Source: Clostridia bacterium
GTDB taxonomy: Bacteria > Bacillota > Clostridia > Oscillospirales > Acutalibacteraceae
Direction of reading: 5' to 3'
Assembly (NCBI GenBank): GCA_017517135.1
Contig: JAFXAK010000001.1
Location: 1-51,997 of the forward strand
Length of the DNA stretch: 51,997 nt
In this document: one piece after another, positions 1 to 51,997 of the stretch
How the letters are laid out: each line of letters opens with the position of its first letter
Position numbering within the stretch: the stretch's first letter is position 1
Notes under the pieces: model-generated
Databases searched by the model: none
The model's input: the letters and a program-made list of their open reading frames with translations, nothing else
Told to the model about the DNA's origin: nothing
Position numbers and translations under genes: made by a program

Positions 1-150
1 CTCGATAAAAAATCTTCGACCTGAAATCAAAGAATTTTCAGATGATTTTTGGATGTTGAGGGTGCCGAAAGGCTGACGCCTTTCAAAGCCGAAACGCCGA
101 AAAGCGCTGAAAAGGCTTGATTTCAGGCATGGTTCGGATTGTTATCGCCA
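1..150. other. Structured intergenic stretch or 3' end of a gene to the left
   Basis: No convincing gene. An 11-bp inverted repeat (CCTGAAATCAA at 20-30, TTGATTTCAGG at 117-127) encloses a second hairpin (GAAAGGC at 67-73, GCCTTTC at 78-84). On the plus strand one frame is open from the window edge to a stop at 76 and another from about 45 to 120, so this may be the tail of a gene transcribed from the left, or a repeat-like element. The plus-oriented terminator just downstream supports transcription entering from the left. Identity unknown. Confidence 0.3.
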
Positions 151-156
151 CCCTAA

Positions 157-193
157 GAGCAGTAGTATTCTACTGCTCATTATATTTTTTTTG
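157..193 (+). terminator. Rho-independent terminator
   Basis: A perfect 9-bp stem (GAGCAGTAG / CTACTGCTC) with a TATT loop is followed on the plus strand by an A/T tract ending in eight T. It would end a plus-strand transcript from left of the window and separates it from the minus-strand uxaC, which converges on it. Confidence 0.7.
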
Positions 194-218
194 CTGAATA
201 TTAACTTAAAAAGAGGCA

Positions 219-1619
219 TTAAATACCAAAATAGGTCTTTGCATTGCCGAAGGAAATATTCTTCACGATTTCCTCAAGTGTTTCCGTATCGGCAGGATAT
301 TCGCCGTTTTCAACGAGATTTCCTATATATTCGCAGAGAATTCTTCTGAAATACTCGTGACGGGGATATGAGAGGAAGGAACGGGAGTCTGTCAGCATTC
401 CCACAAAGTTTGCGAGCACACCGAGATTTGCCAGAGCGTGCATCTGCTGTGACATACCGTCAATATTGTCGTTGAACCACCAGGCTGTGCCGAACTGAAT
501 TTTTGAGGCGGCTTCATCAGACTGGAAGTTGCCGAGCATTGTGCCTAAAACATAGTTGTCCTTGGGATTGAGTGTGAAAAGAATTGTTTTGGGTAAAGCA
601 TTTTCGTATTCGAGTGAATTGAGAAGAGCCGAGAGCTTTACTGCACATTCGTGGTCTGCAATTGAGTCATAACCGCTGTCGGGACCGAGCTTTTCAAACA
701 TTTTTGTGTTGTTGTTTCTCAGAGCCCCGATGTGTATTTCCGTAGCCCAGCCTCTCTGAGCATATTCCTTTGCAAAGAATCTGAACAGCTCTGTTTTGTA
801 GGCTTCCACCTCATTGTCCGAAAGCTTTTCTCCGTTGAGCTTTTTAGCAAAGATTGCTTCAAGCTCCTCTTCACTTGCACGAAGATAGGGAACAGCGGTG
901 AAGGCATGGTCTGTTGCACGGCAGCCGTGTTCGGCAAAAACCTCTATTCTTGAAAGGAGTGCTGTTTTGAGTTCGGCATATGTGCTTACTTTTTTACCGT
1001 AAACATTTTCGAGAGCCGTAAGCCATTCAAGGTAGGCGGGAGCCTCTATGGCTAAAGCCTTGTCGGGGCGGAAGGCGGGAAGAATTTTGCATTTAAAGGA
1101 CTTGTCTTCAGCTATAAGTCTGTGATATTCGAGTGTGTCTGCGGCATCGTCAGTTGTGCATACGCATACAACATTCGATTTTTCAATAAGCTCTCTGGGG
1201 GTAAAGCCGCCCCCGGCTATCATTGCGTTTGCTTTTTCCCATATAGCGTCTGCAGTCTTTTCGCTGAGAGGCTCATATATGTCGAAATATCTCTGTAATT
1301 CAAGGTGTGTCCAATGATAAAGGGGATTGCCGATAAGCTTAGGCATACACTTAGCCCACATTCTGAATTTTTCATAAGGGGTAGTTTCCTTGCCCGTGAT
1401 ATAATCCTCGTTAATACCGCAGCCTCTCATACCGCGCCACTTATAGTGGTCGGCAGACAGCCAAAGCTCGGCTAAATCGCGGGGAGTTTTGTTTTCATAA
1501 ATTTCCTTGGGCTGTAAATGACAGTGCCAGTCAAAGATAGGCTCATTTTTACAAGCATCAAAAAGCTTGAGTGCAGTTTCGGTTGAAAGAAGAAAATCCT
1601 CACCCATAAATTTTTTCAT
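219..1619 (-). CDS. uxaC: Glucuronate isomerase (UxaC)
   Basis: Interconverts D-glucuronate and D-fructuronate (also D-galacturonate and D-tagaturonate), the first cytoplasmic step of hexuronate use. The sequence is a full-length member of the amidohydrolase-fold family: start region KKFMGEDFLLS, the metal-binding motif DWHCHL near residue 31, the EIHIGALRN segment mid-protein, and the C-terminal LTDSRSFLSYPRHEYFRR motif. An upstream GTG at 1628 gives three more residues, but AAGAGGTG covers that codon and sits six bases before the ATG at 1619, so the ATG is chosen (466 aa). It starts 12 bases after the rnfB stop on the same strand, so it is probably cotranscribed with the Rnf operon. No other hexuronate gene lies in the window. 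The assignment is firm; the operon membership is inferred from spacing. Confidence 0.95.
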   Translation of the reverse strand: MKKFMGEDFLLSTETALKLFDACKNEPIFDWHCHLQPKEIYENKTPRDLAELWLSADHYKWRGMRGCGINEDYITGKETTPYEKFRMWAKCMPKLIGNPLYHWTHLELQRYFDIYEPLSEKTADAIWEKANAMIAGGGFTPRELIEKSNVVCVCTTDDAADTLEYHRLIAEDKSFKCKILPAFRPDKALAIEAPAYLEWLTALENVYGKKVSTYAELKTALLSRIEVFAEHGCRATDHAFTAVPYLRASEEELEAIFAKKLNGEKLSDNEVEAYKTELFRFFAKEYAQRGWATEIHIGALRNNNTKMFEKLGPDSGYDSIADHECAVKLSALLNSLEYENALPKTILFTLNPKDNYVLGTMLGNFQSDEAASKIQFGTAWWFNDNIDGMSQQMHALANLGVLANFVGMLTDSRSFLSYPRHEYFRRILCEYIGNLVENGEYPADTETLEEIVKNISFGNAKTYFGI

Positions 1620-1631
1620 TTTATACACCTC

Positions 1632-2432
1632 TTAAAGTTTTATTAAATCAATAGCCTTTGTCGGGCAGACTTCACTGCATGCACCGCAGGCGGTACACAG
1701 AGAATTATCAACCCTTGCAACAAAATTATCCATTGTTATTGCATTGTTTGGACACGCTTTAACACATTTTGTACAGCCGATACAGCCGACTGCACAATCT
1801 TTTTTTGTTTTTGCACCTTTATCGTGGTTTTTACAAAGCACACCTGCGGTAAGATGACCTTTCGGCATAAGCTCAATCAGGTTTTTCGGGCAGGTATTTA
1901 CGCACACCTTACACGCTTTGCACAATGACGGATTTACAACTGCAATTCCGTCGCAAAGCAGAATAGCATCATACGGACACGCTCTTGCACAGTCTCCCAA
2001 GCCTAAACAGCCGTATGTACAGCTTTTGTCGCCGCCGAAAAGCTGAGAGGCAAGCTTACAGCTTTGAACACCTGAATATATCATTTTGGTTTCTGCCTTG
2101 TCGCGGCTGCCCTTACAGCACACAACTGCCGTCATAGGCATAATATCGGCAGAAGCCAGTCCCATAATACCTGCGATTTTTTTTGAGGTCTCATTTCCGC
2201 CGGGAGCACAAAGTCCCGTATCGGCAGTTTCACCCTGAGAAAGAGCCGAAGCATAAGCCGAGCATCCCGCAAAGCCGCAGGCACCGCAGTTTGCTCCGGG
2301 GAGTATCTCTTCAATCTGTTGCGCCTTTTCATCGGCCTTGACAGCCATAAGCTTTGAAAGGACAGACAGGAGCAAGCCCGCAAGTAAACCTATACCGGCA
2401 ACAATGACTACTGCATAAATTATCTGTGTCAT
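1632..2432 (-). CDS. rnfB: Rnf complex ferredoxin subunit RnfB
   Basis: Electron-entry subunit of the membrane ferredoxin:NAD+ oxidoreductase (Rnf), which couples reduced ferredoxin oxidation to Na+ or H+ export. One N-terminal membrane helix (about residues 4-25) is followed by the four-cysteine domain with CGACGFAGC (around 49-57). Further [4Fe-4S] motifs follow: CLGLGDCARACP, CKACKVCVNTCP, CIGCTKCVKACP and CTACGACSEVCP. Length (266 aa) and cysteine spacing are normal for clostridial RnfB. It is the last rnf gene in the order C-D-G-E-A-B, 21 bases after rnfA. An ATG start is used. The family assignment is certain from motif order and neighbours; the coupling ion cannot be read from the sequence. 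Confidence 0.96.
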   Translation of the reverse strand: MTQIIYAVVIVAGIGLLAGLLLSVLSKLMAVKADEKAQQIEEILPGANCGACGFAGCSAYASALSQGETADTGLCAPGGNETSKKIAGIMGLASADIMPMTAVVCCKGSRDKAETKMIYSGVQSCKLASQLFGGDKSCTYGCLGLGDCARACPYDAILLCDGIAVVNPSLCKACKVCVNTCPKNLIELMPKGHLTAGVLCKNHDKGAKTKKDCAVGCIGCTKCVKACPNNAITMDNFVARVDNSLCTACGACSEVCPTKAIDLIKL

Positions 2433-2453
2433 ACCGTCATATCCTTTCTTTTA

Positions 2454-3065
2454 TTACATAAGTCCCATACCTTCAACAAGTCCCGCAAAGCCTAAAAAGC
2501 TTACGGACACTATCGAAGCGGCTATAAGCGTGATGGGAAGTCCCTGTAAGAATCTCGGTACATCTGCAGTTTCAAGGCGGGAGCGCACACCCGCAAAAAG
2601 CACCATTGCGAGCATAAAGCCCACACCTGCCGCAAATGAGTTTATCATTGAATGTAAAAATCCGTAATTATATGCGGAATATATGCTGATGTTATCAATA
2701 TTAAGGATAACAACACCTAAAACCGCACAGTTTGTTGTTATGAGGGGCAGATAAATCCCCAAGGAATTATAGAGCGATTTTACATATTTTTTCAGCACGA
2801 TTTCAACTGTCTGAACCAATGCGGCAATAACAAGAATGAAAACTATTGTCTGCAGAAATTCAAGGTCGTAATTTATCAGAAGCATATTTACGGGATAGGT
2901 AACGGCAGTTGCAATCAGCATAACAAATATAACAGCCGCACTCATTCCCAGAGCGGTGTTGAGCTTTTTTGAAACACCGAGGAAGGGACATATTCCGAGG
3001 AATTTTGACAGAGTAAAATTCTGGGTGAGTATACCCATAACAAGTAATGCTATAAAGAATTTCAT
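2454..3065 (-). CDS. rnfA: Rnf complex membrane subunit RnfA
   Basis: Integral membrane subunit of Rnf, about six helices, homologous to NqrE/RnfE and binding a membrane-embedded iron-sulfur centre with RnfE. Diagnostic segments are LTQNFTLSKFLGICPFLGVS at residues 14-33, including the conserved cysteine in GICPFLG, and the TTNCAVLGV segment with the second conserved cysteine near residue 112. Length 203 aa is slightly above the usual 190-195. The start overlaps the rnfE stop by four bases, the usual sign of translational coupling. Upstream AGGAGGATG-like bases in rnfE serve as the ribosome site. Confidence 0.95.
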   Translation of the reverse strand: MKFFIALLVMGILTQNFTLSKFLGICPFLGVSKKLNTALGMSAAVIFVMLIATAVTYPVNMLLINYDLEFLQTIVFILVIAALVQTVEIVLKKYVKSLYNSLGIYLPLITTNCAVLGVVILNIDNISIYSAYNYGFLHSMINSFAAGVGFMLAMVLFAGVRSRLETADVPRFLQGLPITLIAASIVSVSFLGFAGLVEGMGLM

Positions 3066-3814
3066 TGCGCATCATCCTCCTTCAGCTTACTGCAGCCTGA
3101 AGCGAGGGGACAGCCCTCACAGCCTGAAAGAACGGCTCTTTTAAGTCCCTTCTTTTCGGATATCTTATTTACAACAGCCATAAGAATACCGAAAACAAAG
3201 AAGCCGCCCGCGGGAAGGATGAATATTGTCATAGGAGAAAGCCCTATGCTTTCGAGGGCAGTATTGAAATCAAGCCCTCTGAACGAGCCGAGGTCAACAA
3301 ATGCAGAAAGCAGAGTGTCTGTGCCCGAAAGAAGCGTTCCGCCGCCGAGCAGCTCTCTGACAAAGCCCATACACGATAATGCAGCCGTAAAGCCTATGCC
3401 CATTCCCAGACCGTCAACAGCAGAAACAAGCACGGGATTTTTGCTTGCAAAAGCCTCTGCTCTGCCGAGAATAATGCAGTTTACAACTATAAGCGGAAGA
3501 AACACGCCTAAGGATTCATCGAGTGCGGGCACAAATGCCTTTATTAGCATCTGGACTATTGTTACGAAAGAAGCAATAATAACAATATATGACGGAATTC
3601 TTGCCTTTGAGGGTATTACCTTTCTCAAGGCGGAGATAACAATATTTGAGCATATGAGAACCATTGTTGTTGCAATTCCCATACCTATTGCATTGACAAC
3701 GCTTGTTGAGGTTGCCAATGCGGGACAGGTACCCAGCACCAATCTTAAAACAGGATTTTCTTTCAGAATACCCTTTGTAAGCTCCTTACAGTAATTATAC
3801 TTTACTTTAGCCAT
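3062..3814 (-). CDS. rnfE: Rnf complex membrane subunit RnfE, with a Cys-rich tail
   Basis: Partner of RnfA in the membrane core. The paired cysteine motifs are visible as LGTCPALATS near residue 30 and VVNCIILGRAEAFA near residue 112. They are followed by GMGIGFTAALSCMGFVRELLG. The last 25 residues form a hydrophilic extension containing CEGCPLASGC, a CxxCx5C arrangement not needed for the membrane core, which could bind metal or an extra cluster; that is inference. Six hydrophobic helices are apparent. It starts three bases after the rnfG stop and overlaps rnfA by four bases. Confidence 0.94.
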   Translation of the reverse strand: MAKVKYNYCKELTKGILKENPVLRLVLGTCPALATSTSVVNAIGMGIATTMVLICSNIVISALRKVIPSKARIPSYIVIIASFVTIVQMLIKAFVPALDESLGVFLPLIVVNCIILGRAEAFASKNPVLVSAVDGLGMGIGFTAALSCMGFVRELLGGGTLLSGTDTLLSAFVDLGSFRGLDFNTALESIGLSPMTIFILPAGGFFVFGILMAVVNKISEKKGLKRAVLSGCEGCPLASGCSKLKEDDAQ

Positions 3815-3817
3815 GTA

Positions 3818-4384
3818 TTATTCCTCCTGTCCCGACATAATCAAGTTATACATTTCCAAAGCCTCATTGACAGCCTGTGTTACAGCCGACGAGGAAATTG
3901 TGGCACTTGTTATCGCATCAATTTCATTCTCCGACGGACTGCCGTTTTTAATTACGGAAAGCTTTTCCGATTTGCCGTTGTATTGTCCGAGGAAGCTTTC
4001 ATTTTTAGCTTTCATACCAAGCCCGGGAGTTTCATTGATGGAAAGAATTGATACACGGCTTATTGTGCCGTCAGTATTTATTCCCGTCATAACCTCGATT
4101 TCTCCCCCGTAGCCTTTTGCACGGGTGGTGAAGACATATCCTGTTGTTTCAGTATCCTTAAAAGCAGTATAATATGCCGTGCCGTCGGGAGCGGATGATA
4201 GTTCAAAAGAGGAAGCCTCGGGGAAAACAGTTCTTCTTGTTTCATCTGCCTTGAGCAGATTGTTTTTTTCTATTTCGGGGGCGGTTATGCCGTTTATTCC
4301 TGCTAAAAGCCCTGCCGAAACGGCACATATAAGAAAGAGGGAGAGGGCAGTTTTTATGATTTCTTTTATGTCCTTACCTTTCAT
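3818..4384 (-). CDS. rnfG: Rnf complex flavoprotein RnfG
   Basis: Periplasm-facing (outer-face) FMN-binding subunit. One N-terminal helix (about residues 11-30) is followed by an FMN-binding domain. The covalent-flavin site is the threonine in DAITSATISSSAV near residue 160; the family consensus is D-x-(S/T)-GAT-(S/T), so here the glycine is replaced by serine while the acceptor threonine remains. TPGLGMKA, typical of the family, lies around residue 118. 188 aa, normal length. It overlaps rnfD by four bases. The Gly-to-Ser change could affect flavin attachment and is worth noting, though the rest of the site looks intact. Confidence 0.93.
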   Translation of the reverse strand: MKGKDIKEIIKTALSLFLICAVSAGLLAGINGITAPEIEKNNLLKADETRRTVFPEASSFELSSAPDGTAYYTAFKDTETTGYVFTTRAKGYGGEIEVMTGINTDGTISRVSILSINETPGLGMKAKNESFLGQYNGKSEKLSVIKNGSPSENEIDAITSATISSSAVTQAVNEALEMYNLIMSGQEE

Positions 4385-5403
4385 ACAGCTTTCTCCTTTT
4401 TAACCTTCTTTTCTTTTGTAAAGCCGAAGTATCCGGGAGCCGTAATTTTTTCTATGAGAGGACAGGCAATATTCATAAGCAGGATTGAATACGAAACACC
4501 CTCGGGAACAGAGCAATAAAGTCTTATGATACAGGTAAGCAGACCGCAGCCTATACCGAAAACAATTTTGCCCTTTTTGTTTATGGGGCTTGTTGTGTAG
4601 TCTGTTGCCATAAAGAAAGCACCGAGCAGCAGACCGCCGCCGAGAATTTCATAGGCAGTATAATAGATATTAAAGCCCGATACAATAAGCATAAAAACAG
4701 CAACGCTGCCTATATAAAAGACGGGTATTGAGAGCTTTATCACACCTCTTGCAACGAGATACACCGCACCGAGGATGAGGGCTACACTGCAGACTTCTCC
4801 GATACAGCCCTGACGGACACCGAAAAACATATGAAGAAGTGAAGGTAATTCACCGTCGGCTATGAGCTGTTTTAGCTGAAGCGTTATATTGCCGTCAAGG
4901 TCAAGTGCCGAAAGGTGAGCTAAGGGAGTAGCACCCGCAACGGCATCAACAGCGGCAGAGGACGGCTGAGAGAAGCTTGTCATTGCTCCGGCAAAGGAAA
5001 CAAGAAGAACAATTCTTGCGGTAAGTGCCGGATTTGCAAAGTTCTGTCCTATTCCGCCGAAGAACTGCTTGACAACAACTATTGCAACCGCACTGCCCGC
5101 AACACACATCCACAAGGGTATGTCAACAGGCAGATTGAAGGCTAACAGAAGACCTGTAACCACAGCACTCAGGTCACCTACAGTAGAGTGCCTTTTCATT
5201 ATTTTTCTTGAAAGAGCTTCAAATGCAACACAGCTTATGATGCATACTGCGATTACCAGCGCAGCCTTAACACCGAAAACGGCAACACCTGCAAAGGCAG
5301 CGGGAATAAGAGCAATTATTACATCAAGCATAATTCCCGTAACAGTAGAAAAGCCCTTTATATGTGGTGACGCACTTACGGTGAGTTTATTTGTTTCACT
5401 CAT
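4381..5403 (-). CDS. rnfD: Rnf complex flavoprotein membrane subunit RnfD
   Basis: Polytopic subunit with covalent FMN, homologous to NqrB. The phosphoester-FMN motif is DAVAGATPLAHL near residues 153-164, with the acceptor threonine in GATPL. Around nine to ten hydrophobic helices, the conserved FGGIGQNFANPALTARI stretch near residues 115-131, and DYTTSPINKKG close to the C-terminus complete the signature. 340 aa, normal. Both ends overlap neighbours by four bases (rnfC upstream, rnfG downstream), consistent with a single translated operon. Confidence 0.95.
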   Translation of the reverse strand: MSETNKLTVSASPHIKGFSTVTGIMLDVIIALIPAAFAGVAVFGVKAALVIAVCIISCVAFEALSRKIMKRHSTVGDLSAVVTGLLLAFNLPVDIPLWMCVAGSAVAIVVVKQFFGGIGQNFANPALTARIVLLVSFAGAMTSFSQPSSAAVDAVAGATPLAHLSALDLDGNITLQLKQLIADGELPSLLHMFFGVRQGCIGEVCSVALILGAVYLVARGVIKLSIPVFYIGSVAVFMLIVSGFNIYYTAYEILGGGLLLGAFFMATDYTTSPINKKGKIVFGIGCGLLTCIIRLYCSVPEGVSYSILLMNIACPLIEKITAPGYFGFTKEKKVKKEKAV

Positions 5404-6752
5404 TTTTTAGCACCCGCCTTACTGACAACATCTTTTGCTAAACGCATATACTGAACGAGAGGTTTTCCTGCAGGACAGGAATATGCACAGCTGCCGCATT
5501 CCATACAGACCGAAATACCGCACTTTTTCAATGTATCGGCATCGTTCGCAAGTGCATATTTTTTTATCTGAGTGGGAATAAGTCCCATAGGACAAGCCTC
5601 ATGGCATCTTCCGCAGCGGATACAGTCGCGCTCGGGCTTGAGCACAGAGCTGTTTTTTGAAAAAGCCAGCACCGCATTGTTGTTTTTGAGAAGCGGAACA
5701 TCGGTATTTACTATTGCCGTACCCATCATAGGACCGCCCGAAAGAATTTTATACGGCTCATCAGTAAAGCCGCCGCAGAAATCTATGATATCCTTTATTG
5801 AGGTGCCTATCGGCACTCTGACATTCATCGGATTTTTCACACAGTCCCCGCTTACCGTAACGGTACGGCTTATGAGGGGCTTGCCTGTTTTCAGATATCT
5901 CGAAATGAACGCAACGCTTCCCACATTCAGCACAATACAGCCCACATCTGCAGGCAGCTTGCCCTCGGGTACCTTTCTGCCCGTTGCGGAAAGCACCATC
6001 ATTTTTTCCGCTCCCTGCGGATATTTTGATTTAAGCGTCATAAGCTTTACCGCATCGCCGTGTGCATTGTCCTTGTCGGCAATTGCCTTGAGAACCTGTA
6101 TAGCCTGAGGCTTATTGTCTTCAATCGCAATTATCACATTTTTTATACCTAAAATTTCGGCAAGCGAATAAACACCGCCCATAATATCCCAGGAGTTTTC
6201 AATACATTCTCTGTAGTCAACGGTTATGAACGGTTCACATTCAGCCGCATTGACAATAAGAGTGTCTATAGGCTTGTCATCGGGTGTGTTCAGCTTTATG
6301 TAAGCAGGGAAGCCGGCTCCTCCGAGCCCCACAAGTCCCGATTTGCGTAAGGCTTTTATAAAGGAAGCCTTATCGGTGATAACAGGGGGGACTATACCGT
6401 AAAAAGGAGTCATTTTACCGTCGGATTCAACGGTTACGGCGGGAGCTGTTTTTCCGTTCGCGAGAGTTGTGTCCGACACAGACACAACCGTGCCCGAAAC
6501 AGATGCGTGAACGGGTACGCTTAAAAATTTATCGCTGTCTCCGATTACCTGACCGACAAAAACTCTGTCTCCTACCTTTACCGTGGGAGTGCAGGGCACT
6601 CCTATGTGCTGAAGCATAGGAAGGGTTACTTTTTCGGGTACGGGTATTCTGACTGTTTGGGATTCGGCTGTGATTTTGTGATGCTCAACAAAAACTCCGC
6701 CGGAGCCTTTTGCTACCGCTTTTAATATGGCACCGGGCCTTAATCTGCTCAT
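5400..6752 (-). CDS. rnfC: Rnf complex NADH-binding subunit RnfC
   Basis: Peripheral subunit carrying the NAD(H)/FMN site and two [4Fe-4S] clusters, homologous to the 51-kDa subunit of complex I and to NqrA. The N-terminal barrel (HKITAES... VPVHASVSGTV) is followed by the nucleotide-site glycine stretch GLVGLGGAGFPAYIKL near residues 140-155, then NAAECEPFITVDYREC, an SLBB region, and two clusters in CIRCGRCHEACP and CMECGSCAYSCP near the C-terminus. It is the first gene of the operon, with an AAAGGAG site seven bases before ATG and a promoter upstream. 450 aa, typical length. Confidence 0.96.
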   Translation of the reverse strand: MSRLRPGAILKAVAKGSGGVFVEHHKITAESQTVRIPVPEKVTLPMLQHIGVPCTPTVKVGDRVFVGQVIGDSDKFLSVPVHASVSGTVVSVSDTTLANGKTAPAVTVESDGKMTPFYGIVPPVITDKASFIKALRKSGLVGLGGAGFPAYIKLNTPDDKPIDTLIVNAAECEPFITVDYRECIENSWDIMGGVYSLAEILGIKNVIIAIEDNKPQAIQVLKAIADKDNAHGDAVKLMTLKSKYPQGAEKMMVLSATGRKVPEGKLPADVGCIVLNVGSVAFISRYLKTGKPLISRTVTVSGDCVKNPMNVRVPIGTSIKDIIDFCGGFTDEPYKILSGGPMMGTAIVNTDVPLLKNNNAVLAFSKNSSVLKPERDCIRCGRCHEACPMGLIPTQIKKYALANDADTLKKCGISVCMECGSCAYSCPAGKPLVQYMRLAKDVVSKAGAKK

Positions 6753-6789
6753 AATTTCTCCTTTGTTACTTTAGCACTTTTTAAGTATA

Positions 6790-6818
6790 ATTATAGCAAA
6801 ATTATTTATATTAGTAAA
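6790..6818 (-). promoter_or_regulatory. Promoter of the rnf operon
   Basis: On the minus strand, TTTACT (6813-6818) and TATAAT (6790-6795) are separated by 17 bases, a sigma-A-type promoter about 40 bases upstream of the rnfC start. It is back to back with the sortase-operon promoter in the same 155-base gap. Confidence 0.6.
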
Positions 6819-6841
6819 GTATAAAATAAATAACACTTGTT

Positions 6842-6870
6842 TTGCAAAAGAATATATGTTATTATATAAT
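6842..6870 (+). promoter_or_regulatory. Promoter of the sortase operon
   Basis: TTGCAA (6842-6847) and a perfect TATAAT (6865-6870) are spaced by exactly 17 bases. A GGGGG ribosome site and the GTG start of the first sortase follow about 30 bases further on. Confidence 0.7.
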
Positions 6871-6907
6871 TGACTATATATATTTATTATTTTTCCGGGG
6901 GTAAGCT

Positions 6908-8038
6908 GTGGACGGAATACATAACAACAATGAACAGGATAACAAATTAGGCATTTCAATGTCGGACGGCAGTGATGTTTTTGCACCGAAGCCCGGCAGT
7001 GAGGTCTATCTTGATTCTCTCACCAATTCGGGTGAGGATGTAAAGGACCTCAATAAAATCAAAGCAAAGTCAATGACTGCTGCCGACAAAAAGGTAATAA
7101 GCATTCTTGCGGCGCTCAACGCAATAGTTGTTGTCGTTATAGGAATATATCTGGGACTGAACGGCGGCGGTGACGAGTATGAATCAATCAAGGAAAATAT
7201 GAATTTTGATGCAGAGAAAGACTATTTCAATGTAAGCCGTGTTTTTGACGGTGAGCTTTCAATGTATCTCAACGGGGTTGAATTTCCCGACAGTATACAG
7301 AATTATTTTAAGCCCCTGTATTCTGCAAACACCGATACCGTAGGCTGGATAAAAATTCCCGAAACAAGCATAGATTTCCCCGTGCTCAAAGCCGAGGACA
7401 ATGCTTTTTATGAAAGAAAGAATTTCTACGGCGGCTATGACAGACGCGGTTCGATTTTTATGGATTACAGAAATACCGTTGGCATGGGAAGAGATTCACT
7501 TTCCAAGAACACTATAGTGTACGGTCATCATCTCACACAGGACGAGTGTGTGTTTGCGGATGTTGAAAAATATCTTGATCCCGATTATTACGCACTTCAT
7601 CCCGTAATAACAATGAATACTTTGTATGATGACTATGAATGGAAGGTATTTGCCTGCTATATCACAAATGCCGATGAAAAGGACGATAACGGATATGTTT
7701 TCTATTACTGGTATCCGTTTTTCTCCGACGGCAACACAATGAACTTCGTAAACGAAACCTTAAGCCGAAGCTGGTTTATAAATCCGAGTATAGATTTCAA
7801 GCCGACGGACAAGTTCCTTACTCTTTCTACCTGTACATACATAATGAATGAGGGCGGCAGATATGTTGATGCGAGATGTGTGCTTGTTGCAAGACTTGTC
7901 AGAGCAGGCGAGAGTGACGAGGTAGATGTTTCGCAGGTTTATGAAAACACAAATAAGCGTCTTCCCCGGATATGGTTTGATGTATTCGGCGGCACAAACA
8001 ATTATGCCGGCGGACCTTTCTGGGATGCATTTGCATAA
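6908..8038 (+). CDS. Class B sortase
   Basis: Membrane transpeptidase that cleaves a sorting signal and joins the protein to peptidoglycan or to another protein. A charged cytoplasmic N-terminus of about 60 residues is followed by one membrane helix (about 62-84) and the sortase domain. The catalytic set is visible: His in IVYGHHL (H207), Cys in TLSTCTY (C309) and Arg in DARCVLVARL (about R323). The class B hallmarks VGWIKIPETSIDFPVL and FMDYRN are present. The start is a GTG preceded by GGGGGT. At 376 aa it is longer than the usual 220-280 because of the N-terminal extension and a 40-residue tail. No protein with a recognisable sorting signal is encoded in the window, so the substrate is unknown. 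First gene of a five-gene run. Confidence 0.92.
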   Translation: MDGIHNNNEQDNKLGISMSDGSDVFAPKPGSEVYLDSLTNSGEDVKDLNKIKAKSMTAADKKVISILAALNAIVVVVIGIYLGLNGGGDEYESIKENMNFDAEKDYFNVSRVFDGELSMYLNGVEFPDSIQNYFKPLYSANTDTVGWIKIPETSIDFPVLKAEDNAFYERKNFYGGYDRRGSIFMDYRNTVGMGRDSLSKNTIVYGHHLTQDECVFADVEKYLDPDYYALHPVITMNTLYDDYEWKVFACYITNADEKDDNGYVFYYWYPFFSDGNTMNFVNETLSRSWFINPSIDFKPTDKFLTLSTCTYIMNEGGRYVDARCVLVARLVRAGESDEVDVSQVYENTNKRLPRIWFDVFGGTNNYAGGPFWDAFA

Positions 8039-8061
8039 TTTTCACACAAGGAGAGAATATT

Positions 8062-10521
8062 ATGGCTGATAACGAAAAAAATCCTGTAACCGGTGAGGAT
8101 TTTTCAAAGACCTCAGGCGAAAGTGCCGAGGATATCCTTGCCGAAATATTGGGTGCAGACGGCACCTTCAACAGCGAATTCAACGGGCTTTTTGAAAGAT
8201 ATCTCGGAGTTAATTCCGTAGGACAGGCTCCCGTTGCTCCTCCCGTCTTCACTCCTGCCGTTCCGGTGTCTTCAAATGCAAATACCGATTATACAAAGCA
8301 GATAGGACAGAGAGTGGAGTATGAGTCTCCCGAGTATGTTTCTCAGCAGCACAAAAGCAATCAGTTTGATATTGAAGAAAAACTCCCCGTAAATGTACGG
8401 GAGGTATATTCTTCTACTGCTTCTCAGGCTCAGAAGCCTGAATTTACAGCACAGGGAACTGTCAGATATCCCGTAATGGGCGTTGGCGAAGCAGAAGAAA
8501 GAGTAGTATATGATGCGGACTGGGAAGAAAAGGCAAAGAAAGAAGCTGCCCGACTTGAGAGAGTCCGTCAGGATAATATGCTCAGAGGCGATTCTGCATG
8601 GGCGCGTTCCTTTGTTTCAGGCGGTATTCCTATGGCTAACCGTGTTCCGAATGCAGTAAAACGCCCTGCGGTCAATCCCGCATTTATTGATCCTCTGTCT
8701 GAGGACACTTCAGGAAATATCAGCTTTGCTCAGCGCAGTGCCGAAATTCAGGAAAAGAAGGAAAAAAAATCTTTTTTTCAGGAGGGTTTTTCCGCAACAC
8801 AGGTAAAAAATAATGTCGCAGACGGAAAAACCGAAGAATATTTCAGCGGCAAAGAAAAAGAAGAGAAAGACAGCGCACACGAAAAAGAGGTAAACGAAAA
8901 GCTTGTTGATGCCCTGACATCATCCTTTGGCACTCAGGTGTCCTACCGTGAGCGCTTTTCTCAGGATAAGGCTACAGAAAATAATGAACAAAAGGAAGAG
9001 ACTGATAAATTGATTGGTAAGCACCCCGAAAGAAAATCCGATGAACTGAGAGAAAAAAACACACATAACTCATCATATGATGTTGACGGTGTTAAAGTAA
9101 CTCAGAATGAAATTGATGATCTCGCACGGCTTGCCGATTCGGGTTTTTCGGATTTCAGCTCGGAAATTGCACCCGAGACGGATGCTTTTGACGATTTTTC
9201 TGCCGAAACGGATGCTTTTGACGGTTTAACTCGGAAAAGAGAAGCACGAAAGCCGTCAGCAGAAAATAAAGAGCATAAGGTAAAAAAGAGCTTTTCACAG
9301 AGAATGAAATTTATGTTGAAAACCCGTTTCTCAAAAGAGGCTCTGAGCCGTTTTGCATATAATAATTTCCCCAATAAGGACGATTCCGCGGGAGAAAAAA
9401 TCCGTAAGATAATAAGAGACATTGCGTTCGTTGCACTTGTCTGCGGTATAGTTTATCTGATTATATACGGCTGCAATTACCTTGAGAGAAGAATACTCAA
9501 TGACCGTTTCCAGACAATTGTTGACGAATATGAAACAATAGAGGATGCTCAGCTTGAGGATGCATGGGCTGATATAAAGGTCAATTATCCCGATGTCAGC
9601 TTCCCCGAGGGAATGAACATCAAATTTGCATCCCTATATGCAATAAATCAGGATGTTGTCGGCTGGCTGACAATTCCCGGAACCAACATTTCAACGGTAT
9701 TACTGCAGGGAAATGTTGAAGACTATTATCTCTACAAGGATATTTATAAGCAATACAGCCGTTACGGCAGTCCGTATGTTGATGTCAAAGCAAAAATGGG
9801 CAAGGAGGGACTGAGTAAAAATACAATAATTTACGGTCACAACACCCATGACGGTCTTATGTTCCATCAGCTGACAAATTATATGACCGTAGAGGGCTAT
9901 AAGAATGCACCCGTTGTAACTCTTGAAACCTTCTATGAAACAACAAAATGGAAAATTTTTGCAGTAATGCTCACAAACTCAACTCCCGATGCAGATAACG
10001 GCTTTGTGTTCCGTTACCTTTACACCGATTTCAATTCCGAATCGGCATTTATGGCAAAAATCAACGAAATTTATGACCGCTCTATGATTCACACAGGTGT
10101 GGATGTTCAAAGAGGAGACAAAATTTTAACTCTCTATACCTGCTATCAGAATATCTTTTCAGGCGGAAGACTTGCAGTTTTTGCCCGTCAGGTAAGAGAA
10201 GGAGAATCGGAAGAGGTTGATTTGTCAAAGGTTTATTATGATTCCACGGCAAGATTTCCGCAGGCTTATTATGACAAGAAGGGACTTACAAATCCTTATC
10301 ATTCGTCTTCTTCATCCGTCGAGGAAACAACACTTTCTCAGATAATTGAAGATATAGAAACAACCTTGCAGGATAACGAGACCACACAGAGTGCTTTGGA
10401 GGATAATGAGACTATCGCAGGCGCTGAAGAGACATCTGCAAGTGAAGGTGAAACAATCGTAACAGATGAACAAACCACCAATACGGGAGAAACACAAGAA
10501 GATATACAGGTTGTTGGATAA
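8062..10521 (+). CDS. Class B sortase with a very long cytoplasmic N-terminus and an acidic tail
   Basis: Second sortase of the operon, 23 bases after the first. Residues 1-450 are hydrophilic, charged and low in predicted order, with Lys/Glu-rich blocks and a near-repeat around 372-392 (ETDAFDDFSA / ETDAFDGLTR). A single membrane helix lies near 454-472. The sortase domain follows: VGWLTIPGTNISTVLL, His in IIYGHNT (H593), Cys in TLYTCYQN (C694), Arg in GGRLAVFARQ. The last 70 residues are Ser/Thr/Glu-rich and lack a membrane segment. A 450-residue intracellular part is far outside the normal class B size and suggests an internal partner or scaffold role; this is inference. The ATG has an AAGGAGAG site nine bases upstream. 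Confidence 0.9.
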   Translation: MADNEKNPVTGEDFSKTSGESAEDILAEILGADGTFNSEFNGLFERYLGVNSVGQAPVAPPVFTPAVPVSSNANTDYTKQIGQRVEYESPEYVSQQHKSNQFDIEEKLPVNVREVYSSTASQAQKPEFTAQGTVRYPVMGVGEAEERVVYDADWEEKAKKEAARLERVRQDNMLRGDSAWARSFVSGGIPMANRVPNAVKRPAVNPAFIDPLSEDTSGNISFAQRSAEIQEKKEKKSFFQEGFSATQVKNNVADGKTEEYFSGKEKEEKDSAHEKEVNEKLVDALTSSFGTQVSYRERFSQDKATENNEQKEETDKLIGKHPERKSDELREKNTHNSSYDVDGVKVTQNEIDDLARLADSGFSDFSSEIAPETDAFDDFSAETDAFDGLTRKREARKPSAENKEHKVKKSFSQRMKFMLKTRFSKEALSRFAYNNFPNKDDSAGEKIRKIIRDIAFVALVCGIVYLIIYGCNYLERRILNDRFQTIVDEYETIEDAQLEDAWADIKVNYPDVSFPEGMNIKFASLYAINQDVVGWLTIPGTNISTVLLQGNVEDYYLYKDIYKQYSRYGSPYVDVKAKMGKEGLSKNTIIYGHNTHDGLMFHQLTNYMTVEGYKNAPVVTLETFYETTKWKIFAVMLTNSTPDADNGFVFRYLYTDFNSESAFMAKINEIYDRSMIHTGVDVQRGDKILTLYTCYQNIFSGGRLAVFARQVREGESEEVDLSKVYYDSTARFPQAYYDKKGLTNPYHSSSSSVEETTLSQIIEDIETTLQDNETTQSALEDNETIAGAEETSASEGETIVTDEQTTNTGETQEDIQVVG

Positions 10522-10523
10522 TT

Positions 10524-11717
10524 ATGAAAATAAAAGTATTTATTATCGGTTCCGAGCCGTCAGGGGCTGTGTTCTCGCTTGAAGAACAGGTGAGATATAT
10601 TTTCGGCAATTTCCTTGCCGAAAACGGCGGAATAGAAAAATTCGCAGCGGTCAGGGATGCAATTAACTCAATATCACAGGCTTTTGCTGATTCTCAGACT
10701 GTAATTTTTCTTGTTGCCGATGATATTTTCGGCTACACAAAGCTAACAATATCAAAGGCCTTCGGATTTGATATGAAGGTTGAGCAGAATATTCTTGAAA
10801 ATGCTCTGCAGACCTGTAACGGCAAAAATTCATCAGACGAGGAATTTGCACTCTGCCACGCAGGAATCCCTCAGGGAGCAAGAGCTTTTGTGCTTGAAGA
10901 CGGCTTATATGCGGGCTTTGCGGCTGTAAGCGGTGAGCAGACAGTTATCTTTCTGCCTGCGGAAAGCGAAAGAACACAGGTTCTGTTCTCTATGCAGGTA
11001 ATCCCCTTTATCAATGCAAAATATCATATAAATGCGGATATGGACGGTCTTAAAAGGCTTCGCACAAAATATCTTGCGGATATCTGCAAAAAAACAGATA
11101 AGACAATTGCAGTTTCCTGTACAAATACGGCTTCGTTCCTTATGGACTATATGGCATATTCCCCCGAGCTGCAGCGGCACATAAAGCTTTCTCCGAGAGC
11201 TGAGAAAAGAGGCTCGCTGCCCCCATCGGACTATGTTGTAAATCTCTCAATAACGGCAGCCGAGCTTATGGGCACACCGTACGGTGTTGCTATGTCAAAC
11301 GCTTTTTATAACGGTGACGATGCCGCAGGCGAAAAGGTTGTTTATATGGCTGTGACAAATGATGCACAGACGGTTGTAAGAGAAATTCACTCTCTGAACA
11401 ACGAAGAAATCCCCGCTTTTCTTGAGAGATGCTGTGCGGATTTATGTGTGTTTGTTGCGGGCATAATTGAAAAGGATGCAGGGCTTGTACCCGAAGAAAA
11501 GGTGCCTGAAAAATCCTCAAAAAAAGCCAAGGGACTTATAGCCGCTCTGGTTTGTGCTATTGTTTTGCTTGCAGCGTTTTGCGGATATTATTTCCACGCT
11601 AACGGATATACTCTGAATGATTGGTTCAACACATATATCGGACAGTTTTTGAGTACGGAATATGAAGAGACCGACGAACAGCCGGAGAGCATTCCCGAAC
11701 AGGAGGATAATACATAA
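10524..11717 (+). CDS. Degenerate CinA-like protein with a C-terminal membrane helix
   Basis: Not a standard family by eye, but the domain order resembles CinA (competence/damage-inducible, MoCF plus PncC-like). Residues 1-163 parallel the MoCF part: VIFLVADDIFGYTKLTISKA where CinA has the GGxGPTxDD loop, and PQGARAFVLEDGLYAGF near 116-132 followed by TVIFLPAESE. Residues 192-315 parallel the amidohydrolase part: KTIAVSCTNTASFLMDYM, YGVAMSNAFYNGDDAAG, KVVYMAV. The key Gly/Asp and catalytic residues are mostly changed, so enzyme activity is doubtful. A helix at about 338-356 and an acidic extracellular or cytoplasmic tail finish the protein. It starts two bases after the sortase stop and abuts the next gene with no gap. 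The family call is inference from motif spacing. Confidence 0.5.
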   Translation: MKIKVFIIGSEPSGAVFSLEEQVRYIFGNFLAENGGIEKFAAVRDAINSISQAFADSQTVIFLVADDIFGYTKLTISKAFGFDMKVEQNILENALQTCNGKNSSDEEFALCHAGIPQGARAFVLEDGLYAGFAAVSGEQTVIFLPAESERTQVLFSMQVIPFINAKYHINADMDGLKRLRTKYLADICKKTDKTIAVSCTNTASFLMDYMAYSPELQRHIKLSPRAEKRGSLPPSDYVVNLSITAAELMGTPYGVAMSNAFYNGDDAAGEKVVYMAVTNDAQTVVREIHSLNNEEIPAFLERCCADLCVFVAGIIEKDAGLVPEEKVPEKSSKKAKGLIAALVCAIVLLAAFCGYYFHANGYTLNDWFNTYIGQFLSTEYEETDEQPESIPEQEDNT

Positions 11718-13091
11718 TTGAACTCGGAAAATTGTGTGAGAAAATCAAGGCTTATCAATAAAATATATATGCTCGCTATCGCCGTGCTTATACTGATTCC
11801 GCTTTTCTGCCTTCAGTCAAGTGCATCAACTGCCTATCTTCTCGGAGATATTGATACGGACGGCACCATATCCTCTGCCGATGCCCGTCTTGCGTTGAGA
11901 TATGCCGTGAAGCTTGATGAATACAACAAAAATCAGAAGCTTCTTGCAGATGCAAACAAGGACGGAGAGATTACCTCTGCGGATGCGCGGGTTATTCTGC
12001 GTGTTGCCGTAAAGCTTGATGATTTGTCGGGTGAGAGCGTTGTTTTCGGCTCTGATGACGAGGAAATTGATGCAGATGAATGGTTTGAAGAAGTTCCCGA
12101 TATCTTTGAAAAGGTCATTCCCGAAGCTCCCGAAATAGAGGCCGAAGAAGACACCTTTACCTTTACTGTATACGGCTACGGACACGGAGTGGGCCTGAGT
12201 CAGTACGGTGCGGTAGCTTTAGCTGAGGGCGGCTTGAAATACACCGATATCCTTGCCTATTACTATACGGGAACAAGTGTTATTTTCGGTGAGGAATACC
12301 CCGAAACCACATATTATGTTTCGGGTGAGGTTAAAACAGACGAGCTTGTTGCAAGAATAGTTGCTCAGGAAATAGGCGGTATAACAAAAAATGCCGATGC
12401 TCTCAAGGCTCAGGCAGTTGCCGTTTTCACTCTGCTTAAATATCATAATTTCAATGTAAACCGTGCCTGGGATGTCGGTTATGCCGTTTCAAGCTACGAT
12501 AAATGCAGCAAGCATCTTAAAAAAGCGGTAAGCGAGGTTGTCGGTCAGTATGTTGCATTGACCGAAGATAAGGACAAAAAGCCGATACAGGCATCCTACA
12601 GCGCAATGGCGGCAGGAATGAGTGCATCGGAAAAGGATATCTGGGGCGGTAATCATTCATATTTGGTTGCGGTTGAAAGCCCCTTTGAAATGCGACTGAG
12701 TAACTTCATATCAACAGTAACACTCACAAGCGAGGAGCTTAAAGAGCTGATTTATGCATATAATGAAGATATAGTTTTGTCTGAAAATCCCGAAGAATGG
12801 CTGGAAATTCTCTCGCATACCGAAAGCATTGATGAAAACAGGGGATATGTAACATCAATAAGAGTAGGCGATACGACCTTGAAGGGCTATTCGCAGTTTG
12901 TTTCGGGAATTATGGCGGGAAAGCTTAAATCCTCGTGCTTCACCGTTGTATATACACCTATAGAAGAAAAAGATAAAGATAAAGATAAAGAAGCTGCTGA
13001 CAAGGAGCAGATAAACAAAAAAGTCTCCGACAGAAAATCGGTAGAGGCGAAAACAGCGCAGACTCTTCAGGATGGAGAAGAAAATGGATAA
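11718..13091 (+). CDS. Dockerin and SpoIID/LytB-like secreted protein with permuted motif order
   Basis: Secreted or anchored wall protein. Signal/anchor helix at residues 16-37. Type I dockerin at 40-103, with two calcium-loop repeats ([21 protein letters not shown] and [20 protein letters not shown], each shortened here to its core). A SpoIID-like lytic transglycosylase region follows: [13 protein letters not shown] at 153-165, then [12 protein letters not shown] with the likely catalytic Glu at 218, [13 protein letters not shown] at 228-240, and [15 protein letters not shown] at 308-322. In ordinary SpoIID proteins the GHGVGMSQ motif comes last; here it comes first. The start is TTG at the base after the preceding stop. 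It overlaps folE by eight bases. The C-terminus is Lys/Asp-rich. Dockerins normally bind cohesins; no cohesin gene is in the window. Confidence 0.85.
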
Positions 13092-13641
13092 AGAAAGAAT
13101 TGAAAAAGCAGTCAGAGAAATTCTGATTGCAATAGGTGAGGACCCCGACAGAGAGGGACTTACAGAAACACCGCACAGGGTTGCAAATATGTATGCCGAG
13201 GTTTTCGGCGGACTCGAAAAAAATCCCGAGGAATTTCTCAAGATATTTTCCGAGGAGGAAAACGATGAGATGGTTGTTGTAAGGGATATTCCGCTGTATT
13301 CTATGTGTGAGCATCATCTGCTGCCCTTTGTAGGTAAGGCACATATAGTATATATTCCCGGGGACGGTAAGGTTATAGGACTTTCAAAGCTTGCAAGAAT
13401 TGTTGATAATTTTGCACGCCGTCCGCAGATACAGGAGAGACTTACTTCGCAGATTGCGGATTTTCTGTCTATGCATCTTAATCCCAAGGGTGTTGCCGTT
13501 GTTATAGAAGCAGAGCATCTGTGTATGACAATGCGTGGAATAAGAGCCGCAGGTGCAAAAACAAAAACATCTGCTCTCAGAGGAATAATGCGAAGCGATG
13601 CAAGAACAAGAGCCGAGGCTTTAGCACTTATAAATGAATAA
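13084..13641 (+). CDS. folE: GTP cyclohydrolase I (FolE)
   Basis: Converts GTP to 7,8-dihydroneopterin triphosphate, the first step of tetrahydrofolate synthesis. Motifs: [20 protein letters not shown] with zinc ligands Cys and His, [23 protein letters not shown], and [15 protein letters not shown] with the third zinc-site Cys. About 185 aa, normal. An ATG at 13072 would add four residues, but GGAG at 13075-13078 is well placed for the ATG at 13084, so that start is preferred. The start lies inside the end of the dockerin protein gene, so translation is probably coupled. No other folate gene is nearby, so its place at the end of a surface-protein operon is odd. Confidence 0.95.
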
Positions 13642-13644
13642 AAA

Positions 13645-13697
13645 AAGACCGTATTAAAAGGTATGAAGCCTTATAATACGGTCTTAATTATTGTTTT
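13645..13697. terminator. Bidirectional terminator between folE and murD
   Basis: A 12-bp perfect stem (AAGACCGTATTA at 13645-13656 with TAATACGGTCTT at 13674-13685), extended inside by AAGG/CCTT, with an A tract before it and T-rich sequence after it. It serves both converging genes. Confidence 0.8.
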
Positions 13698-15044
13698 TTA
13701 CAGCTCATTCACTAATTTTTTGAAATGCTCTCCGCGTTCCTCGAAGCAGGAATACTGATCAAAGGAGCTTGTGGTGGGTGAGAGGAGAATAACATCTCCG
13801 TGTTCGGCAATTTTTACTGCCTCGTTCAGAGCTTCATCGAGTGTATTTACAAGTATACCCGTGCCGTCTGTAAGCTCTTTTACAAGACGCTCACCGCACG
13901 CACCGAAAGCAATAACCTGTTTTACATTGCCGAGATAAGCTTTAAGAGGCTCAAAGGAAAGTCCTTTTTCAAAGCCGCCCGCAAGAAGTATCGTGGGAGA
14001 AGAAAAGGCCTTGAGAGCAATAATTGTTGCATCAACATTAGTTCCCTTTGAGTCGTTGTAAAACTTTACGCCGTTTATTTCTCTCACATATTCAATACGG
14101 TGCTCAACACCCCTGAATTCTTCAACGGCTGCCTGAATTATGTCAGTTGACATACCGAGCTGCTTTGCGGCTGAAACGGCTACCAATACATTCTGCACAT
14201 TGTGTCTGCCCACTACCTTTATTGAGTTTACGGGGAACAGCGCCTTGCCGTTTTCGTAAACGAAGCTCTCATCTGCAAAAAAGTCTGCATTTTTGTCTTC
14301 AAGGGAATATGTGACCTGTCTGCAGGGAACGGGTAAGAGAGAGGTGTATTCCTTTATTTTTTCATCGTCCGTGTTATAAAGAAAAACTCCGTTTTCGGGC
14401 ATATTTTCATAAACACGCATTTTTGAACGGTAGTATGCATCCTCGCTTCCCATAAAATCAATATGGTCGGGGGAGAGGTTTATTATTACCGCAATTTCGG
14501 GACTGAAATTTATAATGTCAAGCAGCTGAAAATTTGAAATTTCAAGAACAATATAATGTCCCTCTTCTTCGAGCAGATTGTTTTCGAGTACTGTTTCACA
14601 CAGAGCAATGCCGATATTGCCCGAAAGATGTGTCTTGTCGGGGTAGGCTTTTTTTAGTACCTCATGCATAAGAGTGGTAGTGGTGGTTTTTCCGTTTGAA
14701 CCTGTTATTGCAATGAAATGCTGTTTCTTTGCCACTTCAAAAGCAAGCTCAATTTCCGTTGTTACGGGTATTCCTCTTTCCCTCAAACGCTTTACAAACC
14801 ACAGTCTGCCGTTTATTCCGGGATTTTTGATAACCTTATAGTAGTCTTCTTCAAAAATCTCTTTTTCCTGACCTGTTACCCTGACACCCATTTCGCAAAG
14901 CCACAGATAATCCTCTATTTGCTCCTTGGGCTTTGCTTCGGAAAGGGTGATAACGGCACCTAACTTCAGTAAAAGCTTTATTGCCGCCTTGCCGCTTCTG
15001 GCATATCCCAAAACAAGCACCTTTTTGCCGTAATATGCGTTCAT
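13698..15044 (-). CDS. murD: UDP-N-acetylmuramoyl-L-alanine:D-glutamate ligase (MurD)
   Basis: Adds D-glutamate to the peptidoglycan precursor in the cytoplasm. N-terminal nucleotide-sugar fold with VLVLGYARSGKAAIKLL (residues 9-25); central ATPase with the P-loop ITGSNGKTTTTTL near 113-125; INLSPDHIDFMGS near 197; C-terminal domain with VEHRIEYVREINGVKFYNDSKGTN (split here only by length) and LLAGGFEKG. 448 aa, normal for the family. It stands alone: its own promoter precedes it and a terminator follows. Ribosome site AGGAGA is seven bases before the ATG. Confidence 0.95.
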   Translation of the reverse strand: MNAYYGKKVLVLGYARSGKAAIKLLLKLGAVITLSEAKPKEQIEDYLWLCEMGVRVTGQEKEIFEEDYYKVIKNPGINGRLWFVKRLRERGIPVTTEIELAFEVAKKQHFIAITGSNGKTTTTTLMHEVLKKAYPDKTHLSGNIGIALCETVLENNLLEEEGHYIVLEISNFQLLDIINFSPEIAVIINLSPDHIDFMGSEDAYYRSKMRVYENMPENGVFLYNTDDEKIKEYTSLLPVPCRQVTYSLEDKNADFFADESFVYENGKALFPVNSIKVVGRHNVQNVLVAVSAAKQLGMSTDIIQAAVEEFRGVEHRIEYVREINGVKFYNDSKGTNVDATIIALKAFSSPTILLAGGFEKGLSFEPLKAYLGNVKQVIAFGACGERLVKELTDGTGILVNTLDEALNEAVKIAEHGDVILLSPTTSSFDQYSCFEERGEHFKKLVNEL

Positions 15045-15094
15045 AAGAAATCTCCTGAAATTTATATATAAAACTATATTAATCCTTGTTATAA

Positions 15095-15122
15095 ATTATA
15101 CTACAACTTAATTAAAAGTCAA
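15095..15122 (-). promoter_or_regulatory. Promoter of murD
   Basis: Minus strand: TTGACT (15117-15122), a 16-base spacer, then TATAAT (15095-15100). It lies about 50 bases upstream of the murD start. Confidence 0.6.
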
Positions 15123-15147
15123 TCAGTCTTAAAATTAAAAACAGGTG

Positions 15148-15176
15148 TCGACAAACTCAATAAAATATGATACAAT
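15148..15176 (+). promoter_or_regulatory. Promoter of the propeller/toroid gene
   Basis: TCGACA (15148-15153), 17 bases, TACAAT (15171-15176). Transcription would begin near 15183, which rules out the ATG at 15167 as start and supports the ATG at 15206. Confidence 0.6.
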
Positions 15177-15205
15177 CTTACCAAATAAAATTACGGGAGA
15201 AGATT

Positions 15206-17380
15206 ATGAAAAAACCAACACTTAATTTCGGTCAGTTCAAGCAGTACGATAAAGTTTTTCTCAATGCCGAGCAGGGTATTGATGTTGAAAATGTTTCATC
15301 TGTTGCTTTTGACGGCGAAACACTCTATATCGCTCAGGCAGACGGACTGCTTGAATATAATCAGGGCAAGGTAAAGAAGCTTTCTGCAAAGGTAAACAAG
15401 CTTTTTTCAAGAAACGACACATTATATGCAGCTTCGGGCAACACACTCAACGAGCTTAAAAACGGCAAGTTAAAGAAGATAGCTCAGTTTGATTCAGCCG
15501 TTCTCGATATTTCGGTTGCTCTTGACGGCTCTTTCTGGCTTGTTACCGAAAAGACCTTATACCGTAAGGACGGTAATGAATTTACAAGTATTGTCGGTGT
15601 GCCCGAGGATATAATCTGCCTTGCAGCATACGATAATTTTGCAAAATACAGGGAAACAGTATATATAGGCTGTGCTGAGGAAGGACTTATGTCAATGAAG
15701 GGCAAGCGCCGTCATTGGGCAGAGCTTGTTCCTGATATAACAGGAGTTCTGAGCACAAAAATAAACTGTATGGCTATTGATTCCCTCGGTCATCTGTGGG
15801 CCGGAAGCGATGAGGGACTTAATATTTATGACGGCAAAAATTATTGGTTCAACGGCAATGATTACTATTGCGTTCCCGACGGTCAGATCAATGATATGTG
15901 CTTTACTGCCGACGGAAAGAAATATTTTGCAACAAATACGGGCATTATCACTCTTATCGAGGGTAAAATTTCCTATTTTTCTTACGGTGTATGGCTTCTG
16001 CACCCCACCGTTACAAAGCTTGCAGTATCTGAAAACGGAACAATGGCAGCTCTAACTCCCGGAGGAATAAGTGTTATTACAGCACAGTATATGACTCTTG
16101 AAGAAAAAGCAAATCATTTTGACGAAATCGCAGATAAATATTATGTGAGAAATGAGGGCTATCAGGTATCGCGTGAGCTTCGCAAATACGGCGATATGGA
16201 TTCAGGCTGGCTTCCCAATTCGGATAATGACGGACTTTTCACAGGTGTTTATTGTGCAAGCCAGTGCTTCCGTTACAAGGTAACAGGTGACGAAAAGGCA
16301 AAAGAAAATGCAAAAAGAGCCGTTGAAGCTATGATAAAGCTTACCGAGGTTACAGGGAAAAAAGGCTTTACCGCAAGAGCAACAAGATATTCTTATGAAG
16401 AAAATTTCGGTACGGGCAACCGTGAGGAATGGCACATCTGTGAAAATAATCCTGACTGCGAATGGCTCGGCGAAACCTCAAGCGACGAAATGACAGGACA
16501 TTATTTTGCCTACGGCATCTATTTCGACCTTGTTGCAGACGAAAATGAAAAGAAGAGAATTGCAGAGGTTGTAAAGACTATCACAGATCATATTCTCGAA
16601 AACAACTTCCACCTCTGTGATGTTGACGGTGTACCCACAACATGGGCAAACTGGGAGCCGGAGCTTCTTAATAATGACGACAGATGGTATTATGAAAGAG
16701 GCACAAACTCACTCGAGATACTTTCTTTCCTTAAAACAACATATCATGTAACGGGTGAAGAGAAGTATAACGAGGTTTTCGATATGCTCATAAAGAAGCA
16801 CCATTATGCAATGAACTGTATGCAGTATAAGTGTGAAGACGGTCATGTTGCTCACATTGACGACCAGCTTGACTTTGTAAATATCTATCCCCTGATTGTA
16901 TACACAGAGAATGAAGCTCAGAAAGAAATCTTCAAAATGGGACTTACCCACCATTGGGAATATGAAAGAGTTGAGCGTTCTCCCTTCTTCAATATCGTAT
17001 ACGGTGCACTTACAAACAACTACTGCGATATAGAAAATGCCGCAAAATCTCTCTCGGAAATGAATCTCGACCTCGTAAGATGGCCCGTATTCAACAGCCA
17101 CAGAAAGGATATTATATGGGACGATGAGCAGGAAGCAATGGGTATCCCCGCACAGCTCAAATACCCCCTCGAATATTCCGCAAGAGTTCTTGTTCACTAT
17201 GACGGCAATCAGTTCGTATGCGACTCAGGTGCTGAAGAATTTGTTAATATCAATAAAAAGGTAGTTAACCGTACCTCAACACTCCCCGGCACAGGTGCAA
17301 ACGGAATGAGAGCAATGATGCCCTATATCTACCTTCTTCCCTACTGGATGGGCAGATATCACGGTCTTTTAGGTGACTAA
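15206..17380 (+). CDS. Beta-propeller plus alpha/alpha-toroid protein, probable cytoplasmic carbohydrate-active protein
   Basis: Function not known. With the ATG at 15206 (GGGAGA site seven bases upstream) it has 724 residues and no signal peptide. Residues about 20-300 read as propeller blades (repeated short strands such as LYIAQADGLLEY and HLWAGSDEGLNIYDG, the latter like the two-component-regulator propeller). Residues about 310-720 are helix-rich with aromatic/acidic motifs in the style of (alpha/alpha)6 glycoside hydrolases or lyases: SGWLPNSDNDGLFTGVY, GETSSDEMTGHYFAY, WANWEPELLNNDDRWYYERG, PYIYLLPYWMGRYHG. A catalytic role on a sugar is plausible but not shown. Monocistronic: own promoter and terminator. 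Alternatives include a non-catalytic sensor. Confidence 0.55.
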   Translation: MKKPTLNFGQFKQYDKVFLNAEQGIDVENVSSVAFDGETLYIAQADGLLEYNQGKVKKLSAKVNKLFSRNDTLYAASGNTLNELKNGKLKKIAQFDSAVLDISVALDGSFWLVTEKTLYRKDGNEFTSIVGVPEDIICLAAYDNFAKYRETVYIGCAEEGLMSMKGKRRHWAELVPDITGVLSTKINCMAIDSLGHLWAGSDEGLNIYDGKNYWFNGNDYYCVPDGQINDMCFTADGKKYFATNTGIITLIEGKISYFSYGVWLLHPTVTKLAVSENGTMAALTPGGISVITAQYMTLEEKANHFDEIADKYYVRNEGYQVSRELRKYGDMDSGWLPNSDNDGLFTGVYCASQCFRYKVTGDEKAKENAKRAVEAMIKLTEVTGKKGFTARATRYSYEENFGTGNREEWHICENNPDCEWLGETSSDEMTGHYFAYGIYFDLVADENEKKRIAEVVKTITDHILENNFHLCDVDGVPTTWANWEPELLNNDDRWYYERGTNSLEILSFLKTTYHVTGEEKYNEVFDMLIKKHHYAMNCMQYKCEDGHVAHIDDQLDFVNIYPLIVYTENEAQKEIFKMGLTHHWEYERVERSPFFNIVYGALTNNYCDIENAAKSLSEMNLDLVRWPVFNSHRKDIIWDDEQEAMGIPAQLKYPLEYSARVLVHYDGNQFVCDSGAEEFVNINKKVVNRTSTLPGTGANGMRAMMPYIYLLPYWMGRYHGLLGD

Positions 17381-17398
17381 AATCAGATAAAAACCAAC

Positions 17399-17440
17399 AA
17401 ATGCCTTTTTGTTCCCGACTTTGTGAACAAAAAGGCATTT
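17399..17440 (+). terminator. Strong hairpin after the propeller/toroid gene
   Basis: A 16-bp perfect stem (AAATGCCTTTTTGTTC with GAACAAAAAGGCATTT) around a 10-base loop; the 3' arm ends in ATTT rather than a long T tract. Confidence 0.65.
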
Positions 17441-17446
17441 ATGCAG

Positions 17447-17475
17447 TTGACAAAAACACAGAATTGTGTTAATAT
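17447..17475 (+). promoter_or_regulatory. Promoter of tRNA-Leu(CAG)
   Basis: A consensus TTGACA (17447-17452) and TAATAT (17470-17475) are separated by 17 bases. The tRNA begins about 110 bases later; the intervening leader includes a small CACAAAAAAGTGTG hairpin. Confidence 0.7.
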
Positions 17476-17591
17476 TTTAGGGCACAAAAAAGTGTGCGTT
17501 ATTGCGGATTAAGCTGAAAGTAAGATTTTATCCGAAAGTAAGCTCCGCCTCGGTTTTCCCGCCGTGTAAAAATAGGGAATTAATAAAATAT

Positions 17592-17678
17592 GCAGATGTG
17601 GCGGAATTGGCAGACGCGTTAGATTCAGGTTCTAATGAAAGCAATTTCATGTGGGTTCAAGTCCCGTCATCTGCACCA
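17592..17678 (+). tRNA. tRNA-Leu (anticodon CAG)
   Basis: An 87-base class II tRNA with encoded CCA. Acceptor arms GCAGATG / CATCTGC pair; the anticodon stem is TTAGA / TCTAA around loop TTCAGGT, giving CAG, which reads CUG leucine codons. The long variable arm (TGAAAGCAATTTCA) and T-loop GGTTCAAGTCC are present. A terminator follows four bases later. Confidence 0.95.
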
Positions 17679-17681
17679 TAT

Positions 17682-17725
17682 TGAGTATTCATAAGGGATT
17701 TGACCTGTGAATACTCATTTTTTTT
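17682..17725 (+). terminator. Terminator of tRNA-Leu(CAG)
   Basis: Ten-bp perfect stem (TGAGTATTCA / TGAATACTCA), 16-base loop, then eight T. Confidence 0.85.
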
Positions 17726-17769
17726 GCTTAAAATAGAGTTTTATGTTTAATTTAATAGTTTTATGTATC

Positions 17770-17799
17770 GTCGCATTCCTTTCGGAGTGCGACTTTTTT
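17770..17799 (+). terminator. Terminator-like hairpin, TTTC loop
   Basis: GTCGCATTCC and GGAGTGCGAC pair (one G-U) around TTTC and are followed by six T. No gene lies directly upstream apart from the tRNA, so it may be a leftover from a deleted gene. Confidence 0.6.
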
Positions 17800-17916
17800 G
17801 TTTTGGTTATATTCATACGGGTTTTAGAGCTGTGCCTAACAAGTGAAATTTGTATGCACAAATTCAATGCTTGCAAAGACTTATATTTTTCTCTCTTCGG
17901 ATAGATTTACACCATA

Positions 17917-17970
17917 AGATTATTCACAAAGTTTTTATCTGTGAATAATCTATTTTTATTTCTTTTTATC
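17917..17970 (+). terminator. Second terminator-like hairpin in the gene-free stretch
   Basis: AGATTATTCAC (17917-17927) pairs perfectly with GTGAATAATCT (17941-17951), followed by T-rich sequence. Its arms resemble those of the tRNA terminator, as if that region had been duplicated and drifted. No coding potential is seen between 17726 and 18290. Confidence 0.5.
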
Positions 17971-18012
17971 AAACTATTGCAACCAGTTAAATAATTGTGA
18001 TATACTAAATGT

Positions 18013-18166
18013 GCTACACAAAACCGAATAAATGATATGGGAATGGTATTTTCTTTTATGGGGATACTATATCTTTTCGTACGTTATTTTTGAATTTTGC
18101 AAAACTGCAAATTCCACAGATAACGTGCGATGATTTGTCATTCCCATTTATCTGGTTTTGTGTAGC
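18013..18166. repeat. 154-bp palindromic element (MITE-like or structured RNA)
   Basis: Perfect 13-bp terminal inverted repeats (GCTACACAAAACC at 18013-18025, GGTTTTGTGTAGC at 18154-18166) continue inward as imperfect pairing through TGGGAATG / CATTCCCA. A nested CGTACGTTAT / ATAACGTGCG stem lies inside, capped by GAATTTTGCA / TGCAAATTC. The whole element can fold into one long hairpin. No clear flanking target duplication is visible. Confidence 0.65.
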
Positions 18167-18189
18167 GACAATCGGAGTTTGCGTTTTCG

Positions 18190-18219
18190 GTGCGTTAACT
18201 TCGGTTGGCGCACTTTTTT
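18190..18219 (+). terminator. Terminator-like hairpin upstream of the lipoprotein gene
   Basis: A ten-pair stem (GTGCGTTAAC / GTTGGCGCAC, two G-U) on a TTCG loop, followed by six T. It is the third orphan terminator in the tRNA-Leu island. Confidence 0.6.
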
Positions 18220-18289
18220 ATTTTGCGGAGATAAGAAAGTGAATTATATTATGGGTGTTCATAAATTTCCGTAAATAATATAAAAAAGG

Positions 18290-18931
18290 ATGATGAAGTT
18301 GAAAAAAATTATTTCATTAACTTTAGTTGTTGTTTTATGTTTTTCTTTTGCTGCTTGCGGAAACAATTCTGAAGAAAACATTGTAAAATCAAATTTAACA
18401 GAAATTGTTTCAACTGACATTGTTGATTTTACTCTTGAAAACTGTGAATTTGCGCATTATGTAAGCAATGTAAGCACAAACTATGTAGAGCCGACAGAAG
18501 AACCAAACACAATGTTTGCCGCAAGAACAGGAACTTGTTTTGTTTCTATGACTGTTACTATCAACAACAAAGACCGTGGCGGAAGCATTGACTTTGGTGG
18601 TTCTTTTTCAGATTGGGATCCTGCATCTTGGAAAGTAAAATATAACGGTGAAACATATGATATGTACGGTTTTGATTTAAATGTAGACAATTACAGATCA
18701 ATCAGTTTGTCTTATGCTGCACTCATTGATAAATCTACAGGTAAAGTTATTTCAAAAGTAGGTTCAAGCAATAAGTTGATAGCCGCAGGAGAATCTGTAA
18801 CAATTCGTATGTTTGGTATTATCCATGTTGATCCCGCATCACTTAAAGATTCATTTGATTTAGAGGTAAGTGTGCCTAATTCAACTGGTGAATATGAAAC
18901 TTTTGTTTACACAATACCTGCAAAAATATAA
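18290..18931 (+). CDS. Small lipoprotein of unknown function
   Basis: Lipoprotein signal: KKIISLTLVVVLCFSFAAC, with the lipobox cysteine near residue 23 followed by GNNSEEN. The remaining 190 residues are beta-rich and hydrophilic with no known motif; the pattern (FVSMTVTINNKDRGG, YNGETYDMYGFD, GESVTIRMFG) resembles immunoglobulin-like domains of the DUF4352 kind, a weak impression only. Start is uncertain: ATG at 18290 or 18293, or TTG at 18299, which has the better distance from AAAAAGGATG. A+T-rich codons differ from the neighbouring chromosome genes, fitting an acquired island next to a tRNA. Confidence 0.7.
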   Translation: MMKLKKIISLTLVVVLCFSFAACGNNSEENIVKSNLTEIVSTDIVDFTLENCEFAHYVSNVSTNYVEPTEEPNTMFAARTGTCFVSMTVTINNKDRGGSIDFGGSFSDWDPASWKVKYNGETYDMYGFDLNVDNYRSISLSYAALIDKSTGKVISKVGSSNKLIAAGESVTIRMFGIIHVDPASLKDSFDLEVSVPNSTGEYETFVYTIPAKI

Positions 18932-18977
18932 TTATTCGAACAAAAATAGTCCCTTCTGAACACCCGTACCAACCTTT

Positions 18978-19026
18978 AAAGTCTTGATAATCAATGGTTT
19001 TTCGCTGATTATTAAGACTTTTTCTT
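18978..19026 (+). terminator. Terminator of the lipoprotein gene
   Basis: AAAGTCTTGATAATCA pairs with TGATTATTAAGACTTT (one mismatch region) around a T-rich loop, followed by TTCTTTTT. Confidence 0.75.
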
Positions 19027-19067
19027 TTTCACAAAACCAGTTTATATTATGTTTTTCTACACTCATT

Positions 19068-19559
19068 TTACAAAGTGAGAATATCCGTCATAGTATGCAT
19101 TATGTTGGATTTTCTTTCAATATCTAAGGGTGCATATATATTTGCTGTTGTTTGAATATCAGCATGTCCAAGCCATTCTTGAATATCTTTTATTGTAAAA
19201 CCTTGTGCTACTAATAAACTTGCACAACTATGTCGCAAATCTTGAAATCTAATAATCGGCAGATTGCACTTTTTTAAGATATTATTGAAAGTTCGTGAAA
19301 TATAATCCGGCTTATATGGTTTGCCTTTGTCCCACTTGAAAATATAATCATTTTGTAAATATTTATTTCCAAATATTTGTTTATTAAGATTTCCTTTTTC
19401 TTTTAATAATAACAGTAAAATTTTTACTTGATTGGTGGCTTTTATTGTTATTATGCATAAATCGCAAACAGAATTAATGTGCATTCGACAAAGCTCGATT
19501 TTTTTATAAAAAGCGGTGTTACTTTTTCCGTTTAACCACACTTTATCTATATAAGACAA
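19068..19559 (-). pseudogene. Tyrosine-recombinase (integrase) remnant
   Basis: The C-terminal half of a phage/ICE-type integrase. The second catalytic segment FQDLRHSCASLLVAQG and the WLGHADIQTTANIYAPLD box with catalytic His and Tyr are readable. The arm-binding domain, core-binding domain and first catalytic arginine box are missing, and the first 55 residues do not read like the family, suggesting drift or frameshift. It cannot be active as it stands. The LytTR gene begins 24 bases from its truncated end, so a deletion probably joined them. With the tRNA-Leu 1.4 kb away it marks an old integration site. Confidence 0.8.
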
Positions 19560-19583
19560 ATTTTATTTTAAGGAAAAGTAACT

Positions 19584-19976
19584 ATGGAAGTGAAAGAAAT
19601 CGGACAACCAAAAACTAAAGAGGAAATAACTCAGCTGCTGTCAGATAACGATGTGATATGCATACCGATTACATATTACGGCTGTGAAGGTCTGTTTGTG
19701 CCCTTGGAAAACAGCAAAAACCGCGACTTTTCACCCGGCATACCCGTGACCGCCTGCAGTAAAGACATTTGCATAGTCTATCCCCACGAGATTGTGTACA
19801 TTGCCATTGAGGGCAGAAAGTCCGTGGTGTATCTGACGGACAGGAAACTCGAAACCTACCACCCCATAGAGCATTGTAAAACCGTCCTCGACGAGAAATC
19901 TTTTGCTCACTCACACTACAGCTACATAGTCAACCTTTATTACTTATCTGTAACAAAGGTTGAATTTATTTTATAA
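19584..19976 (+). CDS. LytTR-domain protein, C-terminally truncated
   Basis: Residues about 56-120 match a LytTR DNA-binding domain: IVYIAIEGRKSVVYLTDRKLETYHPIEHCKTVLDEKSF (listed by its core) and SHYSYIVNL. A normal LytTR domain continues about 25 more residues through the final strand and the helix with conserved PVSRR; here the frame runs into SVTKVEFIL and stops. The N-terminal 50 residues are unknown. An AAGGAAAAG site precedes the ATG. It may be a decayed regulator or a short functional form. It lies 40 bases upstream of the response regulator on the same strand. Confidence 0.6.
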   Translation: MEVKEIGQPKTKEEITQLLSDNDVICIPITYYGCEGLFVPLENSKNRDFSPGIPVTACSKDICIVYPHEIVYIAIEGRKSVVYLTDRKLETYHPIEHCKTVLDEKSFAHSHYSYIVNLYYLSVTKVEFIL

Positions 19977-20016
19977 AGTATTATAATTTAATCATAACAT
20001 ATCAAAAGGTGATTTT

Positions 20017-20694
20017 ATGATTAAAATTCTCGTTGTTGAAGACGATATAACAATTGTAAAAAAGCTGGGTGAACTCTTGCGGCAGGAGGGGTTTTCGGTC
20101 AGCAGTGTGCTTAATTGCAGGGATGCTGAAAGCGTACTCGAAGCCGAGCAGTTTGACCTTGTTCTGCTCGATGTTCTGCTTCCCGACGGGAACGGATTTT
20201 CGCTTTGCAAGAGGATAAAGAGCATCACGGACTGTCCGGTTATATTTCTTACCGCCTCTGCAGACGAATTCAGCGTTGTTACGGGGCTTGATATCGGTGC
20301 TGATGACTATATAGAAAAGCCGTACCGCCCCAGAGAGCTTATTTCCCGTATAAAATCCGTGCTTCGCAGAACGGGAAAAAGTCAGAGCGTTTTAACGCTC
20401 GGCAATGTATGTGTTGATATGGATAAGGGCATTGTCACCAAAAACGGCAGAGATGTTTTTCTGTCTGCTTTGGAATACAGACTTTTTCTTGTGTTTCTCA
20501 ACAATCCCGGTATCACGCTTACAAGAAATAAGCTCTTGTCCGAAATATGGGATATTGCAGGAGATTATGTGAACGACAACACTCTCACGGTATATATAAA
20601 AAGGCTCAGAGATAAAATTGAAGACGATCCCCAGAATCCGAAAATTATCCTTACGGTAAGAGGCTTAGGATATAAGACAGGTGAACTGAAATGA
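20017..20694 (+). CDS. OmpR-family response regulator (BceR-like)
   Basis: Receiver domain 1-115 with the acidic pair EDD at 8-10, phosphoacceptor Asp52 in LVLLDVLLPDGNG, LTA switch residue, and EKPYRP with the conserved Lys. Winged-helix effector domain about 125-225, ending TVRGLGYKTGELK. 225 aa, normal. Its stop overlaps the kinase start by four bases. Context (kinase without an outer sensor domain, then an ABC transporter) fits peptide-antibiotic sensing and detoxification. Two box-like repeats downstream, before the transporter genes, are its likely targets. Ribosome site AAAAGGTG precedes the ATG. Confidence 0.93.
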   Translation: MIKILVVEDDITIVKKLGELLRQEGFSVSSVLNCRDAESVLEAEQFDLVLLDVLLPDGNGFSLCKRIKSITDCPVIFLTASADEFSVVTGLDIGADDYIEKPYRPRELISRIKSVLRRTGKSQSVLTLGNVCVDMDKGIVTKNGRDVFLSALEYRLFLVFLNNPGITLTRNKLLSEIWDIAGDYVNDNTLTVYIKRLRDKIEDDPQNPKIILTVRGLGYKTGELK

Positions 20695-21695
20695 AGCTTT
20701 TTAACAATCCCGAAATCAGAAAATTTTTATTGATAACAGTGATTCCCTCACTGTTATTGTGTTTTATTGTCTTCTTTTTCTCGGAAATTGCCGCTGTTTG
20801 TGTTTTTCTTATAAGTGCATTTCTTATAATCAGCTTTCTGATTTTTACAAGGCAGAGGTATGTAAGAATCAGTAAGCTCGAAGAAAATATAGATAAAATT
20901 CTCCACGGCAATGAAACAATAGATGTAAAATCCTACGGAGAGGGTGAGCTTTCTATTTTGGAGAGCGATGTGCAGAAAATGCTTGTCCGACTTCGTGACC
21001 AGAATGATAAGCTCGAAAAGGAGAGAGGCTTTCTTGCCGATTCAATAGCAGATATATCCCATCAGCTGAGAACTCCGCTTACAAGTATAAATCTTATTTT
21101 ATCTCTTATTCAGTCGGGAGAGGTTGACGGGGAGAGAAAGTCGCAGCTTTTAAGAGAGCTTTCTTCTCTCATTTCTAAAACCGAATATCTTGTGAGTGTG
21201 CTTCTTAAAATATCAAAGCTCGATGCAGGAATCGTTAATTTTGAAAGAAAAGAAACAAGCCTTAAGGCTCTTTTGAAAAAATCGGCAGAAGCCTTACTTA
21301 TTCCTATGGATATAAAAAATCAGCAGCTTATTATAGATGCGGATAATATTGTGCTTTATTGTGATTTTCCGTGGTGTCTTGAAGCATTCGGGAACATACT
21401 TAAAAACTGCACGGAGCATACTCCCGAAAACGGCACTATAACTCTAAGGGCAACGGACACCCCGATTTTTACGCAGATTGTAATTTCCGACACAGGCACA
21501 GGGTTTAATGAGGACGATATCCCGCATCTTTTTGACCGCTTTTATAAGGGCAAAAATTCCTCAAAGGAAAGCTTCGGTATCGGTCTTAATTTCGCAAAAA
21601 TGATAATTAATTCTCACAACGGCAGCATAAGTGCAAAAAACGGCGAAACGGGCGGAGCAGAATTTACAATACGCTTCTATAAACAGGTTGTGTGA
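20691..21695 (+). CDS. Intramembrane-sensing histidine kinase (BceS-like)
   Basis: Two membrane helices at about 12-31 and 34-53, with only a few residues between them, so no external sensor domain. HisKA box ADISHQLRTPLTSI with His124; N box LKNCTEHTPENGTI; G1 box SDTGTGFNEDDI; F box HLFDRFYKG; G2 box GIGLNFAKMII. 334 aa, the size of BceS-type kinases, which rely on their ABC transporter for sensing. Overlaps the response regulator by four bases. Confidence 0.92.
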   Translation: MKLFNNPEIRKFLLITVIPSLLLCFIVFFFSEIAAVCVFLISAFLIISFLIFTRQRYVRISKLEENIDKILHGNETIDVKSYGEGELSILESDVQKMLVRLRDQNDKLEKERGFLADSIADISHQLRTPLTSINLILSLIQSGEVDGERKSQLLRELSSLISKTEYLVSVLLKISKLDAGIVNFERKETSLKALLKKSAEALLIPMDIKNQQLIIDADNIVLYCDFPWCLEAFGNILKNCTEHTPENGTITLRATDTPIFTQIVISDTGTGFNEDDIPHLFDRFYKGKNSSKESFGIGLNFAKMIINSHNGSISAKNGETGGAEFTIRFYKQVV

Positions 21696-21756
21696 CATAT
21701 CTGTAATAATCAAGTCACCGTAATGTAAGTTAAGTTTTGTACAATGAAGCTACAAT
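21693..21756 (+). promoter_or_regulatory. Two tandem BceR-type operator boxes and transporter promoter
   Basis: TGACA-TATC-TGTAA (21693-21706) fits TnACA-N4-TGTAA, described for BceR-type regulators. TCACC-GTAA-TGTAA (21715-21728) fits with one mismatch. The boxes are 22 bases apart, two helical turns. A TACAAT -10 lies at 21751-21756 with no good -35; the second box occupies roughly the -35 position, as for an activator. The ABC transporter genes start 22 bases after the -10. Operator function is inferred. Confidence 0.6.
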
Positions 21757-21777
21757 AAAGATAAGGAGAAATTCAAT

Positions 21778-22461
21778 ATGGATATTTTGAAAATTGAAAA
21801 CCTTTCAAAGATTTACGGCGAGGGTGAAAATCAGGTAAAAGCCCTCGACAATGTGAGCTTCAGCGTACCTAAAGGACAGTTTGTTGCAATAGTCGGCCCC
21901 TCCGGTTCGGGCAAAAGCACACTCTTGCACATTTTAGGCGGTGTTGACAAGCCCACAAGCGGTAAGGTTTTCCTTGACGGACAGGATGTTTACGCACAGA
22001 ACGAGGACCAGCTTGCCGTTTTCCGCAGAAGACAGGTGGGGCTTGTTTATCAGTTCTATAATCTTATTCCCGTGCTTAATGTAACGGAAAATATCACCCT
22101 GCCCGTGCTTATGGACGGCAAAAAGGTTGATAAGACTTATCTTGAGGAGCTTATCGGTATGCTGTCTTTGAAAGGCAGAGAAAAGCATCTGCCCAACGAG
22201 CTTTCGGGCGGTCAGCAGCAGAGAGTATCTATAGGCAGAGCACTTATAAATAATCCCGCGGTTATGCTTGCAGACGAGCCCACGGGTAATCTTGACTCGA
22301 AAAACAGTCACGAAATTGTGGAGCTTCTTAAGGTCTCCAACAAGAAATACTCACAGACACTTATTGTTATCACTCACGATGAGTCAATAGCCTTGCAGGC
22401 AGACAGAATTATTACCATAAATGACGGTAAAATTGAGAGTGATAAGCTCCTGCAGAGATGA
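21778..22461 (+). CDS. ABC transporter ATPase (MacB/LolD/BceA-type)
   Basis: Cytoplasmic ATPase of a peptide or lipoprotein-type export/defence transporter. Walker A GPSGSGKST near 41-49, Q-loop in YQFYNLIPVLNV, signature LSGGQQQR near 142, Walker B MLADEPTGNLDSKNS, H-loop in VITHDESIAL. 227 aa, typical. An AAGGAGA site precedes the ATG by eight bases. It pairs with the permease that starts 11 bases after its stop. The subfamily (MacB-like clade) is clear; the substrate is not. Confidence 0.95.
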   Translation: MDILKIENLSKIYGEGENQVKALDNVSFSVPKGQFVAIVGPSGSGKSTLLHILGGVDKPTSGKVFLDGQDVYAQNEDQLAVFRRRQVGLVYQFYNLIPVLNVTENITLPVLMDGKKVDKTYLEELIGMLSLKGREKHLPNELSGGQQQRVSIGRALINNPAVMLADEPTGNLDSKNSHEIVELLKVSNKKYSQTLIVITHDESIALQADRIITINDGKIESDKLLQR

Positions 22462-22471
22462 GGTGGGGGAA

Positions 22472-25297
22472 ATGAATATATTTAAGCAATTCACCTTACG
22501 CTCACTTAAAGAAAATAAAACAAGAACTCTTGTCACGATAATCGGTATAATTCTTTCCGTTTCAATGTTCACAGCCACAATAGAGGCTTTTGTTACGGTG
22601 CAGAACTATCTTATAAATTATGCCGAGATGTATAACGGTAAATTCCATGTAGGCTTTGTTGATGTTGAAAATGACGATGTTTCAAAAATCACCGAAGACG
22701 AAAGGGTAGAGAAGTATACCTATTTTCAGGAAATAGGCTATGCTGAAATAGGCTCCTCAAATGAATATAAGCCGTATCTGTATATCGCGGGTATTCCTTC
22801 TGACTTTACGGACATTATGCCCATTCACCTGACTGAAGGCAGACTGCCCGAAAACAGCAATGAAATTGTGGTGTCCGAGCATCTGTATACAAACAGCGGT
22901 GTAAAGCTTAAAATCGGTCAGCAGATAACTCTTGATGTTGGTGACAGACAATGGATTGAGCTTGTTGACATCAGCGACGAGGAATATGAAGCTCTTGAAG
23001 GCGATACCTGGGCAAAGCTTACTCAGGAATATCCGTTGAGAAAAGCCGAGGGCGAAGAAGCAACGGAGAAGATAGTTAATACAAAGCAGAAAACATACAC
23101 CGTTGTAGGCTTCTGTCTGAGACCTGATGAACAGTATCTTGAGCCGTATACTGCTCCCGGTTATACTGCCTATACCATAAATGAAGCAGGCAACACAAAG
23201 CATTCCAATGTATACACAATAATTTCACAGCCCACCGATTACAGCCGCTTCAATCTTGATATCGTAAGAGGCATTGAGGTTAATTCACTTATAAACCATG
23301 ACTTGCTTACATATAGTCTCCAGAGCTTTGATTCTGCCTTTGCAGGTCTTGCAATAGGCTTGTTGAGCATTCTTATCGGGCTTATTGTGTTCGGCTCTGT
23401 GTCACTTATCTATAACACATTTTCAATTTCCGTAAGTGAAAGAACAAAGCAATTCGGTATTCTCAAAAGTGTGGGTGCTACCAAAAAGCAGATAAGAAAG
23501 TCGGTTCTTTACGAAGCAGCCGTGCTTTGTGTTATCGGTATTCCCGTCGGTCTTATTTCGGGGTGTCTGGGTATTGCCGTAACCTTCCGGTTTTTAAGCG
23601 ATTCAATTTCCACCTTTCTTGCCGAGCTTACAGACCTTAAAATGCAGTTTGTATTTTCTCCCTTGGCACTTATTGCCGCAAGTATGATAAGCTTTGTAAC
23701 GGTTATAATCTCTGCATATATCCCCGCAAGAAAGGCTATAAAAATCAATCCCATTGAGTCTGTCAGACAGTCAAATGAGATTAAAATAAAACGCCGCAGA
23801 GTTAAGGTGTCACCTCTTACGGGTAAAATATTCGGCTTTGAAGCCACACTCTCATCAAAGAATTTCAAGAGAAACAAAAGAAAATACCGTACCACAGTAT
23901 TTTCGCTTTTCGTGTCCGTGGTGCTGTTTATTTCCGCTTCATCTCTTTCAACATATTTTACAGATATAGTTGAGGCTGAAAGTCAGGATATGAATTATGA
24001 TGTGCTGGTAAGAGTATACAATAATGATATCCATTCAGACGATGACGGTTTGTCAGACGAAAACAAAGCTCTGATTAATAAGCTTTATAACAGCCTGAAT
24101 TCTGTTGACAGCATTGATGAATATACTATGGCTGAAGCTATGGGTACCGAATTTATGGTTGACAATGAGTTTATTGCCGATGAGTATAAAAAAATGCTGA
24201 AAGCCGTATATTCGTCAGAAATTGCCGAATCTCGTGATTACGGAACATTCGTGTATAATTTTATTGATGATGCCGCTTTTAAGCGATTGCTTGAAAAAGA
24301 GGGAATTTCCGAAAAGGGTTATTTTGACGAAAACAATCCCAATGCATTAGTGTATGACAGAACAACTCACATTTTTCAGACGGGAGAGAAGGAAAGCGTT
24401 TATTCCGTACCGTTCCTCGATAAAGATAAATTCCCCTGTGCATTGCCCGTCAGCGACATAATGTATACCTTTGAAAAGGACGGTACAGAGTATTATTCTT
24501 TCGGTACCGAGGAAATAAACGGAGAGTTGCTTTATAAATACGATATCCCCCGTGATGAGGGAGAAGATATTGATCCGTCTACTGCAATATATCTCTCCGA
24601 GGAAGAGGCTGTGACAACAGCAAATATAAATATCGGAAACTCTCTTAAAGAAAAGCCCTGCTTTGTTACAGGTCAGGTAAATCTTATTTATCCCGAATCC
24701 TTAAAGGAAAGTATTTGTGCTGAATACGAGCTTGACGGCTATTATCAGATGCGCATTTACATTTTTGCAGATGACCACGCAAAGGCTGTAACCGACATTG
24801 AACAGCTTATAAAGGATATCGGAGCCGGCGGTAAAATGAGTGTTCATGATTATGCTTCGGAAATCGAGAGTACACGCGCACTTGTAACCATAGCAAAGGT
24901 GCTGGCTTACGGCTTTATTGTTCTTATCTCTATGATAGCCGCCGCTAATGTGTTCAACACAATCTCAACCAACATTTCATTGAGAAGACGCGAAATTGCA
25001 ACCCTGAAATCCGTCGGTCTTACAAGCAAGGGTATGGCAAAAATGATGACCTTTGAATCTCTGCTTTACGGACTGAAAAGCCTTATGTTCTCCCTGCCCG
25101 TCTCTTTGGGTGTGACATATCTTGTGTATTTCGTCGCAAGGGACAGCGGCTATGAAATGGGCTTTTATGTGCCGTGGGACAAATTTATCATAGCTATTCT
25201 GAGTGTATTTATAATTGTTGTACTGAGTATGGTGTATTCAATCAGAAAGGTAAACAGAGAAAATACGGTTGAAACACTCAGAAACGAAAATATTTAA
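22472..25297 (+). CDS. ABC transporter permease, duplicated FtsX/MacB type
   Basis: 941 residues from the ATG preceded by AGGTGGGGGA; an ORF start inside the ATPase gene is rejected. First helix about 18-40, then a large outer domain to about 275, three helices with an FtsX domain (SVSERTKQFGILKSVGATKKQIRK), a fifth helix near 475-500, a second large outer domain, and three C-terminal helices with a second FtsX domain (ISLRRREIATLKSVGLTSKGM). Eight helices in two 1+3 halves, unlike the 10-helix BceB proteins, although it sits beside a BceRS-like pair. It likely moves or extracts peptides or lipids across the membrane using the neighbouring ATPase. Confidence 0.93.
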   Translation: MNIFKQFTLRSLKENKTRTLVTIIGIILSVSMFTATIEAFVTVQNYLINYAEMYNGKFHVGFVDVENDDVSKITEDERVEKYTYFQEIGYAEIGSSNEYKPYLYIAGIPSDFTDIMPIHLTEGRLPENSNEIVVSEHLYTNSGVKLKIGQQITLDVGDRQWIELVDISDEEYEALEGDTWAKLTQEYPLRKAEGEEATEKIVNTKQKTYTVVGFCLRPDEQYLEPYTAPGYTAYTINEAGNTKHSNVYTIISQPTDYSRFNLDIVRGIEVNSLINHDLLTYSLQSFDSAFAGLAIGLLSILIGLIVFGSVSLIYNTFSISVSERTKQFGILKSVGATKKQIRKSVLYEAAVLCVIGIPVGLISGCLGIAVTFRFLSDSISTFLAELTDLKMQFVFSPLALIAASMISFVTVIISAYIPARKAIKINPIESVRQSNEIKIKRRRVKVSPLTGKIFGFEATLSSKNFKRNKRKYRTTVFSLFVSVVLFISASSLSTYFTDIVEAESQDMNYDVLVRVYNNDIHSDDDGLSDENKALINKLYNSLNSVDSIDEYTMAEAMGTEFMVDNEFIADEYKKMLKAVYSSEIAESRDYGTFVYNFIDDAAFKRLLEKEGISEKGYFDENNPNALVYDRTTHIFQTGEKESVYSVPFLDKDKFPCALPVSDIMYTFEKDGTEYYSFGTEEINGELLYKYDIPRDEGEDIDPSTAIYLSEEEAVTTANINIGNSLKEKPCFVTGQVNLIYPESLKESICAEYELDGYYQMRIYIFADDHAKAVTDIEQLIKDIGAGGKMSVHDYASEIESTRALVTIAKVLAYGFIVLISMIAAANVFNTISTNISLRRREIATLKSVGLTSKGMAKMMTFESLLYGLKSLMFSLPVSLGVTYLVYFVARDSGYEMGFYVPWDKFIIAILSVFIIVVLSMVYSIRKVNRENTVETLRNENI

Positions 25298-25304
25298 ATA
25301 AGTA

Positions 25305-25345
25305 ACGGGATGTAAAAGAGAAAAGCTTTTACATCCCGTGTTTTT
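25305..25345. terminator. Bidirectional terminator
   Basis: Perfect 14-bp stem (ACGGGATGTAAAAG at 25305-25318, CTTTTACATCCCGT at 25326-25339) followed by GTTTTTG. It separates the convergent permease and ADP-ribosylglycohydrolase genes. Its left arm is shared with the disrupted hairpin near 49620. Confidence 0.85.
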
Positions 25346-25347
25346 GT

Positions 25348-26139
25348 TTATCTGTAAAGTGTGTCAGCATATGACCAATAGTATTCCTGCAAATCCTCGT
25401 CTATGTATTCAAAAGCCTCTTCCTGTAAATCCTCAGGAATTCCGTAAAAGGCTTCTGCTATAGCGCCTGCGATACATGCTATTGTGTCACCGTCACCGCC
25501 GAGAGAAACGGCATTTCTTATAGCATCCTCGAAATCCTCTGAATCAAGAAATGCCACAATTGCCTGAGGAACACTGCCTTCACAAGTCATATCGTGGCTG
25601 TAGGTCGGTCGGATTTCGTCTGTTGTGAAATTCAGATCGTAATAATTTTCTTCAATATATTCTCTGATTTCAGCTTTATCTGCACCTGTTCGGGCAAGGA
25701 AGATTGCCGCTGCTACCGCCTGAGCGCCTTTTATACCCTCGGGATGGTCGTGTGTGATTTCAGCACTCCATTTTGCCAGCTCTTCAACCTCTGGGAGAGT
25801 ATCGGCAGCCCACGCTGTGGGGGAAACACGCATCGCAGAGCCGTTAGTGTAGCCGCCGTACGGCTCATCCTCATCCATTATCATCCATTGATAAAATCTG
25901 TCTCCATATCCTGCATCGGGATATCTTAAGCCTATTTCTCTTATGTATTCACAAAGAAGCTGCTTGAAATTGTTTTCATCCCAGAGCTCTGCCTCTGCAC
26001 ACGCACAGCCTACTGCAATGGTTATTATACTGTCATCAGTCGGTCTGCTCTCGGGTGCAAAAAGTAAAAAATCCTTTGTTTTATCGGAGCCGAATTCATA
26101 CGGCGAGCCGATTATATCACCGATAATAGCACCAAGCAT
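25348..26139 (-). CDS. ADP-ribosylglycohydrolase (DraG family)
   Basis: Removes ADP-ribose from a protein or nucleic-acid target. The metal-binding motifs are visible: IIGDIIGSPYEF at the N-terminus, RPTDDSIITIAVG near residue 32, THDHPEGIKGA mid-protein, and SLGGDGDTIACIAGAIAEA near residue 212. 263 aa, normal. An ATG with GGAGG upstream. No ADP-ribosyltransferase gene is in the window, so its target is unknown. The next gene on the same strand upstream, a HAD protein of an RNA-repair-like family, may be functionally linked, but a 120-base gap with its own hairpin separates them. Confidence 0.92.
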   Translation of the reverse strand: MLGAIIGDIIGSPYEFGSDKTKDFLLFAPESRPTDDSIITIAVGCACAEAELWDENNFKQLLCEYIREIGLRYPDAGYGDRFYQWMIMDEDEPYGGYTNGSAMRVSPTAWAADTLPEVEELAKWSAEITHDHPEGIKGAQAVAAAIFLARTGADKAEIREYIEENYYDLNFTTDEIRPTYSHDMTCEGSVPQAIVAFLDSEDFEDAIRNAVSLGGDGDTIACIAGAIAEAFYGIPEDLQEEAFEYIDEDLQEYYWSYADTLYR

Positions 26140-26262
26140 ATTAAACCTCCGTTATTTTAATATATAGGAAATTGCTCGCGAAGTGAGCAATTTAGCTTAT
26201 ATCAAGAAACACCTTTCCCCCAAGATTGGGGGTAGGGGGTTGATAAATCGTAAGATTTTTTC
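26140..26262. repeat. Hairpin repeats in a 123-base gap
   Basis: AAATTGCTC (26169-26177) and GAGCAATTT (26185-26193) form a perfect 9-bp stem on a seven-base loop. A second C/G-run hairpin (CCCCCAA GA TTGGGGG) lies around 26219-26234. Both are in the leader of the ADP-ribosylglycohydrolase gene and look like small dispersed repeats rather than genes. Confidence 0.5.
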
Positions 26263-26727
26263 TTATTTTTCTTTTGTTAATATTTCAATTGCTTTGTCGA
26301 TATGTACTTGTTCGAGTGCATTGCCGATTCTGTAATCGGTTTTCACAACATAATCTTCTAAGTCTCCCCAACCGAATTTTATATCGTCAATAATCACAAA
26401 GCTATCAATATCCTCACGGTGGGAAAGCCACGCTCTGATTTCCTTTGAACGGTTACCGCCAAGGGACGGGGTTTTGTCAAAAAGCTTAATTCCGTGCTGA
26501 TTAAAAATTTCTTCAAGCTCTCTGCCTGTTTCGTTGGTCTCTTTGCCCTCGGGATCCCAATGGCATCTCCACGAGCTTGACAAAACAATATTCGCCCCCG
26601 TGCGGTCAATAAGAGCTTTGACTAATACCAGACGGCTGACATCTATATTCGAGTTTGTATCCGATTTGTTTTTATCATACCGTGCAGAGTTCAGAACTCC
26701 GTCGATATCAAGAAAAATAATTTTCAT
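26263..26727 (-). CDS. HAD-superfamily protein of the RNA-repair-like (Swiss army knife) type
   Basis: N-terminal HAD motif I is FLDIDGVLNS (Asp6, Asp8), motif II is the serine in NIVLSSSWR, and FVIIDDIKFG near residue 110 carries the motif IV acidic pair. 154 aa, no cap domain. The combination LSSSWR with a short acidic C-terminal part is typical of the HAD_SAK_2 group, predicted phosphatases found in RNA-repair contexts. Substrate unknown. Same strand as the RACo-like gene, 17 bases after its stop, so possibly cotranscribed with it. Confidence 0.75.
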   Translation of the reverse strand: MKIIFLDIDGVLNSARYDKNKSDTNSNIDVSRLVLVKALIDRTGANIVLSSSWRCHWDPEGKETNETGRELEEIFNQHGIKLFDKTPSLGGNRSKEIRAWLSHREDIDSFVIIDDIKFGWGDLEDYVVKTDYRIGNALEQVHIDKAIEILTKEK

Positions 26728-26744
26728 TTTGTCACCATTTGAAT

Positions 26745-28124
26745 TTAAAACATCATATTTTCAATAAATAACTCGCTGAACAGTTCATCTGTTGCCAAAT
26801 CAAGATAAGAGGCTTTTTTTGTCAGTTCGGCAAGGTTGTTTTTTTCTTTTGCATATTTTGCCGTGCCCAGCAGACTGCTGTTGTTTATCGGCGTGCATTT
26901 TGTTTTCAGCTCTTTTGGTAAAAGACCTGTGAGGACTGCATTGTCTGTGTTGATTTTTGCGGAAAAACCGCCTGAAATGTACACTTTTTCGATGTCGTCA
27001 AAAGAAATGCACTTTCTTTTAATCAGCGTCACAACAGCCGAATAAACGGCAGATTTTGCAAGCTGATATTCTCTTATGTCCGCCTGAGTTACAGAAATAC
27101 CGTCTGCGATTTCTATACTGTCGGGTGTCATAAGTCCCGTTTTGTCAATTCTCTGAGCTTTGAGAAGAAAAGCAATAATGTCAATAAGTCCCGTGCCGCA
27201 TATTCCTTTTGGCGGTTCGTTGCCTATAGTTTTTATTTCTTTTTCCGAATAGGAATATACAGCTCCGTTTGCGGCAGACATTCCGCAGGAAATGCTTGCA
27301 CCCTCAAAGCACGGCCCTGCGGCGGCAGAGGTGCATATAATTTCATTTTGCGAAAAAAGTATAATTTCCGCATTCGTGCCGAGGTCAATGAGAAGATTGT
27401 ATTTGTTTTCTGTGGGGAAATAGGTAAAATTAAGTCCTGCAACCAAATCTGCACCAATAAAAGATGAAATACAGGGTAGGGACTCAACGGTATTTACACC
27501 TGTAAGCGATAAATTTTGCGCTTTTTCCGTTTTTGTTTCAAGGAAAACGGGTGTATAGGGAGCGGTACCGAGTGATGAGCAGTCAACACCGAAAAAGATA
27601 TGAAGCATTGCCGTGTTACCCGAAGCATATAGTCTGTCAAGCTTTTCAGAGGATAACAGGGCAGTCATTTCATTTATTGTGTCTGTAAGCACCCTATTTA
27701 ACTTATCAACACCGTTTTTTCTGCAGTAATCTATTCTTGACATAATATCAGCCCCGAATATTCTCTGGGGATTCGGGCGTGTAATGCTTTTTATTATGTG
27801 TCCTGTGTGAGTATCAACAACAGCCGTTTCAAGAGTGGTTGTGCCTATATCAAGCACAAAGCACAGGCTTTCGCCTTGGCTGATGCATACGGCATCTGCC
27901 GTGTTTTCTTTGTTTTCTGTATCAATTTCAACACATATATCCGATTGAATTATATACTGACAGGAAAGCTCTTCCTTGCCGTTTATTTTTACGGTGCATT
28001 TTTTGCATTTACCCATTCCCCCACAGGGGTGGTCAATGCTTTTTCCCGATTTTATTAAAACATCGGAAAGTATTTCACCGTCATTTACAAAAAAAGCTTC
28101 ACCGTTGATTGTTACCTTGTTCAT
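26745..28124 (-). CDS. RACo-like 2Fe-2S ferredoxin/ASKHA protein
   Basis: Reductive activator of corrinoid proteins, or a relative. Residues 1-60 are a 2Fe-2S ferredoxin with cysteines in HPCGGMGKCKKC and ELSCQYI. The remainder is an actin-like ATPase (DUF4445/ASKHA): FVLDIGTTTLETAVVDT near 103, LIDLGTNAEIILF near 240, CEGASISCGMSAANGAV near 270, and VYISGGFSAKINTDNAVLTGLLP near the end. Known members use ATP to pass low-potential electrons to Co(II) corrinoid proteins. At 459 aa it is shorter than many. No methyltransferase or corrinoid protein is encoded nearby. A promoter lies upstream. Confidence 0.88.
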   Translation of the reverse strand: MNKVTINGEAFFVNDGEILSDVLIKSGKSIDHPCGGMGKCKKCTVKINGKEELSCQYIIQSDICVEIDTENKENTADAVCISQGESLCFVLDIGTTTLETAVVDTHTGHIIKSITRPNPQRIFGADIMSRIDYCRKNGVDKLNRVLTDTINEMTALLSSEKLDRLYASGNTAMLHIFFGVDCSSLGTAPYTPVFLETKTEKAQNLSLTGVNTVESLPCISSFIGADLVAGLNFTYFPTENKYNLLIDLGTNAEIILFSQNEIICTSAAAGPCFEGASISCGMSAANGAVYSYSEKEIKTIGNEPPKGICGTGLIDIIAFLLKAQRIDKTGLMTPDSIEIADGISVTQADIREYQLAKSAVYSAVVTLIKRKCISFDDIEKVYISGGFSAKINTDNAVLTGLLPKELKTKCTPINNSSLLGTAKYAKEKNNLAELTKKASYLDLATDELFSELFIENMMF

Positions 28125-28157
28125 TTGTGTTTACCTTTTCAAATCTTTGATACTTTG

Positions 28158-28186
28158 AGTGTATCACACAATTTGTATAACATCAA
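28158..28186 (-). promoter_or_regulatory. Promoter of the RACo-like gene
   Basis: Minus strand: TTGATG (28181-28186), 17 bases, TACACT (28158-28163), about 35 bases upstream of the start. Confidence 0.5.
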
Positions 28187-28198
28187 TATCTATACAAA

Positions 28199-28223
28199 GA
28201 AAAAAGCTCCCCGAAAGGGGAGC
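28199..28223 (-). terminator. Terminator of the rpsT transcript
   Basis: Minus strand GCTCCCC-TTTC-GGGGAGC followed by six T and TTC. It ends the minus-strand transcript carrying rpsT and the 58-residue peptide. Confidence 0.85.
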
Positions 28224-28237
28224 AATTATATGTTTTC

Positions 28238-28414
28238 TTATTGGGTTACTGTTTCGCAAGAAAATTCTTCTTCACAGGAGCAAGAAACATAATTTTCTTC
28301 ATTGTTAGCTTTATTCTGCTTTTTTTCAAGAATCTTTGTAACTACTACATAAATACCTGCGATTGCAGCAGCAATAGCGGCAACGATAGCAATTATCTTA
28401 AGAGCTTTTTTCAT
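28238..28414 (-). CDS. 58-residue single-pass membrane peptide with a Cys-rich tail
   Basis: Not a known family. The frame reads MKKALKIIAIVAAIAAAIAG, a hydrophobic helix to about residue 26, then a Lys/Asn-rich link and an acidic tail with three cysteines (SCSCEEEFSC at 44-53). A GAAAGGAC site lies about nine bases upstream of the ATG. It sits 114 bases after rpsT on the same strand and directly before the terminator, so it is probably part of the rpsT transcript. The overlapping plus-strand frame lacks a ribosome site and is a shadow. Codon use and hydrophobicity pattern support a real gene; function unknown. Confidence 0.65.
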   Translation of the reverse strand: MKKALKIIAIVAAIAAAIAGIYVVVTKILEKKQNKANNEENYVSCSCEEEFSCETVTQ

Positions 28415-28440
28415 TTAAAATACCGTCCTTTCAGAAGTCA

Positions 28441-28469
28441 GATAAACGGTTTAACACGGTCCGTTTATC
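28441..28469. repeat. Inverted repeat between rpsT and the small peptide gene
   Basis: GATAAACGG (28441-28449) and CCGTTTATC (28461-28469) pair perfectly around an 11-base loop, just upstream of the small gene's ribosome site. There is no T tract; it may be an RNA-processing or stability element. Confidence 0.5.
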
Positions 28470-28528
28470 CGCAGAGTCAAAATATCGGATACGGGTTAAT
28501 ATCTGTTTTTGACATCCAGCATCCGAGC

Positions 28529-28792
28529 TTACGCGTTGGACTTGTTAAGCTTTGTTACAAGAGCAGACTTCTTGTGTGCAGCATTGTTCTTATGGATAAG
28601 ACCTTTTGCAGCAGCCTGGTCGATCTTCTTAACAGCAGCAACAACAAGAGCTTCCTTATCAGCAGCATTTGTTTCAACAGCAACATTTGCCTTTTTGATA
28701 GCTGTTTTGAGAGCTGAGTTTGTGGACTTGTTGCGAGCAGCCTTTGTCTTGTTAACAAGAACGCGCTTCTTAGCAGATTTGATATTGGGCAT
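28529..28792 (-). CDS. rpsT: Ribosomal protein bS20
   Basis: Small-subunit protein that binds 16S rRNA early in assembly. 87 aa, Lys/Ala-rich helical protein with the family start MPNIKSAKKRVLVNKTKAARN and the GLIHKNNAAHKKSAL segment near the C-terminus. A strong GAAGGAGG site precedes the ATG. Divergent from gpr across a 150-base gap, the same rpsT-gpr neighbourhood seen in many spore-formers. Confidence 0.97.
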   Translation of the reverse strand: MPNIKSAKKRVLVNKTKAARNKSTNSALKTAIKKANVAVETNAADKEALVVAAVKKIDQAAAKGLIHKNNAAHKKSALVTKLNKSNA

Positions 28793-28824
28793 TTATAACA
28801 CCTCCTTCATTTATACAGTACAAT

Positions 28825-28853
28825 ATGATATCACTAAATCTTAATAAATGCAA
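28825..28853 (-). promoter_or_regulatory. Promoter of rpsT
   Basis: Minus strand: TTGCAT (28848-28853), 17 bases, TATCAT (28825-28830), about 32 bases before the start. Confidence 0.6.
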
Positions 28854-28882
28854 CAGTTTTTTTATTAATTTTTTGCATTTAA

Positions 28883-28912
28883 GTATAAATAAAATCAGTT
28901 GAGAGCAAACTT
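28883..28912 (+). promoter_or_regulatory. Forespore-type (sigma F/G) promoter of gpr
   Basis: GTATA (28883-28887), 15 bases, GAGCAAACTT (28903-28912) fits the forespore pattern GYATA-N15-GGnnAnAmTw with one mismatch. gpr belongs to the sigma F/G regulon in Bacillus. The predicted start near 28918 leaves the ribosome site intact. Confidence 0.5.
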
Positions 28913-28943
28913 TTTTTGTATATTATTTTAAGGAATGATAAAT

Positions 28944-29813
28944 TTGCAGTTCAGAACGGATTTGGCACTTGAACGCCGTGAAATTCTCGGAGAAAGCTGT
29001 CCCCGGGGTGTTCGCTTTATTGAAAAGAAAAATGAAGATGCAAGAATAAGCGAAATAATAATAGAAAACGAAGACGGTGCGAAGGCTTTGGGCAAGCCTC
29101 AGGGGAAATATATAACCATAGAAATGAACGGCTTTCCCGATTCAGCCTCTCTTTGCGACGGCAGACTTGAAGCACTTTCCGACACAATAAAGGCCCTTTT
29201 ACCCGAAAAGGGGGATGTGCTTGTTGCGGGCTTGGGAAATACCGCAATAACTCCCGATGCCTTAGGTCCCGAATGTGCATCAATGGTTATAGCAACACGG
29301 CACATAGACGAAAAAACAAAAAGGGAATTAAGGCTTCCCTTTTTACGAAGTGTCAGCGTTATAACACCGTCGGTTGCGGGGAAAACGGGTATAGAATCTA
29401 CTGAAATTATAGCAAGTATTTGTGAAAAAATCAAGCCTTGTGCGGTTATTACCGTGGATGCACTTGCCGCAACGAATGTCAGTCGGCTTGCACGGACCGT
29501 ACAGCTTTGCAATACGGGTATACAGCCCGGCTCCGGGGTGGGAAATGCCCGAAAGGCTGTCAACGAAAAAAATTTAGGTGTGCCCGTTATTGCCATAGGC
29601 GTGCCGACCGTTGTTGATGCGGTAAGTCTTGCAAAATCCATATCGGGAGAAATACACATAGACAAAGAAATCGAAGAAAACTATTCGCGTATGATGGTAG
29701 CTCCCAAGGATACCGATATTATAACCCAATCAGCTTCAAAGCTTATAGCCTTAGCCATAAACTGCGTGCTTCAGCCGACGCTGTCTCAGGAGGAAATACT
29801 TTCTCTTATGTGA
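28944..29813 (+). CDS. gpr: Germination protease GPR
   Basis: Degrades small acid-soluble spore proteins at germination; made in the forespore as an inactive zymogen. Recognised by FRTDLALERRE at the N-terminus, CPRGVRF, VLVAGLGNTAITPDALGP near residue 95, VITPSVAGKTGIES and ITVDALAATNVSRLARTVQL (split here by its core), GIQPGSGVGNARK and VPTVVDA. The ATG at 28935 directly touches the AAGGA site, leaving no spacing, so the TTG at 28944, nine bases after it, is chosen (289 aa). Followed by spoIIP 58 bases later in the usual gpr-spoIIP order. Confidence 0.95.
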   Translation: MQFRTDLALERREILGESCPRGVRFIEKKNEDARISEIIIENEDGAKALGKPQGKYITIEMNGFPDSASLCDGRLEALSDTIKALLPEKGDVLVAGLGNTAITPDALGPECASMVIATRHIDEKTKRELRLPFLRSVSVITPSVAGKTGIESTEIIASICEKIKPCAVITVDALAATNVSRLARTVQLCNTGIQPGSGVGNARKAVNEKNLGVPVIAIGVPTVVDAVSLAKSISGEIHIDKEIEENYSRMMVAPKDTDIITQSASKLIALAINCVLQPTLSQEEILSLM

Positions 29814-29871
29814 TAAAAAGCTCTTTTTTTTCATATATTTTACAGATAAAATAAAAAAGTGAGTAAAGTGT

Positions 29872-31011
29872 ATGAAAACAAAGCTATATTTCCCAACGGT
29901 GAGAAAAGAAGGCACAATGCCTGTAATAAGGCTTATTGTATCATTGTGTCTGCTTCTTTTTACCGTTGTATATATTTTACCGCAGTCGGGTGTTATTGCA
30001 GACAAAACGGAAAATATTTTATCTCTGCTCTCGGCTGCGGATAAGAAGCAATACACTAATATTCAGAATATTTCTTCAGTAAAAAATGGGGAAAGCACAG
30101 AAAATGAAACAACAACGCAAGCACACGAAGAAATAAAAAATGACACAGCTTTTGCAACGCCCGCGGATATTCTCGAAATGCAGCAGGAGTATGTTTCAGC
30201 CTTTTCTCAGCTTGAAGCAAAGGGTGTTGTGTCTCAGGAGAGTATTGTTTCAAAAGGTGCTACCGATATTATAGGCAATGTGGCAATAAGAAACTGTACA
30301 GCAGAGCAGACACCTGATTTTGATAAGCTGCTCGGTAAGGACATTGTTATTTCGGCACCTGAAAATGATGAGCCGCTGGTGCTCATTTTCCATACCCACA
30401 CAACAGAGAGCTATCTGTGTGTTGATGACGGTGTTTTTTATGATTCCTTTGAAACAAGAAGCCGTGACAGTACGAAGAATATGGTGCGTATTGGTGACGA
30501 GATATGTAAGGTGCTTGAAGAAAATTCAATCGGCTTTATCCACGACACGGCAATATATGACGAAAGCTATAACGGAGCATATTCGCGTTCGAGAGTGACG
30601 GTGCTCGAATACCTCGAAAAATATCCGTCAATACAGATTGTGCTCGATGTGCACAGGGATGCCGTTTACTATTCAGACACCAAACGGGCAAAGTTTGTGT
30701 CGGCGATAAACGGGAAAAAGGCGGCACAGATTATGATTATAACGGGTGCCGAAGAGGGGCTTGTTACAGATTTTCCGGATTGGGAGGAAAATCTGACCTT
30801 TGCTCTTAAGTTACAGAAATATGCACAGGACGATTATGAGGGACTTATGAAGCCCGTATATTTTTGTCAGAGAAAATATAATATGGATGTTGTGTCCTAC
30901 AGCCTGCTTTTAGAGGTCGGTACGGATGCCAACACTCTTGAAGAGGCGGTATATTCCGCACATCTTTTAGGGGAGAGTCTGTCAAGGCTTATAAAGGAGA
31001 ATATAAAATGA
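29872..31011 (+). CDS. spoIIP: Stage II sporulation protein P (SpoIIP)
   Basis: Amidase/endopeptidase that works with SpoIID and SpoIIM to thin peptidoglycan during engulfment. N-terminal membrane helix about 22-42, a low-complexity linker to about 150, then the catalytic domain: LVLIFHTHTTESYL near 169 with zinc-binding His, VLDVHRDAVYY near 262, and SLLLEVGTDANTLEEA near 346 with the catalytic Glu. 379 aa, normal. ATG at 29872; a possible alternative at the internal ATG (residue 16) gives a protein starting MPVIRLIVSL. Membrane-anchored in the mother cell in characterised species. Confidence 0.95.
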   Translation: MKTKLYFPTVRKEGTMPVIRLIVSLCLLLFTVVYILPQSGVIADKTENILSLLSAADKKQYTNIQNISSVKNGESTENETTTQAHEEIKNDTAFATPADILEMQQEYVSAFSQLEAKGVVSQESIVSKGATDIIGNVAIRNCTAEQTPDFDKLLGKDIVISAPENDEPLVLIFHTHTTESYLCVDDGVFYDSFETRSRDSTKNMVRIGDEICKVLEENSIGFIHDTAIYDESYNGAYSRSRVTVLEYLEKYPSIQIVLDVHRDAVYYSDTKRAKFVSAINGKKAAQIMIITGAEEGLVTDFPDWEENLTFALKLQKYAQDDYEGLMKPVYFCQRKYNMDVVSYSLLLEVGTDANTLEEAVYSAHLLGESLSRLIKENIK

Positions 31012-31238
31012 AAAGGAAAAAGAAAAACAGTATACAGAAAAGCAGAAACAAGCTGATAACTAAATTTTTTACCCTCTGTTTTGTGCTTTTGTGTGCTGCT
31101 GCTCTTTTGTGCGGTGCCGTAACGGCAAGTGAAAATACATCCTTGCGGTATTTAGGTAAAAGCACAGATACCGTTTATATGGAAGATATTGAAATATTTG
31201 TTGAAGAAACAAAAAATATATTGTTTTTATTATTTTAG
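31008..31238 (+). CDS. Small single-pass membrane protein next to spoIIP
   Basis: 76 residues, overlapping the spoIIP stop by four bases (ATGA), with an AAAGGAG site inside spoIIP. A very basic N-terminus (KRKKKNSIQKSRNK) is followed by a helix near 20-42, then an acidic outer tail with a hydrophobic C-terminus (NILFLLF). No family recognised. Tight coupling suggests a sporulation or engulfment role; that is inference. Confidence 0.6.
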   Translation: MKRKKKNSIQKSRNKLITKFFTLCFVLLCAAALLCGAVTASENTSLRYLGKSTDTVYMEDIEIFVEETKNILFLLF

Positions 31239-31249
31239 GGTGCTACAAT
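31221..31249 (+). promoter_or_regulatory. Promoter of the sugar isomerase gene
   Basis: TTGTTT (31221-31226), 17 bases, TACAAT (31244-31249), overlapping the end of the small membrane protein gene and 31 bases before the next start. Confidence 0.5.
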
Positions 31250-31280
31250 ATTAATAACAAAATTTCAGGAGGTCAGAAAT

Positions 31281-32099
31281 ATGTTACCTATAGGATTGCA
31301 GTTATATTCTGTAAGAAACGAAATGGAAAAGGATTTCAAGGGCACACTCGAAAAGGTAGCCGCAATGGGCTATGACGGTGTTGAATTTGCAGGACTTTTC
31401 GGCTATGAAGCAAATGAAATCAAGGAAATGCTTGCTCAAACAGGTCTTGTGGCAGTATCTGCCCATGTTCCGCTTGCAGATATGCTTGAGGATATAGATA
31501 AGGTTATTGCTGTATATAAGGAAATCGGCTGTAAGTACATAGCTATTCCCTATGTTGACGAAGCCAACAGACCGGGCAGTCCCACTTATCCCGAAACACT
31601 TAAAAAGATTGCTGAAATAGGCAAGAAATGTGCCGAAAACTCTCTTGTACTTATGTATCACAATCACGATTTTGAGTTTGTTAAAATAGACGGTGAATAC
31701 GGTCTTGATGTTATGTATTCCACTATCCCTGCCGAATATCTCCAGACAGAGCTTGACACCTGCTGGGTAAATGTTGGAGGGGAAGTACCCGCAGAATATA
31801 TACTCAAATATTCAGGCAGAACCCCCGTTGTTCATCTCAAGGACTTTGTTATGCAGGGCAAGGAAAAGCCGAAGAAGCTTTATGAGCTTATCGGCATTGA
31901 GGATGATGAAGATGTTGCGGATGAAGAAGCATTCAGCTTCAAGCCGGTGGGCTACGGTGTTCAGGATATGCCCGCAATCATTGCCGCTGCCGAAAAATCG
32001 GGGGCAAGTTGGCTTATTGTTGAGCAGGATTCTCCCGACAAGGGTAACACAGAGCTTTCTGCAGTTGAAAAGAGTATAAAATATTTAAGAAGTCTGTAA
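31281..32099 (+). CDS. Sugar phosphate isomerase/epimerase (xylose-isomerase-like TIM barrel)
   Basis: A 272-aa member of the AP endonuclease 2/IolE-like TIM barrel family. Motifs: IGLQLYSVRNEMEKD at the N-terminus, GYDGVEFAGLFG near residue 30, YHNHDFEF near 129 (metal-site His), ELDTCWV near 157 (Glu/Asp ligands), VVHLKDF near 182, and LIVEQDSPDKG near 247. This clade acts on keto-sugars or inositol derivatives; the exact substrate cannot be read. A strong CAGGAGG site lies nine bases before the ATG. It is followed 21 bases later by the GH36-like gene, so both may serve one sugar pathway. Confidence 0.88.
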   Translation: MLPIGLQLYSVRNEMEKDFKGTLEKVAAMGYDGVEFAGLFGYEANEIKEMLAQTGLVAVSAHVPLADMLEDIDKVIAVYKEIGCKYIAIPYVDEANRPGSPTYPETLKKIAEIGKKCAENSLVLMYHNHDFEFVKIDGEYGLDVMYSTIPAEYLQTELDTCWVNVGGEVPAEYILKYSGRTPVVHLKDFVMQGKEKPKKLYELIGIEDDEDVADEEAFSFKPVGYGVQDMPAIIAAAEKSGASWLIVEQDSPDKGNTELSAVEKSIKYLRSL

Positions 32100-32120
32100 T
32101 CAGGATAGGATTTTGACATT

Positions 32121-34580
32121 ATGAAAAAGTTAAGAGAGAAAACGGTGTTAATAAGTGTTATTACCACCATTATGTTCGGCTTGCTTGTTTATGCTGCATA
32201 TTCACTCTGGTACATATTTTACGGTACAGAAAGCGGTGCTGATGTTCATCTGTATACCGTGCTTTCAGGCTCAGCGCTCGGCTGGTTCGCGGTTGTGTTC
32301 TTACACAGCATATTAAAAAATGTCGGTTGGATAAAGAGTATTATTGCTTTCCTGGCAGGCAATGCCCTGTTTCAGGGCGTAATCTGGGGAATAAACTCTG
32401 AAATCAATTATACCTGTCATGATAATGAGCCTGTTATTATAAAAACATATACCGTTGCATTTGCGTTATCCGCAGTTCTGCTCGGTGTAAGCTTTGCTTT
32501 GAGAGCAAAAAGGAAAAATGCAATAGTAAATTCTTTACTGGCAGTTATCTATTTTGTCGGCTCTTTGGTGGGGGTGTATATTTTCAATCAGGATAACATA
32601 AAAGCACTCGAATACAAGAAAAATATTAAATTTGATACAATTTCAGCCGAAGAAATGAATATCACAGACAAAGAAAAATCCTATGCTTTGCAATGGTATG
32701 AGAGTAATTTCCTGAATGAAAATTCATGTTATCCGTTTACCTTCAAGGTTGACGGAGAAGAGTTCAATCCCGCTGAGTGGAAAAAAAGCATTGATTCTTC
32801 CGCAGAAGAGGGTAGTATTTATCATTGCGGAAAAACAGAATATATTACCTTTACAAATGAAGACAAAGGCTTAAGTGTTGTTGTTGAGGTAACTGTTTTT
32901 GAAGAAAACGCCACTTTCCAATGGACTGTTTATATCACCAATACCTCAAAGGAGAATTCGGGGGTTATAAGTGATTTTTATGCACTCAACTATTCCTTTG
33001 ATTTAGGCAAGGCAGACCTTTACTATTCAAAGGGAAGCGATACCGCAGCAGCAGACTTCTCACTTATAAAGAAGACCTTGACTTCTTCCGAAAAGAGCTT
33101 TTCGGGTGCTGACGGTAAGCCTACCGAAACCTATCTGCCGTATTTTAACATAAACGGTGAAAAAGGCGGTATGCTTCTCGGCATCGGTTGGACAGGTCAA
33201 TGGAATGCTGTGATGAAAGAAAATCAGGGAAGCACACAAATAGGTGTTAAACAGGAGCATCTTGAAGCATATCTGCTTCCGGGTGAAGAAATCCGATCAC
33301 CGCTTGTTTCTTTAAGCTATTATGACAATTCAAATCCTCTCAAAGGCTTTAACCTTTTCAGAAATTGGATTATGGACTGCGTTTATCCTGAAAGCGTTAC
33401 ACAGAATCATTACACCGTTATGGAAGTTGCAGGGCCTATGTCAACAAGAACTTCCGATGAAATCATTGAAATTCTTGACGGCATAGATGAGAGCATTTAT
33501 GAACAGACAGACGCATTCTGGATGGATGCAGGCTGGTACAGCTATAATGAAGGCTGGTATGACGGTGTCGGCAACTGGACTGTTGACACATCAAGATATG
33601 ATAACGGTATATCGGAGCTGTCAGGTTATGCTGCAAATAAGGGACTCGGACATGTTCTCTGGTATGAGCCCGAAAGAGTTTATCCCGGTACCGAGTTTCA
33701 CAAAATCGGCTCCGAAAATGAGCAATGGCTTATTGATGTAGGCAATGAAAACATTATGTGGAACCTTGCCAATGAGGAAGCTTTTGACTATTATTGCGAA
33801 TATCTTCTGAATTCAATGAAAGAAAATGGTATCACCATTTACCGACAGGACTTCAACTTTGCTCCTCTGGAATACTGGCAGAAAGCCGACAATGAGTATT
33901 ATGGCGGCAGAACAGGTATCTGCGAAAATCATTATATAACCAATCTTTACAGATATCTTGATTATCTTTATGAAAATATCGAAGGTCTTATTATCGACAA
34001 CTGTGCTTCAGGCGGTAAGCGTCTTGATCTTGAAATGACTTACCGCAGTATTGCTTTTTGGAGAAGTGACTATAACTGTGACTATCATTCAGACCTGTTT
34101 GAAGCAACTCAGTCACATACATACGGTATTTCATTCTGGCTTCCTATAACAGGAAGCGCACAGTATATGATGAATGAATATTCCGCAAGGTCAGATATTA
34201 TGCCCTTGATGCTGATGGACTTCTATGCACATAAAAATCCTGATTTCGGCTTTTACCATGAACAAAGAGAGCTGATGGCAGGTAACTATTATCCTCTTGA
34301 TTTCGGCAGCTTTGACAAGAACAAAATGCTTTCCATGCAATTTGCATCTGATGATGCGCTTTCGGGAACAGTGCTTGTTTATAAGAGAAGCGCGGTAAAC
34401 GATAAGGAGTATACCGTTAAGCTCAACGGTCTTTTCTCAGATAAAACATATAATGTTTATGATATTGATACTCCCGATACGCTTTACACCTTAACAGGTG
34501 AAGAGCTTATGACAAAGGGACTGACTATAGAGCTTCCCGACGGAGAAAAAGCAATAATCTTAATGTATAGCGTAAAATAA
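32121..34580 (+). CDS. Membrane-anchored GH36-like alpha-galactosidase
   Basis: The first 155 residues contain five membrane helices (about 9-29, 43-66, 70-87, 103-122, 130-151). The catalytic part resembles GH36/clan GH-D: FWMDAGWYS, VLWYEPERV, nucleophile Asp577 in YRQDFN, NCASGGKRLDLEM, and acid/base Asp650 in FWRSDYN, followed by a C-terminal beta domain. The basic N-terminus and five helices predict an outside catalytic domain. GH36 enzymes are normally soluble or exported with a signal peptide, so this membrane module is unusual. 819 aa. Alpha-galactosidase specificity is likely but not proven; other alpha-galactoside or alpha-N-acetylgalactosaminide activity is possible. Confidence 0.85.
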   Translation: MKKLREKTVLISVITTIMFGLLVYAAYSLWYIFYGTESGADVHLYTVLSGSALGWFAVVFLHSILKNVGWIKSIIAFLAGNALFQGVIWGINSEINYTCHDNEPVIIKTYTVAFALSAVLLGVSFALRAKRKNAIVNSLLAVIYFVGSLVGVYIFNQDNIKALEYKKNIKFDTISAEEMNITDKEKSYALQWYESNFLNENSCYPFTFKVDGEEFNPAEWKKSIDSSAEEGSIYHCGKTEYITFTNEDKGLSVVVEVTVFEENATFQWTVYITNTSKENSGVISDFYALNYSFDLGKADLYYSKGSDTAAADFSLIKKTLTSSEKSFSGADGKPTETYLPYFNINGEKGGMLLGIGWTGQWNAVMKENQGSTQIGVKQEHLEAYLLPGEEIRSPLVSLSYYDNSNPLKGFNLFRNWIMDCVYPESVTQNHYTVMEVAGPMSTRTSDEIIEILDGIDESIYEQTDAFWMDAGWYSYNEGWYDGVGNWTVDTSRYDNGISELSGYAANKGLGHVLWYEPERVYPGTEFHKIGSENEQWLIDVGNENIMWNLANEEAFDYYCEYLLNSMKENGITIYRQDFNFAPLEYWQKADNEYYGGRTGICENHYITNLYRYLDYLYENIEGLIIDNCASGGKRLDLEMTYRSIAFWRSDYNCDYHSDLFEATQSHTYGISFWLPITGSAQYMMNEYSARSDIMPLMLMDFYAHKNPDFGFYHEQRELMAGNYYPLDFGSFDKNKMLSMQFASDDALSGTVLVYKRSAVNDKEYTVKLNGLFSDKTYNVYDIDTPDTLYTLTGEELMTKGLTIELPDGEKAIILMYSVK

Positions 34581-34598
34581 ACTCATCAAAAACACATC

Positions 34599-34637
34599 GC
34601 CGCAGACTGATTTGTTCAGCCTGCGGCAGTTTTTTTT
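34599..34637 (+). terminator. Terminator between the GH36-like gene and the nudix gene
   Basis: GCCGCAG and CTGCGGC pair around a 15-base loop, followed by eight T. The minus-strand side has a TGTTTTTG tract, so it may also end the aromatic operon. Confidence 0.8.
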
Positions 34638-34641
34638 GCAC

Positions 34642-35097
34642 TTATTTGAATTCACCGATTTTTTCTTCCGTTTCCGACCAGTTATAGTAAAGCTCATCGA
34701 AACAATCATTCATAAAAAGCTTTATGTATTTGTTGAAATTAGGGGAGAGCTCTTCGTTTTGCAATTCATCGGGATGAATCCAGAAAACCTCACCCTCATC
34801 GGTTTCTTTTATAAGCTCGCCCGAAAAGGAATTTGTTTTGTAGCAAAGCACAACATATCTTTTGCCCGTGTCCTTGTTGTACCAGTTGATAAAGCCGCAG
34901 AAACGCACATTTTTAATGTCAAGTCCCGTTTCTTCCTTTACCTCTCTTACAGCGCTGTCAACAAAGCTTTCGTTTCTTTCAATGTGACCGCCGGGAAAGG
35001 AAAGGCCGCACCAGTATTTTTTCCGTCTTTGAACAAGCACCTCATTATTTTCGGGGTTTTGTATCATTACCATATTGGTAAGCTCAATATCAAGCAT
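34642..35097 (-). CDS. Nudix hydrolase (MutT-like)
   Basis: Hydrolyses a nucleoside diphosphate derivative. The full Nudix box is GGHIERNESFVDSAVREVKEETG (listed as its ends: GGHIERNES, REVKEETG near residues 37-60), with all Glu ligands present. 151 aa. N-terminal DIELTNMVMIQNPENNEVLVQRR and the WIHPDEL segment fit 8-oxo-dGTP/dATP diphosphatase-like members. It is the last gene of the aromatic operon, 11 bases after the DAHP synthase stop, an unexplained association. Confidence 0.9.
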   Translation of the reverse strand: MLDIELTNMVMIQNPENNEVLVQRRKKYWCGLSFPGGHIERNESFVDSAVREVKEETGLDIKNVRFCGFINWYNKDTGKRYVVLCYKTNSFSGELIKETDEGEVFWIHPDELQNEELSPNFNKYIKLFMNDCFDELYYNWSETEEKIGEFK

Positions 35098-35108
35098 AAT
35101 ATATCACC

Positions 35109-36140
35109 TTATAAAAGCTCTGCGATATCGTAAATCAGCTTTTGGGTTTTCTCCCAGCCAAGACAGGGGTCTGTTATGGATTTGCCGTAAACCTCATCGG
35201 GGCCTATGGGCTGACAGCCGTCTTCAAGATAGCTTTCAATTATAAAGCCCTTGAACATTTTTGCAATGTCGGTATTGTGTCTGCAGGAGTGCAGAACCTC
35301 TTTGCAGATACGGGGCTGTTCTGCATACTTTTTACCGGAATTTGAGTGGTTTGCATCAACTATGACAGCAGGATTTTCAAGTCCTGATTTCATATATATT
35401 TCACAAAGCGAAGCAAGGTCCTCATAGTGGTAGTTGGGGAGGCTCTTGCCGTGCTTGTCAACATAGCCTCTGAGAATTGCGTGAGCTAAAGGATTGCCTG
35501 TTGTTGTTACATCCCAGCCTCTGTAAATAAACTGATGTGAGTGATGAGCCGCTGTGACGGCGTTCATCATTACCGAAAGGTCACCGCTTGTGGGGTTTTT
35601 CATACCTACGGGAACGGTGATACCGCTTGAAACAAGACGGTGCTCCTGATTTTCAACACTTCTCGCACCTACTGCAACATAAGACATAAGGTCAGATAAA
35701 TACCAATAGTTTGTGGGATAGAGCATTTCGTCTGCCGTTGAAAGTCCGAGCTCTGTCAGCACTCTGGTGTGCAGAGAACGGATTGCAACAATACCCTTGA
35801 AGGGATTGGGCTTATCGTTGGGATCGGGCTGATGAAGCATACCCTTATAGCCGTCACCCGTTGTGCGGGGCTTATTGGTGTATACGCGGGGAATTATGAT
35901 AAGCTTATCTGCAACATCGTCCTGAACTCTTCTGAGACGGGTGCAGTATTCAAAAACAGCATCCTCTCTGTCTGCCGAGCAGGGGCCTATGATGAGAAGC
36001 TTTTTGTCGCTATCGCCTTTGATAACTTCTGCAATATTTTTATCTGTCTGCTCTTTTATCTGAGTTGCGGCAAAAGATACGGGGTACATCTCCTTGACTT
36101 CAACGGGTAAGGGAAGCTTGCGGTTGAATTCCATAGCCAT
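35109..36140 (-). CDS. aroF: DAHP synthase, class I (3-deoxy-7-phosphoheptulonate synthase)
   Basis: Condenses erythrose 4-phosphate and phosphoenolpyruvate, the committed step of the shikimate pathway. Class I-alpha signature: IGPCSAD with a metal-ligand Cys near residue 53, PRVYTNKPRTTGDGYKG near 84, VGARSVENQEHR near 158, PVGMKNPTSGD near 176, VIVDANHSNSGK near 264 with the metal-ligand His, and DPCLGWE near 330. 343 aa, usual length. AAAGGAG precedes the ATG by nine bases. Feedback class (Phe-, Tyr- or Trp-sensitive) cannot be read safely; the gene symbol is therefore tentative. It is oddly near the end of the operon rather than first. Confidence 0.93.
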   Translation of the reverse strand: MAMEFNRKLPLPVEVKEMYPVSFAATQIKEQTDKNIAEVIKGDSDKKLLIIGPCSADREDAVFEYCTRLRRVQDDVADKLIIIPRVYTNKPRTTGDGYKGMLHQPDPNDKPNPFKGIVAIRSLHTRVLTELGLSTADEMLYPTNYWYLSDLMSYVAVGARSVENQEHRLVSSGITVPVGMKNPTSGDLSVMMNAVTAAHHSHQFIYRGWDVTTTGNPLAHAILRGYVDKHGKSLPNYHYEDLASLCEIYMKSGLENPAVIVDANHSNSGKKYAEQPRICKEVLHSCRHNTDIAKMFKGFIIESYLEDGCQPIGPDEVYGKSITDPCLGWEKTQKLIYDIAELL

Positions 36141-36169
36141 AATATTTTTCTCCTTTTAACATCCTTGAT

Positions 36170-36595
36170 TTATGATAATTTATTTCTTAAATATTCAACG
36201 GCTTCCTTGTAACCGTCAAAGCCGTGACCTGCTATTGTTTTTTCCGCATAAAGTGACACGAAAGAGAATTTGCGGAAGTCCTCTCTTGAATTGATGTCAG
36301 AAATATGCACCTCTACTGTAGGAATATTTACTGCCTTTAATGCATCAAGAATTGCAACGCTTGTGTGGGTGTATGCGGCAGGATTTATAACAATTCCGTC
36401 TGTATCAAAGCGTGCTGCCTGAATCTTATCAACAATATCACCCTCGTGATTTGACTGATATAATTCGTAATCAACTCCGTCGAGAGCCTCTTTGAGTAAG
36501 TTGCAAAGGTCTTCATAAGTGCTTTTTCCGTATATCCCCGGCTCTCTTACCCCCAAAAGGTTGAGATTAGGGCCGTTTATTACAAGAATTTTCAT
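36170..36595 (-). CDS. aroQ: 3-dehydroquinate dehydratase, type II
   Basis: Dehydrates 3-dehydroquinate to 3-dehydroshikimate. Type II signature: ILVINGPNLNLLGVREPGIYG at the N-terminus (core NGPNLNLLG and the catalytic Tyr in IYG), QSNHEGDIVDKIQ near 50, INPAAYTHTSVAI near 74, and VEVHISDINSREDFR near 97. 141 aa, normal. Overlaps the aroEK stop by four bases. Confidence 0.96.
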   Translation of the reverse strand: MKILVINGPNLNLLGVREPGIYGKSTYEDLCNLLKEALDGVDYELYQSNHEGDIVDKIQAARFDTDGIVINPAAYTHTSVAILDALKAVNIPTVEVHISDINSREDFRKFSFVSLYAEKTIAGHGFDGYKEAVEYLRNKLS

Positions 36596-37830
36596 AGCTT
36601 TACCGCCTTTAATATATTTTCAACTGTTTTTTTAACATCCTTTTCGCAGTCTGCCTTCACATCGCAAAAGGAGAGGTACAAGGGAAGCCTTGTTTCATAC
36701 ATTTTTTCAAGATTTCCCTTTTGAGAAAGAGGTCTGCCGTCGGTTGAAAGCTCATTTATGTCTCTTTCGATAAAAACAATTCTGCCGTTTTCGTGCAAGG
36801 GAAGATAGTTTTCCTGTCTTGTTACAACACCGCCGCCCGTTGCAATAACAAGTCCCGAGCGTTTTGCTGTCTGCTTTACGGCTTCGTGTTCAATTTTTCT
36901 GAAATGCTCTTCACCGTACTGCGAGAAAATTTCGGGGATAGACATTCCCGCCATCTCTGCAATAAGCTCATCGGTGTCAACAAATTCTCTTCCGAGAACT
37001 TCTGCCAATTTTTTTCCCGCCGTGCTTTTACCGCTTGAGGGCATTCCTATAAGTACAATATTTTCACTCTGTTTCGCGATTTCCTGAGTGATACGCTTGT
37101 TTTCGCTGTCATCAATGGTACAGTCAAGAAAATATTCGCAAGCCTTTTTTGCCTGAGATACGAGCATCACAAGTCCGTTGATAAAGGGGATGCCGAGCCT
37201 TTCAGCCTGACAAAGAAGCGAGGTTCTTGCAGGATTATATATAAGGTCAAGCACTCCCGAAAGAGCCGGGAACATTTCAAGATTTACGGGGGACACACCG
37301 TTGTTCGGGTACATTCCCACGGGTGTTGTGTTTACTATTACATCCGCATCGCTGTGAAGAGTAATGTTGCTGTAATTCACTTCACCCGTTCTTGATACTG
37401 AAATAATCTCAGCGGCTTCAAGGTCCTGTAATACGGTTTTTACGGTAAGAGAAGCGCCTCCCGTGCCTAAAACAAGCACCTTTTTGTGTTTAACTGTAAC
37501 ACCTAAGCTTTTTATCATATGCATAAAGCCGTAATAATCGGTATTGTAGCCGAAAAGCTTACCGTCTTTTTTTACTATAGTGTTGACCGAGCCGATTTTC
37601 TGTGCTTCATCTGAAATGAAATCAAGAAAGGGCATAACGGTTTTTTTATAGGGTATTGTAACATTCATAGCATCAAGAGGACAGCTTTTAAGAAAAGCTC
37701 CAACCTCGTTTTCCGGCATTTCATATAGCTTATATTCGTAATCTGCTAAAAGGGCGTGTATCTGCGGAGAAAAGCTGTGTGAGAGATGCTCACCCAAGAG
37801 TCCGCATTTAAAATTATCGGTATGTATCAT
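36592..37830 (-). CDS. Shikimate dehydrogenase-shikimate kinase fusion (AroE-AroK)
   Basis: Bifunctional enzyme. Residues 1-250 are AroE: GLLGEHLSHSFSPQIH at 10-25 (substrate loop), MNVTIPYKKTV near 55 with the catalytic Lys, GSVNTIVKKDG, GYNTDYYGFM, and VLGTGGASLTV for NADP binding. Residues about 255-412 are AroK: VLIGMPSSGKSTAGKKLA with the P-loop, FVDTDELIAE, IATGGGVVTRQEN and RPLSQKGN. Both active sites look complete. The fusion lets two non-adjacent pathway steps' products (shikimate, shikimate 3-phosphate) be made by one chain. Nine bases after pheA. Confidence 0.94.
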   Translation of the reverse strand: MIHTDNFKCGLLGEHLSHSFSPQIHALLADYEYKLYEMPENEVGAFLKSCPLDAMNVTIPYKKTVMPFLDFISDEAQKIGSVNTIVKKDGKLFGYNTDYYGFMHMIKSLGVTVKHKKVLVLGTGGASLTVKTVLQDLEAAEIISVSRTGEVNYSNITLHSDADVIVNTTPVGMYPNNGVSPVNLEMFPALSGVLDLIYNPARTSLLCQAERLGIPFINGLVMLVSQAKKACEYFLDCTIDDSENKRITQEIAKQSENIVLIGMPSSGKSTAGKKLAEVLGREFVDTDELIAEMAGMSIPEIFSQYGEEHFRKIEHEAVKQTAKRSGLVIATGGGVVTRQENYLPLHENGRIVFIERDINELSTDGRPLSQKGNLEKMYETRLPLYLSFCDVKADCEKDVKKTVENILKAVKL

Positions 37831-37839
37831 AGCTTTACC

Positions 37840-38997
37840 TCAGGAAATAAATTCGGAGAAGCTGCCGAGATATCTGAAATCCTCGCATTGAGTTTCAAGC
37901 TCTGAGAGGAGATTCTGCAGTCTCGGAGAATATACGGGCGCTTCAAGATCGAAATAGAACATAAATTCAAAATCTCTGTCGGGCAAAGGACGCGATTCAA
38001 GCTTTGATAAATTTATTCCTTGTGAGAAACAATGCGAAAGCAGAGAATAAAGCGAGCCGGGACGGTTTTCGGTGATAGCCATAACCGTTGTTTTTTCGGC
38101 ACCCGGATAGATTTCAAGATTTTTTGAAATGCAGATGAAGCGTGTGTGGTTGTTATCCGTGTTCTGCACACCGTCAACGAGCTTCTGAAGACCGTAGAGG
38201 GATGCACAGTGTCTTGAGGATAGGGCGGCTAAGTCAATTCTGCCCGACTGTGCCACCATCTGAGCCGCAACGGCGGTGTTAGCACAGGGAGTTACCTTTA
38301 TATCGGGGTGAGCTTTAAGAAATTCGGAGCATTGGTTTATTGCCTGCTCGTGTGAGAAGATTTCTTTTATGTCTTCTGTTTTTGCTCCGGGAAGTGCCAA
38401 AAGATTGTGGTCAATTTTCAGTCTGTGGGAACGCACAATATAAAATTTGTGCTTTAAGATAAGGTCAAATATTTTTGTAACTGAGCCTGCGGTGCTGTTT
38501 TCTATAGGCAGAACACCGTACTGACATTCTCCGTTTTCTATAGCTTCAAAAACCGCATCAAAGGAACGGTAGTATTTTATATCGGGCAGAGAAAAAATCT
38601 TTTCTGCCGCAATCTGTGAATACGCACCCTCAACACCCTGACAGGCAACACTTGCCTTCTCGGGGAAAAGTCTGGGGGTATTTTCTATAGCTTCGTTTAT
38701 CTGAGAAATGAGTTCTTTGTTCTCGTTCATCAATTTGTGCTGATATGAACGCGAAAGTGACATAAGTGTTGAATAGAGAACTCTTGTGTAGCTCGAAAAT
38801 TCTTCACCCGCAAGGTCGGATACCTTAGTGAGAAGACTTCTTTCTCTTGCCGCATCAAGCACGGGAAGGCCTGCATTTTTTTTGTACTGTGCAACGCCTG
38901 ACGCAACCTTCATTCTCTTTTTGAAAAGCTCAACCAGTTCTCTGTCTATACTGTCTATTTCCTGTCTGAGTTCGTTGAGGGACAGCTCTTTATCCAT
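37840..38997 (-). CDS. pheA: Chorismate mutase/prephenate dehydratase (PheA)
   Basis: Bifunctional enzyme leading to phenylpyruvate. Residues about 4-92 are an AroQ-type chorismate mutase (LRQEIDSIDRELVELFKKRM, VAQYKKNAGLPVLDAARE by core). The prephenate dehydratase part covers about 118-290: CQGVEGAYSQIAAEKIF, GVLPIENSTAGSV and the catalytic NNHTRFICI. The ACT domain covers about 305-375, with GSLYSLLSHCFSQGIN and KLESRPLPDRDFEFMF; ESRP is the Phe-binding element, so feedback by Phe is likely. 385 aa, one base before aroC's stop region on the same strand. Confidence 0.95.
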   Translation of the reverse strand: MDKELSLNELRQEIDSIDRELVELFKKRMKVASGVAQYKKNAGLPVLDAARERSLLTKVSDLAGEEFSSYTRVLYSTLMSLSRSYQHKLMNENKELISQINEAIENTPRLFPEKASVACQGVEGAYSQIAAEKIFSLPDIKYYRSFDAVFEAIENGECQYGVLPIENSTAGSVTKIFDLILKHKFYIVRSHRLKIDHNLLALPGAKTEDIKEIFSHEQAINQCSEFLKAHPDIKVTPCANTAVAAQMVAQSGRIDLAALSSRHCASLYGLQKLVDGVQNTDNNHTRFICISKNLEIYPGAEKTTVMAITENRPGSLYSLLSHCFSQGINLSKLESRPLPDRDFEFMFYFDLEAPVYSPRLQNLLSELETQCEDFRYLGSFSEFIS

Positions 38998-38998
38998 C

Positions 38999-40090
38999 TT
39001 ATTCAGCCTCCTTTTTATCGAGCAGCATATCGATAAGTGCTATTGCTGCAGCCGCCTGAATTACGGGAACGGCTCTGGGTACTATACAGGGATCGTGTCT
39101 GCCCTTTATTGCCAGCCTTACATTTTTCTTTTCCTTTAAGGAAACGCTGTCCTGCTCCAAAGCTATTGAGGGAGTGGGCTTGAAGGCAGCGGTAAATATA
39201 AGGGGCATACCGTTTGTCATTCCCCCGAGAATGCCTCCGCAGTTGTTTGTTTTTGTTCTGACTGTGTCTTCGTCATAATAGAAAGCATCGTTGTTTTCTA
39301 TACCGGTCATCTGTGATGAGCTGAAGCCTGCACCGAATTCAACGCCCTTGACGGCAGGGATTGAAAAAACGATTGACGCAATTCTGCCCTCTGCGCCTGC
39401 AAATAAATGCTCACCTAAGCCTGCGGGAAGTCCCGTAACGGCACATTCAACCGTACCGCCCACGGAATTGCCCTCTTGCCGCATTTCTTCAATCAGCTGC
39501 TGCATTTTTGCCCTGTTTTCATCATTCAGTACGGGGAAACGGCTGTCATCAAGTAAAGAAAGCATTTCGGTATCAGGGTTTACCTTGTCAAACGGGGTAT
39601 CGTATATATTGCCTATTGAATTTATGTGGGCAAAAATCTCTATGCCTTTTTCTTTGAGGTACTGTCTGCAGAGTGCACCCGCAATGCACATCAGAGAGGT
39701 AAGTCTGCCCGAGAAATGTCCGCCGCCTCTGAGGTCTACCGTGTCGCCGTATTTCATAACAGCGGCAAAATCCGCGTGTGACGGACGGGGGATGTCCGTC
39801 ACCGAGCTGTAGTCGGATGAATGTTGATTTTGGTTATATATAACAGCGTGTATTCTTTCTCCCGTGGTAATACCGTCTTTTACGCCCGAAAGAAATACGG
39901 GCATATCCTTTTCCTTTCGCGGAGTTGACCATTTGTCATTACCGGGAGCGCGTCTTTGCATAAATTTCAGGAGTGCATCCTCGTCTATTTTCATTCCCTT
40001 GGGGAAGTTATCAAGAAGCATCTCTATTTTTTCATCGTGGGAGCCACCTTCAATGAACAGCTTTATGTTGTTGCCGTATGGAGCTAACAT
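38999..40090 (-). CDS. aroC: Chorismate synthase
   Basis: Makes chorismate from 5-enolpyruvylshikimate 3-phosphate with reduced FMN. Signature segments: RRAPGNDKWSTPRKEKD near 46-62, RPSHADFAAVMKYG near 103, RGGGHFSGRLTSLMCIAGALC near 121 (core GGGHFSGR), and GILGGMTNGMPL near 286. The N-terminal loop that usually reads FGESHG is EGGSHDEK here, keeping the His but not the flanking residues. 363 aa, normal. The start lies one base after the aroA stop. Confidence 0.93.
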   Translation of the reverse strand: MLAPYGNNIKLFIEGGSHDEKIEMLLDNFPKGMKIDEDALLKFMQRRAPGNDKWSTPRKEKDMPVFLSGVKDGITTGERIHAVIYNQNQHSSDYSSVTDIPRPSHADFAAVMKYGDTVDLRGGGHFSGRLTSLMCIAGALCRQYLKEKGIEIFAHINSIGNIYDTPFDKVNPDTEMLSLLDDSRFPVLNDENRAKMQQLIEEMRQEGNSVGGTVECAVTGLPAGLGEHLFAGAEGRIASIVFSIPAVKGVEFGAGFSSSQMTGIENNDAFYYDEDTVRTKTNNCGGILGGMTNGMPLIFTAAFKPTPSIALEQDSVSLKEKKNVRLAIKGRHDPCIVPRAVPVIQAAAAIALIDMLLDKKEAE

Positions 40091-40091
40091 T

Positions 40092-41339
40092 TCAGTTCCT
40101 CTTTTCGTCAGAGAGTTTATAAAAATCCTTCCAGAAATCGGGATAAGATTTTTTTACGGCTTCACTGCCGTTTATTGTTACTTTATTTTCACACAGCGTT
40201 GCCGCAACGGCACCGCTCATTGCAATTCTGTGGTCGTTGCCCGAGGAAAATTCACCGCCCGAAAGGGGACAACCCGTGATTTCCAGACCGTCGGGATTTA
40301 TTTTTACCTTTCCGCCGAGAGAAGTGAGCATATCGCAAACCGTCTGCAGTCTGTCACTTTCCTTTATTCTCAGCCTCTGTGCACCGTATATTTTTGTTGT
40401 ACCCTTTGCACTTGCGGCGGCAACGGAGAGTATCGGAACAAGGTCGGGAATCTGCGAAGCATCAATATCGGCAGCTTTAAGCTCACTCGGGAAAGCCGTG
40501 ACACTATTGCTTTCGCATATTACTTTTGCGCCGAGCTTTTTCAATTCATCAATGATTGCCTTGTCACCCTGCGCGGAGTTAAGTTCAAGTCCCGAAACGG
40601 TTATCGGCTTCTTGCCAACAACACCTGCCGTTATAAAGAATGCGGCATTTGACCAGTCACCCTTTGCGGTGATTTTTTCGGGAGAGTGCAGAGGATATGT
40701 TTTTGTTATTTTATATCCGTGTTCTGTTTTTTCAACGGGACAGCCAAAGCTTCTGAGTGCATTTACCGTCATATCAATATAAGGTGCACTTTCGGTCTTG
40801 CCCGTAATTTCAATTTCACCGCCCGAAACAGAGAGCATAAAAAGAAGTCCGCTTATAAACTGTGAAGATACATTTCCCGCTATTGAGAAGAAATGTCCTT
40901 TGATGTCTGCTTTTACAAAAAGGGAAGAGCCGTTCCGGCGGAATACGGCACCGTTTTCTTCGAGTAACTCTTTAAGAGGGGAGAGAGGTCTTTCACTCAG
41001 TCTGCCTCTCATCAGAAATTCGGCTTCAACCCCCAAAATACACACAACGGGTATCAGAAAACGCAGAGTGGAGCCGGATTCATTACAGGGAAGAAGCGCT
41101 TTTTTCGGCAAGGACTGTATCGGACTTACCTCAAAAAATCCGTTTTTATATGTAATTACAGCACCCAATGCACGAAGACAGTCTGCAGTTGCATTTATGT
41201 CTTCGTTTGTGTCCTTACACTCGATTACGGTTTTTTTGTCTGCTAAAGCCGCACAGATGAGAAGCCTGTGCACTTCGGATTTTGATGTTATCGCTCTCAC
41301 TTCACCCGAGAGAACGGGGGAGAAAAGTGTTTCAGTCAT
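40092..41339 (-). CDS. aroA: 5-enolpyruvylshikimate-3-phosphate synthase
   Basis: Adds enolpyruvate to shikimate 3-phosphate. Motifs: ITSKSEVHRLLICAALAD (substrate loop, usually GDKSISHR), NESGSTLRFLIPV near 88, VSSQFISGLLFML near 158, GDWSNAAFFI near 228, DASQIPDLVPILSVAAASA near 298, RIKESDRL near 330, and DHRIAMSGAVAA near 374. The longer frame begins at 41366, but the ATG at 41339 fits the family start and overlaps the aroB stop (ATGACTGA), with GGGAG upstream. About 415 aa. The last residues end before aroC with one base between. Confidence 0.94.
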   Translation of the reverse strand: MTETLFSPVLSGEVRAITSKSEVHRLLICAALADKKTVIECKDTNEDINATADCLRALGAVITYKNGFFEVSPIQSLPKKALLPCNESGSTLRFLIPVVCILGVEAEFLMRGRLSERPLSPLKELLEENGAVFRRNGSSLFVKADIKGHFFSIAGNVSSQFISGLLFMLSVSGGEIEITGKTESAPYIDMTVNALRSFGCPVEKTEHGYKITKTYPLHSPEKITAKGDWSNAAFFITAGVVGKKPITVSGLELNSAQGDKAIIDELKKLGAKVICESNSVTAFPSELKAADIDASQIPDLVPILSVAAASAKGTTKIYGAQRLRIKESDRLQTVCDMLTSLGGKVKINPDGLEITGCPLSGGEFSSGNDHRIAMSGAVAATLCENKVTINGSEAVKKSYPDFWKDFYKLSDEKRN

Positions 41340-42384
41340 TGTCCCACGCTCCCGAAACAAAGTCATAAAGGTTTTCTATGGGTGTCTTTTCAAGTATACA
41401 TTCTCCTGCTTTTGTTGGAATAACAAGAGTTATTGTGCCGCCTGCCCTTTTTTTATCGTGAAGTGCCGCCTTGCAAAGAGCCTCGGGAGTGATATCTGTT
41501 GAAAAGGGAAGAGCATTTTTTATAAGAAGCCTTGTGAGAATATCCAATGCATTTTTATCGCATTTTTCCGCCCTGATTGCCGCTTTTGTGATAAGCACCA
41601 TTCCCACAGCAACTGCTCTGCCGTGAGGAATTGTGTAGTCGGAATCAAGCTCAATGCCGTGTGCGAGAGTATGTCCGAAATTAAGAAGCTGTCTTACTCC
41701 CGTATCGCGTTCATCCTCGTTTACTATATCTCTTTTTGCCTTTACGCATATTTCAATAACAGCGGAAATGTCATAATCTGCTTCAAGAATATCTAAAAGC
41801 TGAGGCTGATTTATCATACCGTACTTTATGACCTCTGCCATACCGTCGCTGTAAATCTCCCGCGGTAATGTTTTCAGAGTTTCGGGATCGCATAAAACCA
41901 TAGACGGCTGATAGAATGTACCTGCAAGATTTTTGCCCGATTCAAGGTCAATGGCTGTTTTTCCGCCTACGGAGGAGTCCACCATAGCTAAAAGAGTTGT
42001 CGGAATCTGTATGTATTTTATACTGCGAAGATAGGTTGAAGCGGCAAAGCCCGAAAGATCACCCACAACACCTCCGCCCAAGGCTACTATCATATCCGAA
42101 CGGGTAAAATGAGCGTTTGCAAGAGCGTTCCATATTTTAATAAGATTATCTGCACATTTTGATGCTTCACCGGGTGTTATTATAAATTCACTCACCTCGA
42201 AGCCGTTGTCCGTGAGAGAGTTTTTTACCGTTTCACCGTAAAGAGCAAAAACCGTGCTGTCGGAAATTATCATAATTTTGCAGTTTTTTCTTATTGTGCT
42301 TATATATGCACCGCAAGCTGCAATAAGTCCGTTTTCTATGAGTATATCGTAGGTGGTTGATGCTTCAACTTTTACTGTTTTCAT
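41332..42384 (-). CDS. aroB: 3-dehydroquinate synthase
   Basis: NAD-dependent cyclisation of DAHP to 3-dehydroquinate. Motifs: GGGVVGDLSGFAASTYLRSI near 103-122 (core GGGVVGD), QIPTTLLAMVDSSVGGKTAID near 126, NLAGTFYQP, DGMAEVIKYG near 180 with metal-ligand Glu, RQLLNFGHTLAHGIE near 231, and IPHGRAVAVGM near 253. 350 aa, normal. Five bases separate it from tyrA; it overlaps aroA by eight bases. Confidence 0.96.
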   Translation of the reverse strand: MKTVKVEASTTYDILIENGLIAACGAYISTIRKNCKIMIISDSTVFALYGETVKNSLTDNGFEVSEFIITPGEASKCADNLIKIWNALANAHFTRSDMIVALGGGVVGDLSGFAASTYLRSIKYIQIPTTLLAMVDSSVGGKTAIDLESGKNLAGTFYQPSMVLCDPETLKTLPREIYSDGMAEVIKYGMINQPQLLDILEADYDISAVIEICVKAKRDIVNEDERDTGVRQLLNFGHTLAHGIELDSDYTIPHGRAVAVGMVLITKAAIRAEKCDKNALDILTRLLIKNALPFSTDITPEALCKAALHDKKRAGGTITLVIPTKAGECILEKTPIENLYDFVSGAWDND

Positions 42385-42389
42385 AATTT

Positions 42390-43223
42390 TTATTTCCCGT
42401 CTATTTCTTCTTTTGCAATTCTTCCGTCTCTGAGAAGTCTGCAGAGTGTTTTTTCGTCATTTTCTTCCAAAGCCTTTTTGTATTCATTAAGCGAGGCGGT
42501 TATAAGGTCAAGCTCATGAATCAGACAGTCGGCATTTTCCAAAAACAGCTCTGTCCACATATTTTCATTAAGCCATGCAACTCTTGTCATATCCTTGTAG
42601 GAGCCTGCCGAAAAGCCGTTGTGAGATTTTGCCGTTTCGCTTTTAATATAGGCATTTGATACAAGATGCGCCATCTGTGAAGTAAAAGCAATCATTTTGT
42701 CATGTTCTTCGGCTGTTGTTACGGAGAACATACCGAAACCGGCAGGGGCTAACAGCTTTTTTATATCGTTTATAAGCTCTTTATTGTCAAAAACGGGAGG
42801 AACAAGTACCATAGGTGCGCCCTTAAACATATCGGAACGGCTGTGCTGTATACCTGAAAAATGTGTGCCTGCCATAGGATGTCCGCCAATAAAGGTAAAG
42901 CCGTATTCTTCTGCCTTTCGGAATCCTTTTTCGCATACATTCCTTTTTGTTCCGCACAAATCTATTACTGTACAGTCTTTACCGAAAAACCGTGAATTTT
43001 CTTCAAGATAATTTATTGTGGCTTTCGGATACAGTGCAATGAAAAGAATATCCAATGTTTTCAGATGATGTGTCTGCAGTCTTGCATCTGCAATACCTGA
43101 AATCACTGCATAGTCGAGTGTTTCCTCGTTTTTGTCGTATGCATATACGGTATGTCCCTTTGTTTTATAGGCTCTTGCCATTGAGCCGCCTATAAGTCCT
43201 AAGCCGATAATGCCGATTTTCAT
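42390..43223 (-). CDS. tyrA: Prephenate dehydrogenase (TyrA)
   Basis: Oxidative decarboxylation of prephenate to 4-hydroxyphenylpyruvate for tyrosine. NAD-binding fold at the N-terminus (IGIIGLGLIGGSMARAYK), LCGTKRNVCEK near 89, FIGGHPMAGTHFSGIQHS near 111 with catalytic His, VTTAEEHDKMIAFTSQMAHLVS (core HDKMIAFTSQMAH) near 179. 277 aa, no ACT domain. First structural gene of the operon, with AGGGTG seven bases before its ATG and the attenuator directly upstream. Confidence 0.94.
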   Translation of the reverse strand: MKIGIIGLGLIGGSMARAYKTKGHTVYAYDKNEETLDYAVISGIADARLQTHHLKTLDILFIALYPKATINYLEENSRFFGKDCTVIDLCGTKRNVCEKGFRKAEEYGFTFIGGHPMAGTHFSGIQHSRSDMFKGAPMVLVPPVFDNKELINDIKKLLAPAGFGMFSVTTAEEHDKMIAFTSQMAHLVSNAYIKSETAKSHNGFSAGSYKDMTRVAWLNENMWTELFLENADCLIHELDLITASLNEYKKALEENDEKTLCRLLRDGRIAKEEIDGK

Positions 43224-43236
43224 AATTTATCACCCT

Positions 43237-43314
43237 GAATAAAAAAATATGTGCTGCGGTTTTCACTGCAACACACAAAATCAAATATCTCATTTTGCAA
43301 AACAGATGAAAACC
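43237..43314 (-). promoter_or_regulatory. Attenuator terminator/antiterminator of the aromatic operon
   Basis: Minus strand. Terminator: TGTGTTGC (43268-43275) with GCAGCACA (43250-43257), one G-U, then a TATTTTTTT tract (43241-43249). Antiterminator: GGTTTTCATCTG (43303-43314), just after the leader stop codon, pairs with CAGTGAAAACC (43258-43268) as 8+3 bp with one bulged T; this uses the terminator loop and the end of its left arm, so the two cannot coexist. A third pairing, CTTTTACTT (43335-43343) with AAGTAAAGG (43313-43321), joins the Tyr/Phe codons to the stop region. The geometry is that of ribosome-mediated attenuation. Confidence 0.8.
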
Positions 43315-43315
43315 T

Positions 43316-43384
43316 TTACTTGTTTTTTTGCATAAAGTAAAAGCTAAAGTAAAAGTATTCAGCTGCGAAAGATACATTTTTCAT
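43316..43384 (-). CDS. Leader peptide rich in Phe and Tyr, controls the aromatic operon
   Basis: A 22-codon frame with AGGAGA seven bases before its ATG and about 25 bases after the predicted transcription start. It encodes MKNVSFAAE, then YFYFSFYF (residues 10-17), then MQKNK. Eight of 22 residues are Phe or Tyr and seven fall in a row of eight codons. It lies between the promoter and the terminator of an operon whose products are Phe and Tyr. By analogy with pheA/his-type leaders, stalling at these codons when Phe or Tyr tRNA is scarce would free the segment after the stop codon to form the antiterminator. The coding frame is certain from sequence; the regulatory role is inference. Confidence 0.85.
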   Translation of the reverse strand: MKNVSFAAEYFYFSFYFMQKNK

Positions 43385-43408
43385 AGTTAATTCTCCTGAT
43401 TGCAAATA

Positions 43409-43437
43409 AGTATAGCACGGTGAAATTTAATAATCAA
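43409..43437 (-). promoter_or_regulatory. Promoter of the aromatic operon
   Basis: Minus strand: TTGATT (43432-43437), 17 bases, TATACT (43409-43414). The start of transcription would be near 43402, giving a leader of about 180 bases before tyrA. Confidence 0.65.
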
Positions 43438-43536
43438 TATTTTTGTTGGATTTTATTATTAAAATTATTTAATATAATAGATTAATTTTTTTGTTAATTG
43501 AATTCTTATGATTTCTTTAAGACTTTCTGAAGATAC

Positions 43537-43565
43537 TTGTCGGTATTTTTTTCTCTTGTTATAAT
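43537..43565 (+). promoter_or_regulatory. Promoter of the PstS-like gene
   Basis: TTGTCG (43537-43542), 17 bases, a perfect TATAAT (43560-43565); the coding start follows 31 bases later after an AGGAG site. The stretch 43438-43536 shows nothing but A/T-rich sequence. Confidence 0.6.
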
Positions 43566-43596
43566 GAATTCAGAATAAAAAATCAGGAGTGCTTTT

Positions 43597-45102
43597 ATGA
43601 ACAAAAAAAATCTGTCTGTGTCCAAAACGGTGCTTATATGCATATGTATGACGCTTTTGTATTGTTTTTCTGTTGTGTGCTTTTCCTTTTTAGCCGATGG
43701 CGGTGTTGAAATAGGCCCTCTTGCTTTTTCATTTGATGTTCCCGAGCTTTTATGCTTTGTGCCTTTCTTCTTTCCTGTTATTGCGGATGTTATTCTGAGA
43801 ATAAAAACAGATATAAAGCCATACGCTACACTTATATCTGCCTTTGCCGCAGTTGTAATATGGTTTGCTTTTTATGTAATTTATCCGCACTCGGACAGAC
43901 CTATGCAAGCAGGAGAAAACTATGCATTTGTTATGATGGCTCTGATATGCTTTGCCGTCAGATGTGTGTACAGTATTGCAGATATAATTCTCCTTAAAAG
44001 ATATAAGCAAATAATTGCGGCTGTTATTGTTGCGGTTATCGGTATATCCTCACTTGTCGGTGGCTTTGTTTTTGAGAAGGATATTTACCGACTTGTTATT
44101 GAGCCTAATATCGGAACAGCTGATAAAACAGGCTCGTGGGGTTCAATCAATCAGAATGTTGTCCGTCCCGAAAACTGGGAACAGATAGTTACCGATTCAC
44201 CGTACAAGCTCGGAGAAATAGTATCCGTATTTGAAGACGGGTACACAAATAACTATTGCGATATGGGTACATACCCTTATATTGACGGTTCAACAGTCTG
44301 TGTTCCTATGGCGGTTGAGTTTGCAAGACAGCATTTAGGCTTTGAAGATAAAACAGCCAATCTGTTCGTACAGTTTTCCACTACTCATTATGCATATGAA
44401 AATCTTATGGATGAAAATGCAACATGTCAGAATTATGTGCATTACAAATTAGATGCTTTTATAAATATGGGAAATGTTGATCTTGTTATTGCAACCGAGC
44501 CCTCAGAGGAAGAACTCAGACAGGCACAGAGCCTCGGAATCAAGCTTGTTAAAAAGCCTGTTTGCTATGATGCCTTCGTTTTTATTACACATAAGGACAA
44601 TCCCGTTGACAGCCTTACGGTAGAGCAGATACAAAAGATATACACAGGAGAAATAAAAAACTGGAAAGAAGTCGGCGGTAAAAATGAGCCGATAAGAGCA
44701 TTTCAGCGTGAGAAAAATTCAGGCTCCCAGACTGCAATGGAAAATCTTGTTATGGGCGGCAGCGATATGATAGATCCTATTGAAATAAAAATTATAGAAG
44801 GTATGGGAATGTTGGTTGATGCTGTTGCAGAATATGAAAACAAAACTGCAAGTATCGGCTACACATACAGATATTATATTGATACTCTTTATAAAAACGA
44901 TAACATTAAAACCATTTTCGTAAACGGTGTTTCTCCGACGGATGAAAATATAAGAAACGGCAGTTATCCGTTTACCACTAACTATTACGGTGTTATAAAA
45001 GAGGGGGATGAAGAAGAAACAGGCGGAAAATTTCTTGAATGGATACTCTCCGATGAAGGACAGCAATGTGTCAGACAGGCAGGATATATAACATTGAAAT
45101 AA
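43597..45102 (+). CDS. PstS-like phosphate-binding domain on a five-helix membrane anchor
   Basis: Residues 1-160 hold about five membrane helices (near 9-31, 48-66, 73-96, 107-132, 138-158). Residues about 200-501 form a type-2 periplasmic-binding domain of the PstS kind: MGTYPYIDGSTVCVPMAVEFAR near 223, PVCYDAFVFITHKDNPVDSL near 325, and YTGEIKNWKEVGGKNEPIRAF (core YTGEIKNWKEVGG) followed by EKNSGSQTAMENL near 370. The binding loops resemble those for phosphate. A lipoprotein anchor is the norm; a polytopic anchor is unusual. No pstCAB genes follow, so it may be a sensor or a stand-alone capture protein. Monocistronic. Confidence 0.82.
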   Translation: MNKKNLSVSKTVLICICMTLLYCFSVVCFSFLADGGVEIGPLAFSFDVPELLCFVPFFFPVIADVILRIKTDIKPYATLISAFAAVVIWFAFYVIYPHSDRPMQAGENYAFVMMALICFAVRCVYSIADIILLKRYKQIIAAVIVAVIGISSLVGGFVFEKDIYRLVIEPNIGTADKTGSWGSINQNVVRPENWEQIVTDSPYKLGEIVSVFEDGYTNNYCDMGTYPYIDGSTVCVPMAVEFARQHLGFEDKTANLFVQFSTTHYAYENLMDENATCQNYVHYKLDAFINMGNVDLVIATEPSEEELRQAQSLGIKLVKKPVCYDAFVFITHKDNPVDSLTVEQIQKIYTGEIKNWKEVGGKNEPIRAFQREKNSGSQTAMENLVMGGSDMIDPIEIKIIEGMGMLVDAVAEYENKTASIGYTYRYYIDTLYKNDNIKTIFVNGVSPTDENIRNGSYPFTTNYYGVIKEGDEEETGGKFLEWILSDEGQQCVRQAGYITLK

Positions 45103-45113
45103 TAATTATCAAT

Positions 45114-45164
45114 ACAAGCAAAAAACGCCATATGTCAAATGCTGACATATGGCGTTTAGCTTGT
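45114..45164. terminator. Bidirectional terminator
   Basis: A 15-bp perfect stem (AAACGCCATATGTCA / TGACATATGGCGTTT) extended by an outer ACAAGC / GCTTGT, between the convergent PstS-like and CofE-like genes. Confidence 0.85.
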
Positions 45165-45170
45165 AATAAC

Positions 45171-46364
45171 TTATTCTGTTGTGTAGTTATCGAAATAACC
45201 CTGAATGAATACGATGGGAGTACCCTTGTCACCTGAGCCTGAGGTGAGGTCGCACAGAGAACCGATAAGGTCTGTAAGTCTTCTGGGGGTTGTGCCTTCC
45301 GAAGCCATCTGACCTACAAGGTTTGAATCCTTTTCAACAATCTTTGTTTTGATTGCTTCTTTGAGCTCATCACCGGAGAGATTTGCAAACTCATTATCAG
45401 CAAGGTATTTGAGCTTAAGCTCGTTGGGAGTGCCCTCAAGACCTGATGTATATGCGGGGGAAACAACGGGGTCTGCAAGCTCCCAGATTTTTCCTACGGG
45501 ATCCTTGAATGCACCGTCACCGTAAACCATAACCTCTATTTTCTTGCCTGTTGCCTTGAAGAGCTTTTCCTGAATTGCATCAACAACCGGCTGGCAGTCA
45601 CGGGGGAAGAGCTTGATCTGTTCTTCTGTTGCCTTGTTTGAGCCTAAAAGACCGTAATCAGCGTTATAACCGCTACCGTTTACGGGAGCATTGAGGATTT
45701 CATCAAGACCGAGTACCTTTTCAGCACCTGCATTTTTAAGGATACGCTTTGTGCGTGCTCTTGTGTGAATGTCACAGCAAAGAACATTCTTTGTGTAGTC
45801 AAGAATAGCCTTTGCGTTGTTTGCAAAGATTATTTCAACATCTGCACCCATTTCACGGATGAGACCTTCATAGTATTCAACATAGTCAACGCCTGTGAAG
45901 GTGTGCTTTTCATAGCCGAAGAGCTCACGGTATTTTTCGAGAGAAAGAACATCCTTGTAGGGGTCAATGCCCTTTTCATCAAGAGCATCAATGCTTATAA
46001 GGTGGTTACCTACCTCGTCAGAGGGATAGGAAAGCATAAGAACTACCTTTTTTGCACCCTTTGCAATACCGCGAAGACAGATTGCAAAACGGTTACGGCT
46101 GAGTATGGGGAAAATAACACCGACTGTTTCTCCTCCGAATTTTGCTTTAACATCCTGAGCAATGTCATCAACGCTTGCATAGTTACCCTGTGCACGGGCA
46201 ACTATAGCTTCTGTCATTGCAACGATGTCGCGGTCGTGGAACTTAAAACCGTCGTCAGCGGCTGCTTCAAGAACGGAATTAACTACGATCTCAACAATAT
46301 CGTCACCGCTTTTGATAATGGGGGCTCTTACACCTCTGGATACAGTACCTATGGTACGGCTCAT
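45171..46364 (-). CDS. CofE-like (F420-0:gamma-glutamyl ligase family) protein
   Basis: 397 aa from the ATG at 46364, with AAAGGAG eight bases upstream; a 12-codon extension is rejected. N-terminal TVSRGVRAPIIKSGDDIVEIV and DIVAMTEAIVARAQGN (residues about 47-62) resemble the ligase fold, as do LSRNRFAICLRGIAKGAKKVVL near 90 and the VMVYGDGAFKDPVGKIWELADP segment near 286. True CofE adds glutamates to coenzyme F420; no other F420 gene is present and clostridia generally lack the cofactor. A different amide-bond-forming role is likely. Own promoter with a perfect hairpin just after the start point. Confidence 0.7.
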   Translation of the reverse strand: MSRTIGTVSRGVRAPIIKSGDDIVEIVVNSVLEAAADDGFKFHDRDIVAMTEAIVARAQGNYASVDDIAQDVKAKFGGETVGVIFPILSRNRFAICLRGIAKGAKKVVLMLSYPSDEVGNHLISIDALDEKGIDPYKDVLSLEKYRELFGYEKHTFTGVDYVEYYEGLIREMGADVEIIFANNAKAILDYTKNVLCCDIHTRARTKRILKNAGAEKVLGLDEILNAPVNGSGYNADYGLLGSNKATEEQIKLFPRDCQPVVDAIQEKLFKATGKKIEVMVYGDGAFKDPVGKIWELADPVVSPAYTSGLEGTPNELKLKYLADNEFANLSGDELKEAIKTKIVEKDSNLVGQMASEGTTPRRLTDLIGSLCDLTSGSGDKGTPIVFIQGYFDNYTTE

Positions 46365-46400
46365 ATGGAACATCTCCTTTAGATGATAAAATACGGACAT

Positions 46401-46454
46401 TCAGGTTTCATAAACCTGACGATTAATTATAACAGTATAGATTCAAGTTTTCAA
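46401..46454 (-). promoter_or_regulatory. Promoter and 5' hairpin of the CofE-like gene
   Basis: Minus strand: TTGAAA (46449-46454), 17 bases, TATAAT (46426-46431). Directly downstream lies a perfect 8-bp inverted repeat (TCAGGTTT at 46401-46408, AAACCTGA at 46412-46419) that could be an operator or a 5' RNA stabiliser. Confidence 0.6.
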
Positions 46455-46546
46455 TATTTTTTTTAATTTTTTTTGCGGTAAATATTAATAAAATGCCTGT
46501 TTTTTTATCAGAAGTAAATATTTTGCGCACCAACACAAAAATATAC

Positions 46547-46575
46547 TTGATTTTTGAAAAATGCTGTTGTATAAT
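46547..46575 (+). promoter_or_regulatory. Promoter of tRNA-Leu(CAA)
   Basis: TTGATT (46547-46552), 17 bases, a perfect TATAAT (46570-46575); the tRNA starts 19 bases later. Confidence 0.7.
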
Positions 46576-46594
46576 AACAAAGCTAAACGAATAA

Positions 46595-46681
46595 GCCGAT
46601 GTGATGGAATTGGCAGACGTGACGGACTCAAAATCCGTTGGTAGCGATACCGTGTGGGTTCGAGTCCCACCATCGGCACCA
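46595..46681 (+). tRNA. tRNA-Leu (anticodon CAA)
   Basis: 87-base class II tRNA with encoded CCA. Acceptor GCCGATG / CATCGGC; anticodon stem ACGGA / TCCGT with loop CTCAAAA gives CAA, which reads UUG. Long variable arm and T-loop GGTTCGAGTCC are present. Confidence 0.96.
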
Positions 46682-46684
46682 AAC

Positions 46685-46712
46685 AAAAGACGATTCTTCG
46701 GAATCGTCTTTT
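46685..46712 (+). terminator. Terminator of tRNA-Leu(CAA)
   Basis: Twelve-bp perfect stem (AAAAGACGATTC / GAATCGTCTTTT) on a TTCG tetraloop. Confidence 0.85.
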
Positions 46713-46717
46713 GTTAT

Positions 46718-46905
46718 CCAATCCGAAGGATTGGTATGTAATCGCCGCAAGGCGTATGTAATCACGCAAAGCGTGTATGTAATCACCGCAGGTGTATTTC
46801 GCCTTCGGATTGATTACATACCTTTCTGCGAAAGGATTACATACATCCCTACGGGCTGATTACATACCGTCTGCGACGGATTACATGCACGGCTGCGTCG
46901 TGATT
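46718..46905. repeat. Hairpin-spaced repeat cluster A (TATGTAATC / GATTACATA)
   Basis: Three direct copies of TATGTAATC (46735, 46755, 46776) are followed by four inverted copies GATTACATA/G (46812, 46835, 46858, 46879). Each pair of copies is separated by a different small hairpin: CGCC/GGCG, CACGC/GCGTG, CACC/GGTG, CCTTTC/GAAAGG, CCC/GGG, CCGTC/GACGG. Stem sequences change while pairing is kept. The whole stretch is a large palindrome with hairpins within it. No coding capacity. Confidence 0.8.
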
Positions 46906-46931
46906 AAAAATTGAATCCGTTATCAACGCTC

Positions 46932-46972
46932 GCACCAAACAAAAGAGACTTGCAACATCAAGTCTTTTTTTG
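46932..46972 (+). terminator. Terminator hairpin within a tRNA-3'-end direct repeat
   Basis: GACTTG / CAAGTC stem followed by seven T. It is preceded by GCACCAAACAAAAGA, a 15-base exact copy of the tRNA 3' end and flank at 46676-46690. Confidence 0.65.
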
Positions 46973-46980
46973 TTGGTGTA

Positions 46981-47160
46981 TATGTCCGCATAACATAACT
47001 TCGTTTTGCGGCATTTATGACGCAAACATCATTTCGGTTTTAACCGAACATCATTCAAAAACGCGGACATAAAACGAAGTTGCCTTATGGCAAACGAAGT
47101 TGCTTTGCAAATGAAGTGTGCCTACGGCACAACGAAGTGCCCTGTCGGGCAACACGGATG
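46981..47160. repeat. Hairpin-spaced repeat cluster B (ACGAAGT)
   Basis: Four copies of ACGAAGT or ATGAAGT (47074, 47094, 47111, 47132) are spaced 17-21 bases, with small hairpins between: TTGCC/GGCAA, TTGC/GCAA, GTGCC/GGCAC, GCCC/GGGC. An inverted copy (ACTTCGT) lies at 46998. TATGTCCGC (46981-46989) and GCGGACATA (47063-47071) enclose further hairpins TTGCG/CGCAA and CGGTT/AACCG. Same architecture as cluster A with a different core. Confidence 0.75.
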
Positions 47161-47246
47161 TTTTTTTACTGCTATGAAATTATAATTTTATACACATTGC
47201 ACTTAAAGTGACGGATAAATTCTACATTTTATTTATACAATATTTA

Positions 47247-47275
47247 TTGCTTTTTTTCTTAAAAGCCTTTATAAT
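47247..47275 (+). promoter_or_regulatory. Promoter of the large secreted protein gene
   Basis: TTGCTT (47247-47252), 17 bases, perfect TATAAT (47270-47275). A second TATAAT at 47284 has no -35. The stretch 47161-47246 shows no other feature. Confidence 0.65.
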
Positions 47276-47327
47276 ATATTGTGTATAATGCATTGAATAT
47301 GTAAACTTTTGAAAGGAGTTGTTTTTT

Positions 47328-49601
47328 GTGAAATTCAAAAAGACATTAAGCCTTATCCTTGCTGTTGTTATGATGCTCGGCGTATTTTCTGTAGGATTTA
47401 CGGGTATTGCAGCAGTAGCGGTTACTGAGGCTATGTATAGTGAACTTTCTGCAGCACTTGAAAATTCTTATGTTGCAGACCTCGCAAATTACACCACAGT
47501 AAACACTAAAGCAGATGATGATTATGAGGGATTTGTTTCTGAAGTAAACGCATATGCTTTTGTACACAAGATCGTTGCCGCCGATAATTCAGAAGGTGTT
47601 ATCGCAGATGCAGCAGAAAAATTCTATGCAGTTGCAGACATTCTTATATCAAAGACCTACGGTAAGGGCTGCTATAACACCGAGCTTCTGTTAGCAGAGG
47701 TTATGGCAAATCTCGGGGTTGATGCTTCTGATGATATCGCAGCTGTTCTCGGATATTTTATGGGTAACTCAAGGAACATAAATGCAGGCAATTGGTATCA
47801 TCAGTTCGCATTTGAGGTAGGCACTTCTCTTTACACCGTTACATATCAGAGAATGTATGAAACCTACACAAGCACAGATTCTGAAACAGGTATTACCGTT
47901 ACAAAACAGGGAACAACCGCATACTATTATTTTGCAGACCTCTCTGAAAGCACAACTGTTCCTACCGTAATTCCCGCAACATATGAAGTTAAGGATGTAA
48001 ATTATTACAACGATTACTTCCTTAATAAGAATATGAATCCCACTCTCAGGTACGGTACCGATGTTGCATATTCGGATTTGTGGACAAGAGAATATGCAGA
48101 TGATGTTCTTGAAAATGTTACCGAGTTTGTTGAAAATTTAGCAAAGCTTATGGGTATTGCAGAGCTTAAAGACGGTCTCGGAGCAATGCTTGAGAATGTT
48201 GCAAATGATGTATTGTTTACTGATGATACCGCAAACAAGGTGTTCAATCTTGTTTACAGTAAGCTTGCAGGTACAGATTCGACTGTTCTTGATACAGTTA
48301 TTGCGCTTCTGACAGCTGATGCTACTCCCGCTGCTGCCGCTCAGTCTCTTGCTGCAATAGGTGTCAGCGCTGATATTGCAGATAAGCAGGATTGGAACGA
48401 AGTTTTTGCAGGCGGTGAGGTAAGCTTTGAGTGGAATATTTCAGATTCTGATGATATGCATAAGGCACTCAGTGCAATGCTTGCTCCCTTTGCATCCGTA
48501 CTCAGATGGCTTCTTCTCGGTGACTCTCTTACTGTTGAAATGAACGGTGTTGCCGTATCTCTTGACGGTGCAGACGGCTATAAAAATGCCGCTATTGCAG
48601 CACTTGAAGCTCTTTCCTGTCCCGATGTGCTTACTGTTTCACAATATGAAGAAGCTGCAACAGACGGTTATAATCTTGTTTATAATCTTTTAGCTCCCGT
48701 TTTTGCACTTTCCGATGAGATTTTTGTTTCTCCTCTCGAAACCTTTGTTGATATTATTCCCAATTTCCTTTTCTTCCTTAATATAGGTGCTATGAATGAT
48801 GTTATCAACAACATTCTTTATCCTGTATACAATCTGCTTGAAAAAGCAGATATAAGCACAGCAGAGCTTGAAAAAGAGCTTGCATATCTTGAGATTTACG
48901 GTATAAAGGTCAATGTTTCTCTTCCCGTTGATATTGATTTTAACGCACTTCTCTGTGATGTGTTTGATGTATTCTTCGGTGATTTCATTGTTCTTCAGGG
49001 AGTTCAGTTTACTCTCACAGAGGTTGATTTGTACGCGATGTGCGTAGGCACACTCTCAAAGTATTATTCCGTTGCCGGCAGAACAACTGTCCGTCTTAAC
49101 TCGGGTGAGGGTGATGTTCTTACTGCTTTCCTCAGAATTGTTTTTGATTTCTTCTTCACTCCCGAAAATGAAGAGGCTTATTCACAGCTTGTTATCAACA
49201 GCCTCGGTAAGGAGCTTGACGATTATGACCGTGAAACAGTTATGCTTGTATCAAACGAATTGTTCTCAATGGTTCAGGAGCTGGGAGCTGTAGATGTTGC
49301 ATTGCTTGTTCTTTATGTTCTTGCAAGCAAGGGTACTTCTCTTACAGGCACTCTTGCAGGGCTTCTTGCCGGTGCAGGACTTACCGTTCCCGATTTGTTC
49401 AATGCCTTGAGTGCAGGTGATGTTGAGCTTTTCATCTCATATATTTCCTTGCTTTTCGCAGATGATCCCGAAAATCCCCCCACAGAGGTCGGCACTCTTG
49501 ATGCAATCGGTTCAATTTTTGACAGAGTAAAGGCATTCTTTGAAAAGATAATCATATTCTTCAAGAGCATTCTTCCTTTTGATATCGGTTCAATATTTTA
49601 A
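47328..49601 (+). CDS. Large secreted, helix-rich protein of unknown function
   Basis: 757 residues from a GTG nine bases after AAAGGAG. Signal peptide KFKKTLSLILAVVMMLGVFSVGFTGIAAVAV. The mature part is acidic, Ala/Leu/Val-rich and mostly helical, without a known domain, sorting signal, repeat of standard type or dockerin. The segment LYTVTYQRMYETYTSTDSETG and two long hydrophobic stretches (about 450-500 and 540-620) are notable. The C-terminus forms an aromatic amphipathic helix (VKAFFEKIIIFFKSILPF). Such tails occur on secreted proteins of gut Clostridia by recollection only. Monocistronic with a terminator-like hairpin after it. Confidence 0.75.
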   Translation: MKFKKTLSLILAVVMMLGVFSVGFTGIAAVAVTEAMYSELSAALENSYVADLANYTTVNTKADDDYEGFVSEVNAYAFVHKIVAADNSEGVIADAAEKFYAVADILISKTYGKGCYNTELLLAEVMANLGVDASDDIAAVLGYFMGNSRNINAGNWYHQFAFEVGTSLYTVTYQRMYETYTSTDSETGITVTKQGTTAYYYFADLSESTTVPTVIPATYEVKDVNYYNDYFLNKNMNPTLRYGTDVAYSDLWTREYADDVLENVTEFVENLAKLMGIAELKDGLGAMLENVANDVLFTDDTANKVFNLVYSKLAGTDSTVLDTVIALLTADATPAAAAQSLAAIGVSADIADKQDWNEVFAGGEVSFEWNISDSDDMHKALSAMLAPFASVLRWLLLGDSLTVEMNGVAVSLDGADGYKNAAIAALEALSCPDVLTVSQYEEAATDGYNLVYNLLAPVFALSDEIFVSPLETFVDIIPNFLFFLNIGAMNDVINNILYPVYNLLEKADISTAELEKELAYLEIYGIKVNVSLPVDIDFNALLCDVFDVFFGDFIVLQGVQFTLTEVDLYAMCVGTLSKYYSVAGRTTVRLNSGEGDVLTAFLRIVFDFFFTPENEEAYSQLVINSLGKELDDYDRETVMLVSNELFSMVQELGAVDVALLVLYVLASKGTSLTGTLAGLLAGAGLTVPDLFNALSAGDVELFISYISLLFADDPENPPTEVGTLDAIGSIFDRVKAFFEKIIIFFKSILPFDIGSIF

Positions 49602-49616
49602 TTCTTAAAACAGATG

Positions 49617-49650
49617 ACGGGATGTAAAAAAACGAAAGTTTTTTACGCCG
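49617..49650. other. Interrupted terminator, probable edge of the mobile element
   Basis: ACGGGATGTAAAA begins like the intact terminator at 25305, and GTAAAAAAAC / GTTTTTTAC still pair around GAAA, but the expected outer arm ATCCCGT is replaced by GCCGACTCC from 49647 on. The break is a candidate left junction of the serine-recombinase element. Confidence 0.4.
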
Positions 49651-49706
49651 ACTCCTCATAGGAAAGTATTTCCTTGAAATGTAAAATTTTGACACAATAA
49701 TCCGTT

Positions 49707-49745
49707 AAAACCGCCCGATAAGCGTTAACATTATCGGGCGGTTTT
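49707..49745. terminator. Bidirectional terminator
   Basis: Fifteen-bp perfect stem (AAAACCGCCCGATAA / TTATCGGGCGGTTTT) with a nine-base loop. Confidence 0.85.
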
Positions 49746-49769
49746 GTTGTCTTTTGCCTGTCTCTCGGA

Positions 49770-49814
49770 GCAACAAAAAAAACGGATGTGAAGCCGGGGA
49801 GACTTCGCATCCGT
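49770..49814 (-). terminator. Terminator of the serine recombinase gene
   Basis: Minus strand stem of CTTCGCATCCGT with its partner ACGGATGTGAAG (one G-U), followed by eight T. It lies nine bases beyond the stop codon. Confidence 0.8.
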
Positions 49815-49823
49815 CATAAGTTT

Positions 49824-51509
49824 TTAACTGTTGTCGGTTTTTATGAGCTTTACTACGCTTTCGACTGTTGTTTCACTGTCCCAACAGATATGTGTTACAT
49901 TCTCATCCCCGTCATAAAAGACGGGGAATTTGAAATTGATACACTTTAACAGTCTGCCGTTGGGTTGCTCTTCTTTGAATATCTCAACACTTTCTATAAA
50001 GGTATTGAGAAACTTCTTTTTCTCTGCATCAGTAAACTCTTTGTACATTGTACCATAATAATACAGAAAAAGATAGACATTTTCACCTGATATTTTTTCT
50101 TCTTTTATATTTGCTATACGGGACTGTAGTTCTGTTATTTGTTCTTCCACAACCTCTATCTCATCATAGAAATCATAAAGTCTGTTTTGCATATCCTGAT
50201 ACTTTTTATCATAATGCCTGTCTGTAACATCAAGGCTATCCATTTGAGATGCAAGCTTTCTCTTTGACATAACAAGCTGATTTAACTGTTTCTTGAATAC
50301 GGCAAGCTCTTCTTCAAGCCCTTCTGTGCTTACTCTTGTGTTTATCTTTTCGCACAAAGCCTTTTCAAATTCGGGGTTAGATACAAGCCTTTCAATCACC
50401 TCTTCAACAGCTCCGTTTACAAAAGTCTGATTCCATTGTCTGTGATAATCACACTTGTGTCCGTCAACTCTCATTCGGTGCTTACAGGCATAATAAAAAT
50501 GGTCTTTATAGATTGTTCCGTCAGGCTTTTTCTTACGGTTAATATTACCGTACATTGTTGCACCGCAAACAGGACAGCGAAGCAACCCGGATAATAAATG
50601 CTCGTGATCAAGATTGTAAATTTTTTCCCGTTTAACGCCTAACTTTTTACGCTTCTGTTGAGCCAACTCCCAATCTTCAACAGATACTATAGCTTCATGA
50701 ATACCGTCATAAATAGGATATTGGTCTTGCTTTACTATATGATACTCATTTCGGGTACCGTTAATCTTTTCGGTCTTTCGCCTACCGAAAGCTATCTTTC
50801 CGCAATAGACGGGATTCTGTATAACTAACTTTATAAAATGAGCAGAAAAAGTTTCTAATGTTCCGTTCTGTCTTGGCTTTTTAGCAATGCCGTGTTGGTT
50901 GAGATATTTGGCTATACCGTTTGCACCCAAGTTTGTATTTACATATTTATCAAAAATGAGACGGATAGTTTCAGCCTCATCCTCGGCAATTTTCAATTCG
51001 CCTTTTTCAAGATAATATCCGTAAGGTGCAAAACCTCCGTTCCACTTACCTTCTCTTGCCTTTTGCTTTCTGCCTTCCATAGTCTGAACAAGAATATTCT
51101 CACGCTCAATTTCAGCAACGGCAGATAAAACAGAAATCATCAGCTTACCGCTGTCTTTTGAACTGTCTATACCGTCTTCAACACAAATAAGATTAGCACC
51201 GTAGTCCTGCATAATTTGCAAGGATGAAAGAACATCAGCGGCATTTCTACCAAAACGGGACAGTTTGAACACAAGTACATAATCTATATTATCTTTACCG
51301 CTTGCAATATCTGATAACATTTGCTGAAACTCAAGTCTTCCGCCAATATTTTTACCGGATTTACCTTCATCACTGTACTCACCTGCAATATGCATCTCCT
51401 GATACTCGGCATATTTGCGGAGCTTTTCTCTCTGTGCATCAAGGCTGAAGCCTTCTACCTGCATTGATGTTGAAACACGGGTGTAGATATAGCAATTTAA
51501 TCGTTTCAT
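49824..51509 (-). CDS. Large serine recombinase
   Basis: Site-specific integrase/excisionase of a conjugative or mobilisable element. Resolvase domain 1-150 with the catalytic serine in YTRVSTSMQ (Ser13), DEGKSGKNIGGR and FKLSRFGRNAAD; recombinase domain from about 170 (WNGGFAPYGYYLEKGEL, HGIAKKPR); zinc ribbon CPVCGATMYGN ... YYACKHRMRVDGHKC near 310-355; coiled coil about 390-465. 561 aa, usual for this class (TndX/TnpX-like). AAGGAGTTG lies ten bases before the ATG. The remaining element must extend to the right of the window. Confidence 0.95.
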   Translation of the reverse strand: MKRLNCYIYTRVSTSMQVEGFSLDAQREKLRKYAEYQEMHIAGEYSDEGKSGKNIGGRLEFQQMLSDIASGKDNIDYVLVFKLSRFGRNAADVLSSLQIMQDYGANLICVEDGIDSSKDSGKLMISVLSAVAEIERENILVQTMEGRKQKAREGKWNGGFAPYGYYLEKGELKIAEDEAETIRLIFDKYVNTNLGANGIAKYLNQHGIAKKPRQNGTLETFSAHFIKLVIQNPVYCGKIAFGRRKTEKINGTRNEYHIVKQDQYPIYDGIHEAIVSVEDWELAQQKRKKLGVKREKIYNLDHEHLLSGLLRCPVCGATMYGNINRKKKPDGTIYKDHFYYACKHRMRVDGHKCDYHRQWNQTFVNGAVEEVIERLVSNPEFEKALCEKINTRVSTEGLEEELAVFKKQLNQLVMSKRKLASQMDSLDVTDRHYDKKYQDMQNRLYDFYDEIEVVEEQITELQSRIANIKEEKISGENVYLFLYYYGTMYKEFTDAEKKKFLNTFIESVEIFKEEQPNGRLLKCINFKFPVFYDGDENVTHICWDSETTVESVVKLIKTDNS

Positions 51510-51606
51510 ATATTTTCAACTCCTTATAATTTTACATTGTGATTATATTTTTCTTTTGTATATTTAACAAATGTGTGAGGCAGGATAAACCTGCCCCACA
51601 ATGCTT

Positions 51607-51837
51607 TTAAGCTGTTTTCTTGCTTCTGATTTCTGTATCACTTTTCGGTATCTTGTCGCCGTATTTCTCAATCATATCTGCAAGAAAATCTATCATCTGG
51701 TCAAATGCTATCTTCTGCTCTTTGGTGAAGCTTGAAATATCAGGGACATTAAAAGTATATTCGCCTTTTATATCGCTGATAGTTTTTACAAAACCATCCT
51801 TTATGCTCTCATATAAATCTATAATTCTGCTAATCAA
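51607..51837 (-). CDS. Small element-borne protein
   Basis: 76 residues, starting at a TTG seven bases after GAGGTG. Helical and acidic (ISRIIDLYESIKDG; SFTKEQKIAFDQMIDFLADM), with a basic end. No family recognised. It lies between the truncated gene at the window edge and the recombinase, in the same direction, as small accessory genes often do in mobile elements. Confidence 0.6.
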   Translation of the reverse strand: MISRIIDLYESIKDGFVKTISDIKGEYTFNVPDISSFTKEQKIAFDQMIDFLADMIEKYGDKIPKSDTEIRSKKTA

Positions 51838-51843
51838 TACGCA

Positions 51844-51997
51844 TCACCTCGCATCTCTGCCCTGACGGGCTCTGTATCTGCTTTCACAGATTTTCACTAT
51901 TGCTTCTTCAATCTGCTCGGTCGTATAACTCTTCGGAAAGAATTTTCGTATTCTTTCAGCAGGAATTTTGATTTTCTCACGCTGATTAGCTTTTTCC
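51844..51997 (-). CDS. C-terminal fragment of a mobile-element gene (cut by the window edge)
   Basis: The last 50 codons of a minus-strand gene. The readable end is Lys/Arg-rich and helical: KIKIPAERIRKFFPKSYT, then EQIEEAIVKICESRYRARQG. The FPxxYTxxQ(I/M)E pattern recalls the tails of ParB-like proteins of clostridial elements, by memory only and weakly. The stop is seven bases before the next start. The N-terminal part is outside the window. Confidence 0.55.
   Translation of the reverse strand, partial: EKANQREKIKIPAERIRKFFPKSYTTEQIEEAIVKICESRYRARQGRDAR

Follow-up and report, generated by a model that had tools for sequence, protein, structure and literature searches.

Does a ribosome translating a short frame of Phe and Tyr codons control transcription of a Phe/Tyr operon in a clostridial genome? 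This question is raised by a locus in the window, by which we mean the whole analysed stretch of 51,997 nucleotides from a Clostridia bacterium (contig JAFXAK010000001.1). The original prediction had placed a Phe/Tyr leader peptide with a complete attenuator there. The leader frame is located on the minus strand, 92 nt upstream of tyrA, and heads a tyrA-aroB-aroA-aroC-pheA-aroE/K-aroQ-aroF operon. The eight genes from tyrA to the DAHP synthase gene lie on one strand with tight spacing. Their names are taken from HMM matches, some of which score below the curated cut-offs:

42390 to 43223, minus strand: tyrA, prephenate dehydrogenase, first gene (NCBIfam below cut-offs; Pfam PDH_N and PDH_C above)
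41332 to 42384, minus strand: aroB, 3-dehydroquinate synthase (above curated cut-off)
40092 to 41366, minus strand: aroA, 3-phosphoshikimate 1-carboxyvinyltransferase (above curated cut-off)
38999 to 40090, minus strand: aroC, chorismate synthase (above curated cut-off)
37840 to 38997, minus strand: pheA, chorismate mutase / prephenate dehydratase (mutase just above, dehydratase just below cut-off)
36592 to 37830, minus strand: aroE-aroK fusion, shikimate dehydrogenase and shikimate kinase in one protein (below curated cut-offs)
36170 to 36595, minus strand: aroQ, type II 3-dehydroquinate dehydratase (three subfamily models above, TIGR01088 just below cut-off)
35109 to 36140, minus strand: aroF/G/H-type DAHP synthase, end of the operon (above curated cut-off)

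The control codons of the leader fit the products of this operon, since it holds both tyrA and pheA. The leader region is flanked by the start of tyrA at 43223 and by a divergent gene beginning at 43597. Read by eye, the translation of the divergent gene (43597-45102, plus strand) looks like membrane segments and, after them, a domain similar to phosphate-binding proteins. The promoter, the AGGAGA motif, the 22-codon frame with YFYFSFYF and the stop codon had all been named beforehand; each was located by coordinates on the minus strand, and the three competing pairings that had been proposed are likewise all present in the window. The parts of the leader are as follows:

43437 to 43432, minus strand: -35 element TTGATT (sequence reading, promoter scoring)
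43414 to 43409, minus strand: -10 element TATACT, TG-extended, 17 nt spacer from the -35 element (sequence reading, promoter scoring)
43409 to 43437, minus strand: sigma-70-type promoter TTGATT-17-TATACT (promoter scoring across leader loci)
43392 to 43397, minus strand: Shine-Dalgarno motif AGGAGA of the leader frame (sequence reading)
43316 to 43384, minus strand: leader frame MKNVSFAAEYFYFSFYFMQKNK, 22 codons, ATG at 43384, TAA at 43318-43316 (sequence reading, relatives)
43334 to 43357, minus strand: control codons TAC TTT TAC TTT AGC TTT TAC TTT (codon reading)
43347 to 43366, minus strand: segment 1, GCAGCTGAATACTTTTACTT, within the frame, partner of segment 2 (folding, co-evolution test)
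43303 to 43321, minus strand: segment 2, AAGTAAAGGTTTTCATCTG, across and past the stop codon (folding, co-evolution test)
43314 to 43303, minus strand: antiterminator 5' arm, GGTTTTCATCTG, part of segment 2, starting at the second base after the stop codon
43258 to 43268, minus strand: segment 3, CAGTGAAAACC, terminator 5' arm and loop, partner of segment 2 (folding, co-evolution test)
43248 to 43277, minus strand: predicted intrinsic terminator hairpin (3:4), -15.3 kcal/mol (folding, covariation)
43241 to 43247, minus strand: U tract of seven U, predicted termination point (sequence reading)

The leader frame encodes five Phe and three Tyr, with YFYFSFYF as its densest run. Pairing 1:2 joins 43366-43347 with 43321-43303, pairing 2:3 joins 43314-43303 with 43268-43258, and pairing 3:4 is the terminator. 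The three pairings are mutually exclusive and the series ends in a hairpin with a U tract. Segment 1 resembles segment 3; the Phe-Ala-Ala stretch common to several of the peptides may therefore have a reason at the RNA level.

As a control for chance, the window was compared with shuffled sequence. A Phe/Tyr density with ATG and Shine-Dalgarno motif as in the window was reached by 1 of 3000 dinucleotide shuffles of the upstream region. A simple scanner returned two promoter matches over both strands of 43000-43700, one of them the promoter described here; shuffled sequence yields 3.7 matches. Over the same interval, this simple promoter/terminator scanner did not list the terminator. When the window leader was folded alone, the z value was -1.93 and 10 of 200 shuffles folded equally well, which is too weak as proof. 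Across the 29 non-redundant leader loci (window included), a promoter score of at least 11 was obtained at 20, versus 1.4% of single-base shuffles.

Relatives were fetched via TyrA from 27 genomes of the genus and 80 contigs. A close TyrA is present in nine genomes of the genus, window included; the leader was found in eight, and one ends at a contig edge. Duplicates (L001 of the window, L032 of L006), loci at contig ends (L005/L029, L030, L038) and L011-L027, a distant TyrA in 15 genomes with another operon order, were left out before counting. A short frame dense in Phe and Tyr codons was then found upstream of aroF or tyrA at 73 of 84 readable operon heads, window included. The densest ten residues contain five Phe or Tyr (F/Y) in L036 and at least six in the other 72 leaders. 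L082, where the leader frame precedes an extra upstream gene, was counted outside the 73. A strict rule, which demands ATG, a Shine-Dalgarno match and at least six F/Y in ten residues, selected 52 of the 84 loci at a shuffle expectation of 0.07. No such frame was seen at 10 of the 84 heads (L039, L050, L087, L088, L091, L095, L097, L104, L106 and L107). Judged by eye, seven of these have nothing dense; L050, L087 and L091 show five, six and five F/Y in ten residues, all without a Shine-Dalgarno match, and L087 with a TTG start.

By label, 16 of the 73 leaders belong to Bacteroidota and one to Dehalococcoidales; the others are from Clostridia or other Bacillota. The leader sequences diverge strongly (MKHTSFATAYFFYFYFNDKK, MNRFFANNYFYLYFYYFCGNN, MKKDYYTYAYNYYYYFAK, MKTVNAYFYYFWFTRQYAG), yet the aromatic run is kept. 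The expectation of a conserved aromatic-codon frame thus held on the whole. Because the leader is conserved in relatives, a chance origin is untenable, and we regard the leader with all its parts as confirmed. At three loci with an F/Y leader (L008, L009 and L010), TyrA is a fusion of an N-terminal DAHP-synthase ferredoxin-like domain (PF18152) with prephenate dehydrogenase (L008 1249-2322, plus strand; the Pfam scan covered L008). The fusion looks as if an upstream aroF had lost its catalytic part and left the regulatory domain on TyrA.

The RNA pairings were analysed across the same loci. A terminator of -12 kcal/mol or better was predicted at all 73 leader loci and in 63 of 438 shuffled regions, with a permissive finder applied alike to both; at -16 kcal/mol or better the numbers were 68 of 73 and 9 of 438. 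First-gene starts are alignment estimates, and hence some terminators seem to extend a few bases into the gene. In ten related sequences, 8 of 10 terminator pairs had changed on both sides (22 cells), a result reached by 0 of 500 shuffles. Covariation of 2:3 in this ten-sequence alignment was not above shuffles, with 81 of 500 reaching the paired percentage; the helix is nearly invariant there, and the comparison is therefore uninformative.

We then compared own with foreign partners in the 29 non-redundant leaders. Own partners gave -16.65 kcal/mol for 2:3 versus -12.02 for foreign ones, and -23.80 versus -17.74 for 1:2, and in both cases 0 of 20,000 permutations reached the mean of the own partners. 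The own partner ranked first in 5 of 29 rows for 2:3 and in 7 of 29 for 1:2, where one is expected, and was among the best three in 12 rows for 2:3 and in 15 for 1:2. Taken locus by locus, p≤0.05 was obtained for 2:3 at 54 and for 1:2 at 52 of the 73 loci; the other loci do not reach this level, and loci that are related cannot be counted as independent. Computation thus shows that the 1:2 and 2:3 pairings co-evolve across distant leaders. Of the covarying stems that had been anticipated, the terminator was found directly, and 2:3 failed in the close alignment, where it is invariant, but emerged in the own-versus-foreign comparison over distant leaders.

Next to the pairings, the position of the codons was evaluated. 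The distance from the last F/Y codon to the start of segment 2 falls within 13-22 nt in 26 of the 29 leaders and in 19.7% of shuffles, an interval that was itself derived from 21 of those 29 leaders. In the window, 19 nt separate the last Phe codon from segment 2. In all 21 non-redundant leaders whose 2:3 pairing reaches p≤0.05, the stop codon is found within segment 2, downstream of it, or upstream by no more than 11 nt. The argument from spacing uses the size of the ribosome footprint. Given this spacing and the stop position, segment 2 would be free when a ribosome has stalled and would be covered or melted by a ribosome that finishes the frame. Both Phe and Tyr codons occur in 28 of the 29 leaders; L066 is the exception with Tyr only. 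The F/Y fraction was 0.74 in frame and fell to 0.19 and 0.12 when the two other frames were read, although the in-frame value is inflated because the F/Y run was selected in frame. Codon use over the 29 leaders was mixed (TTT 98, TTC 18, TAC 73, TAT 64).

We consider it very probable that the locus is a ribosome-mediated transcription attenuator which senses charged tRNA-Phe and tRNA-Tyr together. Its parts, their conservation, the co-evolution of 1:2 and 2:3 and the spacing were established by computation, and they suggest that the frame is translated and that ribosomes stall in it in response to Phe and Tyr. The features of an attenuator are there: a ribosome binding site followed by a short, putatively translated frame, in the window and at 52 of 84 loci; a predicted terminator; an exclusive antiterminator and 1:2 hairpin; and a spacing compatible with the ribosome. 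RNA polymerase would start just upstream, with a ribosome trailing on the leader frame. With an ample supply of Phe and Tyr, the ribosome would get to the stop codon and cover the adjoining segment 2, leaving segment 3 free for the terminator, and transcription would end at about 43241. When either tRNA is uncharged, the ribosome would stall in the Phe/Tyr run and block the pairing of segment 1. Segment 3 could then pair with the exposed segment 2, so that the terminator would not form and the operon would be transcribed. With no ribosome on the frame, the long 1:2 hairpin would form and lead to termination.

The same terminator and antiterminator anatomy would also be seen if an RNA-binding protein or a small-molecule riboswitch operated the switch and the frame were incidental. 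We hold this to be improbable, as the F/Y frame is retained though peptides and RNA diverge, the distance from the F/Y codons to segment 2 is narrow and the position of the stop codon follows that of segment 2; furthermore, the 17 heads scanned are without a known Rfam riboswitch. An even smaller chance is given to the frame being simply a by-product of the RNA hairpin, with segment 1 rich in UUU and UAC in order to pair with AAGUAAAGG. The F/Y codons do overlap segment 1, and the choice of UAC and UUU near the 3' end suits the pairing, but codon use over the 29 leaders is mixed and F/Y codons are kept where segment 2 differs. Moreover, the frame comes with a promoter and, outside Bacteroidales, usually with a Shine-Dalgarno match, which makes this reading hardly credible.

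Sequence-specific arrest by the nascent peptide, as in TnaC, where the exit tunnel would be the site at which free Phe or Tyr is sensed, would account for the FAA or FATA stretch that several leaders share before the F/Y run, and for the common FYFSAGY or FYFSFGY of a second leader type (see below). By inspection, however, the peptides of the 29 non-redundant leaders differ widely outside the F/Y run, and no conserved arrest peptide was found in them apart from this run. The FAA stretch is explicable by the pairing of segment 1 with segment 2, and arrest of this kind would mean inverted logic for a biosynthetic operon. We regard it as very improbable.

Other known RNA leaders were also considered for this operon. 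The T-box (RF00230) resembles the attenuator proposed here in sensing tRNA charging, but does so by direct binding of tRNA and without a ribosome. No T-box match was obtained in the window or at 16 further leader loci. Likewise, no known Rfam leader reached the gathering score in the window, where only two tRNAs were matched, or at the 16 further loci. The genome itself does contain T-boxes, with nine matches at E≤0.001 and six above the cut-off. By HMM, the genes after these six include pheS, tyrS, asnS and threonine ammonia-lyase; from translations read by eye, leuS and ileS also follow T-boxes, and thrS and alaS follow two sub-threshold matches. The contrast with T-box control drawn in the original prediction thus holds at this operon but not for the genome, where T-boxes lie upstream of genes such as pheS and tyrS. 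At L108 and L109 of this same genome, where T-boxes precede pheS and tyrS, a second kind of RNA leader serves Phe/Tyr genes.

T-boxes were also found at loci where the frame is missing. Scans of nine of the ten leaderless tyrA-linked loci gave a T-box within the locus in four, just downstream of tyrA in L091 and L107 and further off in L087 and L097. Among aroF loci of the class that fail the strict rule, 20 were scanned; L126, L136, L141 and L155 have a T-box directly upstream of aroF.

To describe the breadth of these leaders, we turned to the class as a whole. Among 245 genomes of the class, 208 have a match to the DAHP synthase family TIGR01361, in 177 of them above the cut-off. We sampled 90 aroF loci (L205 repeats L047), mostly the top-scoring among the 208 matching genomes. 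A strict F/Y frame was found at 32 of the 89 loci with enough upstream sequence, against an expectation of 0.12 in one scan and 0.05 in a corrected one; given how the loci were chosen, this is not an unbiased prevalence. A terminator of -12 kcal/mol or better follows at 31 of these 32 leaders, the pairing and spacing analyses having been confined to the tyrA-linked set. Many of the class aroF leaders represent a second type with FYFSAGYF or FYFSFGYF. This type lies upstream of aroF and has a longer frame followed by a predicted terminator, with a Trp codon in some; examples are L119, L124, L132, L172 and L186 (FSAGY) and L157, L163, L178 and L183 (FSFGY), among others.

A third leader type occurs in another lineage of the same genus at pheA-first operons, as in MFTGTYNGFYFYYFNKAMEHYIITDFSC (L243). 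Loci were read in 14 of the 15 genomes with a distant TyrA. Among the nine with a readable head, three show a clear F/Y frame, two a weak one (one of these by eye) and four none. RNA family scans of 11 of the 14 loci returned only tRNAs. The third-type leaders, all upstream of pheA-first operons, are:

L243, 5132 to 5218, plus strand: third-type leader
L244, 7440 to 7526, minus strand: third-type leader
L242, 7320 to 7379, minus strand: third-type leader

L243 and L244 have AMEHYIITD in common after the F/Y run.

All 16 Bacteroidota leaders precede a clostridial-like aroF-tyrA and are without a Shine-Dalgarno match; they were kept in the 73 although the strict rule does not select them. In 12 of the 16 copies (L056, L072-L077, L083, L084, L094, L098, L101), the frame includes one Trp codon (AYFYYFWFT or AYYFYFWFT), as if all three aromatic amino acids were sensed. 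In the order of the L072 genome, TIGR01361 matches above the cut-off in 14 of 98 genomes. Besides L072, an F/Y frame with at least six in ten residues was found at 0 of 28 Bacteroidales aroF loci with enough upstream sequence; L208, the sole leader among aroF loci of that order, is the L072 locus again. No leader was seen at L210, which has a clostridial-like aroF, no tyrA nearby and a short upstream sequence. The simplest reading of these sequences is that operon and leader probably moved jointly into Bacteroidales. Alternatively, the Bacteroidota copies may be mis-binned contigs in draft genomes.

The classical attenuators of Proteobacteria are the trp, phe, his, thr, leu and ilv leader peptides. 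With these, the leader described here has in common the control codons for the operon products, the 1:2, 2:3 and 3:4 pairings, the terminator and a stop codon beside segment 2. It differs from them in its occurrence in Clostridia, in the mixed Phe and Tyr codons within one run, in having no Rfam match and in heading a combined Phe and Tyr operon with genes of the common pathway.

The closest precedents are candidates. The legend of Fig. 6b in Stav et al. 2019 (PMC6429828) describes a pair of uORF candidates that contain F and Y and are associated with shikimate genes. Like the present leader, these are short F/Y frames at shikimate genes with a proposed regulatory role; they come from five other genomes, and the likeness is one of description. 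In PMC8632094 (2021), uORFC-13-1 is presented as a Phe-coding uORF candidate upstream of aroF in Acholeplasma, and aroF attenuation in E. coli is mentioned there as an earlier hypothesis. It resembles our leader in placing a uORF and a terminator before aroF with a model based on ribosome speed. It differs, as described there, in a U run that codes for at least one Phe and in its 24 sequences, from Acholeplasma and environmental sources only. Ribosome-type leaders in Firmicutes are further known from a Leu-rich attenuator peptide in Staphylococcus aureus (PMC5794164) and from the His leaders of Bacillus hisZ/hisS (PMC2965389); according to these sources, both concern other amino acids and operons. 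To the knowledge of the authors of PMC2965389, no leader-peptide system had been described outside Proteobacteria and Actinobacteria before their His leaders in Firmicutes. A table in PMC2864571 lists a Leu/phe leader in Lactococcus lactis and Bacteroid-trp, and PMC3766115 states that attenuator motifs may stem from gamma-proteobacteria with very few transfers.

Because the candidates of PMC6429828 and PMC8632094 precede it, a Phe/Tyr uORF leader is not wholly undescribed. The suggestion of a perhaps undescribed case thus goes too far. Against the open-licence literature, we count as new the breadth in Clostridia, the co-evolving pairings, the mixed Phe/Tyr control, the probable spread to Bacteroidales and the two further leader types. 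On balance, we lean towards a class-wide attenuator family of Clostridia that is not yet registered, in which one leader would work like an OR gate and respond when either Phe or Tyr runs short. Such a family would be a common alternative to the T-box and would have travelled with aroF-tyrA into gut Bacteroidales.

Papers have set the T-boxes of Gram-positive bacteria against the leader peptides of Gram-negative bacteria. Here, one clostridial genome has T-boxes at the genes for Phe and Tyr tRNA synthetases and an apparently translated leader at the biosynthetic operon, and aroF loci of the class bear either an F/Y leader or a T-box. Since both kinds are present in one genome and one or the other at aroF, the evolution of interchangeable sensors of tRNA charging becomes directly testable. 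The leader would also provide a natural sensor for two amino acids from gut bacteria.
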